Below are positions 1 to 64,000 of a stretch of DNA of 64,000 nucleotides, in pieces. The notes under the pieces were generated by a model, which had not been told where the DNA came from, ran no database searches, and was given only the letters and a program-made list of their open reading frames with translations. A program made the position numbers and the translations under genes. Each line of letters opens with the position of its first letter. Position 1 is the stretch's first letter. The stretch is from Blastopirellula marina DSM 3645 (lineage in GTDB: Bacteria; Planctomycetota; Planctomycetia; Pirellulales; Pirellulaceae). The DNA lies in contig NZ_CH672376.1 in NCBI RefSeq assembly GCF_000153105.1, positions 2,625,136-2,689,135 on the forward strand, read 5' to 3'.

Positions 1-2
1 CG

Positions 3-1400
3 TACGACGGAGGGAGCGCCGGCTTTGCGCTCGCCGCTCAAAACGACGCTCCCTTCGCCGCGAAAGGGCACATCGTAAGCACCGCTTTTTTAGGCATCGA
101 ATTGCAATGCGCCCGGTGCCACGACTCGCCGTATCACTCGACCACGCAGCAAGATCTTTATTCGCTGGCGGCCATGTTTGCCCGCAAGCCGGTCAGCGTG
201 CCGAAGTCCAGCACGGTTCCTCCGGGGTTCTTTTTAAACAAGTCGCGTGAATCGTTGATTCAAGTCACCCTGAAGCCGGGCGAAAATGTCAGCCCTACTT
301 GGCCCTTCGCCGAGCAAACCGGCGTTGAAGATGACGACGCTTTACGATCGCTGCTGCAAAACCAGGATGATCCTCGCGAGAAGTTGGCGGCCTTGATTAC
401 GGCGCCGCAAAACGTGCGGTTTTCGCAGGTGATCGCCAATCGTCTGTGGCGGCGACTCATCGGCGCCGGGATCGTCGAGCCGCCGCATGACTGGGAAGGA
501 AATCCCCCCAGCCATCCGGAACTGTTGGAGTGGTTAGGAAAGGAGCTGATCGCAGGCAACTACGATCTCAAACAGTTGACGCGCGTCATTATGACCTCGC
601 AGCTTTATCAACAAGAAGCGGTCGGAACCAATCGAGAAGCGGATCCAGAGCATCGCCTGTTTGTCGCTCCCGACCGACGACGGCTGACCGCCGAACAGAT
701 TGTCGATTCGCTTTATCAGGCGACTGGTTGTGAGATGGATATCGAGGAAATGACGCTGGATCCCGACGGTCGGGCGACGGTGAATTCGCGAAACACCTAT
801 GGCGACCCGCATCGCAGTTGGATGTTGGTCAGTCTTTCCAATGAGCGAGATCGTCCCAGCTTGACGCTGCCGCGGGCCGCAGCCGTCGCCGAAATGCTAA
901 CGGCCTTTGGCTGGAACGCGGATCGCCAGGCGCCCAAAACCGATCGAGAAATTTCCCCCAACGTCTTGCAACCGGCGGTGATGGCCAACAGCACGCTGAG
1001 CATCTCGTTGACTAGGGCCGCGCATGAAAGCGTCTTGGCGGATCTTGCCGTTGACGCGACATCTGCGGAGACGCTGCTCGAGTCGCTCTTTCTACGTTTT
1101 GTCAGTCGACCTCCCACATCGGCCGAGCAACGCGTCTTCTTAGGCGTGCTGCGTGACGGCTTTGACGATCGACTTCTTCCGGAAGACCAGGTAGTGCTTC
1201 CCGAGACCCCGGAGCGACTGCCCCAAGTCACCTGGTGGAATCATGTCCGCAACGAAGCCAACACCATCCAACAAGAGCAGGCGCGCAGGGTGCGGTTAGG
1301 TCCGCCTGCCGATCCGCGCCTGAATCCAGAATGGCGCTCACGGTATGAAGACGTTGTCTGGAGCATCGTGAATCTGCGTGAGTTCGTTTGGATGCCCTAG
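3..1400 (+). CDS. DUF1549/DUF1553 domain protein, 5'-truncated by window edge
   Basis: The reading frame is open from base 3, so the true start lies before the window; about 465 residues remain. A CARCHD motif (CxxCH, the c-type haem-binding pattern kept in the DUF1549 family) is encoded near base 108. The segment after base 410 (NRLWRRLIGAGIVE, then PPSHPELLEWLGKEL) is typical of DUF1553. These proteins are abundant in planctomycetes, usually exported, and often encoded just upstream of a DUF1501 gene, as here (57 bases away). Their biochemical role is not settled; a link to polysaccharide use or surface redox chemistry is an inference from family context. No start, signal peptide or promoter can be judged because the 5' end is missing. 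Confidence 0.9.
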   Translation, partial: YDGGSAGFALAAQNDAPFAAKGHIVSTAFLGIELQCARCHDSPYHSTTQQDLYSLAAMFARKPVSVPKSSTVPPGFFLNKSRESLIQVTLKPGENVSPTWPFAEQTGVEDDDALRSLLQNQDDPREKLAALITAPQNVRFSQVIANRLWRRLIGAGIVEPPHDWEGNPPSHPELLEWLGKELIAGNYDLKQLTRVIMTSQLYQQEAVGTNREADPEHRLFVAPDRRRLTAEQIVDSLYQATGCEMDIEEMTLDPDGRATVNSRNTYGDPHRSWMLVSLSNERDRPSLTLPRAAAVAEMLTAFGWNADRQAPKTDREISPNVLQPAVMANSTLSISLTRAAHESVLADLAVDATSAETLLESLFLRFVSRPPTSAEQRVFLGVLRDGFDDRLLPEDQVVLPETPERLPQVTWWNHVRNEANTIQQEQARRVRLGPPADPRLNPEWRSRYEDVVWSIVNLREFVWMP

Positions 1401-1456
1401 CCAAAATGACCTACCTGCTTGCAGCCTGCCTTTAAAAACTCAATGAGACAATAGCC

Positions 1457-2755
1457 ATGTTCAAATCCCCGACTTCTCATTTAGATCGCCGACAGTTTCT
1501 GGCCGCCGGCGCAACTGCCGCCGGTCTGGCCGCAGCACCAACTTGGGCCGCCGCGGCAGCGTCGCCGCGCGTTCAAGGACAAGCCGAACACGTCATATCG
1601 ATCTGGCTAGGCGGCGGCATGAGCCAGATTGATACCTTCGATCCTAAGGCGAAGGGGAATCCCGGCAAGCAAAAAGCAGGCGCCTACTACGACCCGATTC
1701 CTACGGCGGTCGACGGCGTCTCTGTCTGCGAGCATCTGCCGAAGGTGGCCGGGCTCATGGACCGCGTCACGGCCGTTCGCACGGTTCACCATTCGGTCAT
1801 CGACGAACATGCCGCCGCGACCAATTGGATGCATGTCGGCCGCCCTGTGAGCGGCACGGTCGTTTATCCGTCGCTCGGTTCCATCATTTCGCACGAGCGC
1901 GGCGCTCTTTCAGAATCGGCGCCCTCTTACGTGTTGATCGGCTATCCGAATAGCTCACGCGGACCTGGTTTTCTAGGGGCCCAACATAGTTACTTGTATT
2001 TGACTGAAACGGGACGCGGCCCTGCCGGGCTCTCTCGCCATCTGACGGTTACGGCCGAGCGACAAAAGCGACGTGACCAACTGTTGACGCAAGTCCGTAG
2101 CGAGCAGCCGCCAACGAGCGATAAGTTTTTGCAAGACTACGATGCGGCCGCGGCGCTTAGTCTGCGACTGAGCGGCCCCGACTTCATGCGTAGCTTTGAG
2201 CTGGAGAGTGAGCCGGCGGCGCTGCGCGAAAGCTATGGCGGCGAATTCGGTCAGCGTTGTTTACTTTCTCGGCGACTCGTCGAACGAGGAGTCCGTTTTA
2301 TCGAAGTCTCGCATAATCTGAACTTCCTTAACGGCGCCGGTTGGGACGTGCATAATCGCGGCATTCTTGACCAGCACAAGCTGATCCATGAACTGGACGA
2401 CGCGCTCTCTGCGCTGATCAGCGATCTGGAAAACCGGAAGCTCTTGGACAAGACGCTGATCGTCGTGACGACCGAATTTGGACGACCCCCGCAATTTGAT
2501 GGCGGCGGCGGACGCGGACATCAAGGTTCAACGTTTACCTGCGTCCTTGCCGGCGGCGGCTTAAAGCATCAAGGCGCTTATGGCCAAACGGACGACCTTT
2601 CGCAAAACATCGCCGCCGATCCGGTCTCGGTGCCTGATTTCTTTGCGACCATTCATGCCGCGATGGGAATTGACTACGCGAAGTCGCTCTACGACGGAGA
2701 TCGCCCTGTCCCGATCACCGACGGGGGACAACCGATCGCTCCACTCTTTGGATAA
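1457..2755 (+). CDS. DUF1501 domain protein with Tat-type signal
   Basis: A 432-residue protein. Residues 10-15 (DRRQFL) followed by an Ala-rich stretch to about residue 36 look like a twin-arginine signal, so export in a folded state is expected. The body carries alkaline-phosphatase/sulfatase-superfamily features typical of DUF1501: [15 protein letters not shown] near residue 52 and [10 protein letters not shown] near residue 337. The partner in planctomycete genomes is usually a DUF1553 protein, which is the gene directly upstream. The exact substrate is unknown. The start at 1457 is chosen because it gives a complete Tat signal; the Shine-Dalgarno match is weak. The next gene, an aldolase, begins 62 bases downstream on the same strand, so a three-gene transcript is plausible. 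Confidence 0.92.
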
Positions 2756-2817
2756 CGCGGACCAACAGTACGATTGTCGACGTCGCCGATACGCACCACC
2801 TGGAAGTGAAATAGACC

Positions 2818-3762
2818 GTGCCTGCCAACTCCCTCACGACGACATCTTCCCCGTTTCAAGGCATGTTTCCGCCGATCGTTACGCCGCTGGCCGGGCCAGA
2901 TCAAATCGACGAAGCGGGCTGTGAACGCTTGCTCGAACATTTGATTGCCGGAGGGGTCGACGGGATCTTTTTGTTGGGGTCTTCCGGCGAAATCGCAAGT
3001 CTCAGCCATCGGCTTCGCGCCGAGTTTGTCCAGAAGGCCTGCCAAATTGTGAATCGCCGCGCGCCGGTTTTGGTGGGAATCACCGACAACTCGATTGTCG
3101 AGACCAACCGGCTGGCCCAAGCGGCGGCCGAAGCAGGAGCCGACGGAATTGTGCTGACGACGCCGTTTTATTTTTCGGTCAGCCAGGCGGAACTGGTCAC
3201 CTACGTCCAAGCAGTTCTGCAGGAGACCGAACTCCCCTTACTGCTGTACAACATGCCGGCGATGACCAAGCTCTGGTTCGAGTTTGAGACCGTCGCGGAA
3301 CTGGCGCAAATCGAGCAGATCGTGGGGATCAAAGATAGCAGCCAAGACATCAATTATTACCGCAAGCTGACGAGTCTAAAATCGATCCGACCTGATTGGG
3401 CGTTCTTTATCGGGCACGAAACTTTGTTGGCGGAATCGCTGCATGCTGGCGGTACCGGAGGAGTCAACCTCGGCACGAACTTGTTTCCCCGCTTGTTCGC
3501 CAACTTAATGCAAGCGCATCGAGCTAACGACGTTTCGTTGGTCAAAAGTTACCAAACCAAAATTAACCAAATCGAAGCGCTCTACAACGTCGCCGATCGC
3601 TCTTTGCCGCTGTTGCCGTTAATCGCAATCACAAAAACGGCCCTCTCGATTATGGGCATTTGCGATGACCGCTTAGCGTCGCCGCATCACCGTTGCACGG
3701 CCGAGCAACGACAGCAGGCGGCCATCGTTTTAGAACGCTTGAATACGGAACTTGGCCAGTAG
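2818..3762 (+). CDS. dihydrodipicolinate synthase (DapA/NanA) family aldolase
   Basis: A 314-residue TIM-barrel class I aldolase beginning at GTG. Visible family marks are GSSGE (residues 54-58, carboxylate-binding loop), the catalytic Tyr in LLLYNMP (about Y144) and the Schiff-base Lys in GIKDSS (about K172). GSSGE rather than GTTGE, together with placement after DUF1553/DUF1501 genes, favours a catabolic aldolase (sialic acid or keto-deoxy sugar type) or another family branch over the lysine-pathway enzyme, but residues alone do not settle the substrate. Length fits the family (290-310). It shares strand and spacing with the two upstream genes and is probably co-transcribed with them. Confidence 0.88.
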   Translation: MPANSLTTTSSPFQGMFPPIVTPLAGPDQIDEAGCERLLEHLIAGGVDGIFLLGSSGEIASLSHRLRAEFVQKACQIVNRRAPVLVGITDNSIVETNRLAQAAAEAGADGIVLTTPFYFSVSQAELVTYVQAVLQETELPLLLYNMPAMTKLWFEFETVAELAQIEQIVGIKDSSQDINYYRKLTSLKSIRPDWAFFIGHETLLAESLHAGGTGGVNLGTNLFPRLFANLMQAHRANDVSLVKSYQTKINQIEALYNVADRSLPLLPLIAITKTALSIMGICDDRLASPHHRCTAEQRQQAAIVLERLNTELGQ

Positions 3763-4104
3763 CACCGGCCAGTTCTCGCCAGCTCGATGCTTTCGTCCGA
3801 TCTGGTTCTGCAGAATCGTTGGCGTCAGTCGTCGCAGCCATTTCCTCTAGGAATCTTTGCGCATTTCTCCATCTATTCTGCAGCGTCGTGGGCGCTGCGA
3901 ACTCCTCGTTCAACTCGGCAAGCATGATTTTCAGCATCGTGATGGCGCCAAATGGGAGCGTCATCGCGCCTTGAAGTATATTATTTCTTTAAATCTGCGC
4001 TATTTTCTTGGAATTTGACGCGAATTTACGTTTGGCGTTGGAATATCTTCTACGAGCTCTTCCTTGCGCGATTCCTCGATACTTTTCATCCTAAGGATCT
4101 CTTC
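3763..4104 (+). other. intergenic region, no gene supported
   Basis: The 342 bases between the aldolase and the DUF1559 gene hold no frame with family-like content. The last 130 bases are AT-richer than their surroundings and end in an AAGGAT ribosome site, so the DUF1559 promoter probably lies here. No clear terminator hairpin with a T-run is visible. Confidence 0.5.
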
Positions 4105-5073
4105 ATGCCAGCATCACGAAATCGCAAGATGATCGGATTTACTCTGGTCGAATTGCTAGTTGTCATCGCGATTATCGGCGTCTTAATCGCATTGCTATTA
4201 CCGGCGGTGCAACAGGCTCGCGAGGCCGCTAGGCGGATGCAATGCACCAACAACTTAAAGCAGTTGGGCCTTGCGATGCACAATTACCATGACACGTTCG
4301 GCAAATTTCCTCCCGGCGTGGTTGGACGCGCCAACTACGATCCCGCTTCTAGCGATCCACAATTTGAAAAGTGTCCGCCCACGTGGATGCAGATGATTTT
4401 GCCGTTTATCGAGCAAGGCAACCTGTATGACGGAATGAAGCAGCACTTCGCCACCGGCAACATGGCCGCGACGGCTCCAGGGCGGTTCACGGTGATTGAA
4501 TCGCTGACTTGTCCTAGCGACCCGAACGGTCCCAAAATCATTGACACCGGCGCATCGTCGCAATGGTATGAACGATGGGGCTTCAACGGAAACTACGTCG
4601 CTTGCAGCGGTTCAGATTATTTCACCCCATCCGGCGATCCGAACATGCTGAACCGCGACGGAATTTTCTATGCGAAATCCGCCACCCGATTTGGCGATAT
4701 TGTCGATGGCGCTTCCAACACGGCTCTGATGAGCGAGATCTTGCTCGTACCTTACGGCGGCGCCTCAGGAGAAGTGATCGATCTGCGCGGCGGCTATTAC
4801 TTCGGCCGCCGAATCTCCGCATGCTTTAGCACGCAGGAATCGCCGAATACCTTGGTTGGCGACCGTTTGAGTACCTGCCAAAGCGTTTCCTATGCGCCTT
4901 GTAACGGTCAGGGGGTCGATGATGCGGTCATGTATGCGCGCAGTCGACACACCGGCGGGGCCAATGTGACCTTTGGGGACGCTTCGGTTCGGTTTGTGTC
5001 GGAAACGGTTGCTCGTTCGGTCTTCCAGGCTTACGGCACGCGCGCCAACAGCGAAACGACCGAGCCGTTGTAG
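4105..5073 (+). CDS. DUF1559 pseudopilin-like protein
   Basis: A 322-residue protein. The start at 4105 is preferred over an upstream in-frame codon at 3952 because it has AAGGAT upstream and places a type IV prepilin-like N-terminus at the right distance: basic MPASRNRK, then GFTLVELLVVIAII, with cleavage expected after the Gly. LPAVQQAREAARRMQ follows, the planctomycete DUF1559 hallmark. Near the C-terminus the usual H-x9-DG box appears as H-x9-DA (RHTGGANVTFGDASVRF), a small deviation. Planctomycetes have dozens of such proteins; they are predicted to be surface or periplasmic pseudopilins of unknown function. A small lipoprotein gene follows, as in the second DUF1559 locus of this window (21.5 kb). 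Confidence 0.93.
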   Translation: MPASRNRKMIGFTLVELLVVIAIIGVLIALLLPAVQQAREAARRMQCTNNLKQLGLAMHNYHDTFGKFPPGVVGRANYDPASSDPQFEKCPPTWMQMILPFIEQGNLYDGMKQHFATGNMAATAPGRFTVIESLTCPSDPNGPKIIDTGASSQWYERWGFNGNYVACSGSDYFTPSGDPNMLNRDGIFYAKSATRFGDIVDGASNTALMSEILLVPYGGASGEVIDLRGGYYFGRRISACFSTQESPNTLVGDRLSTCQSVSYAPCNGQGVDDAVMYARSRHTGGANVTFGDASVRFVSETVARSVFQAYGTRANSETTEPL

Positions 5074-5192
5074 AGACCTTCCATTGCAGGTTATGGGGTC
5101 AGCGAAACCAGGCGGCGCCCGAAATGATCGCCTGGCCTGCTTGCCGTTTGCAGATTCATCTTCCAGTCCACGCCGCAACCAAAGTAAGTCTT

Positions 5193-5606
5193 ATGCTCCG
5201 CACCCTGCGTCTCTCCTTGTCGCTTTTCTTCGCGGCGTCGGCCTTCAGCGTTTGGACCGGCTGCAGTGATCGGCTTCCCGCGCTGCCGCCGACGGTTCCG
5301 ATTTCTGCGAAGGTTACGCTGGATGGCGAGCCTTTACAAAAAGCTCAGATCTCGTTCAGCCCTGCCTTGCCTGGCCCGGCTTCGAATGGCCAAGTCGTCA
5401 ACGGTGAAGTTCTCGATCTGTGGACAAATGGTCAGAAGCAAGGGGTCGCAATCGGAGAATACACCGTGACGATCTATGACCAGCCGATGGAAGCCGGAGC
5501 GGTCGATCTGGTGCCGGACAAATATGGCCGGATCCGCGAAGGAATCTCGGTGACGGTCACCGCGGAAGGGCCGAATCAGTTTTTGTTTGAGTTGAATCGG
5601 AAATAG
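5193..5606 (+). CDS. small lipoprotein, carboxypeptidase-regulatory-like fold
   Basis: A 137-residue protein starting at ATG 5193 with a short hydrophobic signal and a lipobox-like end (VWTGC, Cys about residue 25). After the Cys comes a Pro-rich spacer and a beta-rich domain with VTLDGEPLQKAQISFSP, the pattern of the transthyretin-like/carboxypeptidase-regulatory fold common in planctomycete lipoproteins. It follows a DUF1559 gene by 119 bases; this gene order recurs at 21.5-23.0 kb. Role unknown; a partnership with the upstream pseudopilin-like protein is inference from recurrence. An upstream in-frame start at 5124 would destroy the signal peptide and is rejected. Confidence 0.8.
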   Translation: MLRTLRLSLSLFFAASAFSVWTGCSDRLPALPPTVPISAKVTLDGEPLQKAQISFSPALPGPASNGQVVNGEVLDLWTNGQKQGVAIGEYTVTIYDQPMEAGAVDLVPDKYGRIREGISVTVTAEGPNQFLFELNRK

Positions 5607-5799
5607 AACTCAACAATCCATGTCGACCATGCGACCGCCGAAAGCCCGGTTCGCTGCCGATTGGGTTTGCCACCAAGTCATCGAAGTTGCAGTAAGTCAG
5701 ACGGAAGCTGCTTTGACACTGGCGATTTTCAATTTCCCCTTTTTATCGCCGGGGTAGCGGTCGGGAATTGACTGTAGAGAGAAGAGAGAAGAGACTAAA

Positions 5800-5825
5800 G
5801 CAAGAAACCGAGTTCGGTTTCTTGC
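5800..5825 (+). repeat. perfect inverted repeat (hairpin) in sulfatase leader
   Basis: Two 12-base arms (GCAAGAAACCGA and its exact complement) separated by GT. It sits just before a terminator-like hairpin and upstream of the sulfatase pair, so it may be part of an attenuation leader. Confidence 0.6.
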
Positions 5826-5827
5826 CG

Positions 5828-5875
5828 CCAAGGGATGGCCATCCGGTTTGCCGACCGCGGTCCCTTGGTTTTTTT
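5828..5875 (+). terminator. rho-independent terminator-like hairpin
   Basis: Arms CCAAGGGA (5828-5835) and TCCCTTGG (5861-5868) pair perfectly and are followed by seven T. The loop is about 25 bases and GC-rich. It could end the DUF1559/lipoprotein transcript or attenuate the sulfatase operon, which starts 84 bases further on. Confidence 0.6.
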
Positions 5876-5959
5876 ATGCGCAACAAACGCCGCGACTGTG
5901 GCGAATCGCCAAGTCGAAATAATTGCAGCGCACCCGCCATTCAGAAAGGGGGATTCTAT

Positions 5960-7459
5960 ATGACCCAGTTCCTTGCCAATTCGTCGCTTACCTATGGCGA
6001 TCCCAGTCGTCGCCCAACATGCCCACATTATTGGCTACGCAGTATCACTGCACTCGCGTTTGCAGCATTCTTCACGCAGTTGTTGTTTGCAACGCAGCTG
6101 AAAGCCGAGTCCAACGATCTCCCCAACATCATCTTTGTGATGGCCGATGATCTCGGCTACGGTGATCTCGGTTGTTTCGGCCAGCAAAAGATCTCGACCC
6201 CCAATCTTGATCAGATGGCGCAGGAGGGGATGCGGCTTACCGACTTCTATGCGGGTTGCACGGTGTGCGCCCCTTCACGCTGCGTGTTGATGACCGGCCT
6301 GCATACCGGACATTGTTTTATTCGCGGCAACGCCAGAGACAATCTACGTCCCAGCGACGTGACCGTCGCCGAAGTTTTGAAAGCGGCCGGCTATCAAACG
6401 GCGCTAATGGGCAAGTGGGGATTGGGTCATGAAGGTTCCAACGGCGTGCCGACCCGGCAAGGTTTCGACTACTTCTATGGTTATCTCGATCAGGGACACG
6501 CGCACAACTACTACACGACCTTTCTGATGCGAAACGAAGAACGCGTCGCATTGAAAAACGTGCCGCTCAATGAAGATGAGAGCGGGAAAGGAGTCGCGAA
6601 AGAGAAAGTCGAATACTCGCATGACTTAATCATGGAAGAAGCGCTCGCATTCGTCGATCGTGCGGCGAAAAAGGATGCGCCGTTCTTCCTGTATCTCTCG
6701 TTGACCATTCCGCACGCCAACAATCAAGCCGGCGATAAAGGAATGGAGGTTCCCGATTATGGCCAGTACGCCGACAAAGATTGGCCCGAGCCGCAAAAGG
6801 GACATGCCGCGATGATTTCGCGAATGGATCGCGATCTCGGCACGTTGTTCGCCCAACTAAAGCAAGATGGAATTGACGACAATACGCTCGTGATTTTCAC
6901 GTCGGATAACGGCCCGCACAAAGAAGGAGGGAACGATCCTGATTTCGCCGATTCCAACGGTCCATTGCAAGGGATTAAACGCAGCCTGCACGAAGGAGGG
7001 ATCCGCGTCCCGACGATCGTGCGTTGGCCGGGACATGTGAAAGCCGACAGCGAGTCCGATTTCGCCGGCGCTTTTTGGGATGTCATGCCGACATTGGCCG
7101 CCGTCGCCGGCGTCAGCAAAGAGGTTCCTGCCGGCATCGACGGCATCTCCTTTTTGCCGACGATCACCGGCAAGGGAGAGCAGCCTCAGCACGACTATCT
7201 CTACTGGGCTTTCTACGAACAAGGAGGCGCCCAAGCGATTCGCCAGGGAGATTGGAAAGCGATTCAACAGCCGATCAACACGCCGGTTCGTTTGTACAAC
7301 TTGCAGAGTGATCTGGGCGAAGAGCATGATCTGGCCGCCGACCATCCCGAAAAGGTCAAAGCGATGACCAAACGGATGGCCGCGGCGTATACGCCCAGCG
7401 AAAGATGGAAGTTCCCGACGCCGAAAGCCAAGAAAAACAACCCGAAAGGAGCGAAGTAA
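5960..7459 (+). CDS. type I sulfatase (formylglycine-dependent), exported
   Basis: A 499-residue arylsulfatase-family protein. The start at 5960 follows a strong AGAAAGGGGGA site; an upstream in-frame start (5768) runs through a terminator hairpin and is rejected. A hydrophobic signal spans about residues 28-46, cleaved near LKAES. Metal-binding Asp63-Asp64 lie in VMADDLGYGD, and C103 in CAPSR is the residue converted to formylglycine. TSDNGPHKEGG and the C-terminal YWAFYEQGG segment also match the family. Expected to desulfate a sulfated polysaccharide or glycosaminoglycan in the periplasm. The second sulfatase overlaps its stop by one base (TAATG), so the pair is translationally coupled. 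Confidence 0.93.
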   Translation: MTQFLANSSLTYGDPSRRPTCPHYWLRSITALAFAAFFTQLLFATQLKAESNDLPNIIFVMADDLGYGDLGCFGQQKISTPNLDQMAQEGMRLTDFYAGCTVCAPSRCVLMTGLHTGHCFIRGNARDNLRPSDVTVAEVLKAAGYQTALMGKWGLGHEGSNGVPTRQGFDYFYGYLDQGHAHNYYTTFLMRNEERVALKNVPLNEDESGKGVAKEKVEYSHDLIMEEALAFVDRAAKKDAPFFLYLSLTIPHANNQAGDKGMEVPDYGQYADKDWPEPQKGHAAMISRMDRDLGTLFAQLKQDGIDDNTLVIFTSDNGPHKEGGNDPDFADSNGPLQGIKRSLHEGGIRVPTIVRWPGHVKADSESDFAGAFWDVMPTLAAVAGVSKEVPAGIDGISFLPTITGKGEQPQHDYLYWAFYEQGGAQAIRQGDWKAIQQPINTPVRLYNLQSDLGEEHDLAADHPEKVKAMTKRMAAAYTPSERWKFPTPKAKKNNPKGAK

Positions 7460-8874
7460 TGCGAACGCTCTTATTGGGATTGGCTCTGTTGTTGGCGCTG
7501 CCGACCTGGGCCGCGGCGGAAACAGATCGGCCTAATTTTTTGGTCATCTTGTGCGATGATCTCGGCTACGGCGATTTAGCTTGTTACGGCAATCCAACGA
7601 TCAAGACGCCCAACTTGGACGCATTGGCCAAGCAAGGGATGCGGTTGACTGCATGCTACGCTTCGGCGCCGGTCTGTTCTTCTTCCCGCGCTGGATTGAT
7701 GACAGGTCGCACGCCGAGTCGAGTTGGCGTTTACGATTGGATTCCGGCCGACAATGTCATGCATCTGCGACAGAGCGAAACGACCGTCGCATCGCTGCTG
7801 CAGGATGCTGGCTACGATACGTGTCATGTCGGCAAATGGCATTTAAACGGCAAGTTCAATAGCGACGAGCAGCCGCAGCCAGGCGATCAAGGGTTCGCCC
7901 ATTGGTTCAGCACGCAAAACAACGCGGCACCGACGCACGCCAATCCGACCAACTTTGTCCGCAACGGCGAACCGGTCGGCAAGCAGGATGGCTACGCGTG
8001 CCAGGTCGTCGCCGATGAAGCGATCCGCTGGCTGAAGTCAGGTCGCGACGACGAAAAGCCGTTCTTTGCGTTCGTCTGCTTTCATGAACCGCATGAGCCG
8101 ATCGCGTCGCCGGACGAATTGGTCGCTCATTACGGCGACGCAAAAAAGAAGGGGGAAGCCCTGTACTACGCCAACGTAGAGAACATGGACAGCGCTGTTG
8201 GTCGGCTGATGAGTGCGATCGACCAACTGAAACTGGCCGACAACACGCTCGTTTACTTTACCAGCGACAACGGACCAGAAACGCTCAACCGATATCGCAG
8301 CGCCTGGCGTTCGCATGGTTCGCCTGGTCCGCTGCGGGGGATGAAGCTGCATATCTACGAAGGGGGGATTCGCGTCCCCGGCATCCTCCGTTTTCCCGGA
8401 CGTATCCAACCGGGCGGCGAAAGCGACGAGCCGATCTGCGGGCTCGACATTTTACCGACGTTGTGCGAATTGGCCGGCGTCGCTGCGCCGACCGATCAGA
8501 CGCTGGATGGCGCTAGTTTCGCCAAGTCGTTGCAGGGAGAAAAAGTGGATCGCCCTGCCCTGCTCTTCTGGCATTACTACAACGCGATTGGTCCCGCCAA
8601 AGTCGCGATCCGCGATGGCGATTGGAAATTGGTCGCCCACGTCGCACTAGGCGAAAAGAAATTCGGCGGCAATTTTCGGCCCGAAATGTCGCAGGCAATC
8701 AAGCAGGCGAAACTGTCGACGCTAGAGCTTTACAATCTGGCGGACGATTTGGCCGAGACCAACGATCTGGCGGCGGAAAAGCCGGAAGTTGTGGCGCGGT
8801 TGGCGAAGCAACTGCAGGCCAAGTACGACGCTGTTTTGGCGGAAGCTCCCGATTGGGAAATGGCCCAGAAGTAG
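7459..8874 (+). CDS. type I sulfatase (formylglycine-dependent), exported
   Basis: A 471-residue sulfatase starting at ATG 7459, overlapping the previous stop. A signal peptide covers residues 1-20 (LLLGLALLLALPTWAAA). Metal site Asp33-Asp34 lies in LCDDLGYGD; the FGly Cys is C73 in CSSSR. The third position is Ser, whereas the standard motif has Pro or Ala, so maturation by the formylglycine-generating enzyme should be verified. Later marks are FTSDNGPETLNRY and GGIRVPGILRFPG. The coupled arrangement implies sequential or paired action on one sulfated glycan. Substrate class cannot be read from the sequence. Confidence 0.92.
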   Translation: MRTLLLGLALLLALPTWAAAETDRPNFLVILCDDLGYGDLACYGNPTIKTPNLDALAKQGMRLTACYASAPVCSSSRAGLMTGRTPSRVGVYDWIPADNVMHLRQSETTVASLLQDAGYDTCHVGKWHLNGKFNSDEQPQPGDQGFAHWFSTQNNAAPTHANPTNFVRNGEPVGKQDGYACQVVADEAIRWLKSGRDDEKPFFAFVCFHEPHEPIASPDELVAHYGDAKKKGEALYYANVENMDSAVGRLMSAIDQLKLADNTLVYFTSDNGPETLNRYRSAWRSHGSPGPLRGMKLHIYEGGIRVPGILRFPGRIQPGGESDEPICGLDILPTLCELAGVAAPTDQTLDGASFAKSLQGEKVDRPALLFWHYYNAIGPAKVAIRDGDWKLVAHVALGEKKFGGNFRPEMSQAIKQAKLSTLELYNLADDLAETNDLAAEKPEVVARLAKQLQAKYDAVLAEAPDWEMAQK

Positions 8875-8964
8875 CGTCATTTTCGCGCGATTGAAAACAA
8901 AAGCGACGAGTCTGCACTTTGCCGGCTCGCCGCTGTTTTTGTTTTTCGAGTGATGGCTTGGCCG

Positions 8965-9318
8965 TTAGTATCCGTTTGGGCTCGGAGCGGCGCCGGACTC
9001 ATTGGTGTAGGTGGGCGTGACCATAATGCAGTTGTCCATCATGCCAGGCGGATCACCCGGCGTATCGTTCGAGTCGGTATTGTCAGCGAAGCCGCTTCCC
9101 GAGACAGCGGCCGATGGACCGGTGATTCCATAGATCGCATACGATTGATTCATATCGCTAATCGAACCCCCAACATCCGACAGTTCGGATGTGATTGCGT
9201 CACGGATGACGACCAAGCCGACTAAGATTCCGATCACCAGGACTGTGGCGATCAACATCAATTCAATGGTGATGATAAAACCTGCTTCATCACGCCAAAG
9301 TCTTGTAAGAATTTCCAT
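8965..9318 (-). CDS. short type IV pilin-like membrane protein
   Basis: A 117-residue protein. The start at 9318 has a GGGAGA site a few bases upstream; the frame continues 5' to 9540 but without supporting features. The N-terminus reads LWRDEAGFIITIELMLIATVLVIGILVG, a charged head then one membrane helix with a Glu, resembling Flp/TadE-type pilins and other minor pseudopilins. The C-terminal half is hydrophilic, rich in Asp, Ser, Gly and Pro, with no recognised domain. No neighbouring pilus assembly genes are in view. It could be a monomeric pilin or a single-pass membrane protein of unrelated function. Confidence 0.65.
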   Translation of the reverse strand: MEILTRLWRDEAGFIITIELMLIATVLVIGILVGLVVIRDAITSELSDVGGSISDMNQSYAIYGITGPSAAVSGSGFADNTDSNDTPGDPPGMMDNCIMVTPTYTNESGAAPSPNGY

Positions 9319-9834
9319 ACTCTCGATATCTCCCAAATGCAAAAACGCAAGTTGCCCCTGCGGTTTCTCTAAACTGGCGAAAAGTTTCTTCGTCTCTGCA
9401 CTTAGAATCGCGAATCGCATGCCAGAGTCGCATAAGAACTGCATCGCACTCGATAAAATCAACGTTTTGCGCCTACATACCACGTGTAGAATCGCTGGCA
9501 AAAAATTGGAAGCGTCCAGTCGATTCCATTTTTGATCCACCTAGCTGGATGTTCTGACGAATGGCGCGTGGTCGCAGGGCGCCCATGGTGATTGATTGGA
9601 AACCGATCGGTGGATCGCAGCCGAATCGTAGGAAGTTTTCGCGGTTCCGCGCCCGTCGCGTTTCGTATCGCATGCGGCCATCCGCTGCAAACGAATCCAC
9701 GTTCTTGGATTGGCCCGAAGTCGGTACAATCCAGAGCAAATCGTCTTGGCGCGCTTGGCGGCCGCCGCCATCCCGTTTCCCAAACGATGGCCATTTCCCT
9801 AGCGATGGCCATTTCCCTAGCGATGGATCGTTCG
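9319..9834. promoter_or_regulatory. divergent intergenic region
   Basis: About 516 bases between the minus-strand pilin-like gene and the plus-strand monooxygenase. Both promoters should lie here. No coding frame with family content was found. The last 50 bases carry a direct duplication of 18 bases (9787-9822) that multiplies in-frame ATG codons. Confidence 0.45.
9787..9822 (+). repeat. 18-base direct tandem duplication at a gene start
   Basis: ATGGCCATTTCCCTAGCG occurs twice back to back (9787-9804 and 9805-9822). Each copy is in frame with the monooxygenase and would encode MAISLA, giving four in-frame ATG codons (9787, 9805, 9823, 9835). Confidence 0.8.
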
Positions 9835-11412
9835 ATGCAATCTCCCATTCTCATCGTCGGAGCGGGCCCCGTAGGGTTGGCCGCGGCGCTATCGCTTTCA
9901 CGGTTTCAAATTCCGCTGCGCATCATCGACCGCAACGAGGCGCCGACGACGCTTTCAAAGGCTCTCGTCCTGTGGCGGCGCTCCATCATTAACTTGGATC
10001 CGGTCATCCCGTATGAAGATTGGCTCGCGTGCGGACTAGTCCCGAAAGGTTTGCGTTTTTTTGATCAAGGCGCCTATCAGGCGACAATGACGCTCGAAAA
10101 CGGGGCGCACGTTTTGCCGCCGGGATTACTCATTCCGCAGTCGAAGATTGAGAACCGATTGATAGAGGCCCTCAAACAGCAAGGCGTCACGGTCGAGCGT
10201 CAAACCAGTTTAGAATCGTTCGTCCAACACGAGGATCGCGTCGTTTGTCAGCTCCAAACGCCAGATGGAGCCGAAGAGCTGGAAACGCCGTATCTCTTTG
10301 GTTGCGACGGCGCTCATTCGACGGTCCGGCATAGCCTGGGGCTCAACTTCTCAGGCGAATCGATCGCCTATCGCTGGTTGCTGGGCGATATCGAAGTGGA
10401 AGTCGAGGATGGCGTGAATCCGCATGCGCCAAAGTCCGAGTATGAACGGACGCTCGACCATGGCTGGCTCTATTCCACCAATTCGGACCAAGGAAGCTTG
10501 CAGCTTTTTCCGATCACCGATACGCGTTATCGAATCTTTGTCGAAGCCGGAGTGGCCGATCCCACGACTCCTCGCCAAGATCCGACGGTCCAGGATCTGC
10601 AAGCCGCGCTGATCGAGCGCACGCGGCTGCAGTGGAAAATCACCGATTCGCATTGGCTCGCCGATTTTCGTATCAACGAACGGCAAGTATCCCAATACGT
10701 CCATGGCCGAGTCTTTGTCGCAGGCGATGCGGCGCATGTCCATAGTCCCGCCGGCGGCCAGGGGATGAATACCGGCATTCAAGATGCCGTCAATCTGGCG
10801 TGGAAAGTCGCGTTGGTCTGGAAGGGAGACGCTTCCCCGGCGTTGCTCGAAACCTACCAGGAAGAACGGCATCCCGTCGCCGAGCGCGTCTTAAAGGTGA
10901 GCGGTCGTGCGATGCGCATGACGATGTCGACCAACCGTCTGACGCGCGGAGTTCAGGATGTCATTCAGTCGATCGTCACGCACATTCCAGCGGTCCGCAA
11001 AATGGTCACATCGATCTTGGCCGAAGATGACGTCGCCTACTTACACAGCTCGCTTGCTGGTGAGAGTGAAGGAAACGTCAAACCCGGCATGACATTGCCC
11101 GACGTGCCGATCGAGATCGATGGCCAGGTCTGTAGTTCGATCGCATTGCTCCGCCCTCGGAAGCTAGACGCGGTTTACACGCTCCTCTTGATGTCTGAGA
11201 CCAAGCCCGATGCTTGGCCCGGCAGTCCGCTCGTACAGGTGGTCCGTTTCGGTCAAGATTTTCAAGATCCCCAGCGGAATTTCAACCAAGCGCTCGGACT
11301 GCACAGCAACTCCGGCCTCTTGATCCGTCCCGACGCAACCATCGCCGCATCAGGAGCGCCCGCCGTGATTCAGGACTGGCTAGATCAATGGATGGAATCC
11401 ACCGCCCGGTAG
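9835..11412 (+). CDS. FAD-dependent aromatic monooxygenase-like protein
   Basis: A 525-residue protein of the PHBH/phenol-hydroxylase flavoprotein family. The Rossmann motif GAGPVG lies at residues 9-14, and the second FAD motif GDAAHVHSPAGGQGMNTG near residue 300. FGCDGAHSTVR near residue 155 is the family's DG motif. The C-terminal 130 residues resemble the thioredoxin-like cap of larger hydroxylases and end with LLIRPDATIAASG. The likely reaction is NAD(P)H- and O2-dependent hydroxylation of an aromatic or polyketide-like substrate; the substrate is unknown. The start is uncertain among 9787-9835; 9835 gives the standard distance to the FAD motif. Confidence 0.85.
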   Translation: MQSPILIVGAGPVGLAAALSLSRFQIPLRIIDRNEAPTTLSKALVLWRRSIINLDPVIPYEDWLACGLVPKGLRFFDQGAYQATMTLENGAHVLPPGLLIPQSKIENRLIEALKQQGVTVERQTSLESFVQHEDRVVCQLQTPDGAEELETPYLFGCDGAHSTVRHSLGLNFSGESIAYRWLLGDIEVEVEDGVNPHAPKSEYERTLDHGWLYSTNSDQGSLQLFPITDTRYRIFVEAGVADPTTPRQDPTVQDLQAALIERTRLQWKITDSHWLADFRINERQVSQYVHGRVFVAGDAAHVHSPAGGQGMNTGIQDAVNLAWKVALVWKGDASPALLETYQEERHPVAERVLKVSGRAMRMTMSTNRLTRGVQDVIQSIVTHIPAVRKMVTSILAEDDVAYLHSSLAGESEGNVKPGMTLPDVPIEIDGQVCSSIALLRPRKLDAVYTLLLMSETKPDAWPGSPLVQVVRFGQDFQDPQRNFNQALGLHSNSGLLIRPDATIAASGAPAVIQDWLDQWMESTAR

Positions 11413-11567
11413 GCCAGGCCTTGGCCCAATACTGTTCGGCCCGAGATTTGCGCCAGGTTAAGAGTCCGCTTTCACGCCGTTTTTCCGATTTGCGGGCGCC
11501 ATTGCCACGGCCTTGCGTGGCCTGACGAAGCAATGCAGATCTGGTCGATTCTAAGACGCTGCAATTT

Positions 11568-12713
11568 TTACTGGCTCTCGCCAAAGTAGCTCGCTAAGAC
11601 TTCTTCCCAGCTAGGGCTGGAAGTTCGTCGCAGCAGCACTTGGTTGACGGTTTCTCGCAGGGGACTGCCGCTCGGCAACGCGAAAGCGTAATTTTGTCGC
11701 TCGAAGGTGACCGGCAACACATAGGCGTCGCCTGCGAAGTTTTGAAAGATTTGGTACTTCAAAATTGGTTCGTCATAAACCACCGCGTCGCACTGATCGG
11801 CGACCAGGCTGTCGAGCGCTGATTCTACATTTGGGTGCTTCACGTACATAATGTGTCGAGCACGGAGATAGTCGGCCGAAGTGGAGCCTTCGACGGTCGC
11901 GACTTTGACGCGCGACAACTCAGATGGTCCGTTGATCCGCGCTTGTAATTCGGTCAACGTGAGGGCGGAGGTAACCGCAGCGGTGAATCCGGCGATTATA
12001 AACAACCCCGCAAACATCCAAATCAGGCCGATCATGCGACCGCCGAGAGAGGTCGGAACTTTGTCTCCGTAACCGACAGTCGTAATGGTGACGGCCGCCC
12101 ACCACATTCCGGAAGCGATGCCGTTCATCCAGCCGTGACCAAAATGCTCTCGATTGTGCCGGCGTTCAAACAGATAAATCCCGACGGCGCTGATGAACAT
12201 CGCCAAGATCAGGCCGGCGACAATCCGCAAAAACGCCAAAGACAAAAAGGCGTCGATAATCCCGGACCAGCCAGACCGACGATGCTTGGCGCCGATCGCG
12301 ATCCCCAGCCCCGAAGCGTAAAACGAATGCGTGAAATCCATGCGTTTCTCACGTTCGTAGTTCATCGTCAGCGCGGCGGCGGCCAGGTCTACCTGCGAGT
12401 TTTCGACGGCATCTAGCAACTCTTCCAGCGGCAGAACTTGGAACTGCAAGTCGACGGGATGGCCTGATCTCGCTTCTAACTCGGCTTTGACGTCCCGCAA
12501 CAGGTCGATGCTGATCCCTTCCCATTGATTCTCTTTGTTCCGCATCGCGAAAGGAGGAACCTCGCGCGTGCCGACGACGAGCGTTTCGGGTACTTCCAGC
12601 CTCAACGGCTGGTCGGCCGGTTGCTGAGGGTTCGCGTCGTCTTGGGCTAGGCCGGCCGCCGTCATGGCGATCAGGAATGCGAGCGATAGCAGCCAAAAAG
12701 AAACACGGGTCAT
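11568..12713 (-). CDS. GluR0-like ligand-gated potassium channel
   Basis: A 381-residue protein. Order: signal peptide (about 1-23), first half of a periplasmic amino-acid-binding domain (TLVVGTREVPPFAMR to SGLGIAIGAKH, about 45-143), membrane helix about 160-182, pore loop with selectivity filter TVGYGD (212-217), second helix about 225-250, then the second half of the binding domain (STSADYLRA to the end). This split-binding-domain topology is that of prokaryotic ionotropic glutamate receptors such as GluR0. It predicts a K+ channel opened by an amino acid or related ligand. Its ATG lies one base after the stop of the upstream paralogue, so the two are translationally coupled. Ligand unknown. 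Confidence 0.9.
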   Translation of the reverse strand: MTRVSFWLLSLAFLIAMTAAGLAQDDANPQQPADQPLRLEVPETLVVGTREVPPFAMRNKENQWEGISIDLLRDVKAELEARSGHPVDLQFQVLPLEELLDAVENSQVDLAAAALTMNYEREKRMDFTHSFYASGLGIAIGAKHRRSGWSGIIDAFLSLAFLRIVAGLILAMFISAVGIYLFERRHNREHFGHGWMNGIASGMWWAAVTITTVGYGDKVPTSLGGRMIGLIWMFAGLFIIAGFTAAVTSALTLTELQARINGPSELSRVKVATVEGSTSADYLRARHIMYVKHPNVESALDSLVADQCDAVVYDEPILKYQIFQNFAGDAYVLPVTFERQNYAFALPSGSPLRETVNQVLLRRTSSPSWEEVLASYFGESQ

Positions 12714-12714
12714 G

Positions 12715-13821
12715 CTATTCTCCCAAGTATCGATAGATAAGCTCATCCCAGGCGTCGCTCTCCCGAAACCGAAGCAGTTCTTCGTTGAGCGGTTTGCGAA
12801 GGTCGCTCTCTGGCGGCAATGCGATCGCATATTCCTGTTCGTTGAACGAGACCGGCAACACGTCGATCTGATTTAAGAATTCGTCGCTCGCGAGAAACTT
12901 GAGCAACGCTTCGTCGTAGACCATCGCATCGGCCCGATCGTCGGCCACCGCCTGGATCGCTTCGAGCGGAGTCGCATAGCCGCGAAATTTGATCCGACGC
13001 TGCGCCAAGTAGTCAGCGCTCGTGCTTGACGTCACCGTAGCGACCCGCACATGAGAAAGATCGGTGGCGCGCGCGATTCCGGTATCGAGTTGTTGCACCG
13101 TTAGAACAGACGTCACGACGCCGGTGAAGATGGACATCACCAGAATGCTGGCGAGCATCGCCAACAACGCGATGATCCGTCCCATCGTACTTACCGGAAA
13201 GATTCCCTTGTGTCCTAACAGGACGATGGCGGACCACCACACGCCCACGGCAATCCCTTCTCGCCGCTTACCGCCAAACGTGGTGGTGTTTTGCTTTCGC
13301 TCGAAAAACCAAAACAAGCAGCCGCAGATGACCACGATCCCGATCATCGCGAGCACGATCTGAATCAAGCTGCTCGACAGCACGCGCCGCAACAGAATCC
13401 AGGGATCACTTCGGTCCCGCGTACTGACCGCGATGCCCAGTCCCGTAGAAAAGTGGGGATGGCAAAACTCAACCCGTTCATGCCGATCCGCCGTCACGCT
13501 GATAGCGGCGACGGCGGCGTCTAAGTCTCCCGATTCTAGGCCGGCGAGCATATCGTCAAGCGTCAGTTCCCGAAATTCATACTCGAGATTCAGTTGGTCG
13601 GTCAGCTGTTTCCAAAGCTCAATGCTGATGCCTGACCACGATCCGTCGCGGTTTTTGAAGGAGAAGGGAGGGCTTTGTTTCGTACCGACTTGGAGGACGC
13701 CCCTGTTGTCATCCGCGGTGTCGGAGGATGAGGATGGCTGGGCCGAAGCGGAATTCCAGCCGAACAGTGCGGTTAGCAGCAGCGCCGGGAGGACCCGATT
13801 CGTAAACAATGAATGCTCCAT
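12715..13821 (-). CDS. GluR0-like receptor paralogue with degenerate pore filter
   Basis: A 368-residue paralogue of the downstream channel, with the same order: signal peptide (to about residue 27), half binding domain (LQVGTKQSPPFSFKN), helix about 152-174, re-entrant segment about 192-210, helix about 216-238, and half binding domain (STSADYLAQRR). Where the partner has TTVGYGDKVP this protein has LLGHKGIFPV, so no K+ filter is present. It may form a non-K+ pore, act as a non-conducting sensor, or assemble as a subunit with the partner; these are inferences. ATG 13821 is preferred to TTG 13833. The stop and the partner's start are separated by one base. Confidence 0.85.
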   Translation of the reverse strand: MEHSLFTNRVLPALLLTALFGWNSASAQPSSSSDTADDNRGVLQVGTKQSPPFSFKNRDGSWSGISIELWKQLTDQLNLEYEFRELTLDDMLAGLESGDLDAAVAAISVTADRHERVEFCHPHFSTGLGIAVSTRDRSDPWILLRRVLSSSLIQIVLAMIGIVVICGCLFWFFERKQNTTTFGGKRREGIAVGVWWSAIVLLGHKGIFPVSTMGRIIALLAMLASILVMSIFTGVVTSVLTVQQLDTGIARATDLSHVRVATVTSSTSADYLAQRRIKFRGYATPLEAIQAVADDRADAMVYDEALLKFLASDEFLNQIDVLPVSFNEQEYAIALPPESDLRKPLNEELLRFRESDAWDELIYRYLGE

Positions 13822-14144
13822 ACAGTTGGTCAAGTTTCGTCCGCATTCAGCGACCTTGAAATTCTAGCGTCAATGATTCTCGCACGAAATTGCCGTAAAT
13901 TGCTATGCCATTGTGCAACTTCCCCTTGCGAGAGACATTGCATGCAGCGGCACGATCACGCTTGTCAGCCGCAGAAAAGGATCGCTCGCAGGAATTCGGA
14001 GAGAAGATGGCTGGCACAACGTGTCCTGATTAAAAATACGCAGGACAAGCACGAAATTGCGAAACATGATGTCTCAGCTGATACAATTCAATCGCCGGAA
14101 TTGACGTTCTAATTTGAAGACATACGCCCAACACGGATGACACG
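13822..14144. promoter_or_regulatory. divergent promoter region between channel pair and RimK-like gene
   Basis: About 320 bases separate the start of the channel operon (minus strand) from the RimK-RCK_C gene (plus strand). No coding frame is supported. Shared regulation through this region is possible. No clear operator palindrome was picked out. Confidence 0.45.
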
Positions 14145-15362
14145 ATGAAACTCGGAATTCTGTCCACCGCCCCGCGCTGTTACAGTACGCGCCGTCTGGT
14201 TGCCGCAGCCAAAGACCGTGGGTTTAAGGTCTCGGTCGTCAATACGTTAAAGTGTTCCATCGACCTGCAATCCGGCAAGCCGGATCTTTATTACAAAGGC
14301 AAGCCGCTTGCGGACTACGACGCGATGATCCCCCGAATTGGCGCTAGTGTGACCTACTTTGGCACCGCCGTGGTGCGCCAACTGGAGCAAATGAACGTGT
14401 TTGTCGCCAATTCTTCGGGCGGAATCTCCAATAGCCGAGACAAGCTGCGCAGCATGCAGATTCTTAGTCGGCACCATATTGGCATGCCGAAAACGACGTT
14501 TGTGCGCGATCGGGCCGATCTCATCCCGTCGATCGAACGGCTCGGCGGAGCGCCGGTGATTATCAAGCTGCTCGAAGGGACGCAAGGAGTCGGCGTGATC
14601 TTGGCCGATACGATCAAAGTCGCCGAAGCGATCATCGAGACGCTGCAAACAGCGAAGCAAAACGTTCTGTTGCAAAGCTTCGTGGCCGAAAGCAAAGGTC
14701 GTGACGTTCGCGCGTTTGTCGTGGGGGATCGGGTCATCGGCGCGATGCGACGTGTCGCCCAGGGGGACGAGTTTCGCAGCAATGTTCACCGCGGGGGGAT
14801 GGTCGAAGCGGTGGAACTAGATGAAAAGTTCAATGACACCGCCGTGCGAGCTGCACAAATCATGGGTTTACAAGTCGCCGGCGTCGACATGCTGGAGGGG
14901 AACGATGGGCCTCAAGTGATGGAGGTCAATAGTTCGCCGGGACTGGAAGGGATTGAACGTGCGACAGGTCAGGACATTGCCGGCGCGATCATCGACTACT
15001 GTGCCGCCCATGTCGATTTCCCCGAAATGGATATTCGGCAGCGACTGACGGTAAGTCGCGGGTATGGCGTCTGCGAACTGGTTATCCCTGAAGGATCCCA
15101 TTTCATCGGCAAGACGATCGCGGACGCAGCTTTCACCGATCTGGACATCAACATCCTGACGCTTTACCGAGGTAAATCAGTCATTCCCAATCCGAAGGCG
15201 ACCCGTGAGCTTGAGCCGGGCGATCGCTTGTTGTGCTTCGGAAAACGAGAATCCATGAAGTCGTTGGTTCCGGCGAAGACACGAAAACAACGCGAGCCGA
15301 AGATCAAGAAACTCGATCCGTCCAAAATCGAAGATGCGTTGACCACTCCCAACTATTCGTAG
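14145..15362 (+). CDS. RimK-family ATP-grasp ligase fused to RCK_C (TrkA-C) domain
   Basis: A 405-residue protein. Residues 1-300 are a RimK-type ATP-grasp glutamate ligase: NSRDKLRSMQIL, VIIKLLEGTQGVGV (ATP-binding Lys and Gly-rich loop), EFRSNVHRGG and the Mg-site EVNSSPGLEGIE. Residues about 305-385 match RCK_C/TrkA-C: VCELVIPEGSHFIGKTI, then a beta-rich stretch and ELEPGDRLLCFG. RimK proteins add glutamates to ribosomal protein S6 or, as MptN/CofF, to pterin or F420 cofactors. RCK_C domains bind small ligands and usually regulate K+ transport. The fusion suggests ligand-controlled ligation. The Lys/Arg-rich tail is extra. Neighbouring GluR0-like channels strengthen an ion link but do not prove it. 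Confidence 0.88.
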   Translation: MKLGILSTAPRCYSTRRLVAAAKDRGFKVSVVNTLKCSIDLQSGKPDLYYKGKPLADYDAMIPRIGASVTYFGTAVVRQLEQMNVFVANSSGGISNSRDKLRSMQILSRHHIGMPKTTFVRDRADLIPSIERLGGAPVIIKLLEGTQGVGVILADTIKVAEAIIETLQTAKQNVLLQSFVAESKGRDVRAFVVGDRVIGAMRRVAQGDEFRSNVHRGGMVEAVELDEKFNDTAVRAAQIMGLQVAGVDMLEGNDGPQVMEVNSSPGLEGIERATGQDIAGAIIDYCAAHVDFPEMDIRQRLTVSRGYGVCELVIPEGSHFIGKTIADAAFTDLDINILTLYRGKSVIPNPKATRELEPGDRLLCFGKRESMKSLVPAKTRKQREPKIKKLDPSKIEDALTTPNYS

Positions 15363-15448
15363 CGCCGCCGCGGTTGCGTCCGTTGTCGTCGGCGTCGCCA
15401 GGGAAAGCGGCGATAGGCCTGTGAAGGCGATTTTAGGACATAGGAAGT

Positions 15449-15519
15449 TCAGCGCAAAAGAAAGGCCGTCAACGACTTACGTTGACGGCCTGTTCTGGTA
15501 GCGGAGGGCACGAGATTCG
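15449..15519. repeat. left att-like copy: tRNA-Ser 3' end plus its terminator
   Basis: These 71 bases match 18744-18814 in direct orientation with seven differences. The first part is the tRNA-Ser terminator hairpin, the last 18 bases (15502-15519) are the 3' end of tRNA-Ser(GGA). The perfectly identical core is 15497-15519 (23 bases). After 15519 the tRNA similarity stops abruptly. This is the expected structure of an attL made by integration into a tRNA gene. Confidence 0.85.
15455..15490 (-). terminator. rho-independent terminator (displaced original of tRNA-Ser)
   Basis: On the minus strand GGCCGTCAACG pairs with CGTTGACGGCC around a five-base loop, followed by TTTCTTTTG. The same hairpin recurs at 18750-18784 directly downstream of the intact tRNA-Ser. 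This copy is now 3.3 kb from the tRNA, left behind by integration. Confidence 0.8.
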
Positions 15520-15647
15520 TCCGGGTATTTTGGCGTATCTCTTTCCTAAGCAATGGTTTGCGGAAGTTATTGGTTGTGTGTTGGTCTGTTTCGTAGCGCG
15601 GTTTGCGCCGGTAAATTCCGGTGCTTTCCCGTTTTCGCGCATTGGCA

Positions 15648-15670
15648 TTAGTACGAATTTAGTACAAAAC
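15648..15670 (+). repeat. paired TTAGTAC repeats, left end of element
   Basis: TTAGTAC at 15648 and TTAGTACAAAAC at 15659, start to start 11 bases. The same 12-mer TTAGTACAAAAC occurs at 18701 with a TAGTACAAA copy 12 bases later. Helically phased pairs at both ends of the element suggest protein-binding sites, perhaps for the recombinase. Confidence 0.6.
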
Positions 15671-15708
15671 TTTGCTGCTTGGATTGATTGCCAACGGGAG
15701 GTGTGCTG

Positions 15709-17259
15709 ATGCGCCTCCGCATGCCGATTGTTGCTCCAAAAGGACGGCTGTTGCAAGTCGCAGAGTATGCCCGCTACAGCACCGATGAACAAAATCCACG
15801 CAGTATTACTGATCAGTACGCCTACTCCGAGAAAATTCTCAGGGAAAATAATGCACCTGAATTCGAGACGACTCAGCTTTCTGATGCTGAAATGTCAGGG
15901 GAACTGGTTTCGCGCCCCGGCATAGATCGACTTCGACAAGGCATTGCCAAGCGTGCCTGGGATTTGATTATTGCCGAGGATTCCAGCCGGCTCTACCGCC
16001 ACGAGACCGAGTGTATGGTCCTTGTCGAAGAAGCTGTCGACGAAGGGATTCGGGTTATCTGTATCAATGATTTCGTGGATACTGCCGAACCGGATTGGCG
16101 AGATCGATTGCATGATGCCGCAAGGCATCATGCTAAAGCCAACAAGTTCACCGCTTATCGTATCAAACGAAGTCACGATGCCCTTTGGGAAATGGGGGCA
16201 GGTATCGGCAAACTTCGCCCTGGCTATTCCCGGCGCGCCTCATATCCTGCGACTTCCAGAGAGCCGGAAAGCGGACCATTTTTCGATAGCATCGATACGG
16301 TCGAAGCTGCACTTGTCAAATCCGCATACGAAATGATTGCAGCTGGCGATCACCCCACTTTGGTGGCTGGCTGGCTAACTAAAAAAGGTCTTAGGAAATG
16401 CGTAGGCGCAAAAAATATTGCCTACTCCAAAACCAATGTCAACGAATTGATCCGCCGGTCAATCTATCGTGGACACGATGTCTATCGCCACAAGGTATCA
16501 GAAAAGAAGCTTCGAACTGGCAAGTCCAAACAGCGACACCGACCAGACCAGGTGCTTACCCGAGAAATGCCTAATTTGCGTATCGTGTCTGATGCACTGT
16601 GGTACGCGGCTAATAGAAAAATCGACGAGCGACGGAGGAACAATGGTGTTCCTTCCGGAGACGAGCATCCTCTCGCGGGTATCCCGAGAACTACTCGATT
16701 CCCCCTGTCTACTCTGTTCGTCTGCGGTATCTGCGGAGGAAAAATGTGGTCTGATGGCCGAAACGAAGGTGGGTATCGCTGCAGTAATTCTGGTAGCGGA
16801 GCTTGCTGGAATAAGGCGACGGCACTACGAGGGTTAACTCATCGCCAAATCAGTGAAGTGGTTGTCAGAGAATTGCTCTCGTTGAATTCGACAATGGAAG
16901 TCTTGGTAGAGCACATTGGTACAGTTCTGAAGAAGGATACCGACCACGAGTCCATTTGTCACAAGTTAAAGAAACAGATGGAACAGCTACGCAACGAATG
17001 TGACAACTTGGGAGAGGCTCTCGCAAAGAGTGGCCCTAATGGCCAATTTCAGACGCTCTTGAATCTTCTGGCAACGAAGGAGCAGAAGTGGGAGGAGATC
17101 AGGGCAGAATTGGCTTGCCTGGAAGAGCACGTCATTGTTCCGGCCTCGATTTCACCAATGATCATCCGAAAAGAAATTGAGCGAATGTCGGGTGATCTCC
17201 TAGAACTTTGGAATTGCCCACGAAAAGTTGACAGTGGATCGGTCTTAACGGGCAGGTAA
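15709..17259 (+). CDS. large serine recombinase, C-terminus replaced by IS sequence
   Basis: Starts at ATG 15709 behind GGGAGGTG. Residues 15-130 are a resolvase domain with the catalytic Ser24 in YARYST and the DxxRxxR-like DSSRLYR (91-97). Residues about 160-310 are a recombinase domain, followed by a Cys4 zinc ribbon (C339, C342, C358, C366) and a coiled coil about 405-480: the plan of a large serine integrase. The host-derived frame ends at 17208 (500 residues); the last 16 residues come from the IS3 element. Rejoining 17208 to 18516 restores an open frame with 60 more residues. Activity of the truncated product is unknown. Confidence 0.88.
   Translation: MRLRMPIVAPKGRLLQVAEYARYSTDEQNPRSITDQYAYSEKILRENNAPEFETTQLSDAEMSGELVSRPGIDRLRQGIAKRAWDLIIAEDSSRLYRHETECMVLVEEAVDEGIRVICINDFVDTAEPDWRDRLHDAARHHAKANKFTAYRIKRSHDALWEMGAGIGKLRPGYSRRASYPATSREPESGPFFDSIDTVEAALVKSAYEMIAAGDHPTLVAGWLTKKGLRKCVGAKNIAYSKTNVNELIRRSIYRGHDVYRHKVSEKKLRTGKSKQRHRPDQVLTREMPNLRIVSDALWYAANRKIDERRRNNGVPSGDEHPLAGIPRTTRFPLSTLFVCGICGGKMWSDGRNEGGYRCSNSGSGACWNKATALRGLTHRQISEVVVRELLSLNSTMEVLVEHIGTVLKKDTDHESICHKLKKQMEQLRNECDNLGEALAKSGPNGQFQTLLNLLATKEQKWEEIRAELACLEEHVIVPASISPMIIRKEIERMSGDLLELWNCPRKVDSGSVLTGR
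17209..17241. repeat. IS3 left inverted repeat
   Basis: First bases TGGAATTGCCCACGAAAAGT. It is the inverted complement of 18483-18515 apart from one C/T difference. Confidence 0.9.
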
Positions 17260-17274
17260 TTGGCGCGGCCTGGA

Positions 17275-18111
17275 TCAGAGCGCGCCCACGAGTAACGGTT
17301 CTTTGATCGCTTGCTCGAACTCGATTGGACTTCGGTAATCGAGTGACGAGTGCAGGCGACGAGGATTGTAAAAGCGTTCGATGTAGTCCGATGCGCCACG
17401 TGTGGCGTGTTCGTGCGTTTCGTAGATCATCTGGGCTTCCTCGGTCTTGTAGCTCTTGAAGAAGGATTCCATCGGCGCGTTGTCGTAGCAGTTGCCGCGA
17501 CGACTCATGCTCTGAACGATTTCGTGGACGGCTAACCGGCTGCGAAAATGTTCGCTGGCATACTGCGAACCGCGATCACTATGAACTATCAGTCCGGCTC
17601 TCGGTGAGCGAAACGCAAGTGATTGGTCCAACGCCGCGACCACCAACTCCGAATCGATGTTGCGACTGGTCTTCCAACCTATGATCTTGCGTGAATGCAG
17701 GTCGACAAAAGCGCACAAGTGAGTGAATCCCTCTTTGGTCGGTAGGTAAGTGATATCCGTGAGCCAAACTTGATTGATGGTTTCCGTGGAGAAGTTTTGG
17801 TCAAGCAGATTGGGGGCAATCGGTTGGTCGTGGTTGGAGTCGGTTGTCGAAATTCTGAATTTGGTGCGGCGATTTGCCTGGATTCCAGCCATCCGCATGC
17901 ATTTTGCGACCGTGTTTCGGCAGCATTCAATACCGCGACTTATCAGTTCTCGGTGCATTCTTGGACTTCCGTAAGCATCGAAATGCTTCTCGGAATGAAC
18001 CTCTTGAATGGCGCGAGTGATTTGCTTTTGTTTTGTCTCGGTCGCCGTGACATCGAGATGAGTGAATCGGTAGTACGCCGCACGCGTCACTTCGAGAGCT
18101 CGACAGAGCAC
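17275..18111 (-). CDS. IS3-family transposase OrfB (DDE catalytic subunit)
   Basis: A 278-residue frame with an HTH_21 region, then an rve integrase core. The catalytic triad is readable: Asp in WLTDITYLPT, Asp in IVHSDRGSQYAS, and Glu in MESFFKSYKTE with a Lys seven residues later. YNPRRLHSSLDYRSP is the family's C-terminal signature. The frame is open upstream to the A-run at 18189-18195, so the working transposase is expected to be an OrfA-OrfB fusion made by -1 frameshifting; the start at 18111 (GTG) is only the first candidate in the frame. The copy looks intact. Confidence 0.92.
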   Translation of the reverse strand: MLCRALEVTRAAYYRFTHLDVTATETKQKQITRAIQEVHSEKHFDAYGSPRMHRELISRGIECCRNTVAKCMRMAGIQANRRTKFRISTTDSNHDQPIAPNLLDQNFSTETINQVWLTDITYLPTKEGFTHLCAFVDLHSRKIIGWKTSRNIDSELVVAALDQSLAFRSPRAGLIVHSDRGSQYASEHFRSRLAVHEIVQSMSRRGNCYDNAPMESFFKSYKTEEAQMIYETHEHATRGASDYIERFYNPRRLHSSLDYRSPIEFEQAIKEPLLVGAL

Positions 18112-18155
18112 CGCGATCGGCCACCGATCGTGATGCCTGTCAATGAACTTGAGCC

Positions 18156-18446
18156 TCAGTTGCTTTCTTTGGCGAAGAACGCCGTCGCTTTTTTTAAAAT
18201 GTCGCGTTCCATCTTGAGTTGACGGTTCTCCTCACGGAGCCGTTTCAACTCAGCCTCGACCGACTGGCCGCCAGCGGGGGCGACCGGAAGGGCCCCTGTT
18301 TCATCCAGGGACTTCTTCCATTTACGAAGCAAGGTTTCACCCACACTCAAGTCTTTGGCGACAGCTGCGTACGACAGCCCTTGTTCGGTGATCTTCTTGA
18401 CAGCGGCCAGTTTGAATTCTCGGCTGAATGTTCGACGCTTGGGCAT
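18156..18446 (-). CDS. IS3-family transposase OrfA (HTH and leucine zipper)
   Basis: A 96-residue protein with a helix-turn-helix (FSREFKLAAVKKI to LLRKWKKSL, residues 7-46) and a C-terminal leucine-zipper segment (ELKRLREENRQLKMERDILKK). It binds the IS ends and supplies the N-terminal part of the transframe transposase. An A7 run (18189-18195 on this strand) read as A AAA AAA lies within the LKK codons near its end; slipping back one base enters the OrfB frame (SDGVLRQRKQ...), the usual IS3 mechanism. Confidence 0.92.
   Translation of the reverse strand: MPKRRTFSREFKLAAVKKITEQGLSYAAVAKDLSVGETLLRKWKKSLDETGALPVAPAGGQSVEAELKRLREENRQLKMERDILKKATAFFAKESN
18189..18195 (-). promoter_or_regulatory. 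programmed -1 frameshift site of the IS
   Basis: Seven A on the minus strand, positioned as A AAA AAA relative to the orfA frame, inside the orfA/orfB overlap. The -1 frame continues without stops into OrfB. Confidence 0.7.
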
Positions 18447-18482
18447 GAATCGGATCTCCTGTCAGAGAAGTCTGACATCTCT

Positions 18483-18515
18483 CGATCCACTGTCAACTTT
18501 TCATGGGCAATTCCA
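18483..18515. repeat. IS3 right inverted repeat
   Basis: Complementary to 17209-17241 with one mismatch; ends CAATTCCA. Confidence 0.9.
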
Positions 18516-18698
18516 TCCTTCGTTACCCACGCCGTTATTGACCTGCGCGTCCCGCGGGAGATCGTTCGACGATGGGTAGGAACTCTTGATGACGGAGTCC
18601 TGGATTACTACGTACATGTGAACGATAAGCAGGCTCACGAGTTGATCAACCTGATTACCGGTTCCAACCGAATTGTAACGGATAATTCCGGACCGTAG
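18516..18698 (+). pseudogene. severed C-terminal fragment of the serine recombinase
   Basis: Sixty codons plus TAG, beginning SFVTHAVIDLRVP and ending RIVTDNSGP. Base 18516 is exactly in phase with the recombinase codon ending at 17208, because removing the 1307-bp IS (or 1310 with a 3-base duplication) preserves that frame. It has no start codon or ribosome site of its own. The reconstructed protein would be 560 residues. The fragment's own fold is not recognised; its assignment rests on frame continuity and position. Confidence 0.75.
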
Positions 18699-18700
18699 GG

Positions 18701-18721
18701 TTAGTACAAAACTAGTACAAA
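18701..18721 (+). repeat. paired TAGTAC repeats, right end of element
   Basis: TTAGTACAAAAC at 18701-18712 repeats the left-end 12-mer exactly; a second copy, TAGTACAAA, starts at 18713. The core-to-core spacing is 11 bases, as on the left. Confidence 0.6.
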
Positions 18722-18743
18722 GGAGAATCAAGAAATGTTGGGA

Positions 18744-18814
18744 TCAGCGCAAAAGAAAAGCCGTCAACGACTTGCGTTGACGGCCTTACGCGGTAGCGGA
18801 GGGCACGAGATTCG
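18744..18814. repeat. right att-like copy: terminator plus tRNA-Ser 3' end
   Basis: Direct copy of 15449-15519. Here the tRNA similarity continues into a complete tRNA-Ser, so this is the attR side. The differences from the left copy lie in the terminator and its linker to the tRNA, consistent with this copy having arrived on the element. Confidence 0.85.
18750..18784 (-). terminator. rho-independent terminator of tRNA-Ser
   Basis: On the minus strand GCCGTCAACG and CGTTGACGGC form a 10-bp stem with a 5-base loop, followed by TTTTCTTTTG. It lies 12 bases past the 3' end of tRNA-Ser(GGA). Confidence 0.85.
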
Positions 18815-18878
18815 AACTCGCAACTCCTTACGGAGCACTTCATTTCCAATGAAGCCGCTAACCATTCGCTTACCCTCC
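18797..18878 (-). tRNA. tRNA-Ser (anticodon GGA)
   Basis: An 82-nt cloverleaf without encoded CCA. The acceptor GGAGGGT pairs with GCCCTCC plus discriminator G; the anticodon arm CTTCA-TTGGAAA-TGAAG gives GGA (reads UCC/UCU); there is a long class II variable arm CTCC-GTAA-GGAG and a T-arm GCGAG-TTCGAAT-CTCGT. The 3' end is the integration site of the adjacent element, which restores the gene intact. Confidence 0.92.
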
Positions 18879-19439
18879 TTAGGCTCGTGGGTGGGCGTGC
18901 CCACTTCACGATCTTGCCAAAGGGCAATTCTCGTCGCCCATTCTAGCCGGCGACCTGCGATCCGACAACGGAGCCATTTGGTTGGGGTGCAGGCCGCCGT
19001 TTTTCTGGACACAGTGGGTCGTTGTAAGTTCAGGCGCCCTCATATGAAAGGTTGGGGGGAGAATTTTCGCGAACCAGCGGTTTTTTTCAAAATGTTTAGA
19101 AAATTTAGGCCAAAATGCTGGCGAATTACGGGAGTGCTTGGGAAGAGACATGCGACGCCGAATTTTTCGATCCACGCTAGGGTCGAAGCGGCTTCGGCTT
19201 TTGTTCTGGGAGTACGAATTTTCGAGCGGAACAGAGATATCGCTCGATCTGAAAGCTCGCGCGTGCCGTGAGGTTGGCCTCCAAAGTTGGGCTTTGTGTG
19301 AGGATTTCCTCATATCGAGAATATTCGCTGCGATTCGTTGGTTTTCGTGGCCAAACTAAGGCATTCCCCTGGAGTGCACCTGAAACAGAACCATTGGGTC
19401 GTTTGCAAAAAGGGCGGGCGCGGCAGCCGGCGAAACCAC
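18879..19439. other. intergenic region, no gene supported
   Basis: About 560 bases between tRNA-Ser and the ECF sigma gene. Frames on both strands lack family content. It must hold the tRNA-Ser promoter (minus strand) and the sigma-factor promoter (plus strand). The stretch 19060-19130 is AT-rich. Confidence 0.4.
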
Positions 19440-19985
19440 ATGATTTCTACCCCTGAACCCTCTTCGATGAATCAGGCAAGTTTTGCCGAGGCCTATATCG
19501 TCAATCAGGAACGATTGAAGGCGTACGTCTATTCTCTGATCTTCAATTGGAATGACGCCGAGGAAGTGTTCCAACGGACCAGTCTTGGGCTGTGGAAGAA
19601 ATGGGAGCAGTTTGATCCGCAGCGCGAGTTTTTACCGTGGGCGTTTGGGATGGCTCGCATCGAAGCGAAGCGCTTTCTCGCCGAAAAAGGAAAGCAGGAG
19701 CTGATGTTAAGCGACGCGGCAATGGAAGCGTTGGATGACGCGATGATTGCACGAGAGGATGGTTGGAATGATCGCTTGGCGGCGCTGGAACAATGCGTCA
19801 AGAAGCTTCCCGCACAGCAAAGATCGCTTCTCTGGGCTTCCTACAAAAAAGCGAACACGGTGGAGCGAATCGGTGAGTTGTTTGGGCTCTCGTCCAACGC
19901 CGTTTACAAACGGCTGAGAAAGATTCGCGAGCGGCTTCACCAGTGCATTGACTTGCGACTATCGGCTTGGGGAGACAACTTATGA
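19440..19985 (+). CDS. ECF sigma factor, Rhodopirellula/Verrucomicrobium type
   Basis: About 181 residues if started at ATG 19440 (ATG 19467 is also possible). Region 2 reads YVYSLIFNWNDAEEVFQRTSLGLWKKWEQFDP and FLPWAFGMARIEAKRFL; region 4 is CVKKLPAQQRSLLWASYKKANTVERIGELFGLSSNAVYKRL in two continuous parts. This is the ECF branch common in planctomycetes, whose partner is usually a FecR-like membrane protein. That partner is the next gene, with a 4-base ATGA overlap. Targets probably include the linked DUF1559/lipoprotein genes; that is inference from operon structure. Confidence 0.88.
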   Translation: MISTPEPSSMNQASFAEAYIVNQERLKAYVYSLIFNWNDAEEVFQRTSLGLWKKWEQFDPQREFLPWAFGMARIEAKRFLAEKGKQELMLSDAAMEALDDAMIAREDGWNDRLAALEQCVKKLPAQQRSLLWASYKKANTVERIGELFGLSSNAVYKRLRKIRERLHQCIDLRLSAWGDNL

Positions 19986-21412
19986 ATGCACGACGCAACG
20001 TCCAAGGCAAGTTAATCTCCAACGCCGTGGTTCTCGACCTCATGGATCTCTGCCTGACCGATCGGGCGAGCCCAGAGCAATGGAAGACATTTAGCGATTT
20101 AATCGTGGCTCAACCCGAAGTGCGCGATTGCTTTGCGGCGCAAGCGAAGGCCAGCGCGCGGCTCGCTTTGATCGCACAATTCGACGCAGTCCCCGAAGTC
20201 GCGCCACAAAGCCAAGCCGAGAAAGCGACGTTGTCGCTGTCGGGACGAAAACGCTTGGACCGACGAATCCCCATCCTCCCCGTCAGTCGCGGCGCGTGGA
20301 TCGCGTTGGCGATCGGCTTAGCGGCGGTATTGATCTGCTGCTGCACCATCGTGGGATATCGTTGGATGACGCCGGGGATCAATCAGCAATTGATTGCCGC
20401 CAGCGGACCAGTTCCGCCGGCGGTGCAAGTTTTCGGCCTGTCTGGCGAAGCGGGGCCGCGTAATTTTTTTGGCGGCGACGAGATCGAACTTCCCCTTGGT
20501 AAATACAAGGCCAAAACATCCGCTGGCGCACAACTGCAGCTAACCGGTCCCTTACGTATCCGAGTTGTGAGACCGCTGCATTGGCGTCTGTACTATGGGA
20601 AGTTGATCGCGGAAGTGCCGAGCGAAGGGCATGGATTTACGATCCAAACGGATCAGGCGAGCGTGGTTGATCTGGGAACCAAGTTTGGCGTCGCCGTCGA
20701 CCGCAAAGGGGATTCCAAGATCATTGTGTACGACGGGTCAGTGGAACTTACCAGCGGCTCGGCGAGACGCAATATGGCGAAAGGGGATGCCTTCGCCGTT
20801 CCAACGACAGGCAAAATTGAGGAATTGGCGTTTATGGATCCCATTTCCTTTTTGGAATACAGCGACATCCCCCTGTCGGTGATTAGCGAGGTTCATCACA
20901 ACGGGGCGGATCAGGAAGCGACCTATCAGATCATGCGCGGAGGATTTGTCGAAGACGCGCCTGCCTACACCGATCGGATCCATCAATGGAACGGCGTGCT
21001 CGCATCGGGATTGCCCCCGCAGTTGGTCGGCTTGGACTATGTGCGGATGGCCAATGATTGGAAGTTCGATGATCAATTGGCGCTGCGGGAAGATCTGACA
21101 ATCACCTATCAATTCTCGCGCCCAGCGGTCGCGTATCTGCTGGTCGATGAGCGGTTGCCTAAGCCCGAATGGCTGCGTCGTGATTTTGCGGATACAGGTT
21201 GGCTCGTTGGACTCGACAAGGGATCGCATCACGATCAAGAGACGAAAATCAACTATGAACTGGAGCAAGCGAAAGGCGCTGGAGCATCGATCGACGTGGT
21301 GCTGCGAGTTTGGCGCGTCATTCTGCCGCAGGGAGGCGAATTGAAAGTTGGCCCGATCGGCAATCGAGCCGACGACTGGGTCTTGCCCTGTTTGGTGGCT
21401 CGCCCGATTTGA
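19982..21412 (+). CDS. FecR-domain membrane protein (putative anti-sigma)
   Basis: A 476-residue protein beginning at ATG 19982, overlapping the sigma-factor stop and preceded by GGGGAGA. Residues 1-95 are cytoplasmic and contain a conserved short motif region (MDLCLTDRASPEQW). A membrane helix follows at about 103-125 (WIALAIGLAAVLICCCTIVGY). The outer part has a FecR core (FTIQTDQASVVDLGTKFGV, then VYDGSVELTSG) and a C-terminal beta-rich domain of unknown type. By family analogy it transmits an envelope signal to the coupled sigma factor. Sequence does not show the signal. Confidence 0.87.
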   Translation: MNARRNVQGKLISNAVVLDLMDLCLTDRASPEQWKTFSDLIVAQPEVRDCFAAQAKASARLALIAQFDAVPEVAPQSQAEKATLSLSGRKRLDRRIPILPVSRGAWIALAIGLAAVLICCCTIVGYRWMTPGINQQLIAASGPVPPAVQVFGLSGEAGPRNFFGGDEIELPLGKYKAKTSAGAQLQLTGPLRIRVVRPLHWRLYYGKLIAEVPSEGHGFTIQTDQASVVDLGTKFGVAVDRKGDSKIIVYDGSVELTSGSARRNMAKGDAFAVPTTGKIEELAFMDPISFLEYSDIPLSVISEVHHNGADQEATYQIMRGGFVEDAPAYTDRIHQWNGVLASGLPPQLVGLDYVRMANDWKFDDQLALREDLTITYQFSRPAVAYLLVDERLPKPEWLRRDFADTGWLVGLDKGSHHDQETKINYELEQAKGAGASIDVVLRVWRVILPQGGELKVGPIGNRADDWVLPCLVARPI

Positions 21413-21483
21413 CCACTGCAAAGATGCTGGCGGTGAAGTCCCCTCTCTCTCTTTTTTTTTACTACCTCAGGATTGCAATTGTT

Positions 21484-22488
21484 ATGAAGACCACTGGAAA
21501 GCATGGCTTCACTTTAGTGGAGCTGTTAGTCGTAATCGCTATTATCGGCGTCTTGATCGCGCTGTTGCTGCCGGCCGTGCAGCAGGCCCGTGAAGCGGCG
21601 CGCCGGATGCAGTGCACCAATCATCTCAAGCAACTTGCCTTGGCGCTGCACAACTACCACGACACCTTCGGCGCTTTTCCGGCGATCAGCTATGACCACG
21701 AAGTCAACGGCGGCGACGAGACCCGGCACGCTAGTTGGAGTTGGGGAACGATGATCCTGCCCCAGATCGAACAAACGGCCGCGTACGACATTCTTTCACC
21801 CAGCAAACCTGACCGCATGCACGAAGCGGTGAACAAAGCGGAAAAGCTGCGCGTGTTGCAATCGCCGATCACCAGTTGGCGCTGTCCGTCGGACGTTGGG
21901 CCCGCGTTAAACAGTCGCTTGAAAATCAATAATGGTTCCGGAAACCAGTCGCAAGATGTCGAAATTGCGACGGCCAATTATCTAGGGGTCAATCATAGCG
22001 GCGACATTGGTCGGACTACCAAGATTGCGGCGGTCAACGGCATCTTTGTCGCCGGGACGAACGTCGCCCAGAACCGACGAATGGTCTGTCGCCTGCGTGA
22101 CGTGTTGGATGGGACAAGCAATACCGCGATGGTCGGCGAGCGTGCTTGGATGCTAGGGGGAGTCGAGCTTGGCGCCGGCTTAATCTATGGCCATACAGGC
22201 AACGAAGATATCGAAGACTGCCACAACTATATGGATGGGTTTATCGCTGTCGTCGGCGGCGGCAAGACGCACATCAACATGAACGACACTTGCGGTACGG
22301 CCTGTGATGATCGAGATGGTCGCCAAGGGTTTTCGAGCCTCCACCCAGGCGGATCTCAATTCGCCTTCGCTGACGGCTCGGTTCACTTGCTCAGCGAAAA
22401 TATTGATGACGATTTTGGCGGTCCCGTCGATACGACCTACGAGCGGATCTTGTCTTGCAACGATGGTCAAGTGAACGGCGCCTATTAG
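21484..22488 (+). CDS. DUF1559 pseudopilin-like protein
   Basis: A 334-residue protein starting at ATG 21484; an upstream in-frame start would bury the prepilin-like N-terminus. Basic MKTTGKH precedes GFTLVELLVVIAII with expected cleavage after Gly, then LPAVQQAREAARRMQ. The C-terminal H-x9-DG box is complete (HPGGSQFAFADG). It lies 71 bases after the FecR-like gene and before a small lipoprotein gene, so sigma, FecR, DUF1559 and lipoprotein look like one unit ending at a terminator. Function of the class is not known; surface location is likely. Confidence 0.93.
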   Translation: MKTTGKHGFTLVELLVVIAIIGVLIALLLPAVQQAREAARRMQCTNHLKQLALALHNYHDTFGAFPAISYDHEVNGGDETRHASWSWGTMILPQIEQTAAYDILSPSKPDRMHEAVNKAEKLRVLQSPITSWRCPSDVGPALNSRLKINNGSGNQSQDVEIATANYLGVNHSGDIGRTTKIAAVNGIFVAGTNVAQNRRMVCRLRDVLDGTSNTAMVGERAWMLGGVELGAGLIYGHTGNEDIEDCHNYMDGFIAVVGGGKTHINMNDTCGTACDDRDGRQGFSSLHPGGSQFAFADGSVHLLSENIDDDFGGPVDTTYERILSCNDGQVNGAY

Positions 22489-22570
22489 CCGCTTGGTTAG
22501 AACTTGCAGTCTTACCCCATCGATGCATCCCTCCTGCTTGGTCGGGTTGGGAGCGAAACAGGAGTTTTTA

Positions 22571-22999
22571 ATGATTCAGTTTTCTCAATGCAGTCAATGT
22601 TTAGCGATCGTAATGTTCGGCTTTGCCCTGGTCGGTTGCGGCGATAGCAATACGCCGCCGCTTGGTGAAGTACAAGGACAAGTCACTTTTAACGACGCGC
22701 CGGTGGATGGTTGCAATGTTGTGTTTGTGCCGCTCGAAGGGGGCCGCAGCTCAAGCGCGGTGACCGATAGCGACGGACGCTATGTCTTGAAGTTCAACGC
22801 GACATCGGCCGGTGCGTTGGTGGGCGAGCATAAGGTTCAGTTAACGACGGGGCGCGATCGAGTCGCCAGCGATGAAGGAGCGTTACGCGACGCCGGCCGA
22901 AAGGAATTTTTTCCGAAAGAATACAATTCCGAAACGACGCAAATCGTGGAAGTATCCGGCCGAAAAAACGTGATTGATTTTCATGTCGTTGGCAAATGA
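22571..22999 (+). CDS. small lipoprotein with carboxypeptidase-regulatory-like domain
   Basis: A 142-residue protein with ATG 22571 behind AGGAG. The signal ends in a clear lipobox (ALVGC, Cys about residue 22). The mature part reads GEVQGQVTFNDAPVDGCNVVFVPL and VTDSDGRYVLKF, the transthyretin-like/CarboxypepD_reg pattern. It is the last gene before a strong terminator. The DUF1559-lipoprotein order matches 4.1-5.6 kb. Confidence 0.85.
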   Translation: MIQFSQCSQCLAIVMFGFALVGCGDSNTPPLGEVQGQVTFNDAPVDGCNVVFVPLEGGRSSSAVTDSDGRYVLKFNATSAGALVGEHKVQLTTGRDRVASDEGALRDAGRKEFFPKEYNSETTQIVEVSGRKNVIDFHVVGK

Positions 23000-23033
23000 T
23001 CGGCGAAGTCGCCGGAAAACTGTTCCCTTATTA

Positions 23034-23063
23034 ACGCGGTAGCAACAGCTGCCGCGTTTTTTT
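23034..23063 (+). terminator. rho-independent terminator
   Basis: ACGCGGTAGC and GCTGCCGCGT form a 10-bp stem (one G-T pair) around AACA, followed directly by seven T. It ends the sigma/FecR/DUF1559/lipoprotein unit, 34 bases after the lipoprotein stop. Confidence 0.9.
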
Positions 23064-23244
23064 GGGTACGCCCGGGCGGATGCCACAGGAGGGGGTTTGT
23101 GCGTGGAAATGTTTGCCATCGCACCAAATGCCTATAAAATAGCTGCCGGGTTGGCGAAAGACGCGGTGACTTGGTGATCGCGCCTTCGATTCGCTTTGCC
23201 GCTTGCTTCGCCGGAGTATTTTCGATGGTTTGCAATTCGACGTT

Positions 23245-23454
23245 ATGACGACGATAGAACATCCAGATCAGCTGATCGAAGGAAAGCGGTACCGTTTCTT
23301 TGTGGATGTCGGTCAATCGCAGTATGAATTGGAAGCGACGTTCTTGCGTTTAGACCATCATTTCCGCCGTCTGATCTGCATCCTGCACATGGACGACGAA
23401 GATTACAGCATCGAGTGGAGCTGGGCGACGGAGATCACGCCGGTCGAAAATTAG
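23245..23454 (+). CDS. small hypothetical protein
   Basis: A 69-residue frame from ATG 23245 (an upstream in-frame start at 23203 is less likely). It is acidic and beta-rich, with RYRFFVDVGQ and LHMDDEDYSIEWSWA, and has no membrane segment. I do not recognise a family. Codon usage resembles the neighbours. It stands alone between a terminator and the membrane-protein array. Confidence 0.5.
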   Translation: MTTIEHPDQLIEGKRYRFFVDVGQSQYELEATFLRLDHHFRRLICILHMDDEDYSIEWSWATEITPVEN

Positions 23455-23587
23455 TGTCCTCCCCTGCTCTCTTCTTTTCGGGGGAGATTTTTTCTGTCTC
23501 CTGGGGGCGCCTTCCTCGCGTCTTGGGTAGTGCTGCGGATAGAATCGTCGCCAGTGACGATACTTCCTTGCCCTCAGAGCCGATCCC

Positions 23588-24145
23588 ATGGACGCCGAAA
23601 AAGAAGAATCCAATCCGTTTGAATCGCCGCTCGCGCCAGTCGCGGGTGTCGACCAGCGTCGTTGGTGGGCGCTTTGGTCGGCGACCGCCCTGCTGACGGT
23701 GATCGCCGTGGGCGCTGCTTTTTCCGATTCATGGATCGGACTTACTTTTTTGATCCCCTTGGTGGGCGTTCCCAGTTTGTTGCGAACGATCTACGACCTC
23801 GGACGAAAGCAAGCTGCTGGTTGGATCATCGATACCGGCGTGCAGCTACAGTCATTCTGCGCTTCGATAGCGATCGCCAGCGTCGCGATCATCGCAGGCG
23901 GCATCGCTGGTTGCACCGTTTGTTTCACGGGAGCCATTGGCCTCGGAGAGATATCGCCGAGCGCAGGGGGGGACCTGATCGGCCTGTTCATGGTCGTCGG
24001 CGTCCTGATAGGGATTGGCGCGATTATGGGGCTCTTCTATCTGATGGGGCCATCGAAGGTGACCCAGCTGGAACGGCGCCGCGCGCTGCATGGCGGTCCG
24101 CCAAATGCCCCCAAGAGGACGAACGAAAGCGGGCCGGCGTCGTGA
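23588..24145 (+). CDS. NPFES-motif integral membrane protein, first paralogue
   Basis: A 185-residue protein. The N-terminus MDAEKEESNPFESPLAP carries the short NP[FY][EQ]SP motif seen at the start of many planctomycete membrane proteins. It has about four hydrophobic segments: about 28-45, 49-64, 88-112 and 125-150, the last ending LFYLMGP. The third includes several Cys. It resembles the next two genes in layout (helix pair, LLRTIYDLGRK linker, helix pair, YLMGP ending). Its stop overlaps the next GTG start by four bases. Function unknown. Confidence 0.8.
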   Translation: MDAEKEESNPFESPLAPVAGVDQRRWWALWSATALLTVIAVGAAFSDSWIGLTFLIPLVGVPSLLRTIYDLGRKQAAGWIIDTGVQLQSFCASIAIASVAIIAGGIAGCTVCFTGAIGLGEISPSAGGDLIGLFMVVGVLIGIGAIMGLFYLMGPSKVTQLERRRALHGGPPNAPKRTNESGPAS

Positions 24146-24678
24146 GTGAAGAGGGCGACAATCCGTATGAGTCACCGTATGATCCGGCGGTCGCTGCGCC
24201 ATGGCGCGGTTGGCACGTTTGGTGGGCGGCGTCGGCGTTGTCCTCTTTGCTGGTATTGCCATTTCTGTGGGATGATTGGCTCTTCGGCTCGATAATCTTC
24301 ATCGCCGTCGCGGCGGTCAGTTTGCGTTCGCTGATCGATCTCCAACGCAAATTTGAAATTGGCTGGGTCATCAGTACGAAAACGCAGTTGCTCGCCATCG
24401 GCCAATCGGTGTTGATTGTCATTGCGGCGGGAATCGGGAGTGGGATCGCATTTGTCACCAGTTGTATGAGCATCGCGATCGCGACAGATATCCCGATGCT
24501 GCATTCGGTCGGTGCACGGGGCCGAATCGTGCTCGCCGTGGCCTACGGTATCGGGGTTGTCGCCTTCGGCGTGTTGGTTTGGCTCATGGGGCCGCCGTCG
24601 AAAAAGATGCTGCAAGCAAGACGTCCAGGGACGAAAGAAGCGACATTGCCTGCGGAGAAAGGCGATACGAATGAATGA
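24142..24678 (+). CDS. NPYES-motif integral membrane protein, second paralogue
   Basis: A 178-residue protein starting at GTG 24142, which overlaps the preceding TGA (GTGA). The N-terminus VSEEGDNPYESPYDP has the NPYES motif. Four hydrophobic segments have the same spacing as the previous protein, with SLRSLIDLQRKFEIGW between pairs and VWLMGPPS at the end. The longer open frame upstream of 24142 runs out of phase through the preceding gene and is not used. Unknown function; a duplicate of its neighbours. Confidence 0.82.
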   Translation: MSEEGDNPYESPYDPAVAAPWRGWHVWWAASALSSLLVLPFLWDDWLFGSIIFIAVAAVSLRSLIDLQRKFEIGWVISTKTQLLAIGQSVLIVIAAGIGSGIAFVTSCMSIAIATDIPMLHSVGARGRIVLAVAYGIGVVAFGVLVWLMGPPSKKMLQARRPGTKEATLPAEKGDTNE

Positions 24679-25237
24679 GAATCAAGGAGGGAACCCGTTC
24701 CAATCGTCAGCGGTTTTCGCCAAGCTTGAGTCACTGGAAACGCTTGAATGGCGAATCGTGATTGAGTTTCTTGTGGGAACGATTTTCTTGCTAGGGATTT
24801 CCCTTGCTGTTTACTACTACATCGACTTCGGCTTCGGATTAGCAGCGAGTGGGCTGGTGTTTGTCGTTGTGATTCGATCATCGATTGATTTGTGGAGAAA
24901 ACGGAACGCCGATTGTTTGCAAGTAGGGTCCACGATCAAATCGTTGGCGTTGTCGATCTTTTTTGTCGGCGTAGCGGCAGTGGCAGGCTACGTGACTTTT
25001 TTCGCGACTTGCATTAGTACCCATAGCTTGGTTGAAGATCGCTTGCGTTACCAAGTCCAGTATGGGGACATCATCCTCTTCTGTGTGATTGTCGGGGCCG
25101 CTGTCGCTTCGGTGGTCGTTTTGGCGTTGTTGTATTTCCTCGGTCCCGCTTCGGTCGATAGACTAAATATGCATTCTCGCCAAGCGATTTCGCCGCAATC
25201 CATTTATCTAGGAAACGAGCCGAGTGACCACACCTGA
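24671..25237 (+). CDS. NPFQS-motif integral membrane protein, third paralogue
   Basis: A 188-residue protein with ATG 24671, overlapping the previous stop by eight bases. It begins MNENQGGNPFQSS. The helices follow the paralogues' plan, with VIRSSIDLWRKRNADC in the linker and LLYFLGPAS after the last helix. Divergence from the other two is considerable, so the triplication is not recent. Unknown function. Confidence 0.82.
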   Translation: MNENQGGNPFQSSAVFAKLESLETLEWRIVIEFLVGTIFLLGISLAVYYYIDFGFGLAASGLVFVVVIRSSIDLWRKRNADCLQVGSTIKSLALSIFFVGVAAVAGYVTFFATCISTHSLVEDRLRYQVQYGDIILFCVIVGAAVASVVVLALLYFLGPASVDRLNMHSRQAISPQSIYLGNEPSDHT

Positions 25238-25847
25238 TCGCGATTGGTATATCGTTCGCCGTTGGCAGTCGTACGTCGCCGAGATGCGTGTCGTTGCGCT
25301 GCGGATGGCGGCGATCGTCGTTTGCTATGGCCTGCAATTGTGGCGTCACTTGGGACTGCTCGACGAAGCGGGCCGTACGGCCAACGCTGATTTTCATCAA
25401 CTTGCGACGCTGATCGCCTGCGGTTGGCTGTTTCTTTCCCTCGCCGTCTGGCTGGTATTGCTGCGCAAATGGTTTCCGCCGGCGCTCAGTTATGTTAGCA
25501 CCGCGGTCGACGTTGCGTTTCTCTCGGCGCTGATCGCGGTGTCTGGCGGACCAACCGCGACGCAGCTCGATACATTTTACTTTTTCATCCTCATCCTGGC
25601 CGGGCTTCGCTTTGATTTGCCGCTGGTCTGGTTCACGACGTTGGCCTGTATGGCAGGATTTATGGCGAGCGTCGGCGCCGTCGACAAGTTGTGGTTCGAC
25701 GCGGAGCATACCGTGCCGGTGATCAGCCAAGCGATAACGTTGGTCAGCTTAGGAGGCGCCGGGATCGTCGTCGGACAGATCGTGCGTCGCGCCAATGATC
25801 TAGCGGTCGCTTATGCCCAGAGAGTCAGGAAGGAGGGCGAAGTTTGA
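25224..25847 (+). CDS. six-helix membrane protein, sensor-kinase-N-terminus-like
   Basis: A 207-residue protein from GTG 25224, overlapping the previous gene by 14 bases. Six hydrophobic segments are visible, with the Asp in STAVDVAFLSALIAVSGGP conserved in membrane-sensing regions of histidine kinases and diguanylate cyclases of the type with FYFFILILAGLRF. It has no kinase or cyclase domain after the helices; it ends in a short charged tail. It may be a stand-alone membrane sensor or a truncated relative. It ends at a perfect AGGAGGG site for the next gene. Confidence 0.75.
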   Translation: MTTPDRDWYIVRRWQSYVAEMRVVALRMAAIVVCYGLQLWRHLGLLDEAGRTANADFHQLATLIACGWLFLSLAVWLVLLRKWFPPALSYVSTAVDVAFLSALIAVSGGPTATQLDTFYFFILILAGLRFDLPLVWFTTLACMAGFMASVGAVDKLWFDAEHTVPVISQAITLVSLGGAGIVVGQIVRRANDLAVAYAQRVRKEGEV

Positions 25848-26293
25848 ACATTCGCCCCTTGCCGCAAATTCGCTGTCCAGAATGCGGCGCCGACAACAAC
25901 GCGTTTGCGGCGAAGTGCTGGATTTGCCAGCGCCCGCTGGTGGAAGAAGCGGAATTGGTTTCCGTCATACGCGATGAACCTCCTTCATTTGTGCCCGGCG
26001 TCAACACGAAGGTCGCCAATGCTCTGACGTTCTGGACGTTGGCGGCGATGGTGATCGTGGGCTGCGGCGTGTCGTTGATTCATCCCGTGTTGGTCATTTT
26101 CTACATCATCTTAGTCTGCGTCCCCTGTCTGGCGGTTGGCCTTTCGCTACGCGGGATCTTAAAAGCGAGAGACAAACCGACAGCGACCAGCGGTTTGACG
26201 GGGCTCTTGATTTTCGTCAGCGTCGGCGGACTGTTGGCGATCTCGGTTGGGATTCTGTTTTTCATGCTCTGCGTCTCCATGGCCCTTTCTTAA
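25844..26293 (+). CDS. CWICQ zinc-ribbon membrane protein, first paralogue
   Basis: A 149-residue protein from TTG 25844, four bases inside the previous gene (TTGA), with AGGAGGG upstream fixing the start. A zinc ribbon (CPECGADNN then CWICQRPL, residues 11-32) is followed by a 25-residue linker and three hydrophobic segments (about 60-78, 80-100, 118-145). It is the first of three consecutive genes with the same CxxCGAxN-CWICQ ribbon. The ribbon faces the cytoplasm if the N-terminus stays inside. Role unknown. Confidence 0.85.
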   Translation: MNIRPLPQIRCPECGADNNAFAAKCWICQRPLVEEAELVSVIRDEPPSFVPGVNTKVANALTFWTLAAMVIVGCGVSLIHPVLVIFYIILVCVPCLAVGLSLRGILKARDKPTATSGLTGLLIFVSVGGLLAISVGILFFMLCVSMALS

Positions 26294-26304
26294 ACGTGGT
26301 GTGA

Positions 26305-26802
26305 ATGAGCGAATCGGATAGCCATCAAGATGAGAGCGCCGCAGACTCGCGGACCACTTTCCGGATGAAATGTCCTGATTGCGGCGCCGAGAACGACGCG
26401 ACGACTGTGAACTGTTGGATTTGCCAGCATCGGCTTGAGGAGCAAATTGAATTGCCGACTACGCCGCCGATCGAACCGCCGGCGTTCTTCGAAAAGCTGT
26501 CGCGGCCTGAAAGTAAACCGATATGGATACTAGCGGCGGTCGGGATCATTGTCGTAGGGGGCGGAATAGCGATCACCGATCTGTCGAAGCTTCCTCAGTT
26601 TGTCGTCGTTGTTCTTTCCCCCTGTCTTTATTGGTGGCGGCGCGAGCGGACGCCGGTGCAGGAGCGTAAGAACTTGGCGCCGCAGAAGAGTCTGCTTTCG
26701 GCCTTGGGCATGATCCTCGTGTGCGGCTTGGTCATGATTTCGATTGGCATTGCATTTCTGGCGATGTGCATGGTGGCCATGGGGCGCACGACATGGCATT
26801 GA
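26305..26802 (+). CDS. CWICQ zinc-ribbon membrane protein, second paralogue
   Basis: A 165-residue protein. The ribbon CPDCGAENDATTVNCWICQ lies at residues 23-41, after a polar N-terminal extension rich in Ser and Asp. Hydrophobic segments follow (WILAAVGIIVVGGGIAI, then a central segment ending at an Arg-rich loop, and ALGMILVCGLVMISIGIAF). The linker EEQIELPTTPPIEPPAFFEK parallels the first paralogue's acidic Pro-rich linker. It overlaps or abuts the next start (TGATG). Confidence 0.85.
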   Translation: MSESDSHQDESAADSRTTFRMKCPDCGAENDATTVNCWICQHRLEEQIELPTTPPIEPPAFFEKLSRPESKPIWILAAVGIIVVGGGIAITDLSKLPQFVVVVLSPCLYWWRRERTPVQERKNLAPQKSLLSALGMILVCGLVMISIGIAFLAMCMVAMGRTTWH

Positions 26803-27338
26803 TGAACGAACCGGACGATTTGCGAAAGCCGAGCCTGAAGTCACAGGAGATCCCGACGATCGAATGTCGGCGGTGCGGCGCCGAAAATTATGCGAACGCC
26901 GTGCTGTGTTGGATTTGCCAGAGCCGACTGCATGAAGAAATTGGTAGCGACGCGAAGATGACGCGCGACAAGCCGGAGTTCGCCCAACAACCGAGCGGCG
27001 TCTACGCCAACTTACTGCTCTGTTTTTTGATACCGGCGCTGCTCGTAATTGGGATCGGACTGTTTTACCTGAACGTGACTTGGTTCGTCTATTTTGTCGT
27101 ATTCATTAGTTTGCCATTGTTGGCGATCGCCGTCGGGCTGCGCCAAGCGCTGCTGAGTACGAATCAAGATATTCGTAGCGCCGGCGAAATTCTTACCCCG
27201 ATATATCTGGTATTTCTGTCAGTTTTTGGGACGTTGGGAATCGTCGTGTTGGTGATTTTGGCGATTCTGGCATTGGTGTTCGGCTTTTTTGCGGCGCTGT
27301 TTGAAATGTGTACCAATATGTCAAATACGGGGAGATGA
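26802..27338 (+). CDS. CWICQ zinc-ribbon membrane protein, third paralogue
   Basis: About 178 residues from ATG 26802, sharing one base with the previous stop; ATG 26793 is an alternative. The ribbon is CRRCGAENYANAVLCWICQ. Four hydrophobic segments follow, the last pair unusually rich in Leu, Val and Ile. The gene ends four bases before the GTG of the radical SAM gene, whose ribosome site (GGGGAG) overlaps this gene's last codons, so the two are likely co-translated. Confidence 0.85.
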   Translation: MNEPDDLRKPSLKSQEIPTIECRRCGAENYANAVLCWICQSRLHEEIGSDAKMTRDKPEFAQQPSGVYANLLLCFLIPALLVIGIGLFYLNVTWFVYFVVFISLPLLAIAVGLRQALLSTNQDIRSAGEILTPIYLVFLSVFGTLGIVVLVILAILALVFGFFAALFEMCTNMSNTGR

Positions 27339-27342
27339 TTTC

Positions 27343-28854
27343 GTGCTAAAACCACACGAGCTTTCGCGACGCGACTACATCGTGCTGGGCGTGACGCAAA
27401 GTCTCTGCCCCGAATGTCTGGCGGTCGTGCCGGCCAAGATCATCACCAAGGGAAACCGCGTCTATTTTCGCAAACGTTGCCCACAGCATGGCGAACGGGA
27501 CGACTTTGTCTGTTCCGACGTCTCGCAGTACGATCAGCTGCAGTACAGCGTGCCAGGCAAAGTGCCGCATGCGTTTGGCGTGACGCCCGAGAAAGGGTGC
27601 CCGCTCGACTGCGGACTCTGCACCGAGCATGAGCAGCATAGCTGTATCGGATTGCTGGAGATCACGTCGAGCTGCAATCTCGAGTGCCCGATGTGCTATG
27701 CCGGCAGCGGACCCGGCGGCAAACACTTGAGCGTGGCGCAGTGTCAGGCCGCGATTGATCGGTTGGTCGAAGTCGAAGGTCGGCCAGAGGTGCTGCAACT
27801 TTCTGGCGGCGAGCCGACGATTCATCCCGATTTTGAAACGATCTTGGCCTACGCCTTATCGCAACCGATCGACTACGTGATGATCAACACCAACGGAATC
27901 CGTTTGGCCCGCGATCCGCAGTTCGTAGAGCGATTGGCTCAGCACAAGGATCGAATCGAAATCTATCTGCAGTTCGACGGGTTCAGCGACGAGGCGTCGC
28001 TGCTGCTGCGCGGAGAATCGCTGGTCGAAACCAAACGGCAAGCGGTCGAGCGCTGCGGTGAAGCCGGCCTGCACGTCAATTTGGTCGCCACGCTGCAGAC
28101 CGACGTCAATCAAGATCAGCTGGGCGCACTGGTCGATTTCTGCGTCGACAAGCCGTGGATTACTGGGCTCAGCCTGCAACCGGCGACCTACAGCGGTCGG
28201 CATGTGCTGCCGGAAGTTTTAGAACGCCGCATCACCTACCCGGACGTGATTCGCGAGATCGATGAACAAACGGCAGGCCGCTTCCGCCAAAGCGACTTCA
28301 TGCCGCTGCCGTGTGCGCATCCAAATTGTCATCAGATGAGCTACGCCTATCGCTATCAGGGCAAGCTGATCCCGTTGATGCGATTCATCGACGCGACGCA
28401 GCATATCGATCTGCTGGCGAGCGGCATATCGTTCACGCGGCCCGCGGTGCGTGATCTGCTGGAGAGGTATCTGGCGCGGCAAGGTTGTTGCAGCAGCGGA
28501 AGCTGCGGACCAGCGACTCCGGCGGCCAGTGATGATCCGTTTGCCATCATTGAGCCAGCGGCGTGCGAGCCGGCGGAACTGGCGCTTTCGCCAGAGATGT
28601 TCTCGGATCCAGAAATCGGCGCCGCCGCTGTCGACTTTTTTACGAAGGCGATGCGACAAGAGCTAGGCGCCGGCGACGTCTTTCGCGTGATGGTTACTTC
28701 GTTTCTGGACGCCTACAACTTTGACGTTCGTCGTGTGATGAAGTGCTGCATCCATCATGTGCTGCCCAGCGGGCACTTGATTCCGTTTTGCGCTTACAAC
28801 GTGCTGTACCGCGATGGACACGTGCCGCTGCCGCCGCTCGATCGTGTTGTTTGA
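27343..28854 (+). CDS. Tes-like (MJ0619-type) radical SAM enzyme
   Basis: A 503-residue protein from GTG 27343 behind GGGGAG. The radical SAM motif CNLECPMC places Cys at 111, 115 and 118. Before it lie C22/C25 (LCPECL), CPQHG at 46-50 and a second cluster CPLDCGLC (86, 90, 93). GGEPTIHPDF follows the core, and the C-terminus has FLDAYNFDVRRVMKCCIHHV and IPFCAYN. This arrangement is that of the family containing the archaeal tetraether synthase Tes, whose enzymes join lipid tails at unactivated carbons. Bacterial members are linked to membrane-spanning lipids. Lipid modification here is inference, supported by the Lgt paralogue next door. The CCSSGSCG insert near residue 383 is extra. Confidence 0.85.
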   Translation: MLKPHELSRRDYIVLGVTQSLCPECLAVVPAKIITKGNRVYFRKRCPQHGERDDFVCSDVSQYDQLQYSVPGKVPHAFGVTPEKGCPLDCGLCTEHEQHSCIGLLEITSSCNLECPMCYAGSGPGGKHLSVAQCQAAIDRLVEVEGRPEVLQLSGGEPTIHPDFETILAYALSQPIDYVMINTNGIRLARDPQFVERLAQHKDRIEIYLQFDGFSDEASLLLRGESLVETKRQAVERCGEAGLHVNLVATLQTDVNQDQLGALVDFCVDKPWITGLSLQPATYSGRHVLPEVLERRITYPDVIREIDEQTAGRFRQSDFMPLPCAHPNCHQMSYAYRYQGKLIPLMRFIDATQHIDLLASGISFTRPAVRDLLERYLARQGCCSSGSCGPATPAASDDPFAIIEPAACEPAELALSPEMFSDPEIGAAAVDFFTKAMRQELGAGDVFRVMVTSFLDAYNFDVRRVMKCCIHHVLPSGHLIPFCAYNVLYRDGHVPLPPLDRVV

Positions 28855-28867
28855 CAGAGCACTGCCT

Positions 28868-28943
28868 CGCCAGCGCCAGCGAGGGAATGCCGTTGGCGCT
28901 ACTCGGACGGTTTGAAGTGTTCCCTCGCTCGCTGGCGCTGGCG
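28868..28943. repeat. REP-like imperfect inverted repeat
   Basis: CGCCAGCGCCAGCGAGGGAA (28868-28887) is complementary to 28920-28943 apart from a 4-base insertion (GCTC). The arms flank about 32 bases. It sits between the radical SAM and Lgt-like genes and looks like a dispersed intergenic repeat; it may also form an RNA hairpin within the transcript. Confidence 0.7.
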
Positions 28944-29007
28944 GGCTAGTGTCCAATCGGTTTGGCAAAACGCAACTTCAAGACACGCTCACAACGGAAC
29001 TCGGCGG

Positions 29008-29760
29008 ATGATGATCAACCCGACGTATATCGTGATCATGGCGACCGCGATCGTGCTGTGCAGTTTGCTGGTGCGGCGGTCGCAAAAAAAGTTGCCGCTG
29101 ACGACCGAAGAAAAGTTCGGCCTCGGACTGGGAGGCTTTTGCGGTGCGATGATCGGCGCCAAGTTGCCTTTTGTCCTGTACGACTTAGAAGGGCTCTGGA
29201 GCGGCGGCGCCTGGTTTGCACATGGCAAGACGATCGTCTGCGGGCTGGCCGGCGGTTATCTGGGGGTCGAAATCGCCAAGTGGATCATGCAGGTCCGGAT
29301 CAAGACCGGCGACTCCTTCGCGGCGCCGGTTGCGTTCTCGATCGCGATCGGACGCTGGGGATGCTTCTTTGGCGGGTGTTGTTTTGGGACGCCGACTAAC
29401 TTGCCGTGGGGCGTCGCGTTTCCCACGGCGCTTGAGGATCCGTTGGCGCTGCGTCATCCTACGCAGATCTATGAGAGTCTGTTTCACTTGACGATGGGCT
29501 GCGTGCTGCTGTGGCTGGGGCGAAAAGGTTGGTTTCGCGGCCAGTTGATGAAGCTTTATCTATTGACCTATCTCGGCTATCGTTTTTTGACCGAGATGAT
29601 TCGGCCCGAACCGCGACTGTTTGTCGGATTGACCGCCTACCAGTGGGGCGCGATCGGTCTGGCGATCGTCTTTGTCTGGCTCTGGCGCCGCGATCAGGCG
29701 GTCTTGAATGCGGAGAGCGCACAAAAAGAGCCGCGTCCAGCGGACGCGGCTGCAGATTGA
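29008..29760 (+). CDS. Lgt-family (prolipoprotein diacylglyceryl transferase-like) membrane protein
   Basis: About 250 residues from ATG 29008 (29011 possible) behind GGAACTCGGCGG. It has about seven membrane segments. The family signature appears as GRWGCFFGGCCFG (about 115-127) instead of the GRxGNFxNxE of housekeeping Lgt, and HPTQIYE follows near residue 152. The Asn-to-Cys changes mark a paralogous branch, so lipoprotein lipidation should not be assumed. Neighbourhood with a Tes-like radical SAM gene suggests an activity on glycerolipid head groups or membrane lipids (inference). The 3' end overlaps the rho terminator on the other strand. Confidence 0.82.
   Translation: MMINPTYIVIMATAIVLCSLLVRRSQKKLPLTTEEKFGLGLGGFCGAMIGAKLPFVLYDLEGLWSGGAWFAHGKTIVCGLAGGYLGVEIAKWIMQVRIKTGDSFAAPVAFSIAIGRWGCFFGGCCFGTPTNLPWGVAFPTALEDPLALRHPTQIYESLFHLTMGCVLLWLGRKGWFRGQLMKLYLLTYLGYRFLTEMIRPEPRLFVGLTAYQWGAIGLAIVFVWLWRRDQAVLNAESAQKEPRPADAAAD
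29724..29751 (-). terminator. rho-independent terminator of the rho gene
   Basis: On the minus strand AGCCGCGTCC and GGACGCGGCT form a 10-bp stem with a 3-base loop, followed by CTTTTTG. It lies 30 bases past the rho stop and inside the last codons of the Lgt-like gene. Confidence 0.85.
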
Positions 29761-29780
29761 ACGTGCTAGGAGAGCGGCCG

Positions 29781-31106
29781 TTAGTGGCGACTCTGCGTTC
29801 CGGCAATCAGGCTGACAAATTCCAAGTTGCTCTTGTACTTGCCCAACTGACGCGTCAGTTGTTCCATCGCTTCGATATGATGCATCGAAGTTAACGTGCG
29901 ACGCAGCGCGATGACGGCCCCCAGGGTCCCTTCGTCGAGCAGCAGTTCTTCGCGACGCGTACCGGACTGCGAGATATCGATCGCGGGCCAGACGCGACGG
30001 TCGGCCAGCTTGCGATCGAGCACCAGCTCCATGTTGCCGGTTCCTTTAAACTCTTGGAAGATGAGCTCATCCATGCGGCTGCCGGTGTCGATCAGCGCGG
30101 TGCCGACGATCGTCAGCGAGCCCCCTTCTTCGAAGGCGCGAGCGGTGGCGAACAGCTTTTTGGGGATGTCGAGCGCCTTGATATTTACGCCGCCAGACAT
30201 CGTGCCGCCGCTATCGCCGACCCATTTGTTGAACGCACGCGCCAGACGCGTGATCGAGTCGAGCAGCAAGAAGACGTCGTGTCCCATTTCGGAGAGACGC
30301 TTGCAGCGTTCGATCACCAACTGCGACAGCCGAACGTGACTTTCGACGTCACGATCCAAGCTGCTGGCGATCACTTCGCCGTTGATGTTGCGCTGCATGT
30401 CGGTGACTTCTTCCGGACGTTCGTCGATCAGAAGCACGATCAACTTGACGCCGGGATAGTTCGCCGCAATTCCCTTGCTGAGGTTTTGGATCAGCATCGT
30501 CTTGCCGGTTCGCGGCGGAGCGACGACCAGGGCGCGTTGACCCTTGCCGAGCGGAGTCAGCAAGTCGACGATGCGATTGGTGAGCGGACCCCCGTCAGTC
30601 TCGAGCTTTAAATGCTCGCGGGGATTGATCGGCGTCAGCTTATCGAACGGCGCGGTTACCGCATACTTTTCGGGCAGCATGCCGTCGACGTCCGATAGCT
30701 CACGTAGACGCGGGCCTTGGCCACGGCGAAAACGTTGCACCATGCCGCGAAGCATCAGACCTTCGCGAAGTTGATATTTTTCGATCATCGTGCCCGGCAC
30801 GAAGGGATCGGTACGCTCGCGAGCGTAATTGTTTTCTGGGCTGCGGAGAAAACCATAGCCGTTGGGATGCATTTCGAGCAAGCCAAAGCCGGGTTCCAAC
30901 GGAATCGGTTCGCCTGGTTCGAATTCTTCCTGCTCCAAATTGTTGCGTGGAACATTGGAGCTGGGGGCTGTAGCACGACGGTGGTTGGCGCCTCCGCCTT
31001 GGTTGCGACCGCGTGAGCGTCCGCCGCCTTGTTGCTGTCCGTCGTTCTGGCCTCCTCGACGCCGCCCGCCGCCTGAGCGAGAGCGGGCCTGCCTCTTTTT
31101 CGCCAT
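29781..31106 (-). CDS. rho: transcription termination factor Rho
   Basis: A 441-residue protein from ATG 31106 behind AGGTGA. The first 65 residues are an Arg/Gly/Gln-rich basic extension (SRSGGGRRRGGQ..., RSRGRNQGGG) that replaces the usual Rho_N helix bundle. The RNA-binding cold-shock-like domain follows (GYGFLRSPENNY), then the hexameric ATPase: Walker A APPRTGKTML, Walker B LIVLLIDERPEEV and DVFLLLDSITRLARA, Q-loop and R-loop region VNIKALDIPKKLF. Rho ends transcription at C-rich sites and couples it to translation. A long untranslated leader upstream is compatible with autoregulation, known for rho in other bacteria. Confidence 0.96.
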   Translation of the reverse strand: MAKKRQARSRSGGGRRRGGQNDGQQQGGGRSRGRNQGGGANHRRATAPSSNVPRNNLEQEEFEPGEPIPLEPGFGLLEMHPNGYGFLRSPENNYARERTDPFVPGTMIEKYQLREGLMLRGMVQRFRRGQGPRLRELSDVDGMLPEKYAVTAPFDKLTPINPREHLKLETDGGPLTNRIVDLLTPLGKGQRALVVAPPRTGKTMLIQNLSKGIAANYPGVKLIVLLIDERPEEVTDMQRNINGEVIASSLDRDVESHVRLSQLVIERCKRLSEMGHDVFLLLDSITRLARAFNKWVGDSGGTMSGGVNIKALDIPKKLFATARAFEEGGSLTIVGTALIDTGSRMDELIFQEFKGTGNMELVLDRKLADRRVWPAIDISQSGTRREELLLDEGTLGAVIALRRTLTSMHHIEAMEQLTRQLGKYKSNLEFVSLIAGTQSRH

Positions 31107-32070
31107 CGAAATCACCTAAGTTGCGCGAAGCAAATCGAGATAGTAGAGAATGGAGCGCTGCATAGCGCCGCCTGTGTTATGCGTTGCAAACGATGGTCAT
31201 TCCATTGTCGCTTGCGCAGCTTCCGTTTGGTTTGAATCAACGAAGATCGTATGAAACCGAAAGTATCAGAGTTAGCCGACTCTGCGGCGCGTCTGAAACG
31301 AGGGTTGAGAGGTTGCGAGGCTCATAAATGAACCCGGCGCCGCTCTCAGGGAGAATCGAATTGCACCGGACTTCAAGCGTCGCTGCGGATATCTTGTCCG
31401 CCGTCGTCGCTTGTGATGCACATGGCTTACGGCAAAGTCGCTTCAGACAGTTGAATTAACTGTACCGAAGGATCGATACCGCCACCGGTGATGGATAACT
31501 CACACGGTCCTATCGGCTCGTTCTAAGAGCCAGGGACTGAGGTCCTTCCCGCCCAATCAAAACTTCCGTCGCATTTGGCGAAATCGCCGCGGGGAAGGTT
31601 TCTTGAAACTGGTCTAGCAAGGTCGCCGTAGTGACAGCAAACGCTGTAACAGCCAAGACGATCGTTACAAAACCAAATCTCAAGAGCGTCTATGGTTTGC
31701 CGAACGCATACGCGAATGAGAAATCAACTATAAAACTTGAAGACTCGCGACCGCGTCGCCAAACTTCGCCCGCAGACATCTTAGACGATTGGGCGTGAGG
31801 GTTTATGCCGAGTTGGCATTCTTAAACCTTCGGCATCTTATCCACATTCTATCGGGCATGTCAAGCTATCATCGCCGTTCCATCTGGGTGAAAAGGGAAA
31901 ATTTGTTCGATTTCTTGTAGCCGCAAGCAGTTGTGACAAATCCCGTAACGTGCGAATTGGGAATTGATGGAAAAATCGTACTTTTTGCTACGGTCGTTAA
32001 AGTCAACGTCCGATACCACAAAGGACTGTTGATTTTGGCTGGACTACGCTTGCTAGCGAAAGGCGCCGCA
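31107..32070. other. 964-bp divergent intergenic region (rho leader side)
   Basis: No frame with family content is visible on either strand. It must hold the promoter of rho (minus) and of the thioredoxin/YHS gene (plus). I checked for the conserved cores of RNase P RNA, tmRNA, cobalamin and c-di-GMP riboswitches and did not find them. One hairpin, ATGCCGA/TCGGCAT (31805-31836), is present without a T-run. An in-frame start at 31933 for the downstream gene is not preferred. Confidence 0.45.
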
Positions 32071-33432
32071 ATGGGAGCGAATCGCTCTATTTGGACCGTT
32101 ATTCTTCTGCTGTCGATGGGCTCGGTTGCGAGCGCTCAGGAGGCGATGCCCTGGGCCGCTAGCCTGGATGCCGCCAAGCAGCTTGCTGCGCAGAGGAATC
32201 AATTGGTGATGATTCACTTCTGGGCGCCTAATTGTCCTCCCTGCCGCATGCTCGACGCGACTTTGTTTCGCGATCCGGACTTTGCTGCGCAGGTTTCGAA
32301 AGACTTTGTGCCGGTCAAAGTGAATGCGGCCGAAGAAACGCTGGTCGCCAATCAATACGGCGTCGATCGTTGGCCTCAAGACGTGATCATTTTGCCCAGT
32401 GGACAGATGGTCTATCGCATGGTCAGCAAGCAGGAAAAAGAGAAAGACCAATACCTGGCGGTCTTGCACGGCGTCGCCGTGAAGACGGCCGGCATGGGAC
32501 AACTCGCTTCTAGCGGCGGTCCTGATTCGCAGCCCGTTTCGTACCCCGGAGAAGCGGTCGCTCCTGCGGCCAGCTACTCTCGCTTTGGCGGCGCACCGCA
32601 AGCCGAAACCGCTGCGGCGCCTGCCGCTCAATCCCGGTTTGCCGCCCAGCCGCCTGCCTCTTCTTACGGCCAAGACAGCACTCCGGTTCAGCCGGTTGCT
32701 CCGACGCAGTCTCGATTTGCAAGCAGTTCCAGTAATCCGAACGACACGGCCGCCGCCGCTCCGCAGCAACCCAGCGGTTACGCCGCTGGACCTGGTCAGA
32801 GCGAATACGCGACCAACTCGACTCCTGCTCAGTCGCGTTTCGCTGCTCAGCCGAGCGGAGCTTCGTATGGAGGCGCCGCGCCGCAAAGCAATCAGCCGCC
32901 GGCTCAACCGGCTCTGCAAACGCAAGATCGTTTTGTCTCGCAGCAAGCGCCGCCTGCGGCCCAAAATCAATACGCTTCGCAATCTGCTCCGCCGGCGACC
33001 GCAATGCCGCAGCCGAATCACTCGATTGCTCCGCAGGCACAGCCGGCTCCCCAGCAGCCGCAACAGCCGCAGTTCGCCCTCGACGGTTACTGCCCGGTCA
33101 CGCTGGCGGAAGGGATGAAATGGCAAAAGGGAGACGCTCGTTGGGGCGCTGTCCACCAAGGTCGCGTTTATCTGTTCGCTTCGGATGCGGAGCAGCGGAA
33201 GTTTCTCGCGTCGCCGGATCGCTTTAGCCCGGTGCTATCGGGGAATGATCCGGTCGCTTACCTAGAGCAAGGTCGCTTGGTCGAAGGGGATCGTGCTCAC
33301 GGTTTGACCTACAACGGCGTGCTCTATCTCTTCTCCAGCGAAGAGAGTTTGAAGACGTTCTGGGGATCGCCGCAGCGTTACGCCGCTCAAGTGCAGCAAG
33401 CGATGCTGCGAAACTCGCAGCAATTGCGTTAG
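32071..33432 (+). CDS. secreted thioredoxin-fold protein with low-complexity linker and two YHS-like domains
   Basis: A 453-residue protein from ATG 32071. It has a signal peptide (1-22), then a thioredoxin-like domain with WAPNCPPC (C55, C58) and a cis-Pro region RWPQDVIILPSG. Residues about 165-350 are a Pro/Gln/Ala/Ser linker with recurring SRF boxes (YSRFGG, QSRFAAQ, QSRFASS, QSRFAAQ, QDRFVSQ). The C-terminus has two YHS-like repeats: YCPVTLAEGMKW with VYLFASDAEQRKFLASPDRF, then DPVAYLEQGR with LYLFSSEESLKTFWGSPQRY. Likely a periplasmic thiol-disulfide or metal-handling protein; substrate unknown. An earlier start at 31933 lacks a signal peptide. Confidence 0.85.
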   Translation: MGANRSIWTVILLLSMGSVASAQEAMPWAASLDAAKQLAAQRNQLVMIHFWAPNCPPCRMLDATLFRDPDFAAQVSKDFVPVKVNAAEETLVANQYGVDRWPQDVIILPSGQMVYRMVSKQEKEKDQYLAVLHGVAVKTAGMGQLASSGGPDSQPVSYPGEAVAPAASYSRFGGAPQAETAAAPAAQSRFAAQPPASSYGQDSTPVQPVAPTQSRFASSSSNPNDTAAAAPQQPSGYAAGPGQSEYATNSTPAQSRFAAQPSGASYGGAAPQSNQPPAQPALQTQDRFVSQQAPPAAQNQYASQSAPPATAMPQPNHSIAPQAQPAPQQPQQPQFALDGYCPVTLAEGMKWQKGDARWGAVHQGRVYLFASDAEQRKFLASPDRFSPVLSGNDPVAYLEQGRLVEGDRAHGLTYNGVLYLFSSEESLKTFWGSPQRYAAQVQQAMLRNSQQLR

Positions 33433-33451
33433 AACGCGACTGCTTGCAAAA

Positions 33452-34750
33452 CTAGATATCTTCCGCCGCCGGCTCAATCACGCCGGCGGCTCTCATTTCT
33501 TGGGCCTTCTTGCGCAGCGTTTCGTAACGCTGACGATCTTGCGCATTCAGTTTGTTCGGTTCGATCTTCGAGAGAACCTGCAGCGCCTGGCCAGGACGAG
33601 AATCGGCGTCAATCAGCACATGGGCGATCCGCAATCGAACCGGAAATTGCCGAGCGCCTCCGCGGCGAACATATTCAATCATCGCCGGCAATGCGTCACT
33701 GCTGCGTTTTTGTTTCAAATAGCCTTGGATGATCTCCAACAGGTCTTCTTCCGGGAGATGCCAGCTTGAGTTGGAATGTCCCAGTTTGAGATGTGCGCGG
33801 TAGGCCATCGCGGGATCTCCCCCCTCTTTCAAAATCTGGCGAATCTGCTGCAGACCAAGGAGCGTCGAGCGCTGCTGCGCCGCTTGCAGGCCGACCGCGT
33901 CGACCACTTCTTCACGCGGCGCGTCAGGGTTGCCAAAGTAGACGGTGAAGAAGTCGTAGTTCTCGCAATCGACCCATTTCTGGCGAACCATCACCGTGCC
34001 GACCGCCAGACCGATGCCCGCGCCAAAGACATGAAAGAAGCTGCTCGTGATCAGGCCTCCTTCGTCGGGGGAGTACGTGAAGTACATGATCAATAGTTCG
34101 ATCACGATGCTGAAGGCGCAGTAGACCGAAATCGGCAGCGCAAACGACAGCGGTCGAAAGCCGAGCAGCAAAAAACAGTTCACTTCGTTCATCGGCGCCC
34201 AGACCAGCGCCATCGCGATCAGGCCGAAAATAATCGCCGACGCTCCCAAGGAGTAACTCGGTACGTCATTGAACAAGAAGAGGAATTGCTCGATCCCGGA
34301 TTGAAAAACGCCAATTCCCGCATAGAGGAGCAAGAATTTTTTCCAGCCGATCTTCCCTTCGATCAATGCGCCGAACGGCCACAGGATCAGCATGTTGCCA
34401 AACAAGTGCCAGAAATCGGCATGCATAAAGTTGCCGGTTAGCCATTGCCAGGGTTTGATGCCGTCGCCGTAGTGCAGCGTACGCCAGTCGAAGTCGGGGG
34501 ACGCCGCCGTCTCTGTTGGAGCTGCGGGCTCGCCGCCGGCCAGATTGACAATTTCTTCCCATTCGTCGTCGCCGATCTCGCCTGCGTCGTGGGCTTCCTG
34601 CAGTCCTTCCCAGATAGCGGGAGGTAAATAGGTATGGTCGGGAACGTGAACCGGCCAGAGGAAAAGAAGCAGGACATTGACGACGATTAACGAAGTCGTT
34701 GCGATCGGCGCATGATAAAGAGGTGCATCGGTCGAATAAGGGATGATCAT
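33452..34750 (-). CDS. rhomboid-family intramembrane serine protease with TPR-like C-terminus
   Basis: A 432-residue protein. Rhomboid features: GNFMHADFWHLFGNMLILW (about 107-124), catalytic Ser171 in SLGASAIIFG and catalytic His240 in SSFFHVFGAGIGL. An acidic loop about 45-90 lies after helix 1. After residue 270 comes a soluble domain of about 160 residues with helical repeats (LLEIIQGYLKQKRSSDALPAMIEYVRRG), likely TPR-like. It cleaves membrane proteins within the bilayer; substrates unknown. It lies 98 bases after the small membrane protein of the glycerol operon and could be read from it or from its own promoter. Confidence 0.9.
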   Translation of the reverse strand: MIIPYSTDAPLYHAPIATTSLIVVNVLLLFLWPVHVPDHTYLPPAIWEGLQEAHDAGEIGDDEWEEIVNLAGGEPAAPTETAASPDFDWRTLHYGDGIKPWQWLTGNFMHADFWHLFGNMLILWPFGALIEGKIGWKKFLLLYAGIGVFQSGIEQFLFLFNDVPSYSLGASAIIFGLIAMALVWAPMNEVNCFLLLGFRPLSFALPISVYCAFSIVIELLIMYFTYSPDEGGLITSSFFHVFGAGIGLAVGTVMVRQKWVDCENYDFFTVYFGNPDAPREEVVDAVGLQAAQQRSTLLGLQQIRQILKEGGDPAMAYRAHLKLGHSNSSWHLPEEDLLEIIQGYLKQKRSSDALPAMIEYVRRGGARQFPVRLRIAHVLIDADSRPGQALQVLSKIEPNKLNAQDRQRYETLRKKAQEMRAAGVIEPAAEDI

Positions 34751-34848
34751 GCGCGGAAATCGCTCTATCGAAAGGAAACTGCGTATCTCGCAGCATAAAA
34801 GCGATTGCGACGCGAATCAATCAATTACAAGCCGGCGACGACTCACAT

Positions 34849-35064
34849 TTATGGAAAGGTTAAAAAACTGATCGCCAAGATCAGCATTAAAACGCCGATC
34901 ACCGCCAGCAAAGTGCGCGACGAATTCCGTCCCCAGCGACGCTCGATCCAGGCGACCTTACGCAGTGCGAACGCATCGTCATGATTCGCCCAGGCCGCCC
35001 AAATGGCGCTCAGGCCGATCGTCGCCGCAATGGCGAACATAAAAGGATTATGCGGAAGCTGCAT
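34849..35064 (-). CDS. small two-helix membrane protein
   Basis: A 71-residue protein behind a GGAGAG site. Two hydrophobic segments (about 9-25, FAIAATIGLSAIWAAWA, and 52-70, LLAVIGVLMLILAISFLTF) flank a basic loop with WIERRWGRNSSRT. It begins 18 bases after glpK on the same strand. No named family recognised. Confidence 0.75.
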   Translation of the reverse strand: MQLPHNPFMFAIAATIGLSAIWAAWANHDDAFALRKVAWIERRWGRNSSRTLLAVIGVLMLILAISFLTFP

Positions 35065-35082
35065 AAAACTCTCCTTCTCTCG

Positions 35083-36579
35083 CTATTCTTCTTGCGCCCA
35101 GTCGCGGCTTCGTCCAACGGCGCGGCGCCACTGTCCATACAAATGCTCGATCTGCGCTTCCTCGGCGGCGGGAGAAAACTCACGATCGAGTTGCCAGTTT
35201 CGCTTTAACGCGTCGAGGTCTTCCCAGTAGCCGACCGCGAGTCCGGCCAGATAAGCGGCGCCCAATGCGGTTGTTTCAAACACTTCAGGCCGGCGGACTT
35301 TCGTCCCCAATAGATCGGATTGAAATTGCATCAGATCATCGTTGATCGCTGCGCCTCCATCGACCTGCAATTGCGCAAGCGGCACGCCGGCGTCGCGCTG
35401 CATCGCTTCGACCAGATCGCGGGTTTGGTAGGCCATCGACTCGATTGCCGCTCTGGCGATATGCCCTGCGGTTGTGCCGCGGGTTAAACCAAGGATCACG
35501 CCGCGGGCCCGGGGATCCCAATAGGGAGCGCCCAGTCCGACAAACGCCGGCACAAAGTAAACGCCTCCGTTGTCGGGAACCGATAGAGCCAACGGTTCGA
35601 CGGCTTCGGAGGTGTCGATGATTCCGAGGCCATCCCGCAACCATTGCACGACGGCGCCGGCGATAAAGACCGAACCTTCCAGGCAATAGGTGGTTTGATC
35701 GCCGATTTTCCAACCGACGGTCGAAAGCAAGTTGTTATCGGAAGCAACCGGCTGATGGCCGACGTTCATCAGCAAAAACGCGCCGGTGCCGTAAGTGTTT
35801 TTCGCGCTGCCGACGTCAAAGCAGGTCTGGCCAAATGTCGCCGCTTGCTGATCGCCTGCGATGCCGGCGATCGGAATCTCGCGTCCCAATAGCGAAGCAT
35901 CGGTCATGCCGTACACTTCGCTCGAACTGCGAATTTCAGGTAAGACCGCCGCGGGAATGTTCAATATCTCCAGCAGTTCTGGATCCCACTCGAGAGAATG
36001 CAGGTTCATCAGCATCGTGCGACTAGCGTTGGTCACATCCGTCATGTGCAATTTGCCGCCGCTCATACGCCAAAGCAGAAAGGAGTCGACGGTGCCGAAG
36101 CATAGCTCGCCATCTTCTGCGCGACGACGGAGCGACGGATCCGAGTCGAGCAGATACTGCAGTTTGGTGCCGGAAAAGTAAGGGTCGATGATTAACCCTG
36201 ACTTGTCGCGGATCGTCGCGCCGTGCCCGTCATGAGACAGTTGATGGCAAATCGGGGTCGTGATGCGACTTTGCCAGACGATCGCGTTGGCGACCGGTTT
36301 GCCGGTGGCCCGCTCCCATAGCAGCGTCGTCTCTCGCTGGTTGGTGACGCCGATCGCGGCGACCTGCTCGATGTTGATCTTCGCAGCGGCGATGGCGCCT
36401 TTGGCGGTTTCGATCTGGGTGCGCCAAATCTCTTCCGGATCATGCTCGACATGCCCCGGCGTGGGCAATATCTGGGGAAACTCTTGTTGGTTCTGGCCGA
36501 TGATTTTGCCGTGATGATCGAAGACGATCGAGCGGCTCGATGTCGTTCCTTGATCGAAGGCGAGGATATATTTTTGCAC
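35083..36579 (-). CDS. glpK: glycerol kinase
   Basis: A 498-residue FGGY kinase. The N-terminal phosphate loop DQGTTSSRS (about 9-17), glycerol-binding [11 protein letters not shown], the [10 protein letters not shown] segment, the adenosine motif [19 protein letters not shown] and [16 protein letters not shown] near the C-terminus are all present. Length is standard. It phosphorylates glycerol to glycerol 3-phosphate with ATP. glpD lies 21 bases upstream in the same transcript, giving the two-step route to DHAP. No glycerol facilitator gene is seen in the window. Confidence 0.97.
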
Positions 36580-36600
36580 GAGCGTTTCTCGCTGGGGGCG

Positions 36601-38160
36601 TTAGGAGACTCGTTTGCCGTAACGTTTCTGCAAGCGAGCGACGTAGTTGTCCACCTCGTCGTCGATCTGCGATCGATCGAGCCACCCGGCCGTCGCCAAT
36701 TGTTCGCCGAGCGTATGCAAGCATTGCCGCGACAAGTGAGGATCAAAGACTAGCATGAGTCTTCGCTCGACCAAATCGGCGAGCGTCTTGGCCGCGAGAT
36801 GTTCGATCCCATAGGCGGCGTGCGCGACCGGGATGTTCACGTCCGGCAGCAACTCGGCGTCCGCCGGCGTGTCGCCAAAATAGGGAGCCGGCAAGGGACG
36901 CTCGCGCGAATTGTGCTCGACGGTTTGATGCAAGTCAGGCAGCACGACCTGCACCGTATCTTCGGCCAGTGATCGACAAGTCGTCAACTTTCCACCGATG
37001 ATCGAGTAAAGTGGAAACGGCGTGCCTTCGTGTCGGTGCACGACATGGCTGCGCGTGATGGAGGAAGTTGTCCCCTGACCGACGGCCGGCAATGGTCGAA
37101 CGCCGCAGTAGTGCTGCTGCACGTCGTCGCGAGTAAATCCAACGTCCGGAAAAATGGCGTTGGTCGCGTCGATCAAATATTCAATCTCTTCATCATCGGC
37201 GACCGCTTCCGCCGGATCGCCGTCATAACGAATGTCGGTGGTGCCGATCAAACAGGCGTCATTCCAAGGGAGAATAAAAATAGGGCGGCCATCGGCAGCT
37301 TCGGCATACACGCCGCGTGGGCCCAGCGCCTTCCGTAAGTCAGGGCAACGCGAAATGAGATGGCTTCCCTTGGTCCCGCCGATCAACTTGGCGGAAGAGA
37401 CGTTTAGGCCGGCCAGCGCGGCGTCGACCCAAGGACCTGCGGCATTGATCACCGCCGCAGGCGTCACGGCGACTTCATTGCCGGCGCTCTCTTGATTGGG
37501 ATGAATCGAAGAAAAGAAGAGGGTCTCGCCCTCACGACGGACATGCTGGTAGGTCCGCAACGAGAATGCACCCCCCTGCTCTTTTGCGGCGGCTTGCGCG
37601 TCTTGCACCAGCGCCAGCACAAACTGCTCAGGAAAGGTGAGTTGTCCGTCAAAGTAGCTGAACGCCGTGAAAAATTTCTTCGCGTTCAGTCCAGATTCGG
37701 CAAATTGAGCGGAGGTTATGCGGCGGTGGGAAGGAACCGCTCCGCTGGCGAACCGATCGTAGAGCGTCAGGCCAAGTCGCACGACCAGTGAGCCGCGTCC
37801 ATTTTTGGGTGCGGCGCCTGACTTCAAGAAAAAACGCTGGGCGCCGCTGATCAAGCCGGAGAGCCGATTGCCGACCGGAATGACCAGCTCAAGCGGATGA
37901 ACCATCTCTGCCGCCAGACGAAGCAGGCGATCTCGTTCGGCCAGCGATTCGCGAACCAGAGAGATTTCGGCATATTCCAAGTAGCGCAAACCGCCGTGGA
38001 TCAGCCGAGAAGAATAGCTGGTCGTGCCGCCGGCGAGATCCTCGGCGTCGACGAGCAGGACGTCGGCGCCTTGCAGCGCCAACTCTCGGGCGATCGCGGC
38101 GCCGTTGATACCGGCGCCGAGCACCACGATTGGTCCGACATGGAAGCGATCCATCGCCAT
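36601..38160 (-). CDS. glpD: FAD-dependent glycerol-3-phosphate dehydrogenase
   Basis: A 519-residue protein from ATG 38160 behind GGAGTTACT. The FAD Rossmann motif GAGINGAAIAREL lies near residue 15; TSYSSRLIHGGLRYLEY is the GlpD signature. ATPAAVINAAGPWVDAAL, RPIFILPWNDACLIGTTDIRY and GGKLTTCRSLAED also match. A C-terminal DAO_C-type helical region follows. It oxidises glycerol 3-phosphate to DHAP, feeding electrons to quinones at the membrane. It sits between a TPR gene and glpK on the minus strand. Confidence 0.96.
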   Translation of the reverse strand: MAMDRFHVGPIVVLGAGINGAAIARELALQGADVLLVDAEDLAGGTTSYSSRLIHGGLRYLEYAEISLVRESLAERDRLLRLAAEMVHPLELVIPVGNRLSGLISGAQRFFLKSGAAPKNGRGSLVVRLGLTLYDRFASGAVPSHRRITSAQFAESGLNAKKFFTAFSYFDGQLTFPEQFVLALVQDAQAAAKEQGGAFSLRTYQHVRREGETLFFSSIHPNQESAGNEVAVTPAAVINAAGPWVDAALAGLNVSSAKLIGGTKGSHLISRCPDLRKALGPRGVYAEAADGRPIFILPWNDACLIGTTDIRYDGDPAEAVADDEEIEYLIDATNAIFPDVGFTRDDVQQHYCGVRPLPAVGQGTTSSITRSHVVHRHEGTPFPLYSIIGGKLTTCRSLAEDTVQVVLPDLHQTVEHNSRERPLPAPYFGDTPADAELLPDVNIPVAHAAYGIEHLAAKTLADLVERRLMLVFDPHLSRQCLHTLGEQLATAGWLDRSQIDDEVDNYVARLQKRYGKRVS

Positions 38161-38184
38161 AGTAACTCCACGCTTTACAGCGGG

Positions 38185-38859
38185 TTAATTTTGTTCGAGC
38201 TGACGTTCCAGGTAGCCGACCTGACTACGGACGGCGTCGAGATTGGGGTTCAAGCGAAGCGCTCGACGGAAGTTCTCCAGGGCCAAAATCGTCTCGCCCT
38301 GGTGAAGATTGCACTGGGCCAGGCAGATCGCCGCCGGAAAATGATACGGGTTAATCTCCAGCGCCTGATGGTTGTCTCGGGCCGCCAATTCCCAAACCTG
38401 ACGGCGAAAATAGGCCTCTCCGCGAAAGTAATGCGCTTCGGCATACCAGGGAGCATGGTGAATCAACGTGGTCGCGTCAATCACGGCGTCATGCCAGGAT
38501 GTGGCGCGCAAATGACCCGCGACTCGTTCCAATTGGCGACGTTGGAGGGTCGATCCGGCTCGCACCCAAAGGTTGCGAATGCCGTTTTCGGCGATCAGAC
38601 GAACTCCGCGATCTATGTCGCACAACGCGCGACCGACGGTCGCATTGGAGCCGAAATCGGCCAAAAAACAGAGAGATAACATCGCAGCGCGACGGATATC
38701 GGGCGTGCTACTTTCGGCAAGCCGCTCTAGCGTACCGATCTGGTACTGACGTGCGACATCGCGGATAAACGCAGCAGTATTCTCCCGCTGCAAATATTGG
38801 CGGTAGGTCTGCAGCAGGACAGGTGCACGTTCCGATTGGTCAGTCACGGGGGATACCAT
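38185..38859 (-). CDS. HEAT/TPR-repeat protein
   Basis: About 224 residues from ATG 38859; the open frame extends to 39108 but that would overlap the divergent STN gene. The N-terminal half has HEAT-like helices (LAESSTPDIRRAAMLSLCF, VGRALCDIDRGVRLIAENG). The C-terminal half has TPR units (APWYAEAHYFRGEAYFRRQ, AAICLAQCNLHQGETILAL, ENFRRALRLNPNLDAV). No signal peptide. It is 24 bases upstream of glpD and probably co-transcribed. A protein-interaction role is expected; partner unknown. Confidence 0.8.
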   Translation of the reverse strand: MVSPVTDQSERAPVLLQTYRQYLQRENTAAFIRDVARQYQIGTLERLAESSTPDIRRAAMLSLCFLADFGSNATVGRALCDIDRGVRLIAENGIRNLWVRAGSTLQRRQLERVAGHLRATSWHDAVIDATTLIHHAPWYAEAHYFRGEAYFRRQVWELAARDNHQALEINPYHFPAAICLAQCNLHQGETILALENFRRALRLNPNLDAVRSQVGYLERQLEQN

Positions 38860-38979
38860 CAGCAGGATAGCGGCGACGGGAGACTTGACGCGCTCGTCGA
38901 ACAAGATTCGAGTGTAATTGGGCGCAGGGGAAACGGCAAATTGTTCTCCCAGATCGCCGCCTGACGAATGGAGCACAAA

Positions 38980-40095
38980 ATGATGGACTTGCGGCAGTTT
39001 TTCTTTGCACTTCTCGTGACGGGGTTGCTCTCGACCAGTCTCGGCGCCGCCGAGTGGAAGACCGGCGTTGCGTTTGAAAAACAACTGGAAGCGGAAGTCG
39101 ATCTGCATTGGGAGGATGTTCCGCTGCGCGACGCACTCGACCGGTTATCGAATTCGCAGGAAATTGCCTTTTTTCTCGATCGCCGCATTGATCCGGACCA
39201 AACAATCTCGATCAGCGCCGATGCGACCCCGCTGGACGTGCTGGTGCAAATGCTGGCCCAAAGGGCGGGCGCAGGGAGTTGCCATGTGGGATCGGTCGTT
39301 TATATCGGTCCTGTCGATACCGCCAAGGATTTAGCGACCATCGCGGCGGTCCAGGCTGATTTTGCTCGCCAAGGACGCGAAGCGGCCGTCCGTGAGTTGT
39401 CGGAAACCGACGCGCTTCACTGGCCCGAGTTGACCGAGCCGCGGCTGTTGTTGACTGATTTAGCGAAACAGCATCGGCTGACTTTCACCAATTTAGAAGC
39501 CGCTGTTCCGCACGATCTGTGGAGAGCTGGCGAGTTTCCTAAACAGTCGACGGCCGAGTCGCTGACGTTGCTGTTGGCAGGATTCGGCGCGACGTATCGA
39601 TTTGGGAAAGATGCTGACGGCAAGCCGCAACTTCTATTGACGCCGCTGCCCGAAAATCCGCAGCTAACGCGTCGCTTTCCCTTCCGGGGAGATCTCAATG
39701 ACGCGGTGAAAAAAGTCAAAGCCGAGTTTCCGGAACTCGCGATTAAAACGCAAACCGGTGCATTGGAGGTCACCGGACGGTTTGAAGATGTGTCGCTGGC
39801 CGGTCGGATGCTGCGTGGCGAAACCGTCCGGCGCATGAATGTTACGCCTGGCAAGAAGGTCTACTCGCTAAACGTCGAGCAACAACCGTTGGGCGCCGTG
39901 CTTAGCAGCTTAGAGAAATCGCTGGGGCTGAAAATCGAAACCGCCGATGACGCTCAAGAGGCGTTGCATGACCGCGTCTCTTTTTCCGTCGAAAACGCCA
40001 GCTTGGTGGAGCTTCTGCAAGCGGCGTTCGCAAAAACGTCGCTTCGCTTTGAGCTGAGGGATAAGTTGCTGACGATCACTGCGATCAAGAAATAA
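38980..40095 (+). CDS. exported STN-domain protein
   Basis: About 371 residues from ATG 38980, with GGAG seven bases upstream (ATG 38968 possible). A signal peptide covers about residues 1-22. The first domain (LHWEDVPLRDALDRLSN..., DATPLDVLVQMLAQ) is an STN-like (secretin/TonB N-terminal) fold; another STN-like unit closes the protein (VEQQPLGAVLSSLEKSLGLKI, VENASLVELLQAAF). The middle has no clear family. Similar proteins in planctomycetes are encoded alone, without a secretin. Periplasmic and possibly a scaffold. Confidence 0.78.
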   Translation: MMDLRQFFFALLVTGLLSTSLGAAEWKTGVAFEKQLEAEVDLHWEDVPLRDALDRLSNSQEIAFFLDRRIDPDQTISISADATPLDVLVQMLAQRAGAGSCHVGSVVYIGPVDTAKDLATIAAVQADFARQGREAAVRELSETDALHWPELTEPRLLLTDLAKQHRLTFTNLEAAVPHDLWRAGEFPKQSTAESLTLLLAGFGATYRFGKDADGKPQLLLTPLPENPQLTRRFPFRGDLNDAVKKVKAEFPELAIKTQTGALEVTGRFEDVSLAGRMLRGETVRRMNVTPGKKVYSLNVEQQPLGAVLSSLEKSLGLKIETADDAQEALHDRVSFSVENASLVELLQAAFAKTSLRFELRDKLLTITAIKK

Positions 40096-40131
40096 AGACG
40101 CCCGCACATCGTCTAGCGATATGATCGGGCG
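40096..40131 (-). terminator. possible terminator downstream of cheY
   Basis: CGCCCG (40099-40104) and CGGGCG (40126-40131) form a weak stem; on the minus strand TCTTTATTT follows. It lies between convergent stops of the STN gene and cheY. Weak support. Confidence 0.35.
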
Positions 40132-40156
40132 GCGGATTTGAACGTGCAAGCTCGGC

Positions 40157-40519
40157 TTAGCAGCCGTGCTTTTCTAGTTTCTCGCGAAGCGTATCAGCCG
40201 TGAACGGCTTGACCAGATAGTCGGAGACGCCGGCTTGAATCGCTTCTAAAACGCGAGTTTTTTCGGCTTCCGTCGTGACCATCATGATCTTGACGTCCTT
40301 GTCGATCTTGCGAATCTCTTGAACGACTTCCAGGCCGTTTTTACCCGGCATGTTCCAGTCGGTCAAAACCAGGTCGAAATCGCCTGGTTTGAAAATCTTG
40401 AGCGCTTCGTCGCCATCCGCCGCTTCGGTCGCGTTGGGTACGCCTACCGCTTGAAGTGATCGGAGGATGATTTTGCGCATGGTGCTTGAGTCGTCAGCAA
40501 CAAGAACTCGAGTGGACAT
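40157..40519 (-). CDS. CheY-like single-domain response regulator
   Basis: A 120-residue receiver domain with D9/D10, phospho-acceptor D54 in LVLTDWNMPGKNG, Thr in MMVTTEAEK and Lys in YLVKPF. No output domain, so CheY-type signalling to a motor or another protein is expected. It is divergently oriented to the chemotaxis operon that starts at 40962, 440 bases away. It resembles CheY of flagellar systems more than the extended receiver at 48920. Confidence 0.93.
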   Translation of the reverse strand: MSTRVLVADDSSTMRKIILRSLQAVGVPNATEAADGDEALKIFKPGDFDLVLTDWNMPGKNGLEVVQEIRKIDKDVKIMMVTTEAEKTRVLEAIQAGVSDYLVKPFTADTLREKLEKHGC

Positions 40520-40961
40520 AGAACTGGTGACTCCTGAGTCTCGACCCCGTGAATTGTGTATTAGACCGCTGCTCTTGCGAGCTCGCGTCTCTGCCCACCT
40601 ATCTTGGGCTAACGAACGATAGGTCGCGTTGACAGCGCGTCAAGCAACGAGCCGAGATAAGTCAGAAAAGGTGCTTGATTGCGGGGCGCCGTGCGCAGTC
40701 GCCGCAAATCCTAGGACAGGTGCGATCGGACGATGAGCGTCCGGTTGTAGCGATTGCGGAGGCTGAGGAGAGCAGGCGCCTTCGGAAGATGGGAAAAGTA
40801 TCTGTGTTGGCTAATTTGTAGCGGTCTCGAATGCCGAATTCTCCAACGAACGGCTTGTCCTTGGGGCGAGACGGGGAAGTGATCGCGGTGCGACTCATCA
40901 AAGTCGACAGTGTGGCGATCGCTTCAGGGCCAGTTTTCCACCACATGCAAGGAAACGAATC
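40520..40961. promoter_or_regulatory. divergent promoter region of the chemotaxis locus
   Basis: Between cheY (minus) and cheW (plus), 442 bases without a supported frame. Both promoters should be here. No clear sigma-28-type box was found by eye. Confidence 0.45.
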
Positions 40962-41474
40962 TTGTCCGCCACGATTGAAGACATCGGCTCGGAGCGTATT
41001 ACGAGCGGAGCACGAGGCGAGAGCGCCAACTCAATGCAGTTGGTCAGTTTTCGTCTGGCTCAAGAGGAATACGGCATCGAAATCACGCGCGTTCAGGAAA
41101 TCATTCTGATGGGCGAGATCACCCGTGTGCCGCAAACGCCTGATTTTATCAAGGGCCTCATCAACCTTCGCAACACGGTCATTCCGATCGTCGATTTGCG
41201 CCGACGCTTTGGGCTGTCGGAAGAAAAGCCCAGCGACGAAACCCGCATCATGGTGATGAATGTCGCCGGCAAGACGATCGGCATCATTGTTGACGCGGTG
41301 AGCGAAGTTCTCCGCATCGCCAAAGATCAGATCGCACCTCCGCCGCCGACGGTGGCTGGATTGGGCCGAGACTACTTGACCGGATTGGTCAAACTCGACA
41401 AGCGATTGCTGATTCTGCTTGATATGGACAAGATCCTGACCTGCAGCGAAAGCGTCATTGTCGATTCTCTTTAA
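40962..41474 (+). CDS. cheW: CheW chemotaxis coupling protein
   Basis: A 170-residue protein from TTG 40962, chosen because AAGGAA lies at the right distance; ATG 41034 would still give a complete CheW fold. The domain runs from [17 protein letters not shown] to [11 protein letters not shown], with [25 protein letters not shown] (receptor/CheA-binding groove). It couples MCPs to CheA. First gene of the plus-strand chemotaxis operon. Confidence 0.94.
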
Positions 41475-41605
41475 TTCTGCTGTTGCGTCTGCCTTCGCAA
41501 TTGCTCGAGTTGCGTACTCACCCGGTTCGAACGACCGACGTCCGCCGAACTGAAACTTATTGTAAATCCAACATACTTCCCAATAGTTTCGAGAGAGTAG
41601 TAGCG

Positions 41606-43708
41606 ATGGCAGTCACCAATTCCCGCAGCAAATCAGTCGCAAGCGGCAAGCCGGCCGCAGGAGAGCAACTACGGCGTGAGCTGGCTCTCTCTAAGGCAAT
41701 GAGCGACAACTCGCCCATCAATATCTTGGTCGCGAATCGCGAACTTGAGATTACCTACGCGAACGCCGCCAGTATAAATACGCTGAAGCAACTGCGCGAG
41801 TTTCTGCCGATTGATCCGGAGAAAATTGTTGGTCAATCGATCGACATCTTCCACAAAGACCCAGCGATGCAACGTCGTCTGTTGGCCGATCCCAAAAACC
41901 TGCCGCATCGGACGACGATTCAAGTCGGTGACCAGTTCGTCGACTTGCTGGTCAGTCCGACGTTTGATCCCGCCGGCGAATACCTCGGTCCGATGGTGAC
42001 CTGGGAAGTGATTACCGAAAAGCGTCGCTTGGCCCAGTCGGCGTCAGAAATGACCTCGATGGTCGAAAACGCGCCGATCAACATCATGCTGGCCAATCGT
42101 GACTTTGAAATCACCTATCTCAATCCGGCTAGCATTCGCACGCTCAAGACGCTCGAAAGGTTTCTGCCGTGCAAAGTGGATGAGATGGTCGGTCAGAAGA
42201 TCGACATCTTCCATAAAGATCCGTCATTTCAACGCAACCTTCTGAAAGAAGCGAGCAACCTGCCGCGCAACGCAATTATCGAAGTCGCCGGCGAAAAGCT
42301 GGATCTGTTGGTCAGCCCGACGTTTGACGTCGACGGAAAGTATTCGGGCGCGATGGTGACGTGGAGCGTCGTGACTGAGAAGCTGAAAATGGAGCAAGCG
42401 GCGGCGGAAAAGACGGCGATCATTGAGAACGCTCCGATCAATCTGATACTGGCCGATCGCAACGGAATTATTACCTATATCAATCCGGCTTCGGAACGAA
42501 CGTTGCGTTCGATCGCGTCGATTTTACCGATCCCGGTCGAAAAAATCGTCGGTGCGTCGTACGACATTTTTCACGCTAATCCGAGCAAACAGCGTCAACT
42601 GTTGGCGGATCCGAAAAACCTGCCGCACAAGACCCAATTTGAACTTCGTGGTCATTGGTTTTCGCTGGAAGTAGCGGCCATCTTTGACAATCAGGGAGAA
42701 TATTTGGGCCCGATGGTCTCATGGGAATTGATCACGGATCGGATTAATGCCGAGAAAGCCGAGCAAGCTCGTCAATTGCGTGAACGAGAAGAACAGGAAG
42801 AGTTGAAGTCGAAGGTCGACTCGCTGTTGGTCGTCGTGGAAGCTGCGTCGCAAGGAGATTTGACCTGCGAAGTGACCGTGGAAGGCGCTGACGCGATCGG
42901 CACCTTAGCGGCGGGCCTTAAGAAGATGGTTGTCGACCTCCGCGACGTGATTGGCCGCGTGATTGAAAGCGGCAGCCAGTTCGCCGAAGGGGCTTCGCTG
43001 ATTGCGGAAAACTCGCAGCAAATGGCTCAAGGCGCCCAGACGCAAAGTGCGTCGGTCGAAGAGATGAGCGCATCGATTGAAGAGCTGACTCGCTCGATCG
43101 ACGCCGTCAAAGATAATGCGGGTGAAGCGAACAAGGTCGCCGTCGACACTAGTCGGATGGCGGAGGAAGGCGGCCAAGCGGTCCAGAAATCGGTGGAAGC
43201 GATGGACCTGATCAAGAACTCTTCGGAGCAGATCAGCGAAATCATTCAGGTGATTTCCGAGATCGCCAGTCAAACGAACTTGTTGGCCTTAAACGCTGCG
43301 ATCGAAGCGGCTCGCGCCGGCGAACATGGGCTAGGCTTCGCAGTCGTTGCTGACGAAGTTCGCAAACTGGCGGAACGATCCAGCGAAGCGGCCAAAGAGA
43401 TCTCGTCGCTCATCAAAGAGTCGACGCAACGCGTTCAAGATGGCTCGAAACTGAGCGAACAAGCGGGAGCCTCGCTAGAGAAGATCATTCATGGTGTCGA
43501 AGCGACCGCCGCAAAAATCGCCGAAATCGCGACTGCGACTGTCGAACAGGCTCAAAACGCCAACGAGGTCGCCAATGCGATTCAATCGATCTCGCACGTG
43601 ACCGAGCAGAACGCGGCCTCTTCGGAAGAAATGGCCTCCAGCAGCGAAGAATTGGGCGCACAAGCCGTCACATTACGAGGCCTGGTTTCGAGGTTTCGTA
43701 CCGAGTAA
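41606..43708 (+). CDS. soluble triple-PAS methyl-accepting chemotaxis protein
   Basis: A 700-residue protein from ATG 41606. Three tandem PAS domains share the pattern NAPIN-(I/L)-(M/L)LA-(N/D)R, YxNPAS, DIFHxxPS and a VTWSVVTEK-like close, about 115 residues apart (residues about 30-370). A HAMP-like segment follows ([14 protein letters not shown]), then a signalling domain with the hairpin tip [22 protein letters not shown]. No membrane segment is visible, so it is cytoplasmic, sensing an internal signal such as redox or a bound cofactor. Gln/Glu-rich adaptation sites ([23 protein letters not shown]) suit CheR and CheD encoded downstream. Confidence 0.93.
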
Positions 43709-43729
43709 GGACTGCGTGCTATCGACAAA

Positions 43730-43793
43730 GCTCCTCTCAAGTGGGTTGAGAGGAGCAGCGAGTAAACGAAGACGTCGCCTTTTGCGGACGTCT
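43730..43793 (+). repeat. two hairpins between mcp and cheR
   Basis: GCTCCTCTCAA/TTGAGAGGAGC (43730-43756, 11-bp perfect stem, 5-base loop) and AGACGTC/GACGTCT (43770-43793). No T-run follows, so they look like RNA-stabilising or attenuating structures and may set different levels of the receptor and the downstream Che proteins. Confidence 0.65.
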
Positions 43794-43819
43794 GGGGCGA
43801 CGATGAAAGCAACGTGACA

Positions 43820-44701
43820 ATGACCGCTACAACTGGACATGAACTGGTGACCGATTCGCAATTGAAGCGGTACGCCAAATTGATCTACGATGTCGCCGGC
43901 GTGGAAATCTCGCCGCATAAGAAGCAATTGCTCTCGAATCGAGTGCGACGCCGGTTGAAAGTGACCGGGATTGATTCGTTCGAGGCTTACTACAATAAAT
44001 TGGTTTCTTTGCCGGTCACTGACGAAGAGTGGGATCACTTTTTGCAAGAAGTGACGACGCACGAAACCTATCTGTTTCGCGACGATAGTAACTGGAATTG
44101 GTTTCGAACGGAATATCTGCCGCAGATCGTTTCCGAAGCTCGGACCAATGGTCGCGTTAAAAAACTTCGCGTCTGGTCGGCCGCGTGCAGCACGGGAGAC
44201 GAAGCCTGCACAGTCGCATGTTGTGCCGCCGAAGGGATCGCCGCGCACTCGCAGTGGGAAATTAAGATTCTCGGTACCGATATCGGCGTTGGCGCCGTAC
44301 GAGAAGCGACGGCGGCAAAATTCAACGAACGCGCAATGCGGCTGACTCCTCCCCTTCTCAAGAAAAAGTTCTTTGATGAGGTCAAGGGAGAAGTTTGCTG
44401 GACGCCCAAGCCGTTGTTGCGGAAAACGATGTCGTTTCGCCAGCACAATCTTCTGGATCCGCTGCACGAACGGCCCTTTGACGTCATCTTTTTGAAGAAC
44501 GTGTTGATCTATTTCAATACCGAATCAAAGTTGCGCGTGCTCGAAAACATCAAACGCGTCATGCAACCTGGTTCGATGCTGGTGCTGGGCGCCGCCGAAG
44601 GGGTGAGTGAACTTTTAACCGGCTACGAACGGGTAAAGTCTTGGCTCTATCGGTTTACGAATTCGGCCAGTCCTGCTAGGGGAAAGGCGGGTGTCCGATG
44701 A
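43820..44701 (+). CDS. cheR: CheR protein-glutamate methyltransferase
   Basis: About 293 residues from ATG 43820 (GTG 43814 possible). The N-terminal helical domain (YAKLIYDVAGVEI, ISPHKKQLLSNRVRRRL) precedes the SAM fold: VWSAACSTGDEACTVA (SAM loop), ILGTDIGVGAVREA, and FDVIFLKNVLIYF. It methylates MCP glutamates. It overlaps cheA by four bases (ATGA). No cheB is found nearby to reverse the reaction. Confidence 0.94.
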   Translation: MTATTGHELVTDSQLKRYAKLIYDVAGVEISPHKKQLLSNRVRRRLKVTGIDSFEAYYNKLVSLPVTDEEWDHFLQEVTTHETYLFRDDSNWNWFRTEYLPQIVSEARTNGRVKKLRVWSAACSTGDEACTVACCAAEGIAAHSQWEIKILGTDIGVGAVREATAAKFNERAMRLTPPLLKKKFFDEVKGEVCWTPKPLLRKTMSFRQHNLLDPLHERPFDVIFLKNVLIYFNTESKLRVLENIKRVMQPGSMLVLGAAEGVSELLTGYERVKSWLYRFTNSASPARGKAGVR

Positions 44702-47700
44702 CCAGCCCCGTTCAAGACGAGTTTTTCGACAATCTGCTGAGCGACTTCCTGGATGAATCATCGCAATTGATCGATCGTCTCAATGATAACCTGCTCGAAC
44801 TCGATGAATGGGCGAAGCTTGCCGCCGAAGACGGCGGCGCCATCCTGGACGCCGACTTGGTGAACGATATGTTTCGTTCGGCCCACAGCGTCAAAGGATT
44901 GTCGGCGATGTTGGGACTCCCGAGCATCAATTGCCTGACTCACAACGTCGAGAATATTTTTGACGCCGCTCGACGAAATGAATTGAAGGTGACGTCTCAC
45001 GTTGTCGAGATCGTGTTCAATTCGGTCGACCTGCTGAGCGCGATGCTGCACGAATTGCGAGAAAACGCATCCGACGATGTGCCGTGCGAAGAAATGATTG
45101 AACAGATCAAAGCGGTCCTCAACGAAGCCGGCTGCGCCCGCGAGCAAACCTCGCAAGCGGACGCCGAAGCGTTTTTGGACGATGCCGAAGTCGAAGTCGA
45201 TGTCGAAGTCGATGTCGAAGCGGATGCCGAAGCGGATGCCGAAGTCGAAGTCGAAGTCGAAGCGGAAGCGGAAGCGGACGTCGAGGCCAACCGGGGCGAA
45301 ATCGCCGCAGCGGCTCTGCGCGGCGAAGTCGCGGCGATGTTCGCTGGAGTGACCGATGAGTCGGAAGTCCCGGCCAAATACGTTTCGATCTTCATTGACG
45401 AAACCGAAATGGCGGTCGACGAATTGAGCGACATTCTTGTCTCGATCGATAGTGAAGTCGCCGAAGCGGTGACCCGAACGTTGCTTGTCACTTCGCATCG
45501 CATCAAAGGCTCGGCCGCCTCGATTGGATTAAACCGTCCGGCGCGACTCGCGCATGTGATGGAAGACATTTTGCAGGAGATCCGTGACGACGGCGGAGTC
45601 GTATCGGGCGAACTGGCCGACGCGCTGCTGCCCTGCATCGATGGATTTCGCGTCTATGTGCAAGAGCTTAAGGAAGGCGCTTGTAAAACGGACAGCTTTG
45701 AGCAACTGACCATCGATTTGCTGATGGCCTGGCGTGGTCGAGAAAGTGCGACTCCCCATTTCGAGCTGCCTCCGGTCCATGCTTCGCTGCCGATGCCCAG
45801 CAGCGAAGCGGAGACGACTTCGTTGGCGCCGGATCGTAACTTCGACGACGAGGAAGGATATAGCATCGATCTGACATTCGATCAGAACCTGCCGCTCTCT
45901 ACATTGAAAGCGCAGCTGTTACTGGAAAAGGTCAGCCGTGTCGGTGAAGTGCACGATAGCGCTCCAACCTATGAAGAGTTGGATCACCTGGAGCACGTCG
46001 GGCGGTTGAAGATCGAAGTATCGACCGACGAATCGCTCGAGTCGCTTTACTCCTTGGTCGACGTCTCCGGCGTCGTGTCGGCGAAAATCATCCCCAAAGT
46101 CGCCGCGGCCCAACCCGAATGTCCCGTCGAAGCCGCCGAGCCGCCTCCTCAGAAAGTCGAACCGCAGGCCGTCGCGCCGGCGCCCCCAACGCCGCAGGTT
46201 GCAAAAATAGAGCCAACTCCAGCCGTTCCGGCTTCGCCAACGAAAGTCGCCGCAGCAGCGCCAAAACCGCCCAGTCCCGCCGCCTCACCGGGAGCCGCAG
46301 CGCGACCCAAAGGCGTCGATTCTTCGTCAAAACCGGCCGAGACCCTCCGAGTCGATATCGAACGACTTGATCAATTGATGAATCTGGCGGGGCAGTTGGT
46401 GATCAATCGGGCCCGATTCGAACAATTGAGCGACGGATTGCGAGACGCACTTCCCCACAAATCGGCCCAACACAAAATGAACAACGCTTGCAGCTTGAGC
46501 AGCAAGCTGCTGCAAATGGTTGACAGCATCGACGAACGCTCCGCCAAGGGGCAGGGAGAATGGAACGCGATCAAGTCGCATGTCCGCATGTTGAACGCAG
46601 ACCTGGAGTCGATCTCTCGTGAGACCGGTCGCTACCAAGCGATGCGGATCCGATCCAACGAATTGCATGAAGCGGTCCATCAATTGGAACGAGTTTCCGA
46701 CGGTATTCAAAAATGCGTGATGGATACGCGGATGGTCCCCATCGGCCCGTTGTTCGGGCGATTCAAACGGGTTGTCCGCGACGTCTCGCGCACCAACGGT
46801 AAAGAAATTCGTCTTGATATCTCCGGCGAAAAAACGGAGCTCGACAAGCGGATGATCGACGAGCTTGGCGATCCGTTGATCCATATGGTGCGAAACTCGG
46901 CCGACCATGGAATCGAGTCGCCTGAAGTACGGGTCGCGAACGGAAAATCGCCGCAAGGAACGATCAAGCTGGACGCGTTCCATCGCGGCAACAGCATCAT
47001 CATTCAAGTGACCGATGACGGCAAAGGACTCGACCCCACGTTAATTTTGCGAAAAGCGATTGATCGGGGAATCGTCGATCCGGCTGAAGCCGACAAGATG
47101 AGCAATCAACAGATTTTTCAATTGATCTGGGAGCCCGGCTTTAGCACGGCGGAGAAGATCACCGAAATTTCTGGACGCGGTATGGGCATGGATATCGTCC
47201 GCTCCAAAATTGAAAATGTAAACGGCGTTGTCGAAGTTGACAGCACGCCGGGCAAAGGCGCTACATTCACGATCAAGCTCCCGCTGACGATGGCGATTTT
47301 GCCGAGTCTGATGACGCGGATCAACGGCGAAACTTTTGCGCTGCCGATCGAATCAATCAGCGAAATTGTCCGAGTTCCGCGTGAGGAATTTGGCACTGTC
47401 CAAGGGGTGTTAACCGCATCCATTCGGGGACGCGTGGTTTCCGTGGTCCGTCTGGAACAACTGTTTGACGGAGTTCGTCCACCTGCAACCGATACGATTG
47501 ACGCAACTGATGCGACGATCGTCGTAATTGGTCAGGAAGGACGAGAATTAGGACTAGCGGTCGACGACTTGCTCGGAGAGGAAGATATCGTTGTGAAGTC
47601 GATGGCTGAGAATTATGAGAACGTCGTCGGCCTTTCCGGCGCTTGCATTCGAGGCGATGGCCGAGTCGCGTTGATTTTGGATCCTTCGGCCATGATTGAC

Positions 47701-47742
47701 GCGGCGTCCCAACGTCGTAATTCGATGGTCGGCACAAAATGA
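44698..47742 (+). CDS. cheA: CheA histidine kinase with two Hpt domains
   Basis: A 1014-residue protein. Hpt1 has His63 (SAHSVKGLS), Hpt2 has His267 (SHRIKGSAAS). Between them lies an acidic linker of Glu-Val/Asp-Val/Glu-Ala units (about 162-197) encoded by a hexamer-type repeat. A receiver-binding-like domain covers about 385-475, then a Pro/Ala-rich linker, the dimerisation helices (DIERLDQLMNLAGQLVINRA), the ATPase (HMVRNSADHGIE, DDGKGLD, GRGMGMDIV) and a CheW-like C-terminus (LPSLMTRINGETFALPI). Autophosphorylation feeds CheY. Two Hpt sites could serve different receivers. The gene is coupled to cheR upstream and overlaps the CheC-like gene's possible start. Confidence 0.95.
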   Translation: MTSPVQDEFFDNLLSDFLDESSQLIDRLNDNLLELDEWAKLAAEDGGAILDADLVNDMFRSAHSVKGLSAMLGLPSINCLTHNVENIFDAARRNELKVTSHVVEIVFNSVDLLSAMLHELRENASDDVPCEEMIEQIKAVLNEAGCAREQTSQADAEAFLDDAEVEVDVEVDVEADAEADAEVEVEVEAEAEADVEANRGEIAAAALRGEVAAMFAGVTDESEVPAKYVSIFIDETEMAVDELSDILVSIDSEVAEAVTRTLLVTSHRIKGSAASIGLNRPARLAHVMEDILQEIRDDGGVVSGELADALLPCIDGFRVYVQELKEGACKTDSFEQLTIDLLMAWRGRESATPHFELPPVHASLPMPSSEAETTSLAPDRNFDDEEGYSIDLTFDQNLPLSTLKAQLLLEKVSRVGEVHDSAPTYEELDHLEHVGRLKIEVSTDESLESLYSLVDVSGVVSAKIIPKVAAAQPECPVEAAEPPPQKVEPQAVAPAPPTPQVAKIEPTPAVPASPTKVAAAAPKPPSPAASPGAAARPKGVDSSSKPAETLRVDIERLDQLMNLAGQLVINRARFEQLSDGLRDALPHKSAQHKMNNACSLSSKLLQMVDSIDERSAKGQGEWNAIKSHVRMLNADLESISRETGRYQAMRIRSNELHEAVHQLERVSDGIQKCVMDTRMVPIGPLFGRFKRVVRDVSRTNGKEIRLDISGEKTELDKRMIDELGDPLIHMVRNSADHGIESPEVRVANGKSPQGTIKLDAFHRGNSIIIQVTDDGKGLDPTLILRKAIDRGIVDPAEADKMSNQQIFQLIWEPGFSTAEKITEISGRGMGMDIVRSKIENVNGVVEVDSTPGKGATFTIKLPLTMAILPSLMTRINGETFALPIESISEIVRVPREEFGTVQGVLTASIRGRVVSVVRLEQLFDGVRPPATDTIDATDATIVVIGQEGRELGLAVDDLLGEEDIVVKSMAENYENVVGLSGACIRGDGRVALILDPSAMIDAASQRRNSMVGTK
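45181..45288 (+). repeat. in-frame simple-sequence tract in cheA
   Basis: About 108 bases built from GAAGTC, GATGTC, GAAGCG and GATGCC units, encoding an acidic linker between the two Hpt domains. Unit changes of six bases keep the frame, so length variation would alter the linker, not the frame. Confidence 0.8.
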
Positions 47743-47750
47743 GGGAGCAA

Positions 47751-48368
47751 ATGTCAGAAAATCATCCAGTAAGTAAAGTGCATCTGGAAGTTCTTCATCA
47801 ACTTCTAGGCGCCGCTACGCACGAAGCTTCGGCGGCCATGTGTCGTTGGACCAACGGCTTGATCACCATGTCGCTTGACGAGGTGCGCGAGATTCCGCTG
47901 GAAGAAGTTTCGGTGGAGTATGACTTTGGCATGGAAATGCTGACGATGGTCGTGCTGACGCTCAACGGTGAAATCGGCGGATCGATGATCCTCTGTTTCG
48001 ACGAAGAGAATGGCCGCGAACTGGCCTCGTCGCTGCTCAGTTCCAAGCAGTCAGGTTCTGGCCAGTGGTCGGCGCTCGAACGTTCCGCGCTGTGCGAAAC
48101 AGGCAATATATTGGGATGCGCTTACTTGAACGCGCTGACCCGACTCATGTCGGTGGAGTTGGTTCCTTCGCCTCCCTATTTTTTACAAGACTACGGCGCC
48201 AGCGTCCTTCAACAAGCGTTGATGGAACAGGCCGGAATCGACGATCAGGTGCTGATCTGTCGAACCCGTTTTACGCGAGGCGATCAAGAACTGAATTGGA
48301 ACGTGTTTTTCGTTCCCAACATTCAGATGCGTCAAAGGATGGAAGACGCGCTGCATATCGACGCGTAA
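47751..48368 (+). CDS. CheC-like chemotaxis phosphatase
   Basis: About 205 residues from ATG 47751 behind GAGGGAG (ATG 47739, overlapping the cheA stop, is an alternative). The CheC/CheX/FliY motif appears once: LCETGNILGCAYLNAL followed by Pro in ELVPSPP. NGEIGGSMILCFDEENG precedes it. Members dephosphorylate CheY-P, and CheC is activated by CheD, encoded next. One rather than two ExxN motifs suggests a CheX-like or degenerate CheC. Confidence 0.82.
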   Translation: MSENHPVSKVHLEVLHQLLGAATHEASAAMCRWTNGLITMSLDEVREIPLEEVSVEYDFGMEMLTMVVLTLNGEIGGSMILCFDEENGRELASSLLSSKQSGSGQWSALERSALCETGNILGCAYLNALTRLMSVELVPSPPYFLQDYGASVLQQALMEQAGIDDQVLICRTRFTRGDQELNWNVFFVPNIQMRQRMEDALHIDA

Positions 48369-48416
48369 ATTATCGTTATCCGGCGGAAGCAGTTAGGGCA
48401 AGTATCGGCGAAACGC

Positions 48417-48887
48417 ATGGTTACCGCAGTACAACATAACGTGGGGCTCGGCCAGATTCAGGTCGCCCGCAATGACGAAATGCTGACCTCGATATTGGGG
48501 TCGTGTATCGGCGTGGTGATCTATGATCAGTCTCGTCGGATTGCGGCGTTCGCCCATGTCGTGTTGCCGACCTCCGGCGGCCGACCTGGTTCCCCGGGAC
48601 GATTCGCCGATTCGGCGGTTCCCGCGATGTTGCAGCAACTGCGCAACGAAGGGGCGAACCCGCAGCAATTGCGCGCCAAAATCACCGGCGGCGCTTGCAT
48701 GTTCGGCAACAGTCAAATCAATATCGGCGAACGAAACGCAGAAGAGGTTCGTCGGCAATTGAAAGAAAAGAAAATTCCACTGATCGCCGAGGATGTGGGA
48801 GGAGCAAAGGGACGTAAAGTTCACTTCTCGCCGCAAACGTCGCAGTTGGAAGTCGTCGTCATGGGTGTGACCTCAACCATTATCTAA
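48417..48887 (+). CDS. cheD: CheD chemoreceptor glutamine deamidase
   Basis: A 156-residue protein with the catalytic Cys30 (LGSCIGVVIYD), His47 (FAHVVLP) and Thr in KITGGACMF. It converts MCP glutamines to glutamates and binds CheC. It lies 48 bases after the CheC-like gene. No recognisable ribosome site stronger than GGCG. Confidence 0.94.
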   Translation: MVTAVQHNVGLGQIQVARNDEMLTSILGSCIGVVIYDQSRRIAAFAHVVLPTSGGRPGSPGRFADSAVPAMLQQLRNEGANPQQLRAKITGGACMFGNSQINIGERNAEEVRRQLKEKKIPLIAEDVGGAKGRKVHFSPQTSQLEVVVMGVTSTII

Positions 48888-48919
48888 AGAAGCGATTTTC
48901 CGATCGTAGGATTGAAATT

Positions 48920-49432
48920 ATGTCGAAGCGATTACTAGTTACTGACGACGCAATGATCATTCGTGAAATGATTAAAGAAACGGCGATCGCAGCGGGTTGG
49001 GAAGTTGTCGGCGAAGCGGATAACGGCCTCGCGGCGCTCGAGGCGTTTCGCAAATGGCGCCCAGACGCGATGACGCTTGACATCGTCATGCCCGAGTACG
49101 ACGGCATTTACGCTTTAGAAAACATTCGAGCCGAGTTCCCCGACGCTCGCGTCCTGATGGTCAGCGCCATCGATCAAACCAGCGTGCTGAAAGATGCGCT
49201 GCGTAAAGGGGCGACCGATTTTATCATCAAGCCCTCTATTCGCTGCACCGAGCAAAGCTGCGTAATGCCGGCGGTGCAAGCGTTCTTGCTCCGTTGCGAG
49301 AAGGAACAAGGGCTCCCCTGCCCGATATCGGATCCGTGTCAGTGCGTCGAATGCCGCGACGTGCGTCGCGTCGTAGAGCAATGGAACGACGTCCTTGGCA
49401 AGACGGTGGATGGCGCCATGGCCGAAGCTTAG
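48920..49432 (+). CDS. CheY-like receiver with Cys-rich C-terminal extension
   Basis: A 170-residue protein behind AGGATTG. Residues 1-115 are a receiver with D9/D10, D54 in MTLDIVMPEYDG, Ser in LMVSAID and Lys in FIIKP. Where other CheY proteins end in an amphipathic helix, this one continues for about 55 residues with seven Cys, including SDPCQCVECRDV. The extension could bind a metal or form disulfides, or it could reflect a frameshift after FIIKP: shifting frame there gives a short ending with a stop within 10 codons. Last gene of the chemotaxis operon. Confidence 0.85.
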   Translation: MSKRLLVTDDAMIIREMIKETAIAAGWEVVGEADNGLAALEAFRKWRPDAMTLDIVMPEYDGIYALENIRAEFPDARVLMVSAIDQTSVLKDALRKGATDFIIKPSIRCTEQSCVMPAVQAFLLRCEKEQGLPCPISDPCQCVECRDVRRVVEQWNDVLGKTVDGAMAEA

Positions 49433-49508
49433 TTGGCCACGATTCGCCGTTGGTGGTCCGCGCAGCGATCTACCAACGGAAGAATGAAATCTGGCGCGCT
49501 GCCGACAA

Positions 49509-49847
49509 CTATTGCGGCGGATCTGCCGGCGGCGATTTCGGTGGTCGATTGACGATTTTCTCGAGTTCTTCGCGAATCGATTTTTCGATACGACCTTTGA
49601 ACAGCATCGCGGCGAAAGGAAGACTTCCTTTCACGATGACAAGTTCTTCGAGGACATCCATGGTCCCCTTGATGTCGACCCCCATGGTGCGAAAGGAAAA
49701 CACCATGATGTTTCCTTCCCACGTCTGCTGCATATCTTTTACCTGGCCTTCAAAGCGGCCACGCATTTTCTCCAGGACATACTGCACTTTTTCTATCGCC
49801 GCTTCTTGGCCAAGCGGATGGGGAACTTCGACATGAAATCCTGGCAT
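49509..49847 (-). CDS. polyhydroxyalkanoate-system (PHA_gran_rgn) family protein
   Basis: A 112-residue protein behind AGGAGT. The pattern FHVEVPHPLGQEAAIEKVQ, TWEGNIMVFSFRTMGVDIKG and VIVKGSLPFAAMLFKGRIEKSI matches the small family found with PHA granules. In planctomycetes these proteins occur without obvious PHA synthesis genes nearby, as here. A Pro-rich tail closes the protein. Granule association is inference from the family name. Confidence 0.8.
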   Translation of the reverse strand: MPGFHVEVPHPLGQEAAIEKVQYVLEKMRGRFEGQVKDMQQTWEGNIMVFSFRTMGVDIKGTMDVLEELVIVKGSLPFAAMLFKGRIEKSIREELEKIVNRPPKSPPADPPQ

Positions 49848-49925
49848 GGGTTGACTCCTGGCCGACGAGGCGACGCTGAAGGATGTTCCGGGATGATCCC
49901 GTTGGGCTAACGTCAGAACAAAACG

Positions 49926-50144
49926 TTAGAACGAAAAAAAACGGGTCGCTTCCGTATCGTCGAAGGTACGGCGATCGCTCGGATGCCACAAGGGGAGTCC
50001 CTTTTCTAAGCGAGCGGCCAGAATATCTAACTTCTCCGAAGTGCCAGGCAGTGCGTCCGTCGAATCGAACGAAGTCGATTTCGTGTCGGTGGGTTCGTAG
50101 TCCCATATGCCCATCTTGATCGCTTCAAGTACGGAGCTTGGCAC
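49926..50144 (-). CDS. small conserved-type hypothetical protein
   Basis: A 72-residue protein from GTG 50144 with an excellent AAGGAGA site. It is acidic and soluble, with VLEAIKMGIWDYEP and KLDILAARLEKGLPLWHPSD. I know no function. The ribosome site and codon use support expression. It precedes the PHA-family gene on the same strand by 78 bases. Confidence 0.7.
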   Translation of the reverse strand: MPSSVLEAIKMGIWDYEPTDTKSTSFDSTDALPGTSEKLDILAARLEKGLPLWHPSDRRTFDDTEATRFFSF

Positions 50145-50320
50145 GATAGAGTCTCCTTCGAATAGAAATTAACTGGACAGGGGTCGGCGCCTGCCGCGCG
50201 ACGCATCAAAAACGACACGCTTACTCGCAAAAACGCCAACGATCCAGCGCGGCCCGCCTTGCCGCCGAATCGAAAGGAACAGTATCAAACGGCGAAAATG
50301 AAAAGTCAAGCAAAACGTAA

Positions 50321-51046
50321 CTACGTCGCGCATGCCTGTGAAACGTTCGATTCGCCATCGAAGGAATTCATCGTCGCTTTCAGTTGACGAACAAGCTGTT
50401 GATCAATCGCGCTGGTGCGTCGACCATTGCAAACAGCCCCACGCACCGCTAATACGTCAGCTCCGGCGACGATCGCGGCGGCAAAATGCAGCTTGGTCAG
50501 GGAACCTCCGCAAGCGGCGATTGCGCCGATGGCGCGAATCTGCTGAGTTGCGGCGGCAAGCTGGTCGATCGACAAAAAATCGAAGAGCGTTCGGCCATCT
50601 TTCACAAAGGTATCGATCAAAATCGCGGAGGCCGAAATCCGCTTGCTCCATTGTACCACATCGGCGAGCGGCGGGCATCTCGCTCGTTCTTCATCGGCAT
50701 AGTAAACCGCGACGCGAGAGCAAGAATCGGGGACTCGATCATAAGCGGTCGAAGCGATTGACATCCAATCGGTACAGTCGGATAGCTTCGCCAAACCATA
50801 TTTCACCATGCTCGCCCCCCGAAAAGTATCGGGACCCCAGGCTCCAGCGCCGTCGCTGATTTCGCCCAAGGCGATGCTGACCGGCGCTCGCTGCTCGACC
50901 GTTTGCACAATCTCTCGCCAAACGTGCGGCTCCGCCGCGCCGAGCGAACCCCGGGTCGGCTCTTTGATGTCGATCCAATCGGCGCCGCCGGAAAGCGCCG
51001 CTTCCGCTTCGATCGCCGAACGCACCGAGACGAGTAGCTGGGTCAT
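50321..51046 (-). CDS. MfnB-like (5-formyl-3-furyl)methyl phosphate synthase
   Basis: A 241-residue TIM-barrel protein from ATG 51046 behind AGGAA. Lys in DWIDIKEPTRGSLGA and Lys in LIDTFVKDGRTLFDFLS sit where the two catalytic lysines of archaeal MfnB lie. It makes the furan precursor of methanofuran from two glyceraldehyde 3-phosphates. Planctomycetes carry tetrahydromethanopterin-linked C1 genes, so a role in bacterial methanofuran-like cofactor synthesis is plausible. The start overlaps the upstream membrane-protein stop (ATGA). No other C1 gene is adjacent. Confidence 0.85.
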   Translation of the reverse strand: MTQLLVSVRSAIEAEAALSGGADWIDIKEPTRGSLGAAEPHVWREIVQTVEQRAPVSIALGEISDGAGAWGPDTFRGASMVKYGLAKLSDCTDWMSIASTAYDRVPDSCSRVAVYYADEERARCPPLADVVQWSKRISASAILIDTFVKDGRTLFDFLSIDQLAAATQQIRAIGAIAACGGSLTKLHFAAAIVAGADVLAVRGAVCNGRRTSAIDQQLVRQLKATMNSFDGESNVSQACAT

Positions 51047-51588
51047 TTCTCGATTCCTGTCGTTGCCGGCGCTTTTTTGGCGTCGATGAGCCAACGATTG
51101 AGTTGCAGAACTTTGGCTTCGGCGATCGGTTCGCACCAAGTTCCATCCAAGACGATATAGCCGTCGCACCACCGCCCATACTCGGCAGGTACGTCACGTT
51201 GCTTCCACTCGCGCGCGCGTTCGGCCAAACGAACGACGACGGCGACCGATTCGCGCGGGGACGATCCGCTTGGTTCGTATTTAGCGACGCCGATAAAGAA
51301 GCATTCGACTGCTTCTAATGGGACGCGAAATATGCCGGCGCCGGGAAACCGCAGCACCAAGTAGGGATGGTCGTAGCGGATTCGCGGAGGTTGCCGCAAG
51401 CGCAGCGTCACCCCCGCCGCGACGATAGCCGCGGCAAGCAGTCCCAGCGCGAATCCCCCAGCGACTTGGGTGCGCAGCAGTGCGGATATCCCGCTACCAG
51501 CGAAGAAAATGGCGGAAAACAAGGCCGCGACCTGGGCCGGGCGATGATTGGCGGCAAGCCAAAGAGAAGGAGGAATGGGGCTATTCAT
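51043..51588 (-). CDS. small membrane protein coupled to MfnB-like gene
   Basis: About 181 residues from ATG 51588 (earlier start 51633 possible). Two hydrophobic segments near 20-60, then a PH-like beta domain (IRYDHPYLVLRFPGAGIFRVPLEAVECFFIG). It resembles DUF-type membrane proteins with a cytosolic PH-like fold. Its stop overlaps the mfnB-like start by four bases, so they are co-translated. Function unknown. Confidence 0.7.
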   Translation of the reverse strand: MNSPIPPSLWLAANHRPAQVAALFSAIFFAGSGISALLRTQVAGGFALGLLAAAIVAAGVTLRLRQPPRIRYDHPYLVLRFPGAGIFRVPLEAVECFFIGVAKYEPSGSSPRESVAVVVRLAERAREWKQRDVPAEYGRWCDGYIVLDGTWCEPIAEAKVLQLNRWLIDAKKAPATTGIEK

Positions 51589-51936
51589 GATGGCGGGAAA
51601 GTGGCGATGCGCCCGATTATCGCGACTTTGCATCGGCGCAAGAGCCTTATCATAGAGGGGATGCGACGATTCGCCAATAAATTAAGGCTTGTTAATGCCG
51701 CCTTGGCGGCAAATTGGCTCCGTGGTAGCTTGTTTGTCGTTGCTAGTGACCTACGTTTGCCTGCATTCGCGTCGATCAAATTTTCTCCAAATTGGTGGAA
51801 AATGGTCGTCGCTTCCCACCGCAAACCATGCAAGTCAATCGCTTTGGCATGCATGTCCGAACCCATCGGAAGTAGAGTCATGCCAAACGCATCCATCAAT
51901 TCTGACCACAGCGAATCAGCTTTCTCTGGAACGGCT
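51589..51936. promoter_or_regulatory. divergent promoter region
   Basis: About 348 bases between the minus-strand membrane protein and the plus-strand antiporter. An open frame runs through it upstream of the antiporter start but without family content. Confidence 0.4.
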
Positions 51937-53502
51937 ATGTCCCACGATCACCACGAGGGCGGTTCGGATCGGCCCGTACTGCTTGCGATCGGCGCTATCC
52001 TTATCGCGTTTACGTTGGCGACTTTGGCCGGTTGGACGCAACCGCAAGCGGCGCACGTCGCCGCCGAAGCGTCTCACGCCGAAGCGTCGCATGCCGAACA
52101 TGCCGGCGCCGAAGAGCATCACGAAGCGGAGCATGCCGCAGGCGATCACGGCCATGCACACGCGCCGCCTCACATGGCGGCGGTTGCTCCGTTTATTTTG
52201 CTGTTGGGCGCGATCGCGGTTTTTCCGCTGGTCGGATATACGGCTCATTGGTGGGAAAAGCAACACAATCGCTTTTCTGGTCGCGATGATCCTGGCCGGC
52301 ATTACGCTGGTCTACTACATGGTCCTCTATTCGGAAGCGGATTTAGCGCAGCGATTTCTCGCGTCGATCACGCGATCTTAAGAGAATACATCCCGTTCAT
52401 TGTCCTCCTCTTCTCGCTCTACGTCATCTCGGGCGGGATTCGTATTGAGGGAGACATGCCGGCTCACCCCCTGACCAACGCCACCTTCTTGGGAGTTGGC
52501 GGCTTGTTGGCCAGCTTTATCGGCACGACCGGCGCCGCGATGTTGCTGATTCGCCCGCTGATCGAAACCAATAAAGAACGCAAATACGTCCAGCATACGG
52601 TCGTCTTCTTTATCTTCGTCGTCTGCAATTGCGGCGGCTGTTTGTTGCCGATCGGCGATCCTCCGTTGTTCCTTGGCTATCTGGAAGGCGTCGATTTCCT
52701 CTGGACGATGTGGGCGCTGTGGATGCCGTGGTTGATGGTCAACATTCTGTTGATCGCGATGTTCTATCTGATCGACAAATTCTACTATTACCCGAAAGAA
52801 AAGAAGTCGGACGTCGCTCGCGACGAAACCGAAGTCTCGCCGCTTCGCATTCGCGGCTTGCTGCCGAACGCATTGCTGCTGGTCGGGGTGATCTTTTCGG
52901 TCGCTTTGTTGGATCCGCAAAAGCCGTTCCCCGGAACCGATTGGCATCCGTTCGTCTACTTGCGAGAAGTGGTGCAGCTGGCCTTGGTCGGACTCAGCCT
53001 CTGGCTGGGCTCGAAGGCGGTTCGTTCCGATAACAAGTTCAACTACCATGCGATCGTCGAAGTCGCCGCGTTGTTCGTCGGCATCTTCATCTGCATGCAG
53101 CCGGCGCTGGAATTGCTCAACTTGCATGGTCCTAACCTGGGAATCGACACGCCGCAAAAGTTTTTCTGGATCACCGGCAGCTTGTCGGCGGTGTTAGATA
53201 ACGCTCCGACGTACTTGGTCTTCTTCAAGACGGCCGACGCACAATACTCGGGCCAGCATCTGGTTGAAATGCTGCACACCGAGGGAGGCGCCGAAGCTTC
53301 TTTGAAATTGGTCGCCATCAGTTTAGGCGCCGTCTTCATGGGAGCGATGACCTATATCGGCAATGGTCCGAACTTTATGGTTCGTGCGATCGCCGAAGAA
53401 TCGGGCGTCCGAATGCCCAGCTTTTTCGGTTATGTCCTGTTTTACAGCTTGCCGATCCTGCTGCCGGTAATGGTCGTGATGTCGTTAATCTTCCTGCGAT
53501 AA
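51937..53502 (+). CDS. NhaD-like Na+/H+ antiporter (ion transporter superfamily), with compensated frameshift
   Basis: About 521 residues from ATG 51937. An His/Glu/Ala-rich segment (about 45-80, EASHAEHAGAEEHHEAEH) follows the first helix. Signatures: FIGTTGAAMLLIRPLIE, NCGGCLLPIGDPPLFLGYL and SLSAVLDNAPTYLVFF, as in NhaD/arsenite-type carriers. Between 52277 and 52369 the main frame gives a hydrophilic stretch (SGRDDPGRHYAG), while the +1 frame gives a clean helix (LVAMILAGITLVYYMVLY). An extra T in 52273-52276 and a lost base near 52369 would restore it. Both frames are open, so the ORF survives, but one helix is scrambled as written. Confidence 0.85.
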   Translation: MSHDHHEGGSDRPVLLAIGAILIAFTLATLAGWTQPQAAHVAAEASHAEASHAEHAGAEEHHEAEHAAGDHGHAHAPPHMAAVAPFILLLGAIAVFPLVGYTAHWWEKQHNRFSGRDDPGRHYAGLLHGPLFGSGFSAAISRVDHAILREYIPFIVLLFSLYVISGGIRIEGDMPAHPLTNATFLGVGGLLASFIGTTGAAMLLIRPLIETNKERKYVQHTVVFFIFVVCNCGGCLLPIGDPPLFLGYLEGVDFLWTMWALWMPWLMVNILLIAMFYLIDKFYYYPKEKKSDVARDETEVSPLRIRGLLPNALLLVGVIFSVALLDPQKPFPGTDWHPFVYLREVVQLALVGLSLWLGSKAVRSDNKFNYHAIVEVAALFVGIFICMQPALELLNLHGPNLGIDTPQKFFWITGSLSAVLDNAPTYLVFFKTADAQYSGQHLVEMLHTEGGAEASLKLVAISLGAVFMGAMTYIGNGPNFMVRAIAEESGVRMPSFFGYVLFYSLPILLPVMVVMSLIFLR

Positions 53503-53620
53503 GCGGGAAATGTTGGTTGGCGACGCGGCGGACGCTCTGTTTCGCCGCTAGTCGTCCGGCTCTCGACTTAGTACGCTGGAACAAAGTCCCGACTTTCGCT
53601 CCAGCGACATAGATGCAGCC

Positions 53621-54799
53621 GTGAACTACGAATACGTCGAATCTCAATCCCAACTCACTGAACTTTGCGACCGACTTCGCTCGGAGTCGCATATCTATTT
53701 TGACACCGAGTTCGTCTCGGAAGACGTCTATTTGCCCGACTTATGTCTGGTGCAGATCGCGGCCGGCGAGATATTGGCCATTGTCGATCCGAAACGGATT
53801 GACGACATGAACGTCTTCTGGGAGCTGATCGCCGGCGGCGATCATGTCTCCGTCGTTCATTCGGGACGCGAAGAGTTTTTGTTTTGCTATCGTGCGACCG
53901 GCAAAGCGCCGGCCAATCTGTTCGATACGCAAATTGCCGGCGGCCTGATTGGAATGGAGTACCCTGCTTCGTTCGGTAATCTGATCCTGCGATTGCTCGA
54001 CGAAAAGCTTCCCAAAGGCGAAACTCGCACCGATTGGCGCGTTCGCCCCCTCAGCTCGCGACAGATCGAATATGCGCTCAATGACGTCGCCTACCTCGGC
54101 CCAGCCGCCCAAGAGTTAGAAAAAGAGCTGACCAAGTTAGATCGCACCAGTTGGCTGCAGGAAGAAATGACCTCCTGGCAGGAAGCGCTGATCGAATCGA
54201 CGCAGCGCGCACGCTGGCGAAACGTATCGGGCACCGGCAGTCTCAGTCGTCGATCGTTGGCCATTGTCCGCGAACTCTGGAAGTGGCGCGACAAACGGGC
54301 TTCCGCCGCCAACATCCCGGCTCGTCGGATTCTGCGCGATGACTTGATCGCCGAGTTGGCGAAACGAAAATCGTCGAACCTGAAGCAAATTCGCGCGATT
54401 CGCGGCATGCAACGCAGCGATCTGAATCGCTACTTTGAAGAGATCGCCGACGCGATTCAAATCGCGCTCGAGCTGGACGAAAACGACTGCCCGTCATCGC
54501 AGCCCAGCTGGAACCAGGGAAAGCAGTACGGCGTACTCGGCCAATTTTTGGCGGCCGCGCTCGGCAGCATCTGCCGCGAGGCGAAAGTCGCCCCCAGCCT
54601 GGCTTGCACCGTACAAGATGTCCGGGACCTGATTGCGCATCATATGGATGGAGCGCCCGAAGCGCCGTCGCTCGCTCAAGGTTGGCGAGCCGAAGTGATC
54701 GGCAAGACGATCGAAGATCTGCTGGACGGCTCGCTGGTCGTTCGAGTCGGTGATCCGCGAGCGGTTGAACCGTTGGCGTTTGATCGCCGCAACGACTAA
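53621..54799 (+). CDS. rnd: ribonuclease D
   Basis: A 392-residue protein from GTG 53621. DEDDy exonuclease residues: FDTEF (Exo I, about 28-32), FDTQIAGGL (Exo II region), and YALNDVAYL (Exo III with Tyr and Asp). One or two HRDC-like helical domains follow (AIVRELWKWRDKRASAANIPARRIL and LNRYFEEIADAIQIALEL). It trims 3' ends of stable RNAs. It runs convergent to the DUF11 protein gene, sharing a hairpin region. Confidence 0.93.
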   Translation: MNYEYVESQSQLTELCDRLRSESHIYFDTEFVSEDVYLPDLCLVQIAAGEILAIVDPKRIDDMNVFWELIAGGDHVSVVHSGREEFLFCYRATGKAPANLFDTQIAGGLIGMEYPASFGNLILRLLDEKLPKGETRTDWRVRPLSSRQIEYALNDVAYLGPAAQELEKELTKLDRTSWLQEEMTSWQEALIESTQRARWRNVSGTGSLSRRSLAIVRELWKWRDKRASAANIPARRILRDDLIAELAKRKSSNLKQIRAIRGMQRSDLNRYFEEIADAIQIALELDENDCPSSQPSWNQGKQYGVLGQFLAAALGSICREAKVAPSLACTVQDVRDLIAHHMDGAPEAPSLAQGWRAEVIGKTIEDLLDGSLVVRVGDPRAVEPLAFDRRND

Positions 54800-54823
54800 G
54801 CGCGGCCAAATGCCGGGCCTACG

Positions 54824-54854
54824 AAAAACAGCCTGTTGATTGCTCAACAGGCTG
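54824..54854 (-). terminator. rho-independent terminator of the DUF11-protein gene
   Basis: CAGCCTGTTGA and TCAACAGGCTG form an 11-bp stem around TTGC; on the minus strand TTTTTCG follows. It lies 28 bases beyond the DUF11-protein stop (54883). On the plus strand five A precede it but no T-run follows. Confidence 0.88.
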
Positions 54855-54882
54855 CGAAGCGGTGCTTGGTGGGTCGCTTGGA

Positions 54883-57141
54883 TTAGCGAAAGCGGCTGTA
54901 AGGCGTTGGCGACAAGGGGGTCGGTTCGACCGGCCGATGCGCTTCCATGAGCGGCGTCTTTAGCGGAGTTGACTGCTGCTGTTGCGTCGATTTTGACAAC
55001 ACGCCTTCTCCATAGAAGCGAGTCGTCTCTTCGCTTGCTAGTTTCGTGACCGGCTCGCGACAGCGAACCTCCGCTCGGAAACTATGGCTGCCGGCGGTCA
55101 ACGCTTTGGCCGACACCTTCAGGACCAGGTTCTTCTCTGGGCCCAGCGATTGGATCGGGCTGAAGATCACCTGACCGGCGTCAATGGTCGCCTGGCCGCC
55201 GGAGACCTGCGTCGGTTCGATTCCTTGCGAGAACTGAACCGTCACTTCGATCCCTTCAGCCGCTTTGGTGCCGCGGTTATCCAGGCGAAATTCGTAGGTT
55301 ACTTCTTCGCCTACCGGCGCCGGGCCCTTAGGATCGTTGACGTACAGTTTCAGATCGGCGACCGATTCGACCATCGTCGTGATGTTTTGCGAAGCCAGCA
55401 AACCGTCGGACGATCGGCAATTGGCGATGATCGAGTTGTTGCCTCCGACCATCAACGTGCAGTCGAGCTTTAGCGGGCGAACCGCTTGGGCTTCGAGCGC
55501 GCCAATCGTCCAAACCACTTTGTTGCCCACAGCGTCATACTTGCCGCCGTCCGAGCATGATTCAAACTTGGCGCCGGTCGGCAACGTCGCTTCGGCGGTC
55601 ACGCCGCTCGCTTGTGCGTTGCCGTTGTTCGTGATGTTGAACAGGTAGCTGGCCGAGGTCGCCGCATATTTGACCGGAGGTCCGCTGGCGACCATCTGCA
55701 GGTTGGCGCGACGCACGATCACCGCTTCGGACGCTTCTGACCGGAGCCCGCCATCGGCGAACGCTTCGGCCGAGATGTTCAGTTTTCCCGCTTGGCGAGC
55801 GGCGAATTCGACTTCGATCACTTTCTTGCCGCCCGGCGGAATGTCGCCGATCTGGTCGAACGTGGTCGGGTCTTGTCCCGCTTTGAGCGGCATCAGCGTG
55901 ATGCCGACGTTCTCGGCGACGCCGCTGCCGGGATTGGTGATTACGATGCTGTAGATTTGCGTTTCGCCAAACAGCACTTCGCTGGGGCCTTGAATCGCCA
56001 TGTTCAGTTTCGGTTCGAGCACGTTGACCACGGTCGAGGCGCTGGCCGCCGAGAAGGCGACGTCGACTCCCAGGTCAAAGCCGCGAATGCTGCGCGTCGC
56101 CAGCTCCAATTGCAGCGACCCTTCGGACCCGGCCGGTAAGACCGGAATCTGCCAGACGATAAAGTTGGAAGCGCCCCCCATTGTGTTCGCTTGGGCGGTG
56201 CCCATGCCGGCGCGTTGGTTGACCAGTTCGACGCCGTGGGGCGTTTGAATCTTGATGGTTAGCTCGCGAGCGTCGACTTTGCCCAGGTTTTTGGCGACTA
56301 CCTCAAACAAGCCAGGTTTGCCGACCACCATCGACTTCGGACCGACCGTCTGCACCGCCACCGTCGGCGATGCGACCGTCAGCAAAGCGCCGTCGGTTGG
56401 GCTACGCGTCGCGGCTGGTTGATCCGAGTTACCACGGCTAAAACGCATCGGGTTCTCGCTGGCGTCGGCCGGCGCTGAATTGGGCAGAGCCGGTTGAGCA
56501 GTCTCGGCGGGGTCAGCGTTCCAGCGCGAAATCGGCGCCGGAGCGGCAGGCGCGAAGCGGCTTTCACTGGAAGGCGCCGTCGCAGCAGGGGCTTCCGGTT
56601 TGGCGGTCTGACTCGCGGCCGGGTTAAAGCGTCGTGATGATGGTTGCGGTGCGGCAGCGGCCGGCGGGGGCGACGATTCGAGCGGCTTGGCGGCTGGGTT
56701 TCCGCCTTCTTCCATCGCCGATAGAGCGGCTCGCAATGCCGGCGGCAGTCCCGCGGCGCTCGATGCTCCACCGGGAGCAGATGCTTCACGGCGTCGGCTC
56801 GACGGCTTTTCGTCCTCTTCCGCGGCGGTCAATTGCGTGGTCGGCGCCGGTAGATCGGTAACCGATCGTTCGATCGGTCGACGAATCGGCAGCGCGCCTT
56901 GGGGCTGGAACTTTTGTAGTGGAATCAGCTCTTCTTCCGCTCCGGCCAAGCGAATCGCTCCGTGCGAATGCCCATCATCGAGCGCGATCGCATGGACGGC
57001 GCCTGGCAGATGGCCCGCGATTCGACCGGGCTCAGCGGCGTTGCTATCATTCGCAGCGGCTTCGTCGCTGCTAAGATAGTAGGCGCTGACGGCCACGAGG
57101 ACGCTAAGGCTAACCGAGATAACGATGGCTTTTCGGAACAT
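54883..57141 (-). CDS. exported DUF11/CARDB-type repeat protein
   Basis: A 752-residue protein with an N-terminal signal anchor (about 4-24). Residues about 100-250 are a Pro/Ala/Ser linker with SRF-like boxes (SRRFNPAA, SESRFAPAA, MRFSRG). From about 255 four to five Ig-like DUF11/CARDB units follow, each with an NxGxxxAxxVxVxxxLPxG-like strand pair (NPGSGVAENVGITL, NNGNAQASGVTAEATLPTG, DNRGTKAAEGIEVTV). It ends SPTPYSRFR. Likely a cell-surface or wall-associated structural protein; DUF11 proteins are abundant in planctomycetes. Confidence 0.88.
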   Translation of the reverse strand: MFRKAIVISVSLSVLVAVSAYYLSSDEAAANDSNAAEPGRIAGHLPGAVHAIALDDGHSHGAIRLAGAEEELIPLQKFQPQGALPIRRPIERSVTDLPAPTTQLTAAEEDEKPSSRRREASAPGGASSAAGLPPALRAALSAMEEGGNPAAKPLESSPPPAAAAPQPSSRRFNPAASQTAKPEAPAATAPSSESRFAPAAPAPISRWNADPAETAQPALPNSAPADASENPMRFSRGNSDQPAATRSPTDGALLTVASPTVAVQTVGPKSMVVGKPGLFEVVAKNLGKVDARELTIKIQTPHGVELVNQRAGMGTAQANTMGGASNFIVWQIPVLPAGSEGSLQLELATRSIRGFDLGVDVAFSAASASTVVNVLEPKLNMAIQGPSEVLFGETQIYSIVITNPGSGVAENVGITLMPLKAGQDPTTFDQIGDIPPGGKKVIEVEFAARQAGKLNISAEAFADGGLRSEASEAVIVRRANLQMVASGPPVKYAATSASYLFNITNNGNAQASGVTAEATLPTGAKFESCSDGGKYDAVGNKVVWTIGALEAQAVRPLKLDCTLMVGGNNSIIANCRSSDGLLASQNITTMVESVADLKLYVNDPKGPAPVGEEVTYEFRLDNRGTKAAEGIEVTVQFSQGIEPTQVSGGQATIDAGQVIFSPIQSLGPEKNLVLKVSAKALTAGSHSFRAEVRCREPVTKLASEETTRFYGEGVLSKSTQQQQSTPLKTPLMEAHRPVEPTPLSPTPYSRFR

Positions 57142-57288
57142 AGCTGAAACCCAACTGGGGGATGGAAATCGGTGGTCTCAGACGTTGGTATCGGTCGTAA
57201 CGCGCCGAACGGTTTAATGTATTTTGTCGATAGCGGAAAATAGCGAGACTTTGACGGATGTAGCGTCCGTCGGGAGAAAGTAAGAAAT

Positions 57289-57609
57289 ATGTCGAGACGC
57301 GAACAGATCGAAGCGTTGCTAGCAGATGAGCCGAACGATTCGTTCCTGCTGTACGGCCTGGCGATGGAATATCGCAAAGAAGGCGCCCATGCCGAGGCGC
57401 TTGCTCGCTTTGAGCAGTTAATCCAGCAGACTCCTCCCTATGTGCCGGCCTACTTTATGGCAGGGCAAATGCTCGCCGAAGCGGGACGCGCCAATGAGTC
57501 GCGAACTTGGCTGCGCGATGGAATTGAGGAAGCCCAGCGGCAAGGGAACTCGCATGCCGCCGGCGAAATGTCGGAACTGTTGATGACGCTCGGTCAGATG
57601 GGAGAGTAG
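57289..57609 (+). CDS. small TPR protein
   Basis: A 106-residue protein behind GGGAGAAAG. Two or three TPR helices pairs: SFLLYGLAMEYRKEGAHAEA, VPAYFMAGQMLAEAGRANES, ending in a helical tail. No signal. The gamma carbonic anhydrase gene starts four bases after the stop, so they are co-transcribed. Confidence 0.85.
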   Translation: MSRREQIEALLADEPNDSFLLYGLAMEYRKEGAHAEALARFEQLIQQTPPYVPAYFMAGQMLAEAGRANESRTWLRDGIEEAQRQGNSHAAGEMSELLMTLGQMGE

Positions 57610-57613
57610 CCTG

Positions 57614-58141
57614 ATGACCAAGCGGCTGCAGCTTGAGTTCCACGACCATTTGATCGCGGCGACGGCTTGGATTGCTCCCACCGCGACCGTGTTGGGAGAC
57701 GTCACGTTGGGGCACGAATCGATCGTGCTCTTCTCAGCCGTCGTGCGCGGCGATACCGAGCAGATCCGCATCGGCGCCGCGTGCAATGTGCAAGATGGCG
57801 CCGTCCTGCACGCCGATCCCGGCTCTCCTTGCTTGTTAGGGGATCGCGTCTCGGTCGGCCATCGCGCGATCGTACATGGCGCGGTCGTCGAGGATGACGT
57901 CTTGATCGGCATGGGGGCGATTGTCCTCAACGGGGCGAAGATCGGCGCCGGCTCGTTAGTCGCTGCTGGAGCGCTGATCACCGAAAACTGCGTGATCCCG
58001 CCGCGCAGCGTCGTGATGGGCGTCCCCGGCAAAGTGGTTCGCCATACGACCGACGAAGACCTAGCCCGCATCCATCATGCGTCCGAGCATTATCGCTTGG
58101 CTTCGCAGGAATATTTAGAAGCGTATGAGGGAATTGGTTAG
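57614..58141 (+). CDS. gamma-carbonic-anhydrase-like hexapeptide protein
   Basis: A 175-residue left-handed beta-helix protein. The GGAGAG ribosome site lies within the previous gene's end. VVRGDTEQIRIGAACNVQDGAVLH holds an Arg, Asp, Gln-type active-site edge and the first zinc His; VGHRAIVHGAVV holds the other two. LVAAGALITENCVIPPRSVVMGVPGKVVR closes the helix. Members hydrate CO2 or have lost activity (YrdA/PaaY type). Confidence 0.9.
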   Translation: MTKRLQLEFHDHLIAATAWIAPTATVLGDVTLGHESIVLFSAVVRGDTEQIRIGAACNVQDGAVLHADPGSPCLLGDRVSVGHRAIVHGAVVEDDVLIGMGAIVLNGAKIGAGSLVAAGALITENCVIPPRSVVMGVPGKVVRHTTDEDLARIHHASEHYRLASQEYLEAYEGIG

Positions 58142-58232
58142 GAAAAGCGGAAAGCCGAATTAAGCAGGAGCTTGGCCAGAACCTCCGTGCTTTCCTTAGA
58201 TATTAGGATTTAGTCACTCGACATTCCAAAAA

Positions 58233-58796
58233 CTATCCCTTGGTCTTCTTGACGCCGCAGCCGCCCACCAGCGAGCAAGTCGAGCAACTGCTGCCGCAGC
58301 CGGGGCCTTCATCGGTTCCACAGCCGGGGCCGCAGCCTTCGTCCAATAGCTTGGCGAACTCGCGAATCCGCACTTTGGCGTCGTACGTTTCGGCCAGACC
58401 TTCCGTCAGCCTTTCGATCTCTGGCGATACTTCTCCCAGAAAATAGAAGAAGAGCGATTGTCCGTCGAAAAGTTGCTCGACGTCGATCAGCGTTGCGTCC
58501 AGGTTGCGTTGGGCAAGTTGCGCCGTACAGGCCGACATCGCTTCTTGCTTGTTTTTCTCGAGTCGCGCCAGCAACATTTCGTCTTGCTGCGTCATGCCGC
58601 GAAGGATCGAACCGTCGGTGTCTTGCCCCTTTTCGGTGGCCGGGCTGAGGATTTCGCCGACTTCCAGGCCGCGCGAAGTACGGCAAACGACCCGCATGCC
58701 GCGGCGATAAGCGACCGCATCGACCGATACGAAGCGGCCAATCTGGCCAACAGCGCCGACGCGGACTAGGTGAGTGCGGTGGATCGTCGAGATCAT
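58233..58796 (-). CDS. PSP1-domain protein with Cys-rich tail
   Basis: A 187-residue protein. VDAVAYRRGMRVVCRTSRGLEVGEIL and DVEQLFDGQSLFFYFLG are PSP1 C-terminal-domain features (related to YaaT, RicT). After residue 155 comes a Cys/Gly cluster (GCGPGCGTDEGPGCGSSCSTC...) with nine Cys. RicT-type proteins bind Fe-S clusters in B. subtilis, and the cluster here could do so. Its target is unknown. Confidence 0.87.
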   Translation of the reverse strand: MISTIHRTHLVRVGAVGQIGRFVSVDAVAYRRGMRVVCRTSRGLEVGEILSPATEKGQDTDGSILRGMTQQDEMLLARLEKNKQEAMSACTAQLAQRNLDATLIDVEQLFDGQSLFFYFLGEVSPEIERLTEGLAETYDAKVRIREFAKLLDEGCGPGCGTDEGPGCGSSCSTCSLVGGCGVKKTKG

Positions 58797-58849
58797 GAAA
58801 AGCCTTGCGGTTGGGGGTATCTATCCCCAATTTTGCCTTGTTTCGCGCG

Positions 58850-58879
58850 GTTCGCCAAGCGGCGCCCCGCTTGGCGAAC
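58850..58879. repeat. perfect 13-bp hairpin
   Basis: GTTCGCCAAGCGG and CCGCTTGGCGAAC flank CGCC. It lies between two minus-strand genes, 50-80 bases past the stop of the upstream one. No T-run follows on either strand; perhaps an RNA-stability element. Confidence 0.6.
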
Positions 58880-58928
58880 GGTGTCGGCCTGGCTCGGCTG
58901 GGTCACGTGAGCGTCATTTCAGGGGCCC

Positions 58929-59768
58929 TCACAGCGCGCCATGCTGCTGAAGCAACTGCTGAAAGCTTGACCAAAATTGGGTTCCGCTCTCATACTGCTG
59001 CGGAGACATCTGGTATTGATACTCCTCCAGATAGTCGAGTTGCTGCTGCGTCGCGTCGACATACGAGTAATCGCCGCGAGCGAGCGGATTGACCCAGTCA
59101 ACGTCGCCAGGCTCGCGTTGCCGAACAAAGGAGCCTTGGTCGTCGACGATCAGATTCGCGAACAGCACCGGCAGTTTCATCTGCAATTCGTAATGCATCT
59201 TCTCTTGAGGAGAAAGATCGGCGGTCGCCGCCTCCCAAGCGTCGGCAGCACTTTTGGGAGTACGGCTATCAGGAAAGCGAATGCCGAGCCCTTTGCCGCT
59301 TTGCGTCAAGCCATCGAAGTTGAGATCGACCTGCGCCGGCGGCGGAATCAACAGATTCAGGGCGCCCTCTTCGTTCAGACTATCGACTCGGATCGGATCG
59401 GCCAGCCGCTGCACATGCTGAATCGTTTGCAATTCGTCCTTAGAAAGCCCCTGCAAAAAGCTTTGCGGATCGGAGTAGCCTCCTTCGTTGAGCGAGCGGA
59501 CCAGGATATCGCCGTAGTCTTGCTTCAACTGGGCCGGATCATAGTCGGCGGCGTAACTGGCCGCTTTGGCCGGGCCAAACCAGTTGGTCCAGCTGCTGCG
59601 AACGTCCTCTTCCAGCGTTTGATCCGAGGAATACTCCTCCGCCGATTCGTAGCCGGAATGGCCTGCTTGCTGCAAGATCTCGGTAAAGAGACTTTGCAGT
59701 TGATCGTCGGGCGAAAGCGGTTTCGCGGCGACCGCCGCGTTGGCGCTAGCTGAAGCGTCAATTTGCAT
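58929..59768 (-). CDS. hypothetical protein
   Basis: A 279-residue hydrophilic protein, Gln- and Ser-rich with no signal or membrane segment. It opens with MQIDASASANAAVAAKP and has helical stretches (LSPDDQLQSLFTEILQQAGHSG, LSPQEKMHYELQMKLPVLFANL). The N-terminal style resembles flagellar or rod-related secreted proteins but I cannot assign a family. It is divergent from bioB. Coding is supported by length, codon use and absence of a better frame. Confidence 0.65.
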   Translation of the reverse strand: MQIDASASANAAVAAKPLSPDDQLQSLFTEILQQAGHSGYESAEEYSSDQTLEEDVRSSWTNWFGPAKAASYAADYDPAQLKQDYGDILVRSLNEGGYSDPQSFLQGLSKDELQTIQHVQRLADPIRVDSLNEEGALNLLIPPPAQVDLNFDGLTQSGKGLGIRFPDSRTPKSAADAWEAATADLSPQEKMHYELQMKLPVLFANLIVDDQGSFVRQREPGDVDWVNPLARGDYSYVDATQQQLDYLEEYQYQMSPQQYESGTQFWSSFQQLLQQHGAL

Positions 59769-60027
59769 TGTTGGTTTTCCCCCACAAAAAACGCGGCCAT
59801 CTTTCCCCCACGTTGGGGATTACTCTGATTTTCGGCAAGAGAATGGGGGAGACTTCAGCATCTCGCGAAAAAGAGAGGGCTCGCGCCATAAACGCGCAGG
59901 CGCCGCCGAAATCTAGTGAGACCAGGAGAAATAGCGAGAGAGGGCTCCGCCGACCTACCCTCTTCAGCCGCTTCGATTTACAATACGGGGCAATTCTGCA
60001 ACACACTTTGGGCAACGAGATTGATCG

Positions 60028-61071
60028 ATGGCGATTGTTGAAGAGACGACCCTGACGGCTGAGAACCGCTGGATGAAGCTGGCCCACGACGTTTTGGCGG
60101 GCGCACGCTTGAGCGAAGAAGATGGCTTGGCGATCTTGCGCAGCAGCGACGACGAGCTGCTCGATCTGTTGTCCGCCGCATTCGCGATCCGCAAACGTCA
60201 CTTTGGCAAAACGGTTCAGCTGTATCAGTTGATGAACGCCAAAAGCGGGCTCTGCCCTGAAGATTGCGGCTACTGCTCGCAGTCGAAGGTCTCGGACGCC
60301 GAGATCCCCAAATACAACTTCCTCAGCCGCGACAAGCTGATGCAAGGCGCCGAGATCGCCGCCGAGCGCGGCGTAAAGACCTACTGCATCGTGATCTCGG
60401 CCCGCGGTCCCAACGAACGCGAAATGAACGCGGTCGAAACGATCGTGCCTGAGATCAAGCAAAAGTACGACTTGAAGATCTGCGCCTGTCTGGGATTGTT
60501 GTCGCAAGATCAGGCCGAGCGGCTGAAAGCTTGCGGCGTGGATCGCGTCAATCATAACGTCAACACCAGTAAAGATTACTACGAGAAGATCTGCTCGACC
60601 CACACCTACGAAGACCGGATCGAAACCCTCTCGGCCGTCCGCAACGCCGGCATCGAACTCTGCAGCGGCGGTATCGTCGGCATGGGCGAAACCGATCTCG
60701 ACGTCGTCCGCATGGCGAACGAACTGCGTGACTTGAACGTCGAATCGATCCCCGTCAACTTCTTGAATCCGATCGAAGGAACTCCGCTGCACGAGCAAGG
60801 TCGCGACCTGACGCCGCGCCGCTGCTTGAAGATCTTGGCGATGTACCGCTTCGCCAATCCAACCAGCGAACTGCGCATCGCCGGTGGTCGCGAGATCCAC
60901 CTGCGCAGTTTGCAGCCGCTCGGTTTGTACGCCGCCAACTCGATCTTTCTTGGCGATTATTTGACCACCTCCGGTCAACAAGCCGAAGACGACTACCGCA
61001 TGCTGGAAGATCTCGGCTTTGAGGTCACCAAATGCGACGAAGCCGTCGTCGGACAGCAACCTGCATCGTAG
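60028..61071 (+). CDS. bioB: biotin synthase
   Basis: A 347-residue radical SAM enzyme. CPEDCGYC gives the [4Fe-4S] Cys76/80/83. YCIVISARGP, ICACLGLLSQ and ELCSGGIVGMGET hold the Cys that ligate the [2Fe-2S] sulfur donor, and LRIAGGREIHL the conserved Arg. It inserts sulfur into dethiobiotin. No other bio gene is adjacent. The long antisense frame over this gene is a shadow. Confidence 0.97.
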   Translation: MAIVEETTLTAENRWMKLAHDVLAGARLSEEDGLAILRSSDDELLDLLSAAFAIRKRHFGKTVQLYQLMNAKSGLCPEDCGYCSQSKVSDAEIPKYNFLSRDKLMQGAEIAAERGVKTYCIVISARGPNEREMNAVETIVPEIKQKYDLKICACLGLLSQDQAERLKACGVDRVNHNVNTSKDYYEKICSTHTYEDRIETLSAVRNAGIELCSGGIVGMGETDLDVVRMANELRDLNVESIPVNFLNPIEGTPLHEQGRDLTPRRCLKILAMYRFANPTSELRIAGGREIHLRSLQPLGLYAANSIFLGDYLTTSGQQAEDDYRMLEDLGFEVTKCDEAVVGQQPAS

Positions 61072-61085
61072 GGCCGCTCTGCGTG

Positions 61086-61218
61086 GGGTGCGTCAAGACG
61101 CACATGCCCCTGCTTATGCATGGGGGAAACATTCCCAGCGTGGTTTCAAGCAATGGCGTTTCCACGCTTCTCGGTTGGTTGCCGATTTGGCAGGTTCGCG
61201 GTGCGTCTTGACGCACCC
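61086..61218. repeat. MITE-like segment with 18-base inverted ends
   Basis: GGGTGCGTCAAGACGCAC (61086-61103) and its exact complement (61201-61218) bound a 133-bp segment. Each arm is itself a near-palindrome. The interior has a further partial hairpin (CATGCCCC...GGGG). Confidence 0.7.
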
Positions 61219-61258
61219 TACCCAGACTTCGCTACTTTCGCGAAGTAGGAAGTAGGAC

Positions 61259-61366
61259 TGGACCGGACCGCTTCGTTTTTTTCGAGCCGAAAGGTTGGAC
61301 CGGACCGCTTCGTTTTTTTCGAGTCGGAAGGTTGGACCGGACCGTCTCGCTTTTTCGAGGACGATG
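61259..61366 (+). repeat. 37-base tandem repeat, about three copies
   Basis: Copies begin at 61259, 61296 and 61333 with TGGACCGGACCG followed by a T-rich part (CTTCGTTTTTTTCGAG). The third copy is diverged and shorter. No spacers separate the copies. Confidence 0.8.
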
Positions 61367-61588
61367 ATGGGCGATGGTTGGAAAGTTGGATGGTGACAGC
61401 ACGAAGTACAGCGGCGCATAGAATCTCCATTCCCGTCAACGTTTTGGGCTGACGAGTGATCGCGATTCGAGGGTTGATTCTCCACCGGTAATCGACCCGA
61501 ATTCCGTGCGCTTTGTCAATCAACAATTTTAGGCGCCGAGCTCACCGGAACGCGACGCACGCATTGGCGGCGCTGACATGGTTCGCAG

Positions 61589-63106
61589 TTACAACTGTTT
61601 CAGCATCTCGGCCGCGGTCGTTTCAAATTTCTCTTGCCACTCGGGCGCCAATAGGCAATCGCTGTCTTCCTGGGCCCCGCCGCGGTTTTGCATCTGTTCT
61701 ACCGTAGGGCAATAGTAAATGTAGCCGTTGGTGTACCCGGCGACGTAGGTCAGGTCGTGGGGAGAGTTGCCTTTGATGTTCATGCCGACCGGGCTGGTCA
61801 ATTCGCCGGGAAACGTTAGCAGCACAAAGTCGCCGATCCGCAGCGCCGTCACTTCCACATCGATCGTCCGTTTGCCAGAGTCGACCATGTTCGTCTGATG
61901 CTTGCGCAAGAGAGCCCGGTTGGCTTGCAACCGAGTCAGCTTTTCCATCGTAAAGACATTTTGCAGGTAGGCTTGCACCGCTTTCCGGTTCTGAGCGTCC
62001 AGCGACCTCAGATCGCTCCGCTCTTGCACTTCGTCGTAAAGATAACGATGCGAGTAATAGGATGGAAATTCAGGCGACAGTTTGTGTTTCAGCATCAACG
62101 ACATAAACGTCTTGAAGTTCAACGTGGTCCCCTGCAGGTTACCCAGCAAACGCCGTTCTTCGGCGTCCAACTCTGCGATCTTGTCGGCCAGGTCGCTGCG
62201 CGGCAGCGTCAACGTTTGATTCAACATCGCCAGGCGATTGTCGGGTTTGCATTCGATTTGGCGAACGGCTTTCAGAGTGCTGAGCCCTAACAAATTGCCG
62301 AGCGGTTCTGCGCTGCGAGGATGATCGACATCTTTGTAATAGGCAGGGTTAATATCGCCCGCACAGCCTTGCAGGAAAAGCGCCAGCGTCCCTTCGCTGA
62401 GGTTATCTTCGATCACCTGCGAAGCGTATCCGATGATGTCGGCGGTGTTGGCTCCGTTAGGAACGCCTTGGATCGGGTGACAAGCGAAATTGTAGATGAC
62501 GGCCAAGGTCTCGCCGTTTTCGCGATCCAAACGGAGCACGCCGATCTCGGGATCGGTCGCGCCCACGCCGGCGACTTCTTCATCCGGCGGCAGCGAATAG
62601 GCGTGTCGAACGTCGATCTCCTGACCGTTTTTCAGCTTCAAGCGGCGATTCTCCATGATGCGATTCTCGCTGCCGCTGCCGGCGCCGATCCGCACCGGCG
62701 TCATATGGCTAATGGCCTCCTTCACCGCTCGAACGGTGTGATCGGTAATGTCGGGAAGGATCACGCCGTGACAGTGACTCGCGTTCACCAAGACGTGGGA
62801 CGGCGGAATGCCGAGTTCCGATTCGAGACGCTTCCGCATCGTCGGCAAATAGTCGTTCTTGATGCGTCCGATTTCCCCGATCGCGACGGCGTCGACCGAG
62901 ATCAACACCGTCGTCAGCGAGTCATCTTTGATCGCTACCACTTTGACGTAGAGCGGATCGTTGACGGGACCGGCGCTGTAGTCCGTGATGTCAATCTTGG
63001 CCGCGCCGGCCGAGAGCGTCGAAGCGTCAGCGGCGGAAACGCTGTTCGGCATTGTGAGCGAGAACAGCACGAGACAGAACGAGAAACGCAGGAGTCTTGC
63101 CAGCAT
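61589..63106 (-). CDS. neutral/alkaline ceramidase-like exported protein
   Basis: A 505-residue protein from ATG 63106 behind GGAGA. A signal peptide covers about 1-25. The body matches the N-terminal domain of the neutral/alkaline non-lysosomal ceramidase family: AGAAKIDITDYSAGP, LISVDAVAIG, VNASHCHGVILPD (zinc-type His), VIYNFACHPI and LFLQGCAGDINPAYY, the last being the family's active-site-like motif. Many planctomycete members are annotated this way without biochemical evidence; substrate could be another amide or ester. The frame's 5' extension to 63283 is not used. Confidence 0.87.
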   Translation of the reverse strand: MLARLLRFSFCLVLFSLTMPNSVSAADASTLSAGAAKIDITDYSAGPVNDPLYVKVVAIKDDSLTTVLISVDAVAIGEIGRIKNDYLPTMRKRLESELGIPPSHVLVNASHCHGVILPDITDHTVRAVKEAISHMTPVRIGAGSGSENRIMENRRLKLKNGQEIDVRHAYSLPPDEEVAGVGATDPEIGVLRLDRENGETLAVIYNFACHPIQGVPNGANTADIIGYASQVIEDNLSEGTLALFLQGCAGDINPAYYKDVDHPRSAEPLGNLLGLSTLKAVRQIECKPDNRLAMLNQTLTLPRSDLADKIAELDAEERRLLGNLQGTTLNFKTFMSLMLKHKLSPEFPSYYSHRYLYDEVQERSDLRSLDAQNRKAVQAYLQNVFTMEKLTRLQANRALLRKHQTNMVDSGKRTIDVEVTALRIGDFVLLTFPGELTSPVGMNIKGNSPHDLTYVAGYTNGYIYYCPTVEQMQNRGGAQEDSDCLLAPEWQEKFETTAAEMLKQL

Positions 63107-63259
63107 GGGTCTATCTCCAGTCAGCAAAAGCTTGTTCAGGCGGGAGGTGATTACCAATGGCGAAGGAGGGCAAGCGTCGCCAGGAGTGATTGCACGAGAG
63201 ATCAGTAGTGAGAGTATCCCAGGTTGCGAGCCGATGTCAAATTTTGGGGGCGAGGTCCT

Positions 63260-63505
63260 CTTCGTAGCCCGCAGCGGGACCAAGCGACGAAACGCCAGCC
63301 AGAGGCGCGAGCCGATGGAATGTGGTTGGCCGCTTCAATCCGAGTTGGAATCGCGAGCCGCATGCCATCGGCTCGCGCCTCTGGCTAGTGTTCTGTCATA
63401 CGACAAGTTTCGGGCGCCAAAGCCGAAACTTGTCGTGTGACAGAACAGTGGTGGGGGTTCGTTTTGGAAATCGCAACTTCAAAGCTCGCGCTGCGGGCTA
63501 CGAAG
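63260..63505. repeat. MITE-like element with nested inverted repeats
   Basis: Outer arms CTTCGTAGCCCGCAGCG (63260-63276) and its exact complement (63489-63505). Inside are a 21-base inverted pair (63298-63318 with 63365-63385) and a 24-base hairpin (63390-63413 with 63423-63446, one mismatch, 9-base loop). Confidence 0.8.
63390..63446. repeat. long hairpin, 24-bp stem
   Basis: GTTCTGTCATACGACAAGTT begins the left arm; the right arm is complementary except one position. The stem's length and near-perfection suggest a recent or selected palindrome. Part of the larger MITE-like element. Confidence 0.8.
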
Positions 63506-63527
63506 TAAAATTGCTGCACCGTGCGAG

Positions 63528-63965
63528 TTAAACCCCAATGTCCTCGTTCCACAGTTCCGGTCGCTGCGCGATGAACTCGCGCATCAGTTCGATACATTCG
63601 GCGCTGTCGACGATTTCCAGTTGTACGCCGCGACTGCGGACGTATTCTTCGGGACCTTGGAAGGTTTGGTTTTCGCCGATGACGATTTTCGGAATCTTGT
63701 ACAACAGCGCTGTGCCGCTGCACATGTCGCAGGGAGAGAGGGTCGAATAGAGAACGGCCCGTTGGTAGTCTTTGGCGGTCAGCCGGCCGGCCGCTTCTAG
63801 GCAATCCATCTCGGCGTGCAGGATCGCGCTTCCCTTTTGCACGCGGCGGTTATGTCCTTGGCCGCGGACCTGGCCATCGACCACCAAGACCGAACCGATC
63901 GGGATGCCTCCTTCGGCAAGACCTTTACGGGCTTCTTCGATTGCGAGCTTAAGAAATTCGTCCAC
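63528..63965 (-). CDS. Fcy1-type cytosine deaminase / nucleoside deaminase
   Basis: A 145-residue protein from GTG 63965. Zinc site: His50 in HAE (E52) and Cys79/Cys82 in PCDMC. The endings GENQTFQG and RPELWNEDIGV match yeast-type cytosine deaminase (Fcy1), which differs from TadA and CodA. It would convert cytosine to uracil; 5-methyl- or 5-fluoro-cytosine are known substrates of the family. The start may lie slightly elsewhere because the ribosome site is weak; only 35 bases of upstream sequence are in the window. Confidence 0.87.
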   Translation of the reverse strand: MDEFLKLAIEEARKGLAEGGIPIGSVLVVDGQVRGQGHNRRVQKGSAILHAEMDCLEAAGRLTAKDYQRAVLYSTLSPCDMCSGTALLYKIPKIVIGENQTFQGPEEYVRSRGVQLEIVDSAECIELMREFIAQRPELWNEDIGV

Positions 63966-64000
63966 GGCGTTTCTTTCGAAGTTGGAAGTTAGGAGGCAAG

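Follow-up and report, generated by a model that had tools for sequence, protein, structure and literature searches.

Why would a bacterium keep two adjacent genes for channels of the glutamate-receptor type, one with a potassium filter and one without, and do their products meet in a single pore? The question is raised by genes A and B in the window, by which we mean the whole stretch of 64,000 nucleotides from Blastopirellula marina DSM 3645 that was analysed. Among 22 putative prokaryotic channels, Ger et al. (2010) assigned 12 to Group 1, with a K+-type filter, and 10 to Group 2, with P regions unlike any type recognised by those authors and described as closest to eukaryotic receptors (PMC2950845). 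Bacterial homologues with and without a K+ filter are therefore both already known, and neither alone is new (PMC2950845). The K+ channel GluR0 of Synechocystis has both termini, N and C, outside; cells without it shrink faster after a KCl upshock, so that GluR0 slows shrinkage, and its authors propose that effluxed glutamate might activate it (PMC13099474). Here we examine what the two genes encode, how widely they occur together and which arrangement of their products best accounts for both.

Two paralogous channel genes in tandem

Genes A and B lie head to tail, with A upstream and B downstream, and a single base separates them.

Positions 13821..12715, minus strand: gene A, 368 amino acids, GluR0-like, S1–M1–pore loop–M3–S2, without a K+ filter
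Positions 12718..12726, minus strand: end codons of gene A, Leu-Gly-Glu (TTGGGAGAA), likely to contain the ribosome-binding site of gene B
Positions 12714..12714, minus strand: 1-base spacer between the TAG of gene A and the ATG of gene B
Positions 12713..11568, minus strand: gene B, 381 amino acids, GluR0-like K+ channel subunit with the same topology as gene A

The sequence GGGAGA, which resembles a ribosome-binding site for gene B, falls inside the last codons of gene A. Both proteins match the Pfam domain Lig_chan and, in split form, SBP_bac_3, and in both a ligand domain of the SBP type is divided by two membrane helices and a pore loop. Each has an N terminus that, judged by eye, resembles a signal peptide. 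Only B of the two also matches Ion_trans_2, the K+-channel model of Pfam; no NCBIfam model scored above its cut-off for either protein. A and B are 37% identical over the aligned part. The first-pass annotation of this DNA had described coupled paralogues with a split ligand-binding topology, and the Pfam matches and gene coordinates confirm it. When the whole genome was searched with B, only A and B themselves and one partial match (residues 165–277 of B) were returned. Scans for consensus promoters (1 match, shuffle mean 1.3) and for terminators (4 matches, mean 3.4) gave no excess.

A shortened motif at the filter position

Two features set the pore loops apart.

Positions 12063..12083, minus strand: selectivity filter of B, TTVGYGD (residues 211–217), invariant in 29 of 29 B sequences
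Positions 13195..13221, minus strand: filter-position motif of A, LLGHKGIFP (residues 201–209), with L201, G203, K205 and P209 invariant in 23 of 23 orthologues

The pore sequence is WWAAVTITTVGYGDKVP in B and WWSAIVLLGHKGIFP in A. The K+-channel signature is present in the pore loop of B and absent from that of A, which supports the initial description of two GluR0-like channels, one with a K+ filter and one without. Family alignments show A to be two residues shorter than B between WW and P; LLGHKG thus occupies the same place as the filter of B, yet is no simple substitution for it. The earlier placement of LLGHKG at the TVGYGD site was accordingly right about the position. All 23 A orthologues carry the short motif, in which position 202 is L or F, position 204 is H or N and position 206 is G or S, giving the forms LLG[H/N]K[G/S] or the variant LFGHKG.

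Mean conservation of the motif (0.83) exceeds that of A overall (0.74); the filter of B reaches 0.98. Conservation in the membrane part is lower for A than for B, in M1 (0.64, the lowest value of any region of A, versus 0.75), the pore loop (0.78 versus 0.86) and M3 (0.73 versus 0.86), a difference that would fit a pore under weaker demands.

AlphaFold single-chain models (21 sequences each; mean pLDDT 78.3 for A and 81.5 for B; pTM 0.58 and 0.62) consist, in this region of A, of a pore helix (residues 186–201), a loop (202–211) and M3 (212–247), and in B of a pore helix (195–210), a loop (211–222) and M3 (223–257). Whether the filterless protein has a pore helix at all had been raised as a check, and the single-chain model predicts one. 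With moderate confidence (block means of 62 and 63), the models place the shortening of A in the filter loop. The best Foldseek matches of both models are chains of AMPA receptors (probability 1.00; best E values of 2.5e-20 for A and 8.5e-21 for B). Among the 50 matches listed, TM-scores by query length are 0.50–0.57 for A and 0.46–0.64 for B, with the large rmsd that is expected when two domains are placed differently.

Ligand-binding site

Ligand-contact positions are intact in every sequence compared: S108, R113, S266, T267 and D303 in 23 of 23 A proteins, and T116, R121, S277, T278 and D314 in 29 of 29 B proteins. We take these to be the positions of GluA2 (Arg, Ser/Thr and Asp/Glu) that grip the amino acid. 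By sequence, the best match among solved structures for both A and B is 2pyy, an ionotropic glutamate receptor bacterial homologue whose entry covers the ligand domain only; the Arg, Ser-Thr and Asp positions align between the A profile and 2pyy. This protein is presumably NpGluR0 of Nostoc, and we know of no filterless partner for it. The ligand domain of GluR0 itself (1ii5 and 1iit; Slr1257) is also a sequence match for A. A and B are both likely to be amino-acid receptors.

A is a single conserved group

Orthologues of A with the short motif were found in 23 genomes from four families, a recurrence beyond what chance would give. The samples comprised 241 genomes of the family of the window and overlapping sets of 396, 397 and 392 genomes at the levels of order, class and phylum. 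Sixteen of the A genes belong to the window's family, two (G059 and G093) to a second family of the order and four (G556, G692, G1047 and G1129) to another family of the class; that of G622 is more distant. Named records with A include Stieleria tagensis, Stieleria sedimenti, Roseiconus nitratireducens, Rhodopirellula sp. JC639 and SM50, and Botrimarina colliarenosi. The named-record search yielded 11 loci, 9 of which are A; the other 2, from Polyangiaceae and an alphaproteobacterial bin, encode other GluR0-like proteins.

In trees of 69 and 71 sequences, A forms one group with support of 100/100 among sequences that mostly have a K+ filter. Given this grouping, the filter was probably replaced once in the A group, provided that the root lies outside A, an assumption on which any single origin depends in these unrooted trees. 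Twelve rows, mostly long-branched, were kept in the first tree and omitted from the second, where the software marked some joins between other long rows as possibly false; A is one group in both. Three GluR0-like proteins (L066, L018 and L077) have other non-K+ stretches at the filter, ITGGCENK, ITGSCDDK and AQAAAADK. Because these fall outside the A group in the tree, the filters of bacterial GluR0-like proteins may have changed more than once.

Six comparisons gave dN/dS values of 0.048, 0.095, 0.066, 0.139, 0.117 and 0.085 for A and of 0.085, 0.182, 0.158, 0.154, 0.161 and 0.095 for the corresponding pairs of B, with A lower in all six; the comparisons share genomes, and dS for G361/G869 (1.8 for A and 1.5 for B) is near saturation. 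A is under purifying selection. Its single tree group, invariant motif, intact ligand contacts and dN/dS of 0.05–0.14 show that it is not a decayed copy.

Pairing across genomes

A adjoins a K+-type paralogue in 20 of 23 genomes, in the order A then B in 18 of these 20 pairs; a survey of the pair, proposed together with the original description, thus finds it conserved across planctomycete families. Loci L128 and L129 (genomes G1047 and G1129) are reversed, with CorA followed by a K+-type gene and then A. The K+ partner in these two genomes lies outside the B clade (support for the clade, 100/100), at an exact place that is weakly supported (91/57). Three genomes depart from adjacency: in G372, B lies on a different contig; in G622, the K+-type gene is unlinked; and in G794, rated 99% complete, A is intact and a search with B found no K+-type gene. 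The A branch of G794 (locus L108) measures 0.42, compared with 0.18 in its sister row.

Sixteen of the 20 junctions were examined for candidate start codons. A plausible start of B lies −4 to +4 bases from the stop of A in 11, two offer a codon in that range as well, although a start further along is likelier, and three have none within 4 bases. The one-base gap between stop and start that was reported for the window is real, and tight spacing of this kind is common. No second GluR0-like gene was found in the fetched flanks of 39 GluR0-like loci without A, a set that includes some short flanks as well as some loci that nearly duplicate one another or share a genome.

A census of the 241 genomes of the family found A with B in 15 (unlinked in G372), A only in 1, B only in 5 and neither in 220. 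The association has a Fisher p of 9e-19, ignoring relatedness and counting as ‘neither’ G804, which has a partial match at a contig end, and genomes with K+-type homologues outside the B clade. Distance matrices of A and B are correlated (r = 0.86, 19 genomes, 0 of 5000 permutations), a comparison that takes in the unlinked pair of G372, whose B distances average above the regression prediction. Both statistics are inflated because related species share ancestry, and the correlation arises in part because A and B both follow the species.

B persists without A

A B-clade gene without A occurs in nine genomes (G003, G329, G347, G863, G866, G159, G083, G151 and G783), a count that leaves aside the partial match of G804. 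In the sister species G003, B is 91% identical and lies between the same two neighbours. Two blastn matches there frame the missing A, one of 127 bases that includes the last 28 bases of A and one of 38 bases from upstream of A (both 87%). A second copy of the locus in G390 (L048, 3632–5419) retains pieces of A (residues 23–128 and 307–368) directly before an intact B, inside an MscS/PP2C/CorA cluster. Upstream of B at the nine B-only loci and the unlinked G372 locus, tblastn for remnants of A gave no match or weak ones (E of 0.017 or worse), including eight C-terminal residues of A in G003; the second G390 copy, the positive control, was recovered with an E of 5e-34.

The nine genomes, the deletion scar and the broken A together show that A is dispensable to B, whereas a K+ partner is rarely missing where A is present. 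Obligate pairing was rejected for B on the basis of the nine genomes. The analogy drawn in the first-pass annotation with eukaryotic receptors that have obligate subunit mixes is not supported, given that B stands alone in nine genomes, was kept after the deletion of A in a sister species, and that the A of G794 has no K+ partner that we could find.

Gene neighbourhood

In many relatives, the pair belongs to a cluster that encodes a mechanosensitive channel of the MscS type, a fusion of a PP2C phosphatase to a cyclic-nucleotide-binding domain (PP2C-cNMP), A and B themselves, an Mg2+ transporter of the CorA type and, in some cases, MgtE. Domains were identified on the proteins of L071 and L072, and genes at other loci were recognised by similarity to these. 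The fetched flanks of the 20 adjacent pairs, some limited by contig ends, contain CorA in 12 cases, PP2C-cNMP in 9, MscS in 8 and MgtE in 5. CorA is on the other strand and upstream in G845, is in two pieces in G816 and adjoins B in several loci without A.

In the window, no MscS, PP2C-cNMP, CorA or MgtE gene lies beside the pair. The neighbours are a gene for an FAD-binding protein and the following gene, in an arrangement identical to that of G003.

Positions 14145..15362, plus strand: RimK-type alpha-L-glutamate ligase with a TrkA_C domain, divergent from the pair

A close relative of this RimK-type gene lies beside B in G003 and another near the second G390 copy, and RimK-like genes occur near GluR0-like genes in L048, L093 and L097. 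Just beyond the RimK gene of the window are a serine recombinase (15688–17259) and an rve integrase/transposase (17275–18111); positions 15688–18111 form a possible mobile-element boundary.

One shared channel or two

The reading that we prefer is that A and B co-assemble and that A alters the conduction or gating of the K+-selective B; we put its probability at about one half. Several observations point to it: 20 of 23 A genes stand beside a K+-type paralogue, in two arrangements and with different K+ partners; the 39 loci without A contain no tandem; 11 of 16 junctions are close; and the distances of A and B are correlated (r = 0.86). The dN/dS of A is also low (0.05–0.14), and A has a pore helix, conserved ligand-contact columns and an AMPA-receptor-like fold. 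A role for A as a dependent accessory subunit would fit the nine B-only genomes, the scar in G003 and the longer A branch of G794. Against co-assembly, gene coupling and co-occurrence would look alike if each protein formed its own homotetramer, G794 has an intact A and no K+ partner that was found, the genes are unlinked in G372 and G622, A is the less conserved of the two in its membrane part, and the window lacks MscS and CorA neighbours.

A and B could also be made together and remain unmixed, as two homotetramers, with B carrying K+ and A, through a short filter of its own, something different such as non-selective cations. The pore-loop architecture, pore helix and strictly conserved motif of A speak for this, as does the lone A of G794; however, the branch of that A is longer than the one in its sister row, A is beside a K+-type gene in 20 of 23 genomes, and a cation path would not usually have an invariant lysine at its filter. 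We consider separate homotetramers less likely than co-assembly. A third possibility is that A is a receptor or regulator: it would bind either ligand or B, keep B closed or help it to assemble, and line no conducting pore. Such a role is rather improbable, in our view: the filter motif is more conserved than A as a whole (0.83 versus 0.74), which would be needless in a pore that never matters, even though the GYG signature is missing, the filter is two residues short, conservation is complete in the ligand-binding columns and lowest, within A, in M1, and nine genomes keep B without A. The loss of A in G003 and its breakage in the second G390 copy are what a decaying duplicate with no function of its own would show, but an open reading frame in 23 genomes, one tree group, an invariant motif and dN/dS of 0.05–0.14 make this very improbable, and we rejected it on conservation and dN/dS.

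Relation to known channels

B resembles Synechocystis GluR0 (slr1257) in its split ligand-binding domain, two membrane helices and K+-type filter, and Group 1 of Ger et al. (2010) in the filter (PMC2950845). The Group 2 homologues were reported to be nearest to the receptors of eukaryotes (PMC2950845). A groups among bacterial sequences that have a K+ filter (100/100), in trees composed without eukaryotic sequences or those of 2010. Synechocystis GluR0 is presented as one gene, with a partner subunit unmentioned in the sections drawn on here (PMC13099474), whereas A, without a K+ filter, accompanies B. The main text of Ger et al. (2010) does not contain words beginning planctomyc- or heteromer-, or the word tandem (PMC2950845). 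Among the matches listed in open-licence literature, judged by titles and the openings of abstracts, we recognised no account of such a pair or heteromer in bacteria, or of its MscS/CorA context. The original suggestion that such a pair is uncharacterised in bacteria agrees with these matches; filterless homologues by themselves were already known (PMC2950845).

Silent Kv subunits (Kv5, Kv6, Kv8 and Kv9) offer an analogy only. In the accounts drawn on here, they form no functional homomer and join and modify a working paralogue, Kv2. They are part of voltage-gated animal channels, unlike A and B, and they keep the K+ filter.

Proposed function and implications

Under the co-assembly reading, A and B would together build a ligand-gated cation channel from two kinds of subunit, located in the inner membrane of Pirellulaceae and of some related planctomycetes. 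B would be a K+-selective subunit of the GluR0 type, probably able to work alone. A would be a conserved accessory subunit in which the amino-acid-binding domain and the pore helix look intact and the filter is shortened and lysine-bearing, LLG[H/N]K[G/S]. Close gene coupling would ensure that both are made together, and in mixed tetramers A would weaken or alter K+ conduction or gating. The likely task, we infer, would be to control ions and volume: an amino acid in the periplasm, perhaps glutamate that has left the cell through MscS-type channels, would open the channel and K+ would move. Such a role is made plausible by the MscS, CorA and MgtE neighbours in relatives and by the cell-volume role of Synechocystis GluR0 (PMC13099474).

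A K+-type channel beside a sister protein with a replaced and strictly conserved filter motif suggests a two-subunit channel of the kind known from animals. More tentatively, and at something short of even odds, K+-filter and lysine-filter subunits may share one pore in a bacterial heteromeric glutamate-receptor channel that belonged ancestrally to an osmotic ion-homeostasis cluster, in which case subunit mixing with divergent pore loops, known from animal receptors, arose in bacteria too. Two-subunit glutamate-receptor channels with divergent pore loops are—to our knowledge—otherwise known only from eukaryotes; a pore shared by A and B would extend them to bacteria. The pair would then be a small, expressible model for the replacement of a K+ filter within this family, a change that the origin of animal receptors is assumed to have involved, and its MscS/CorA/MgtE context in relatives provides a concrete hypothesis for the role of bacterial glutamate receptors.
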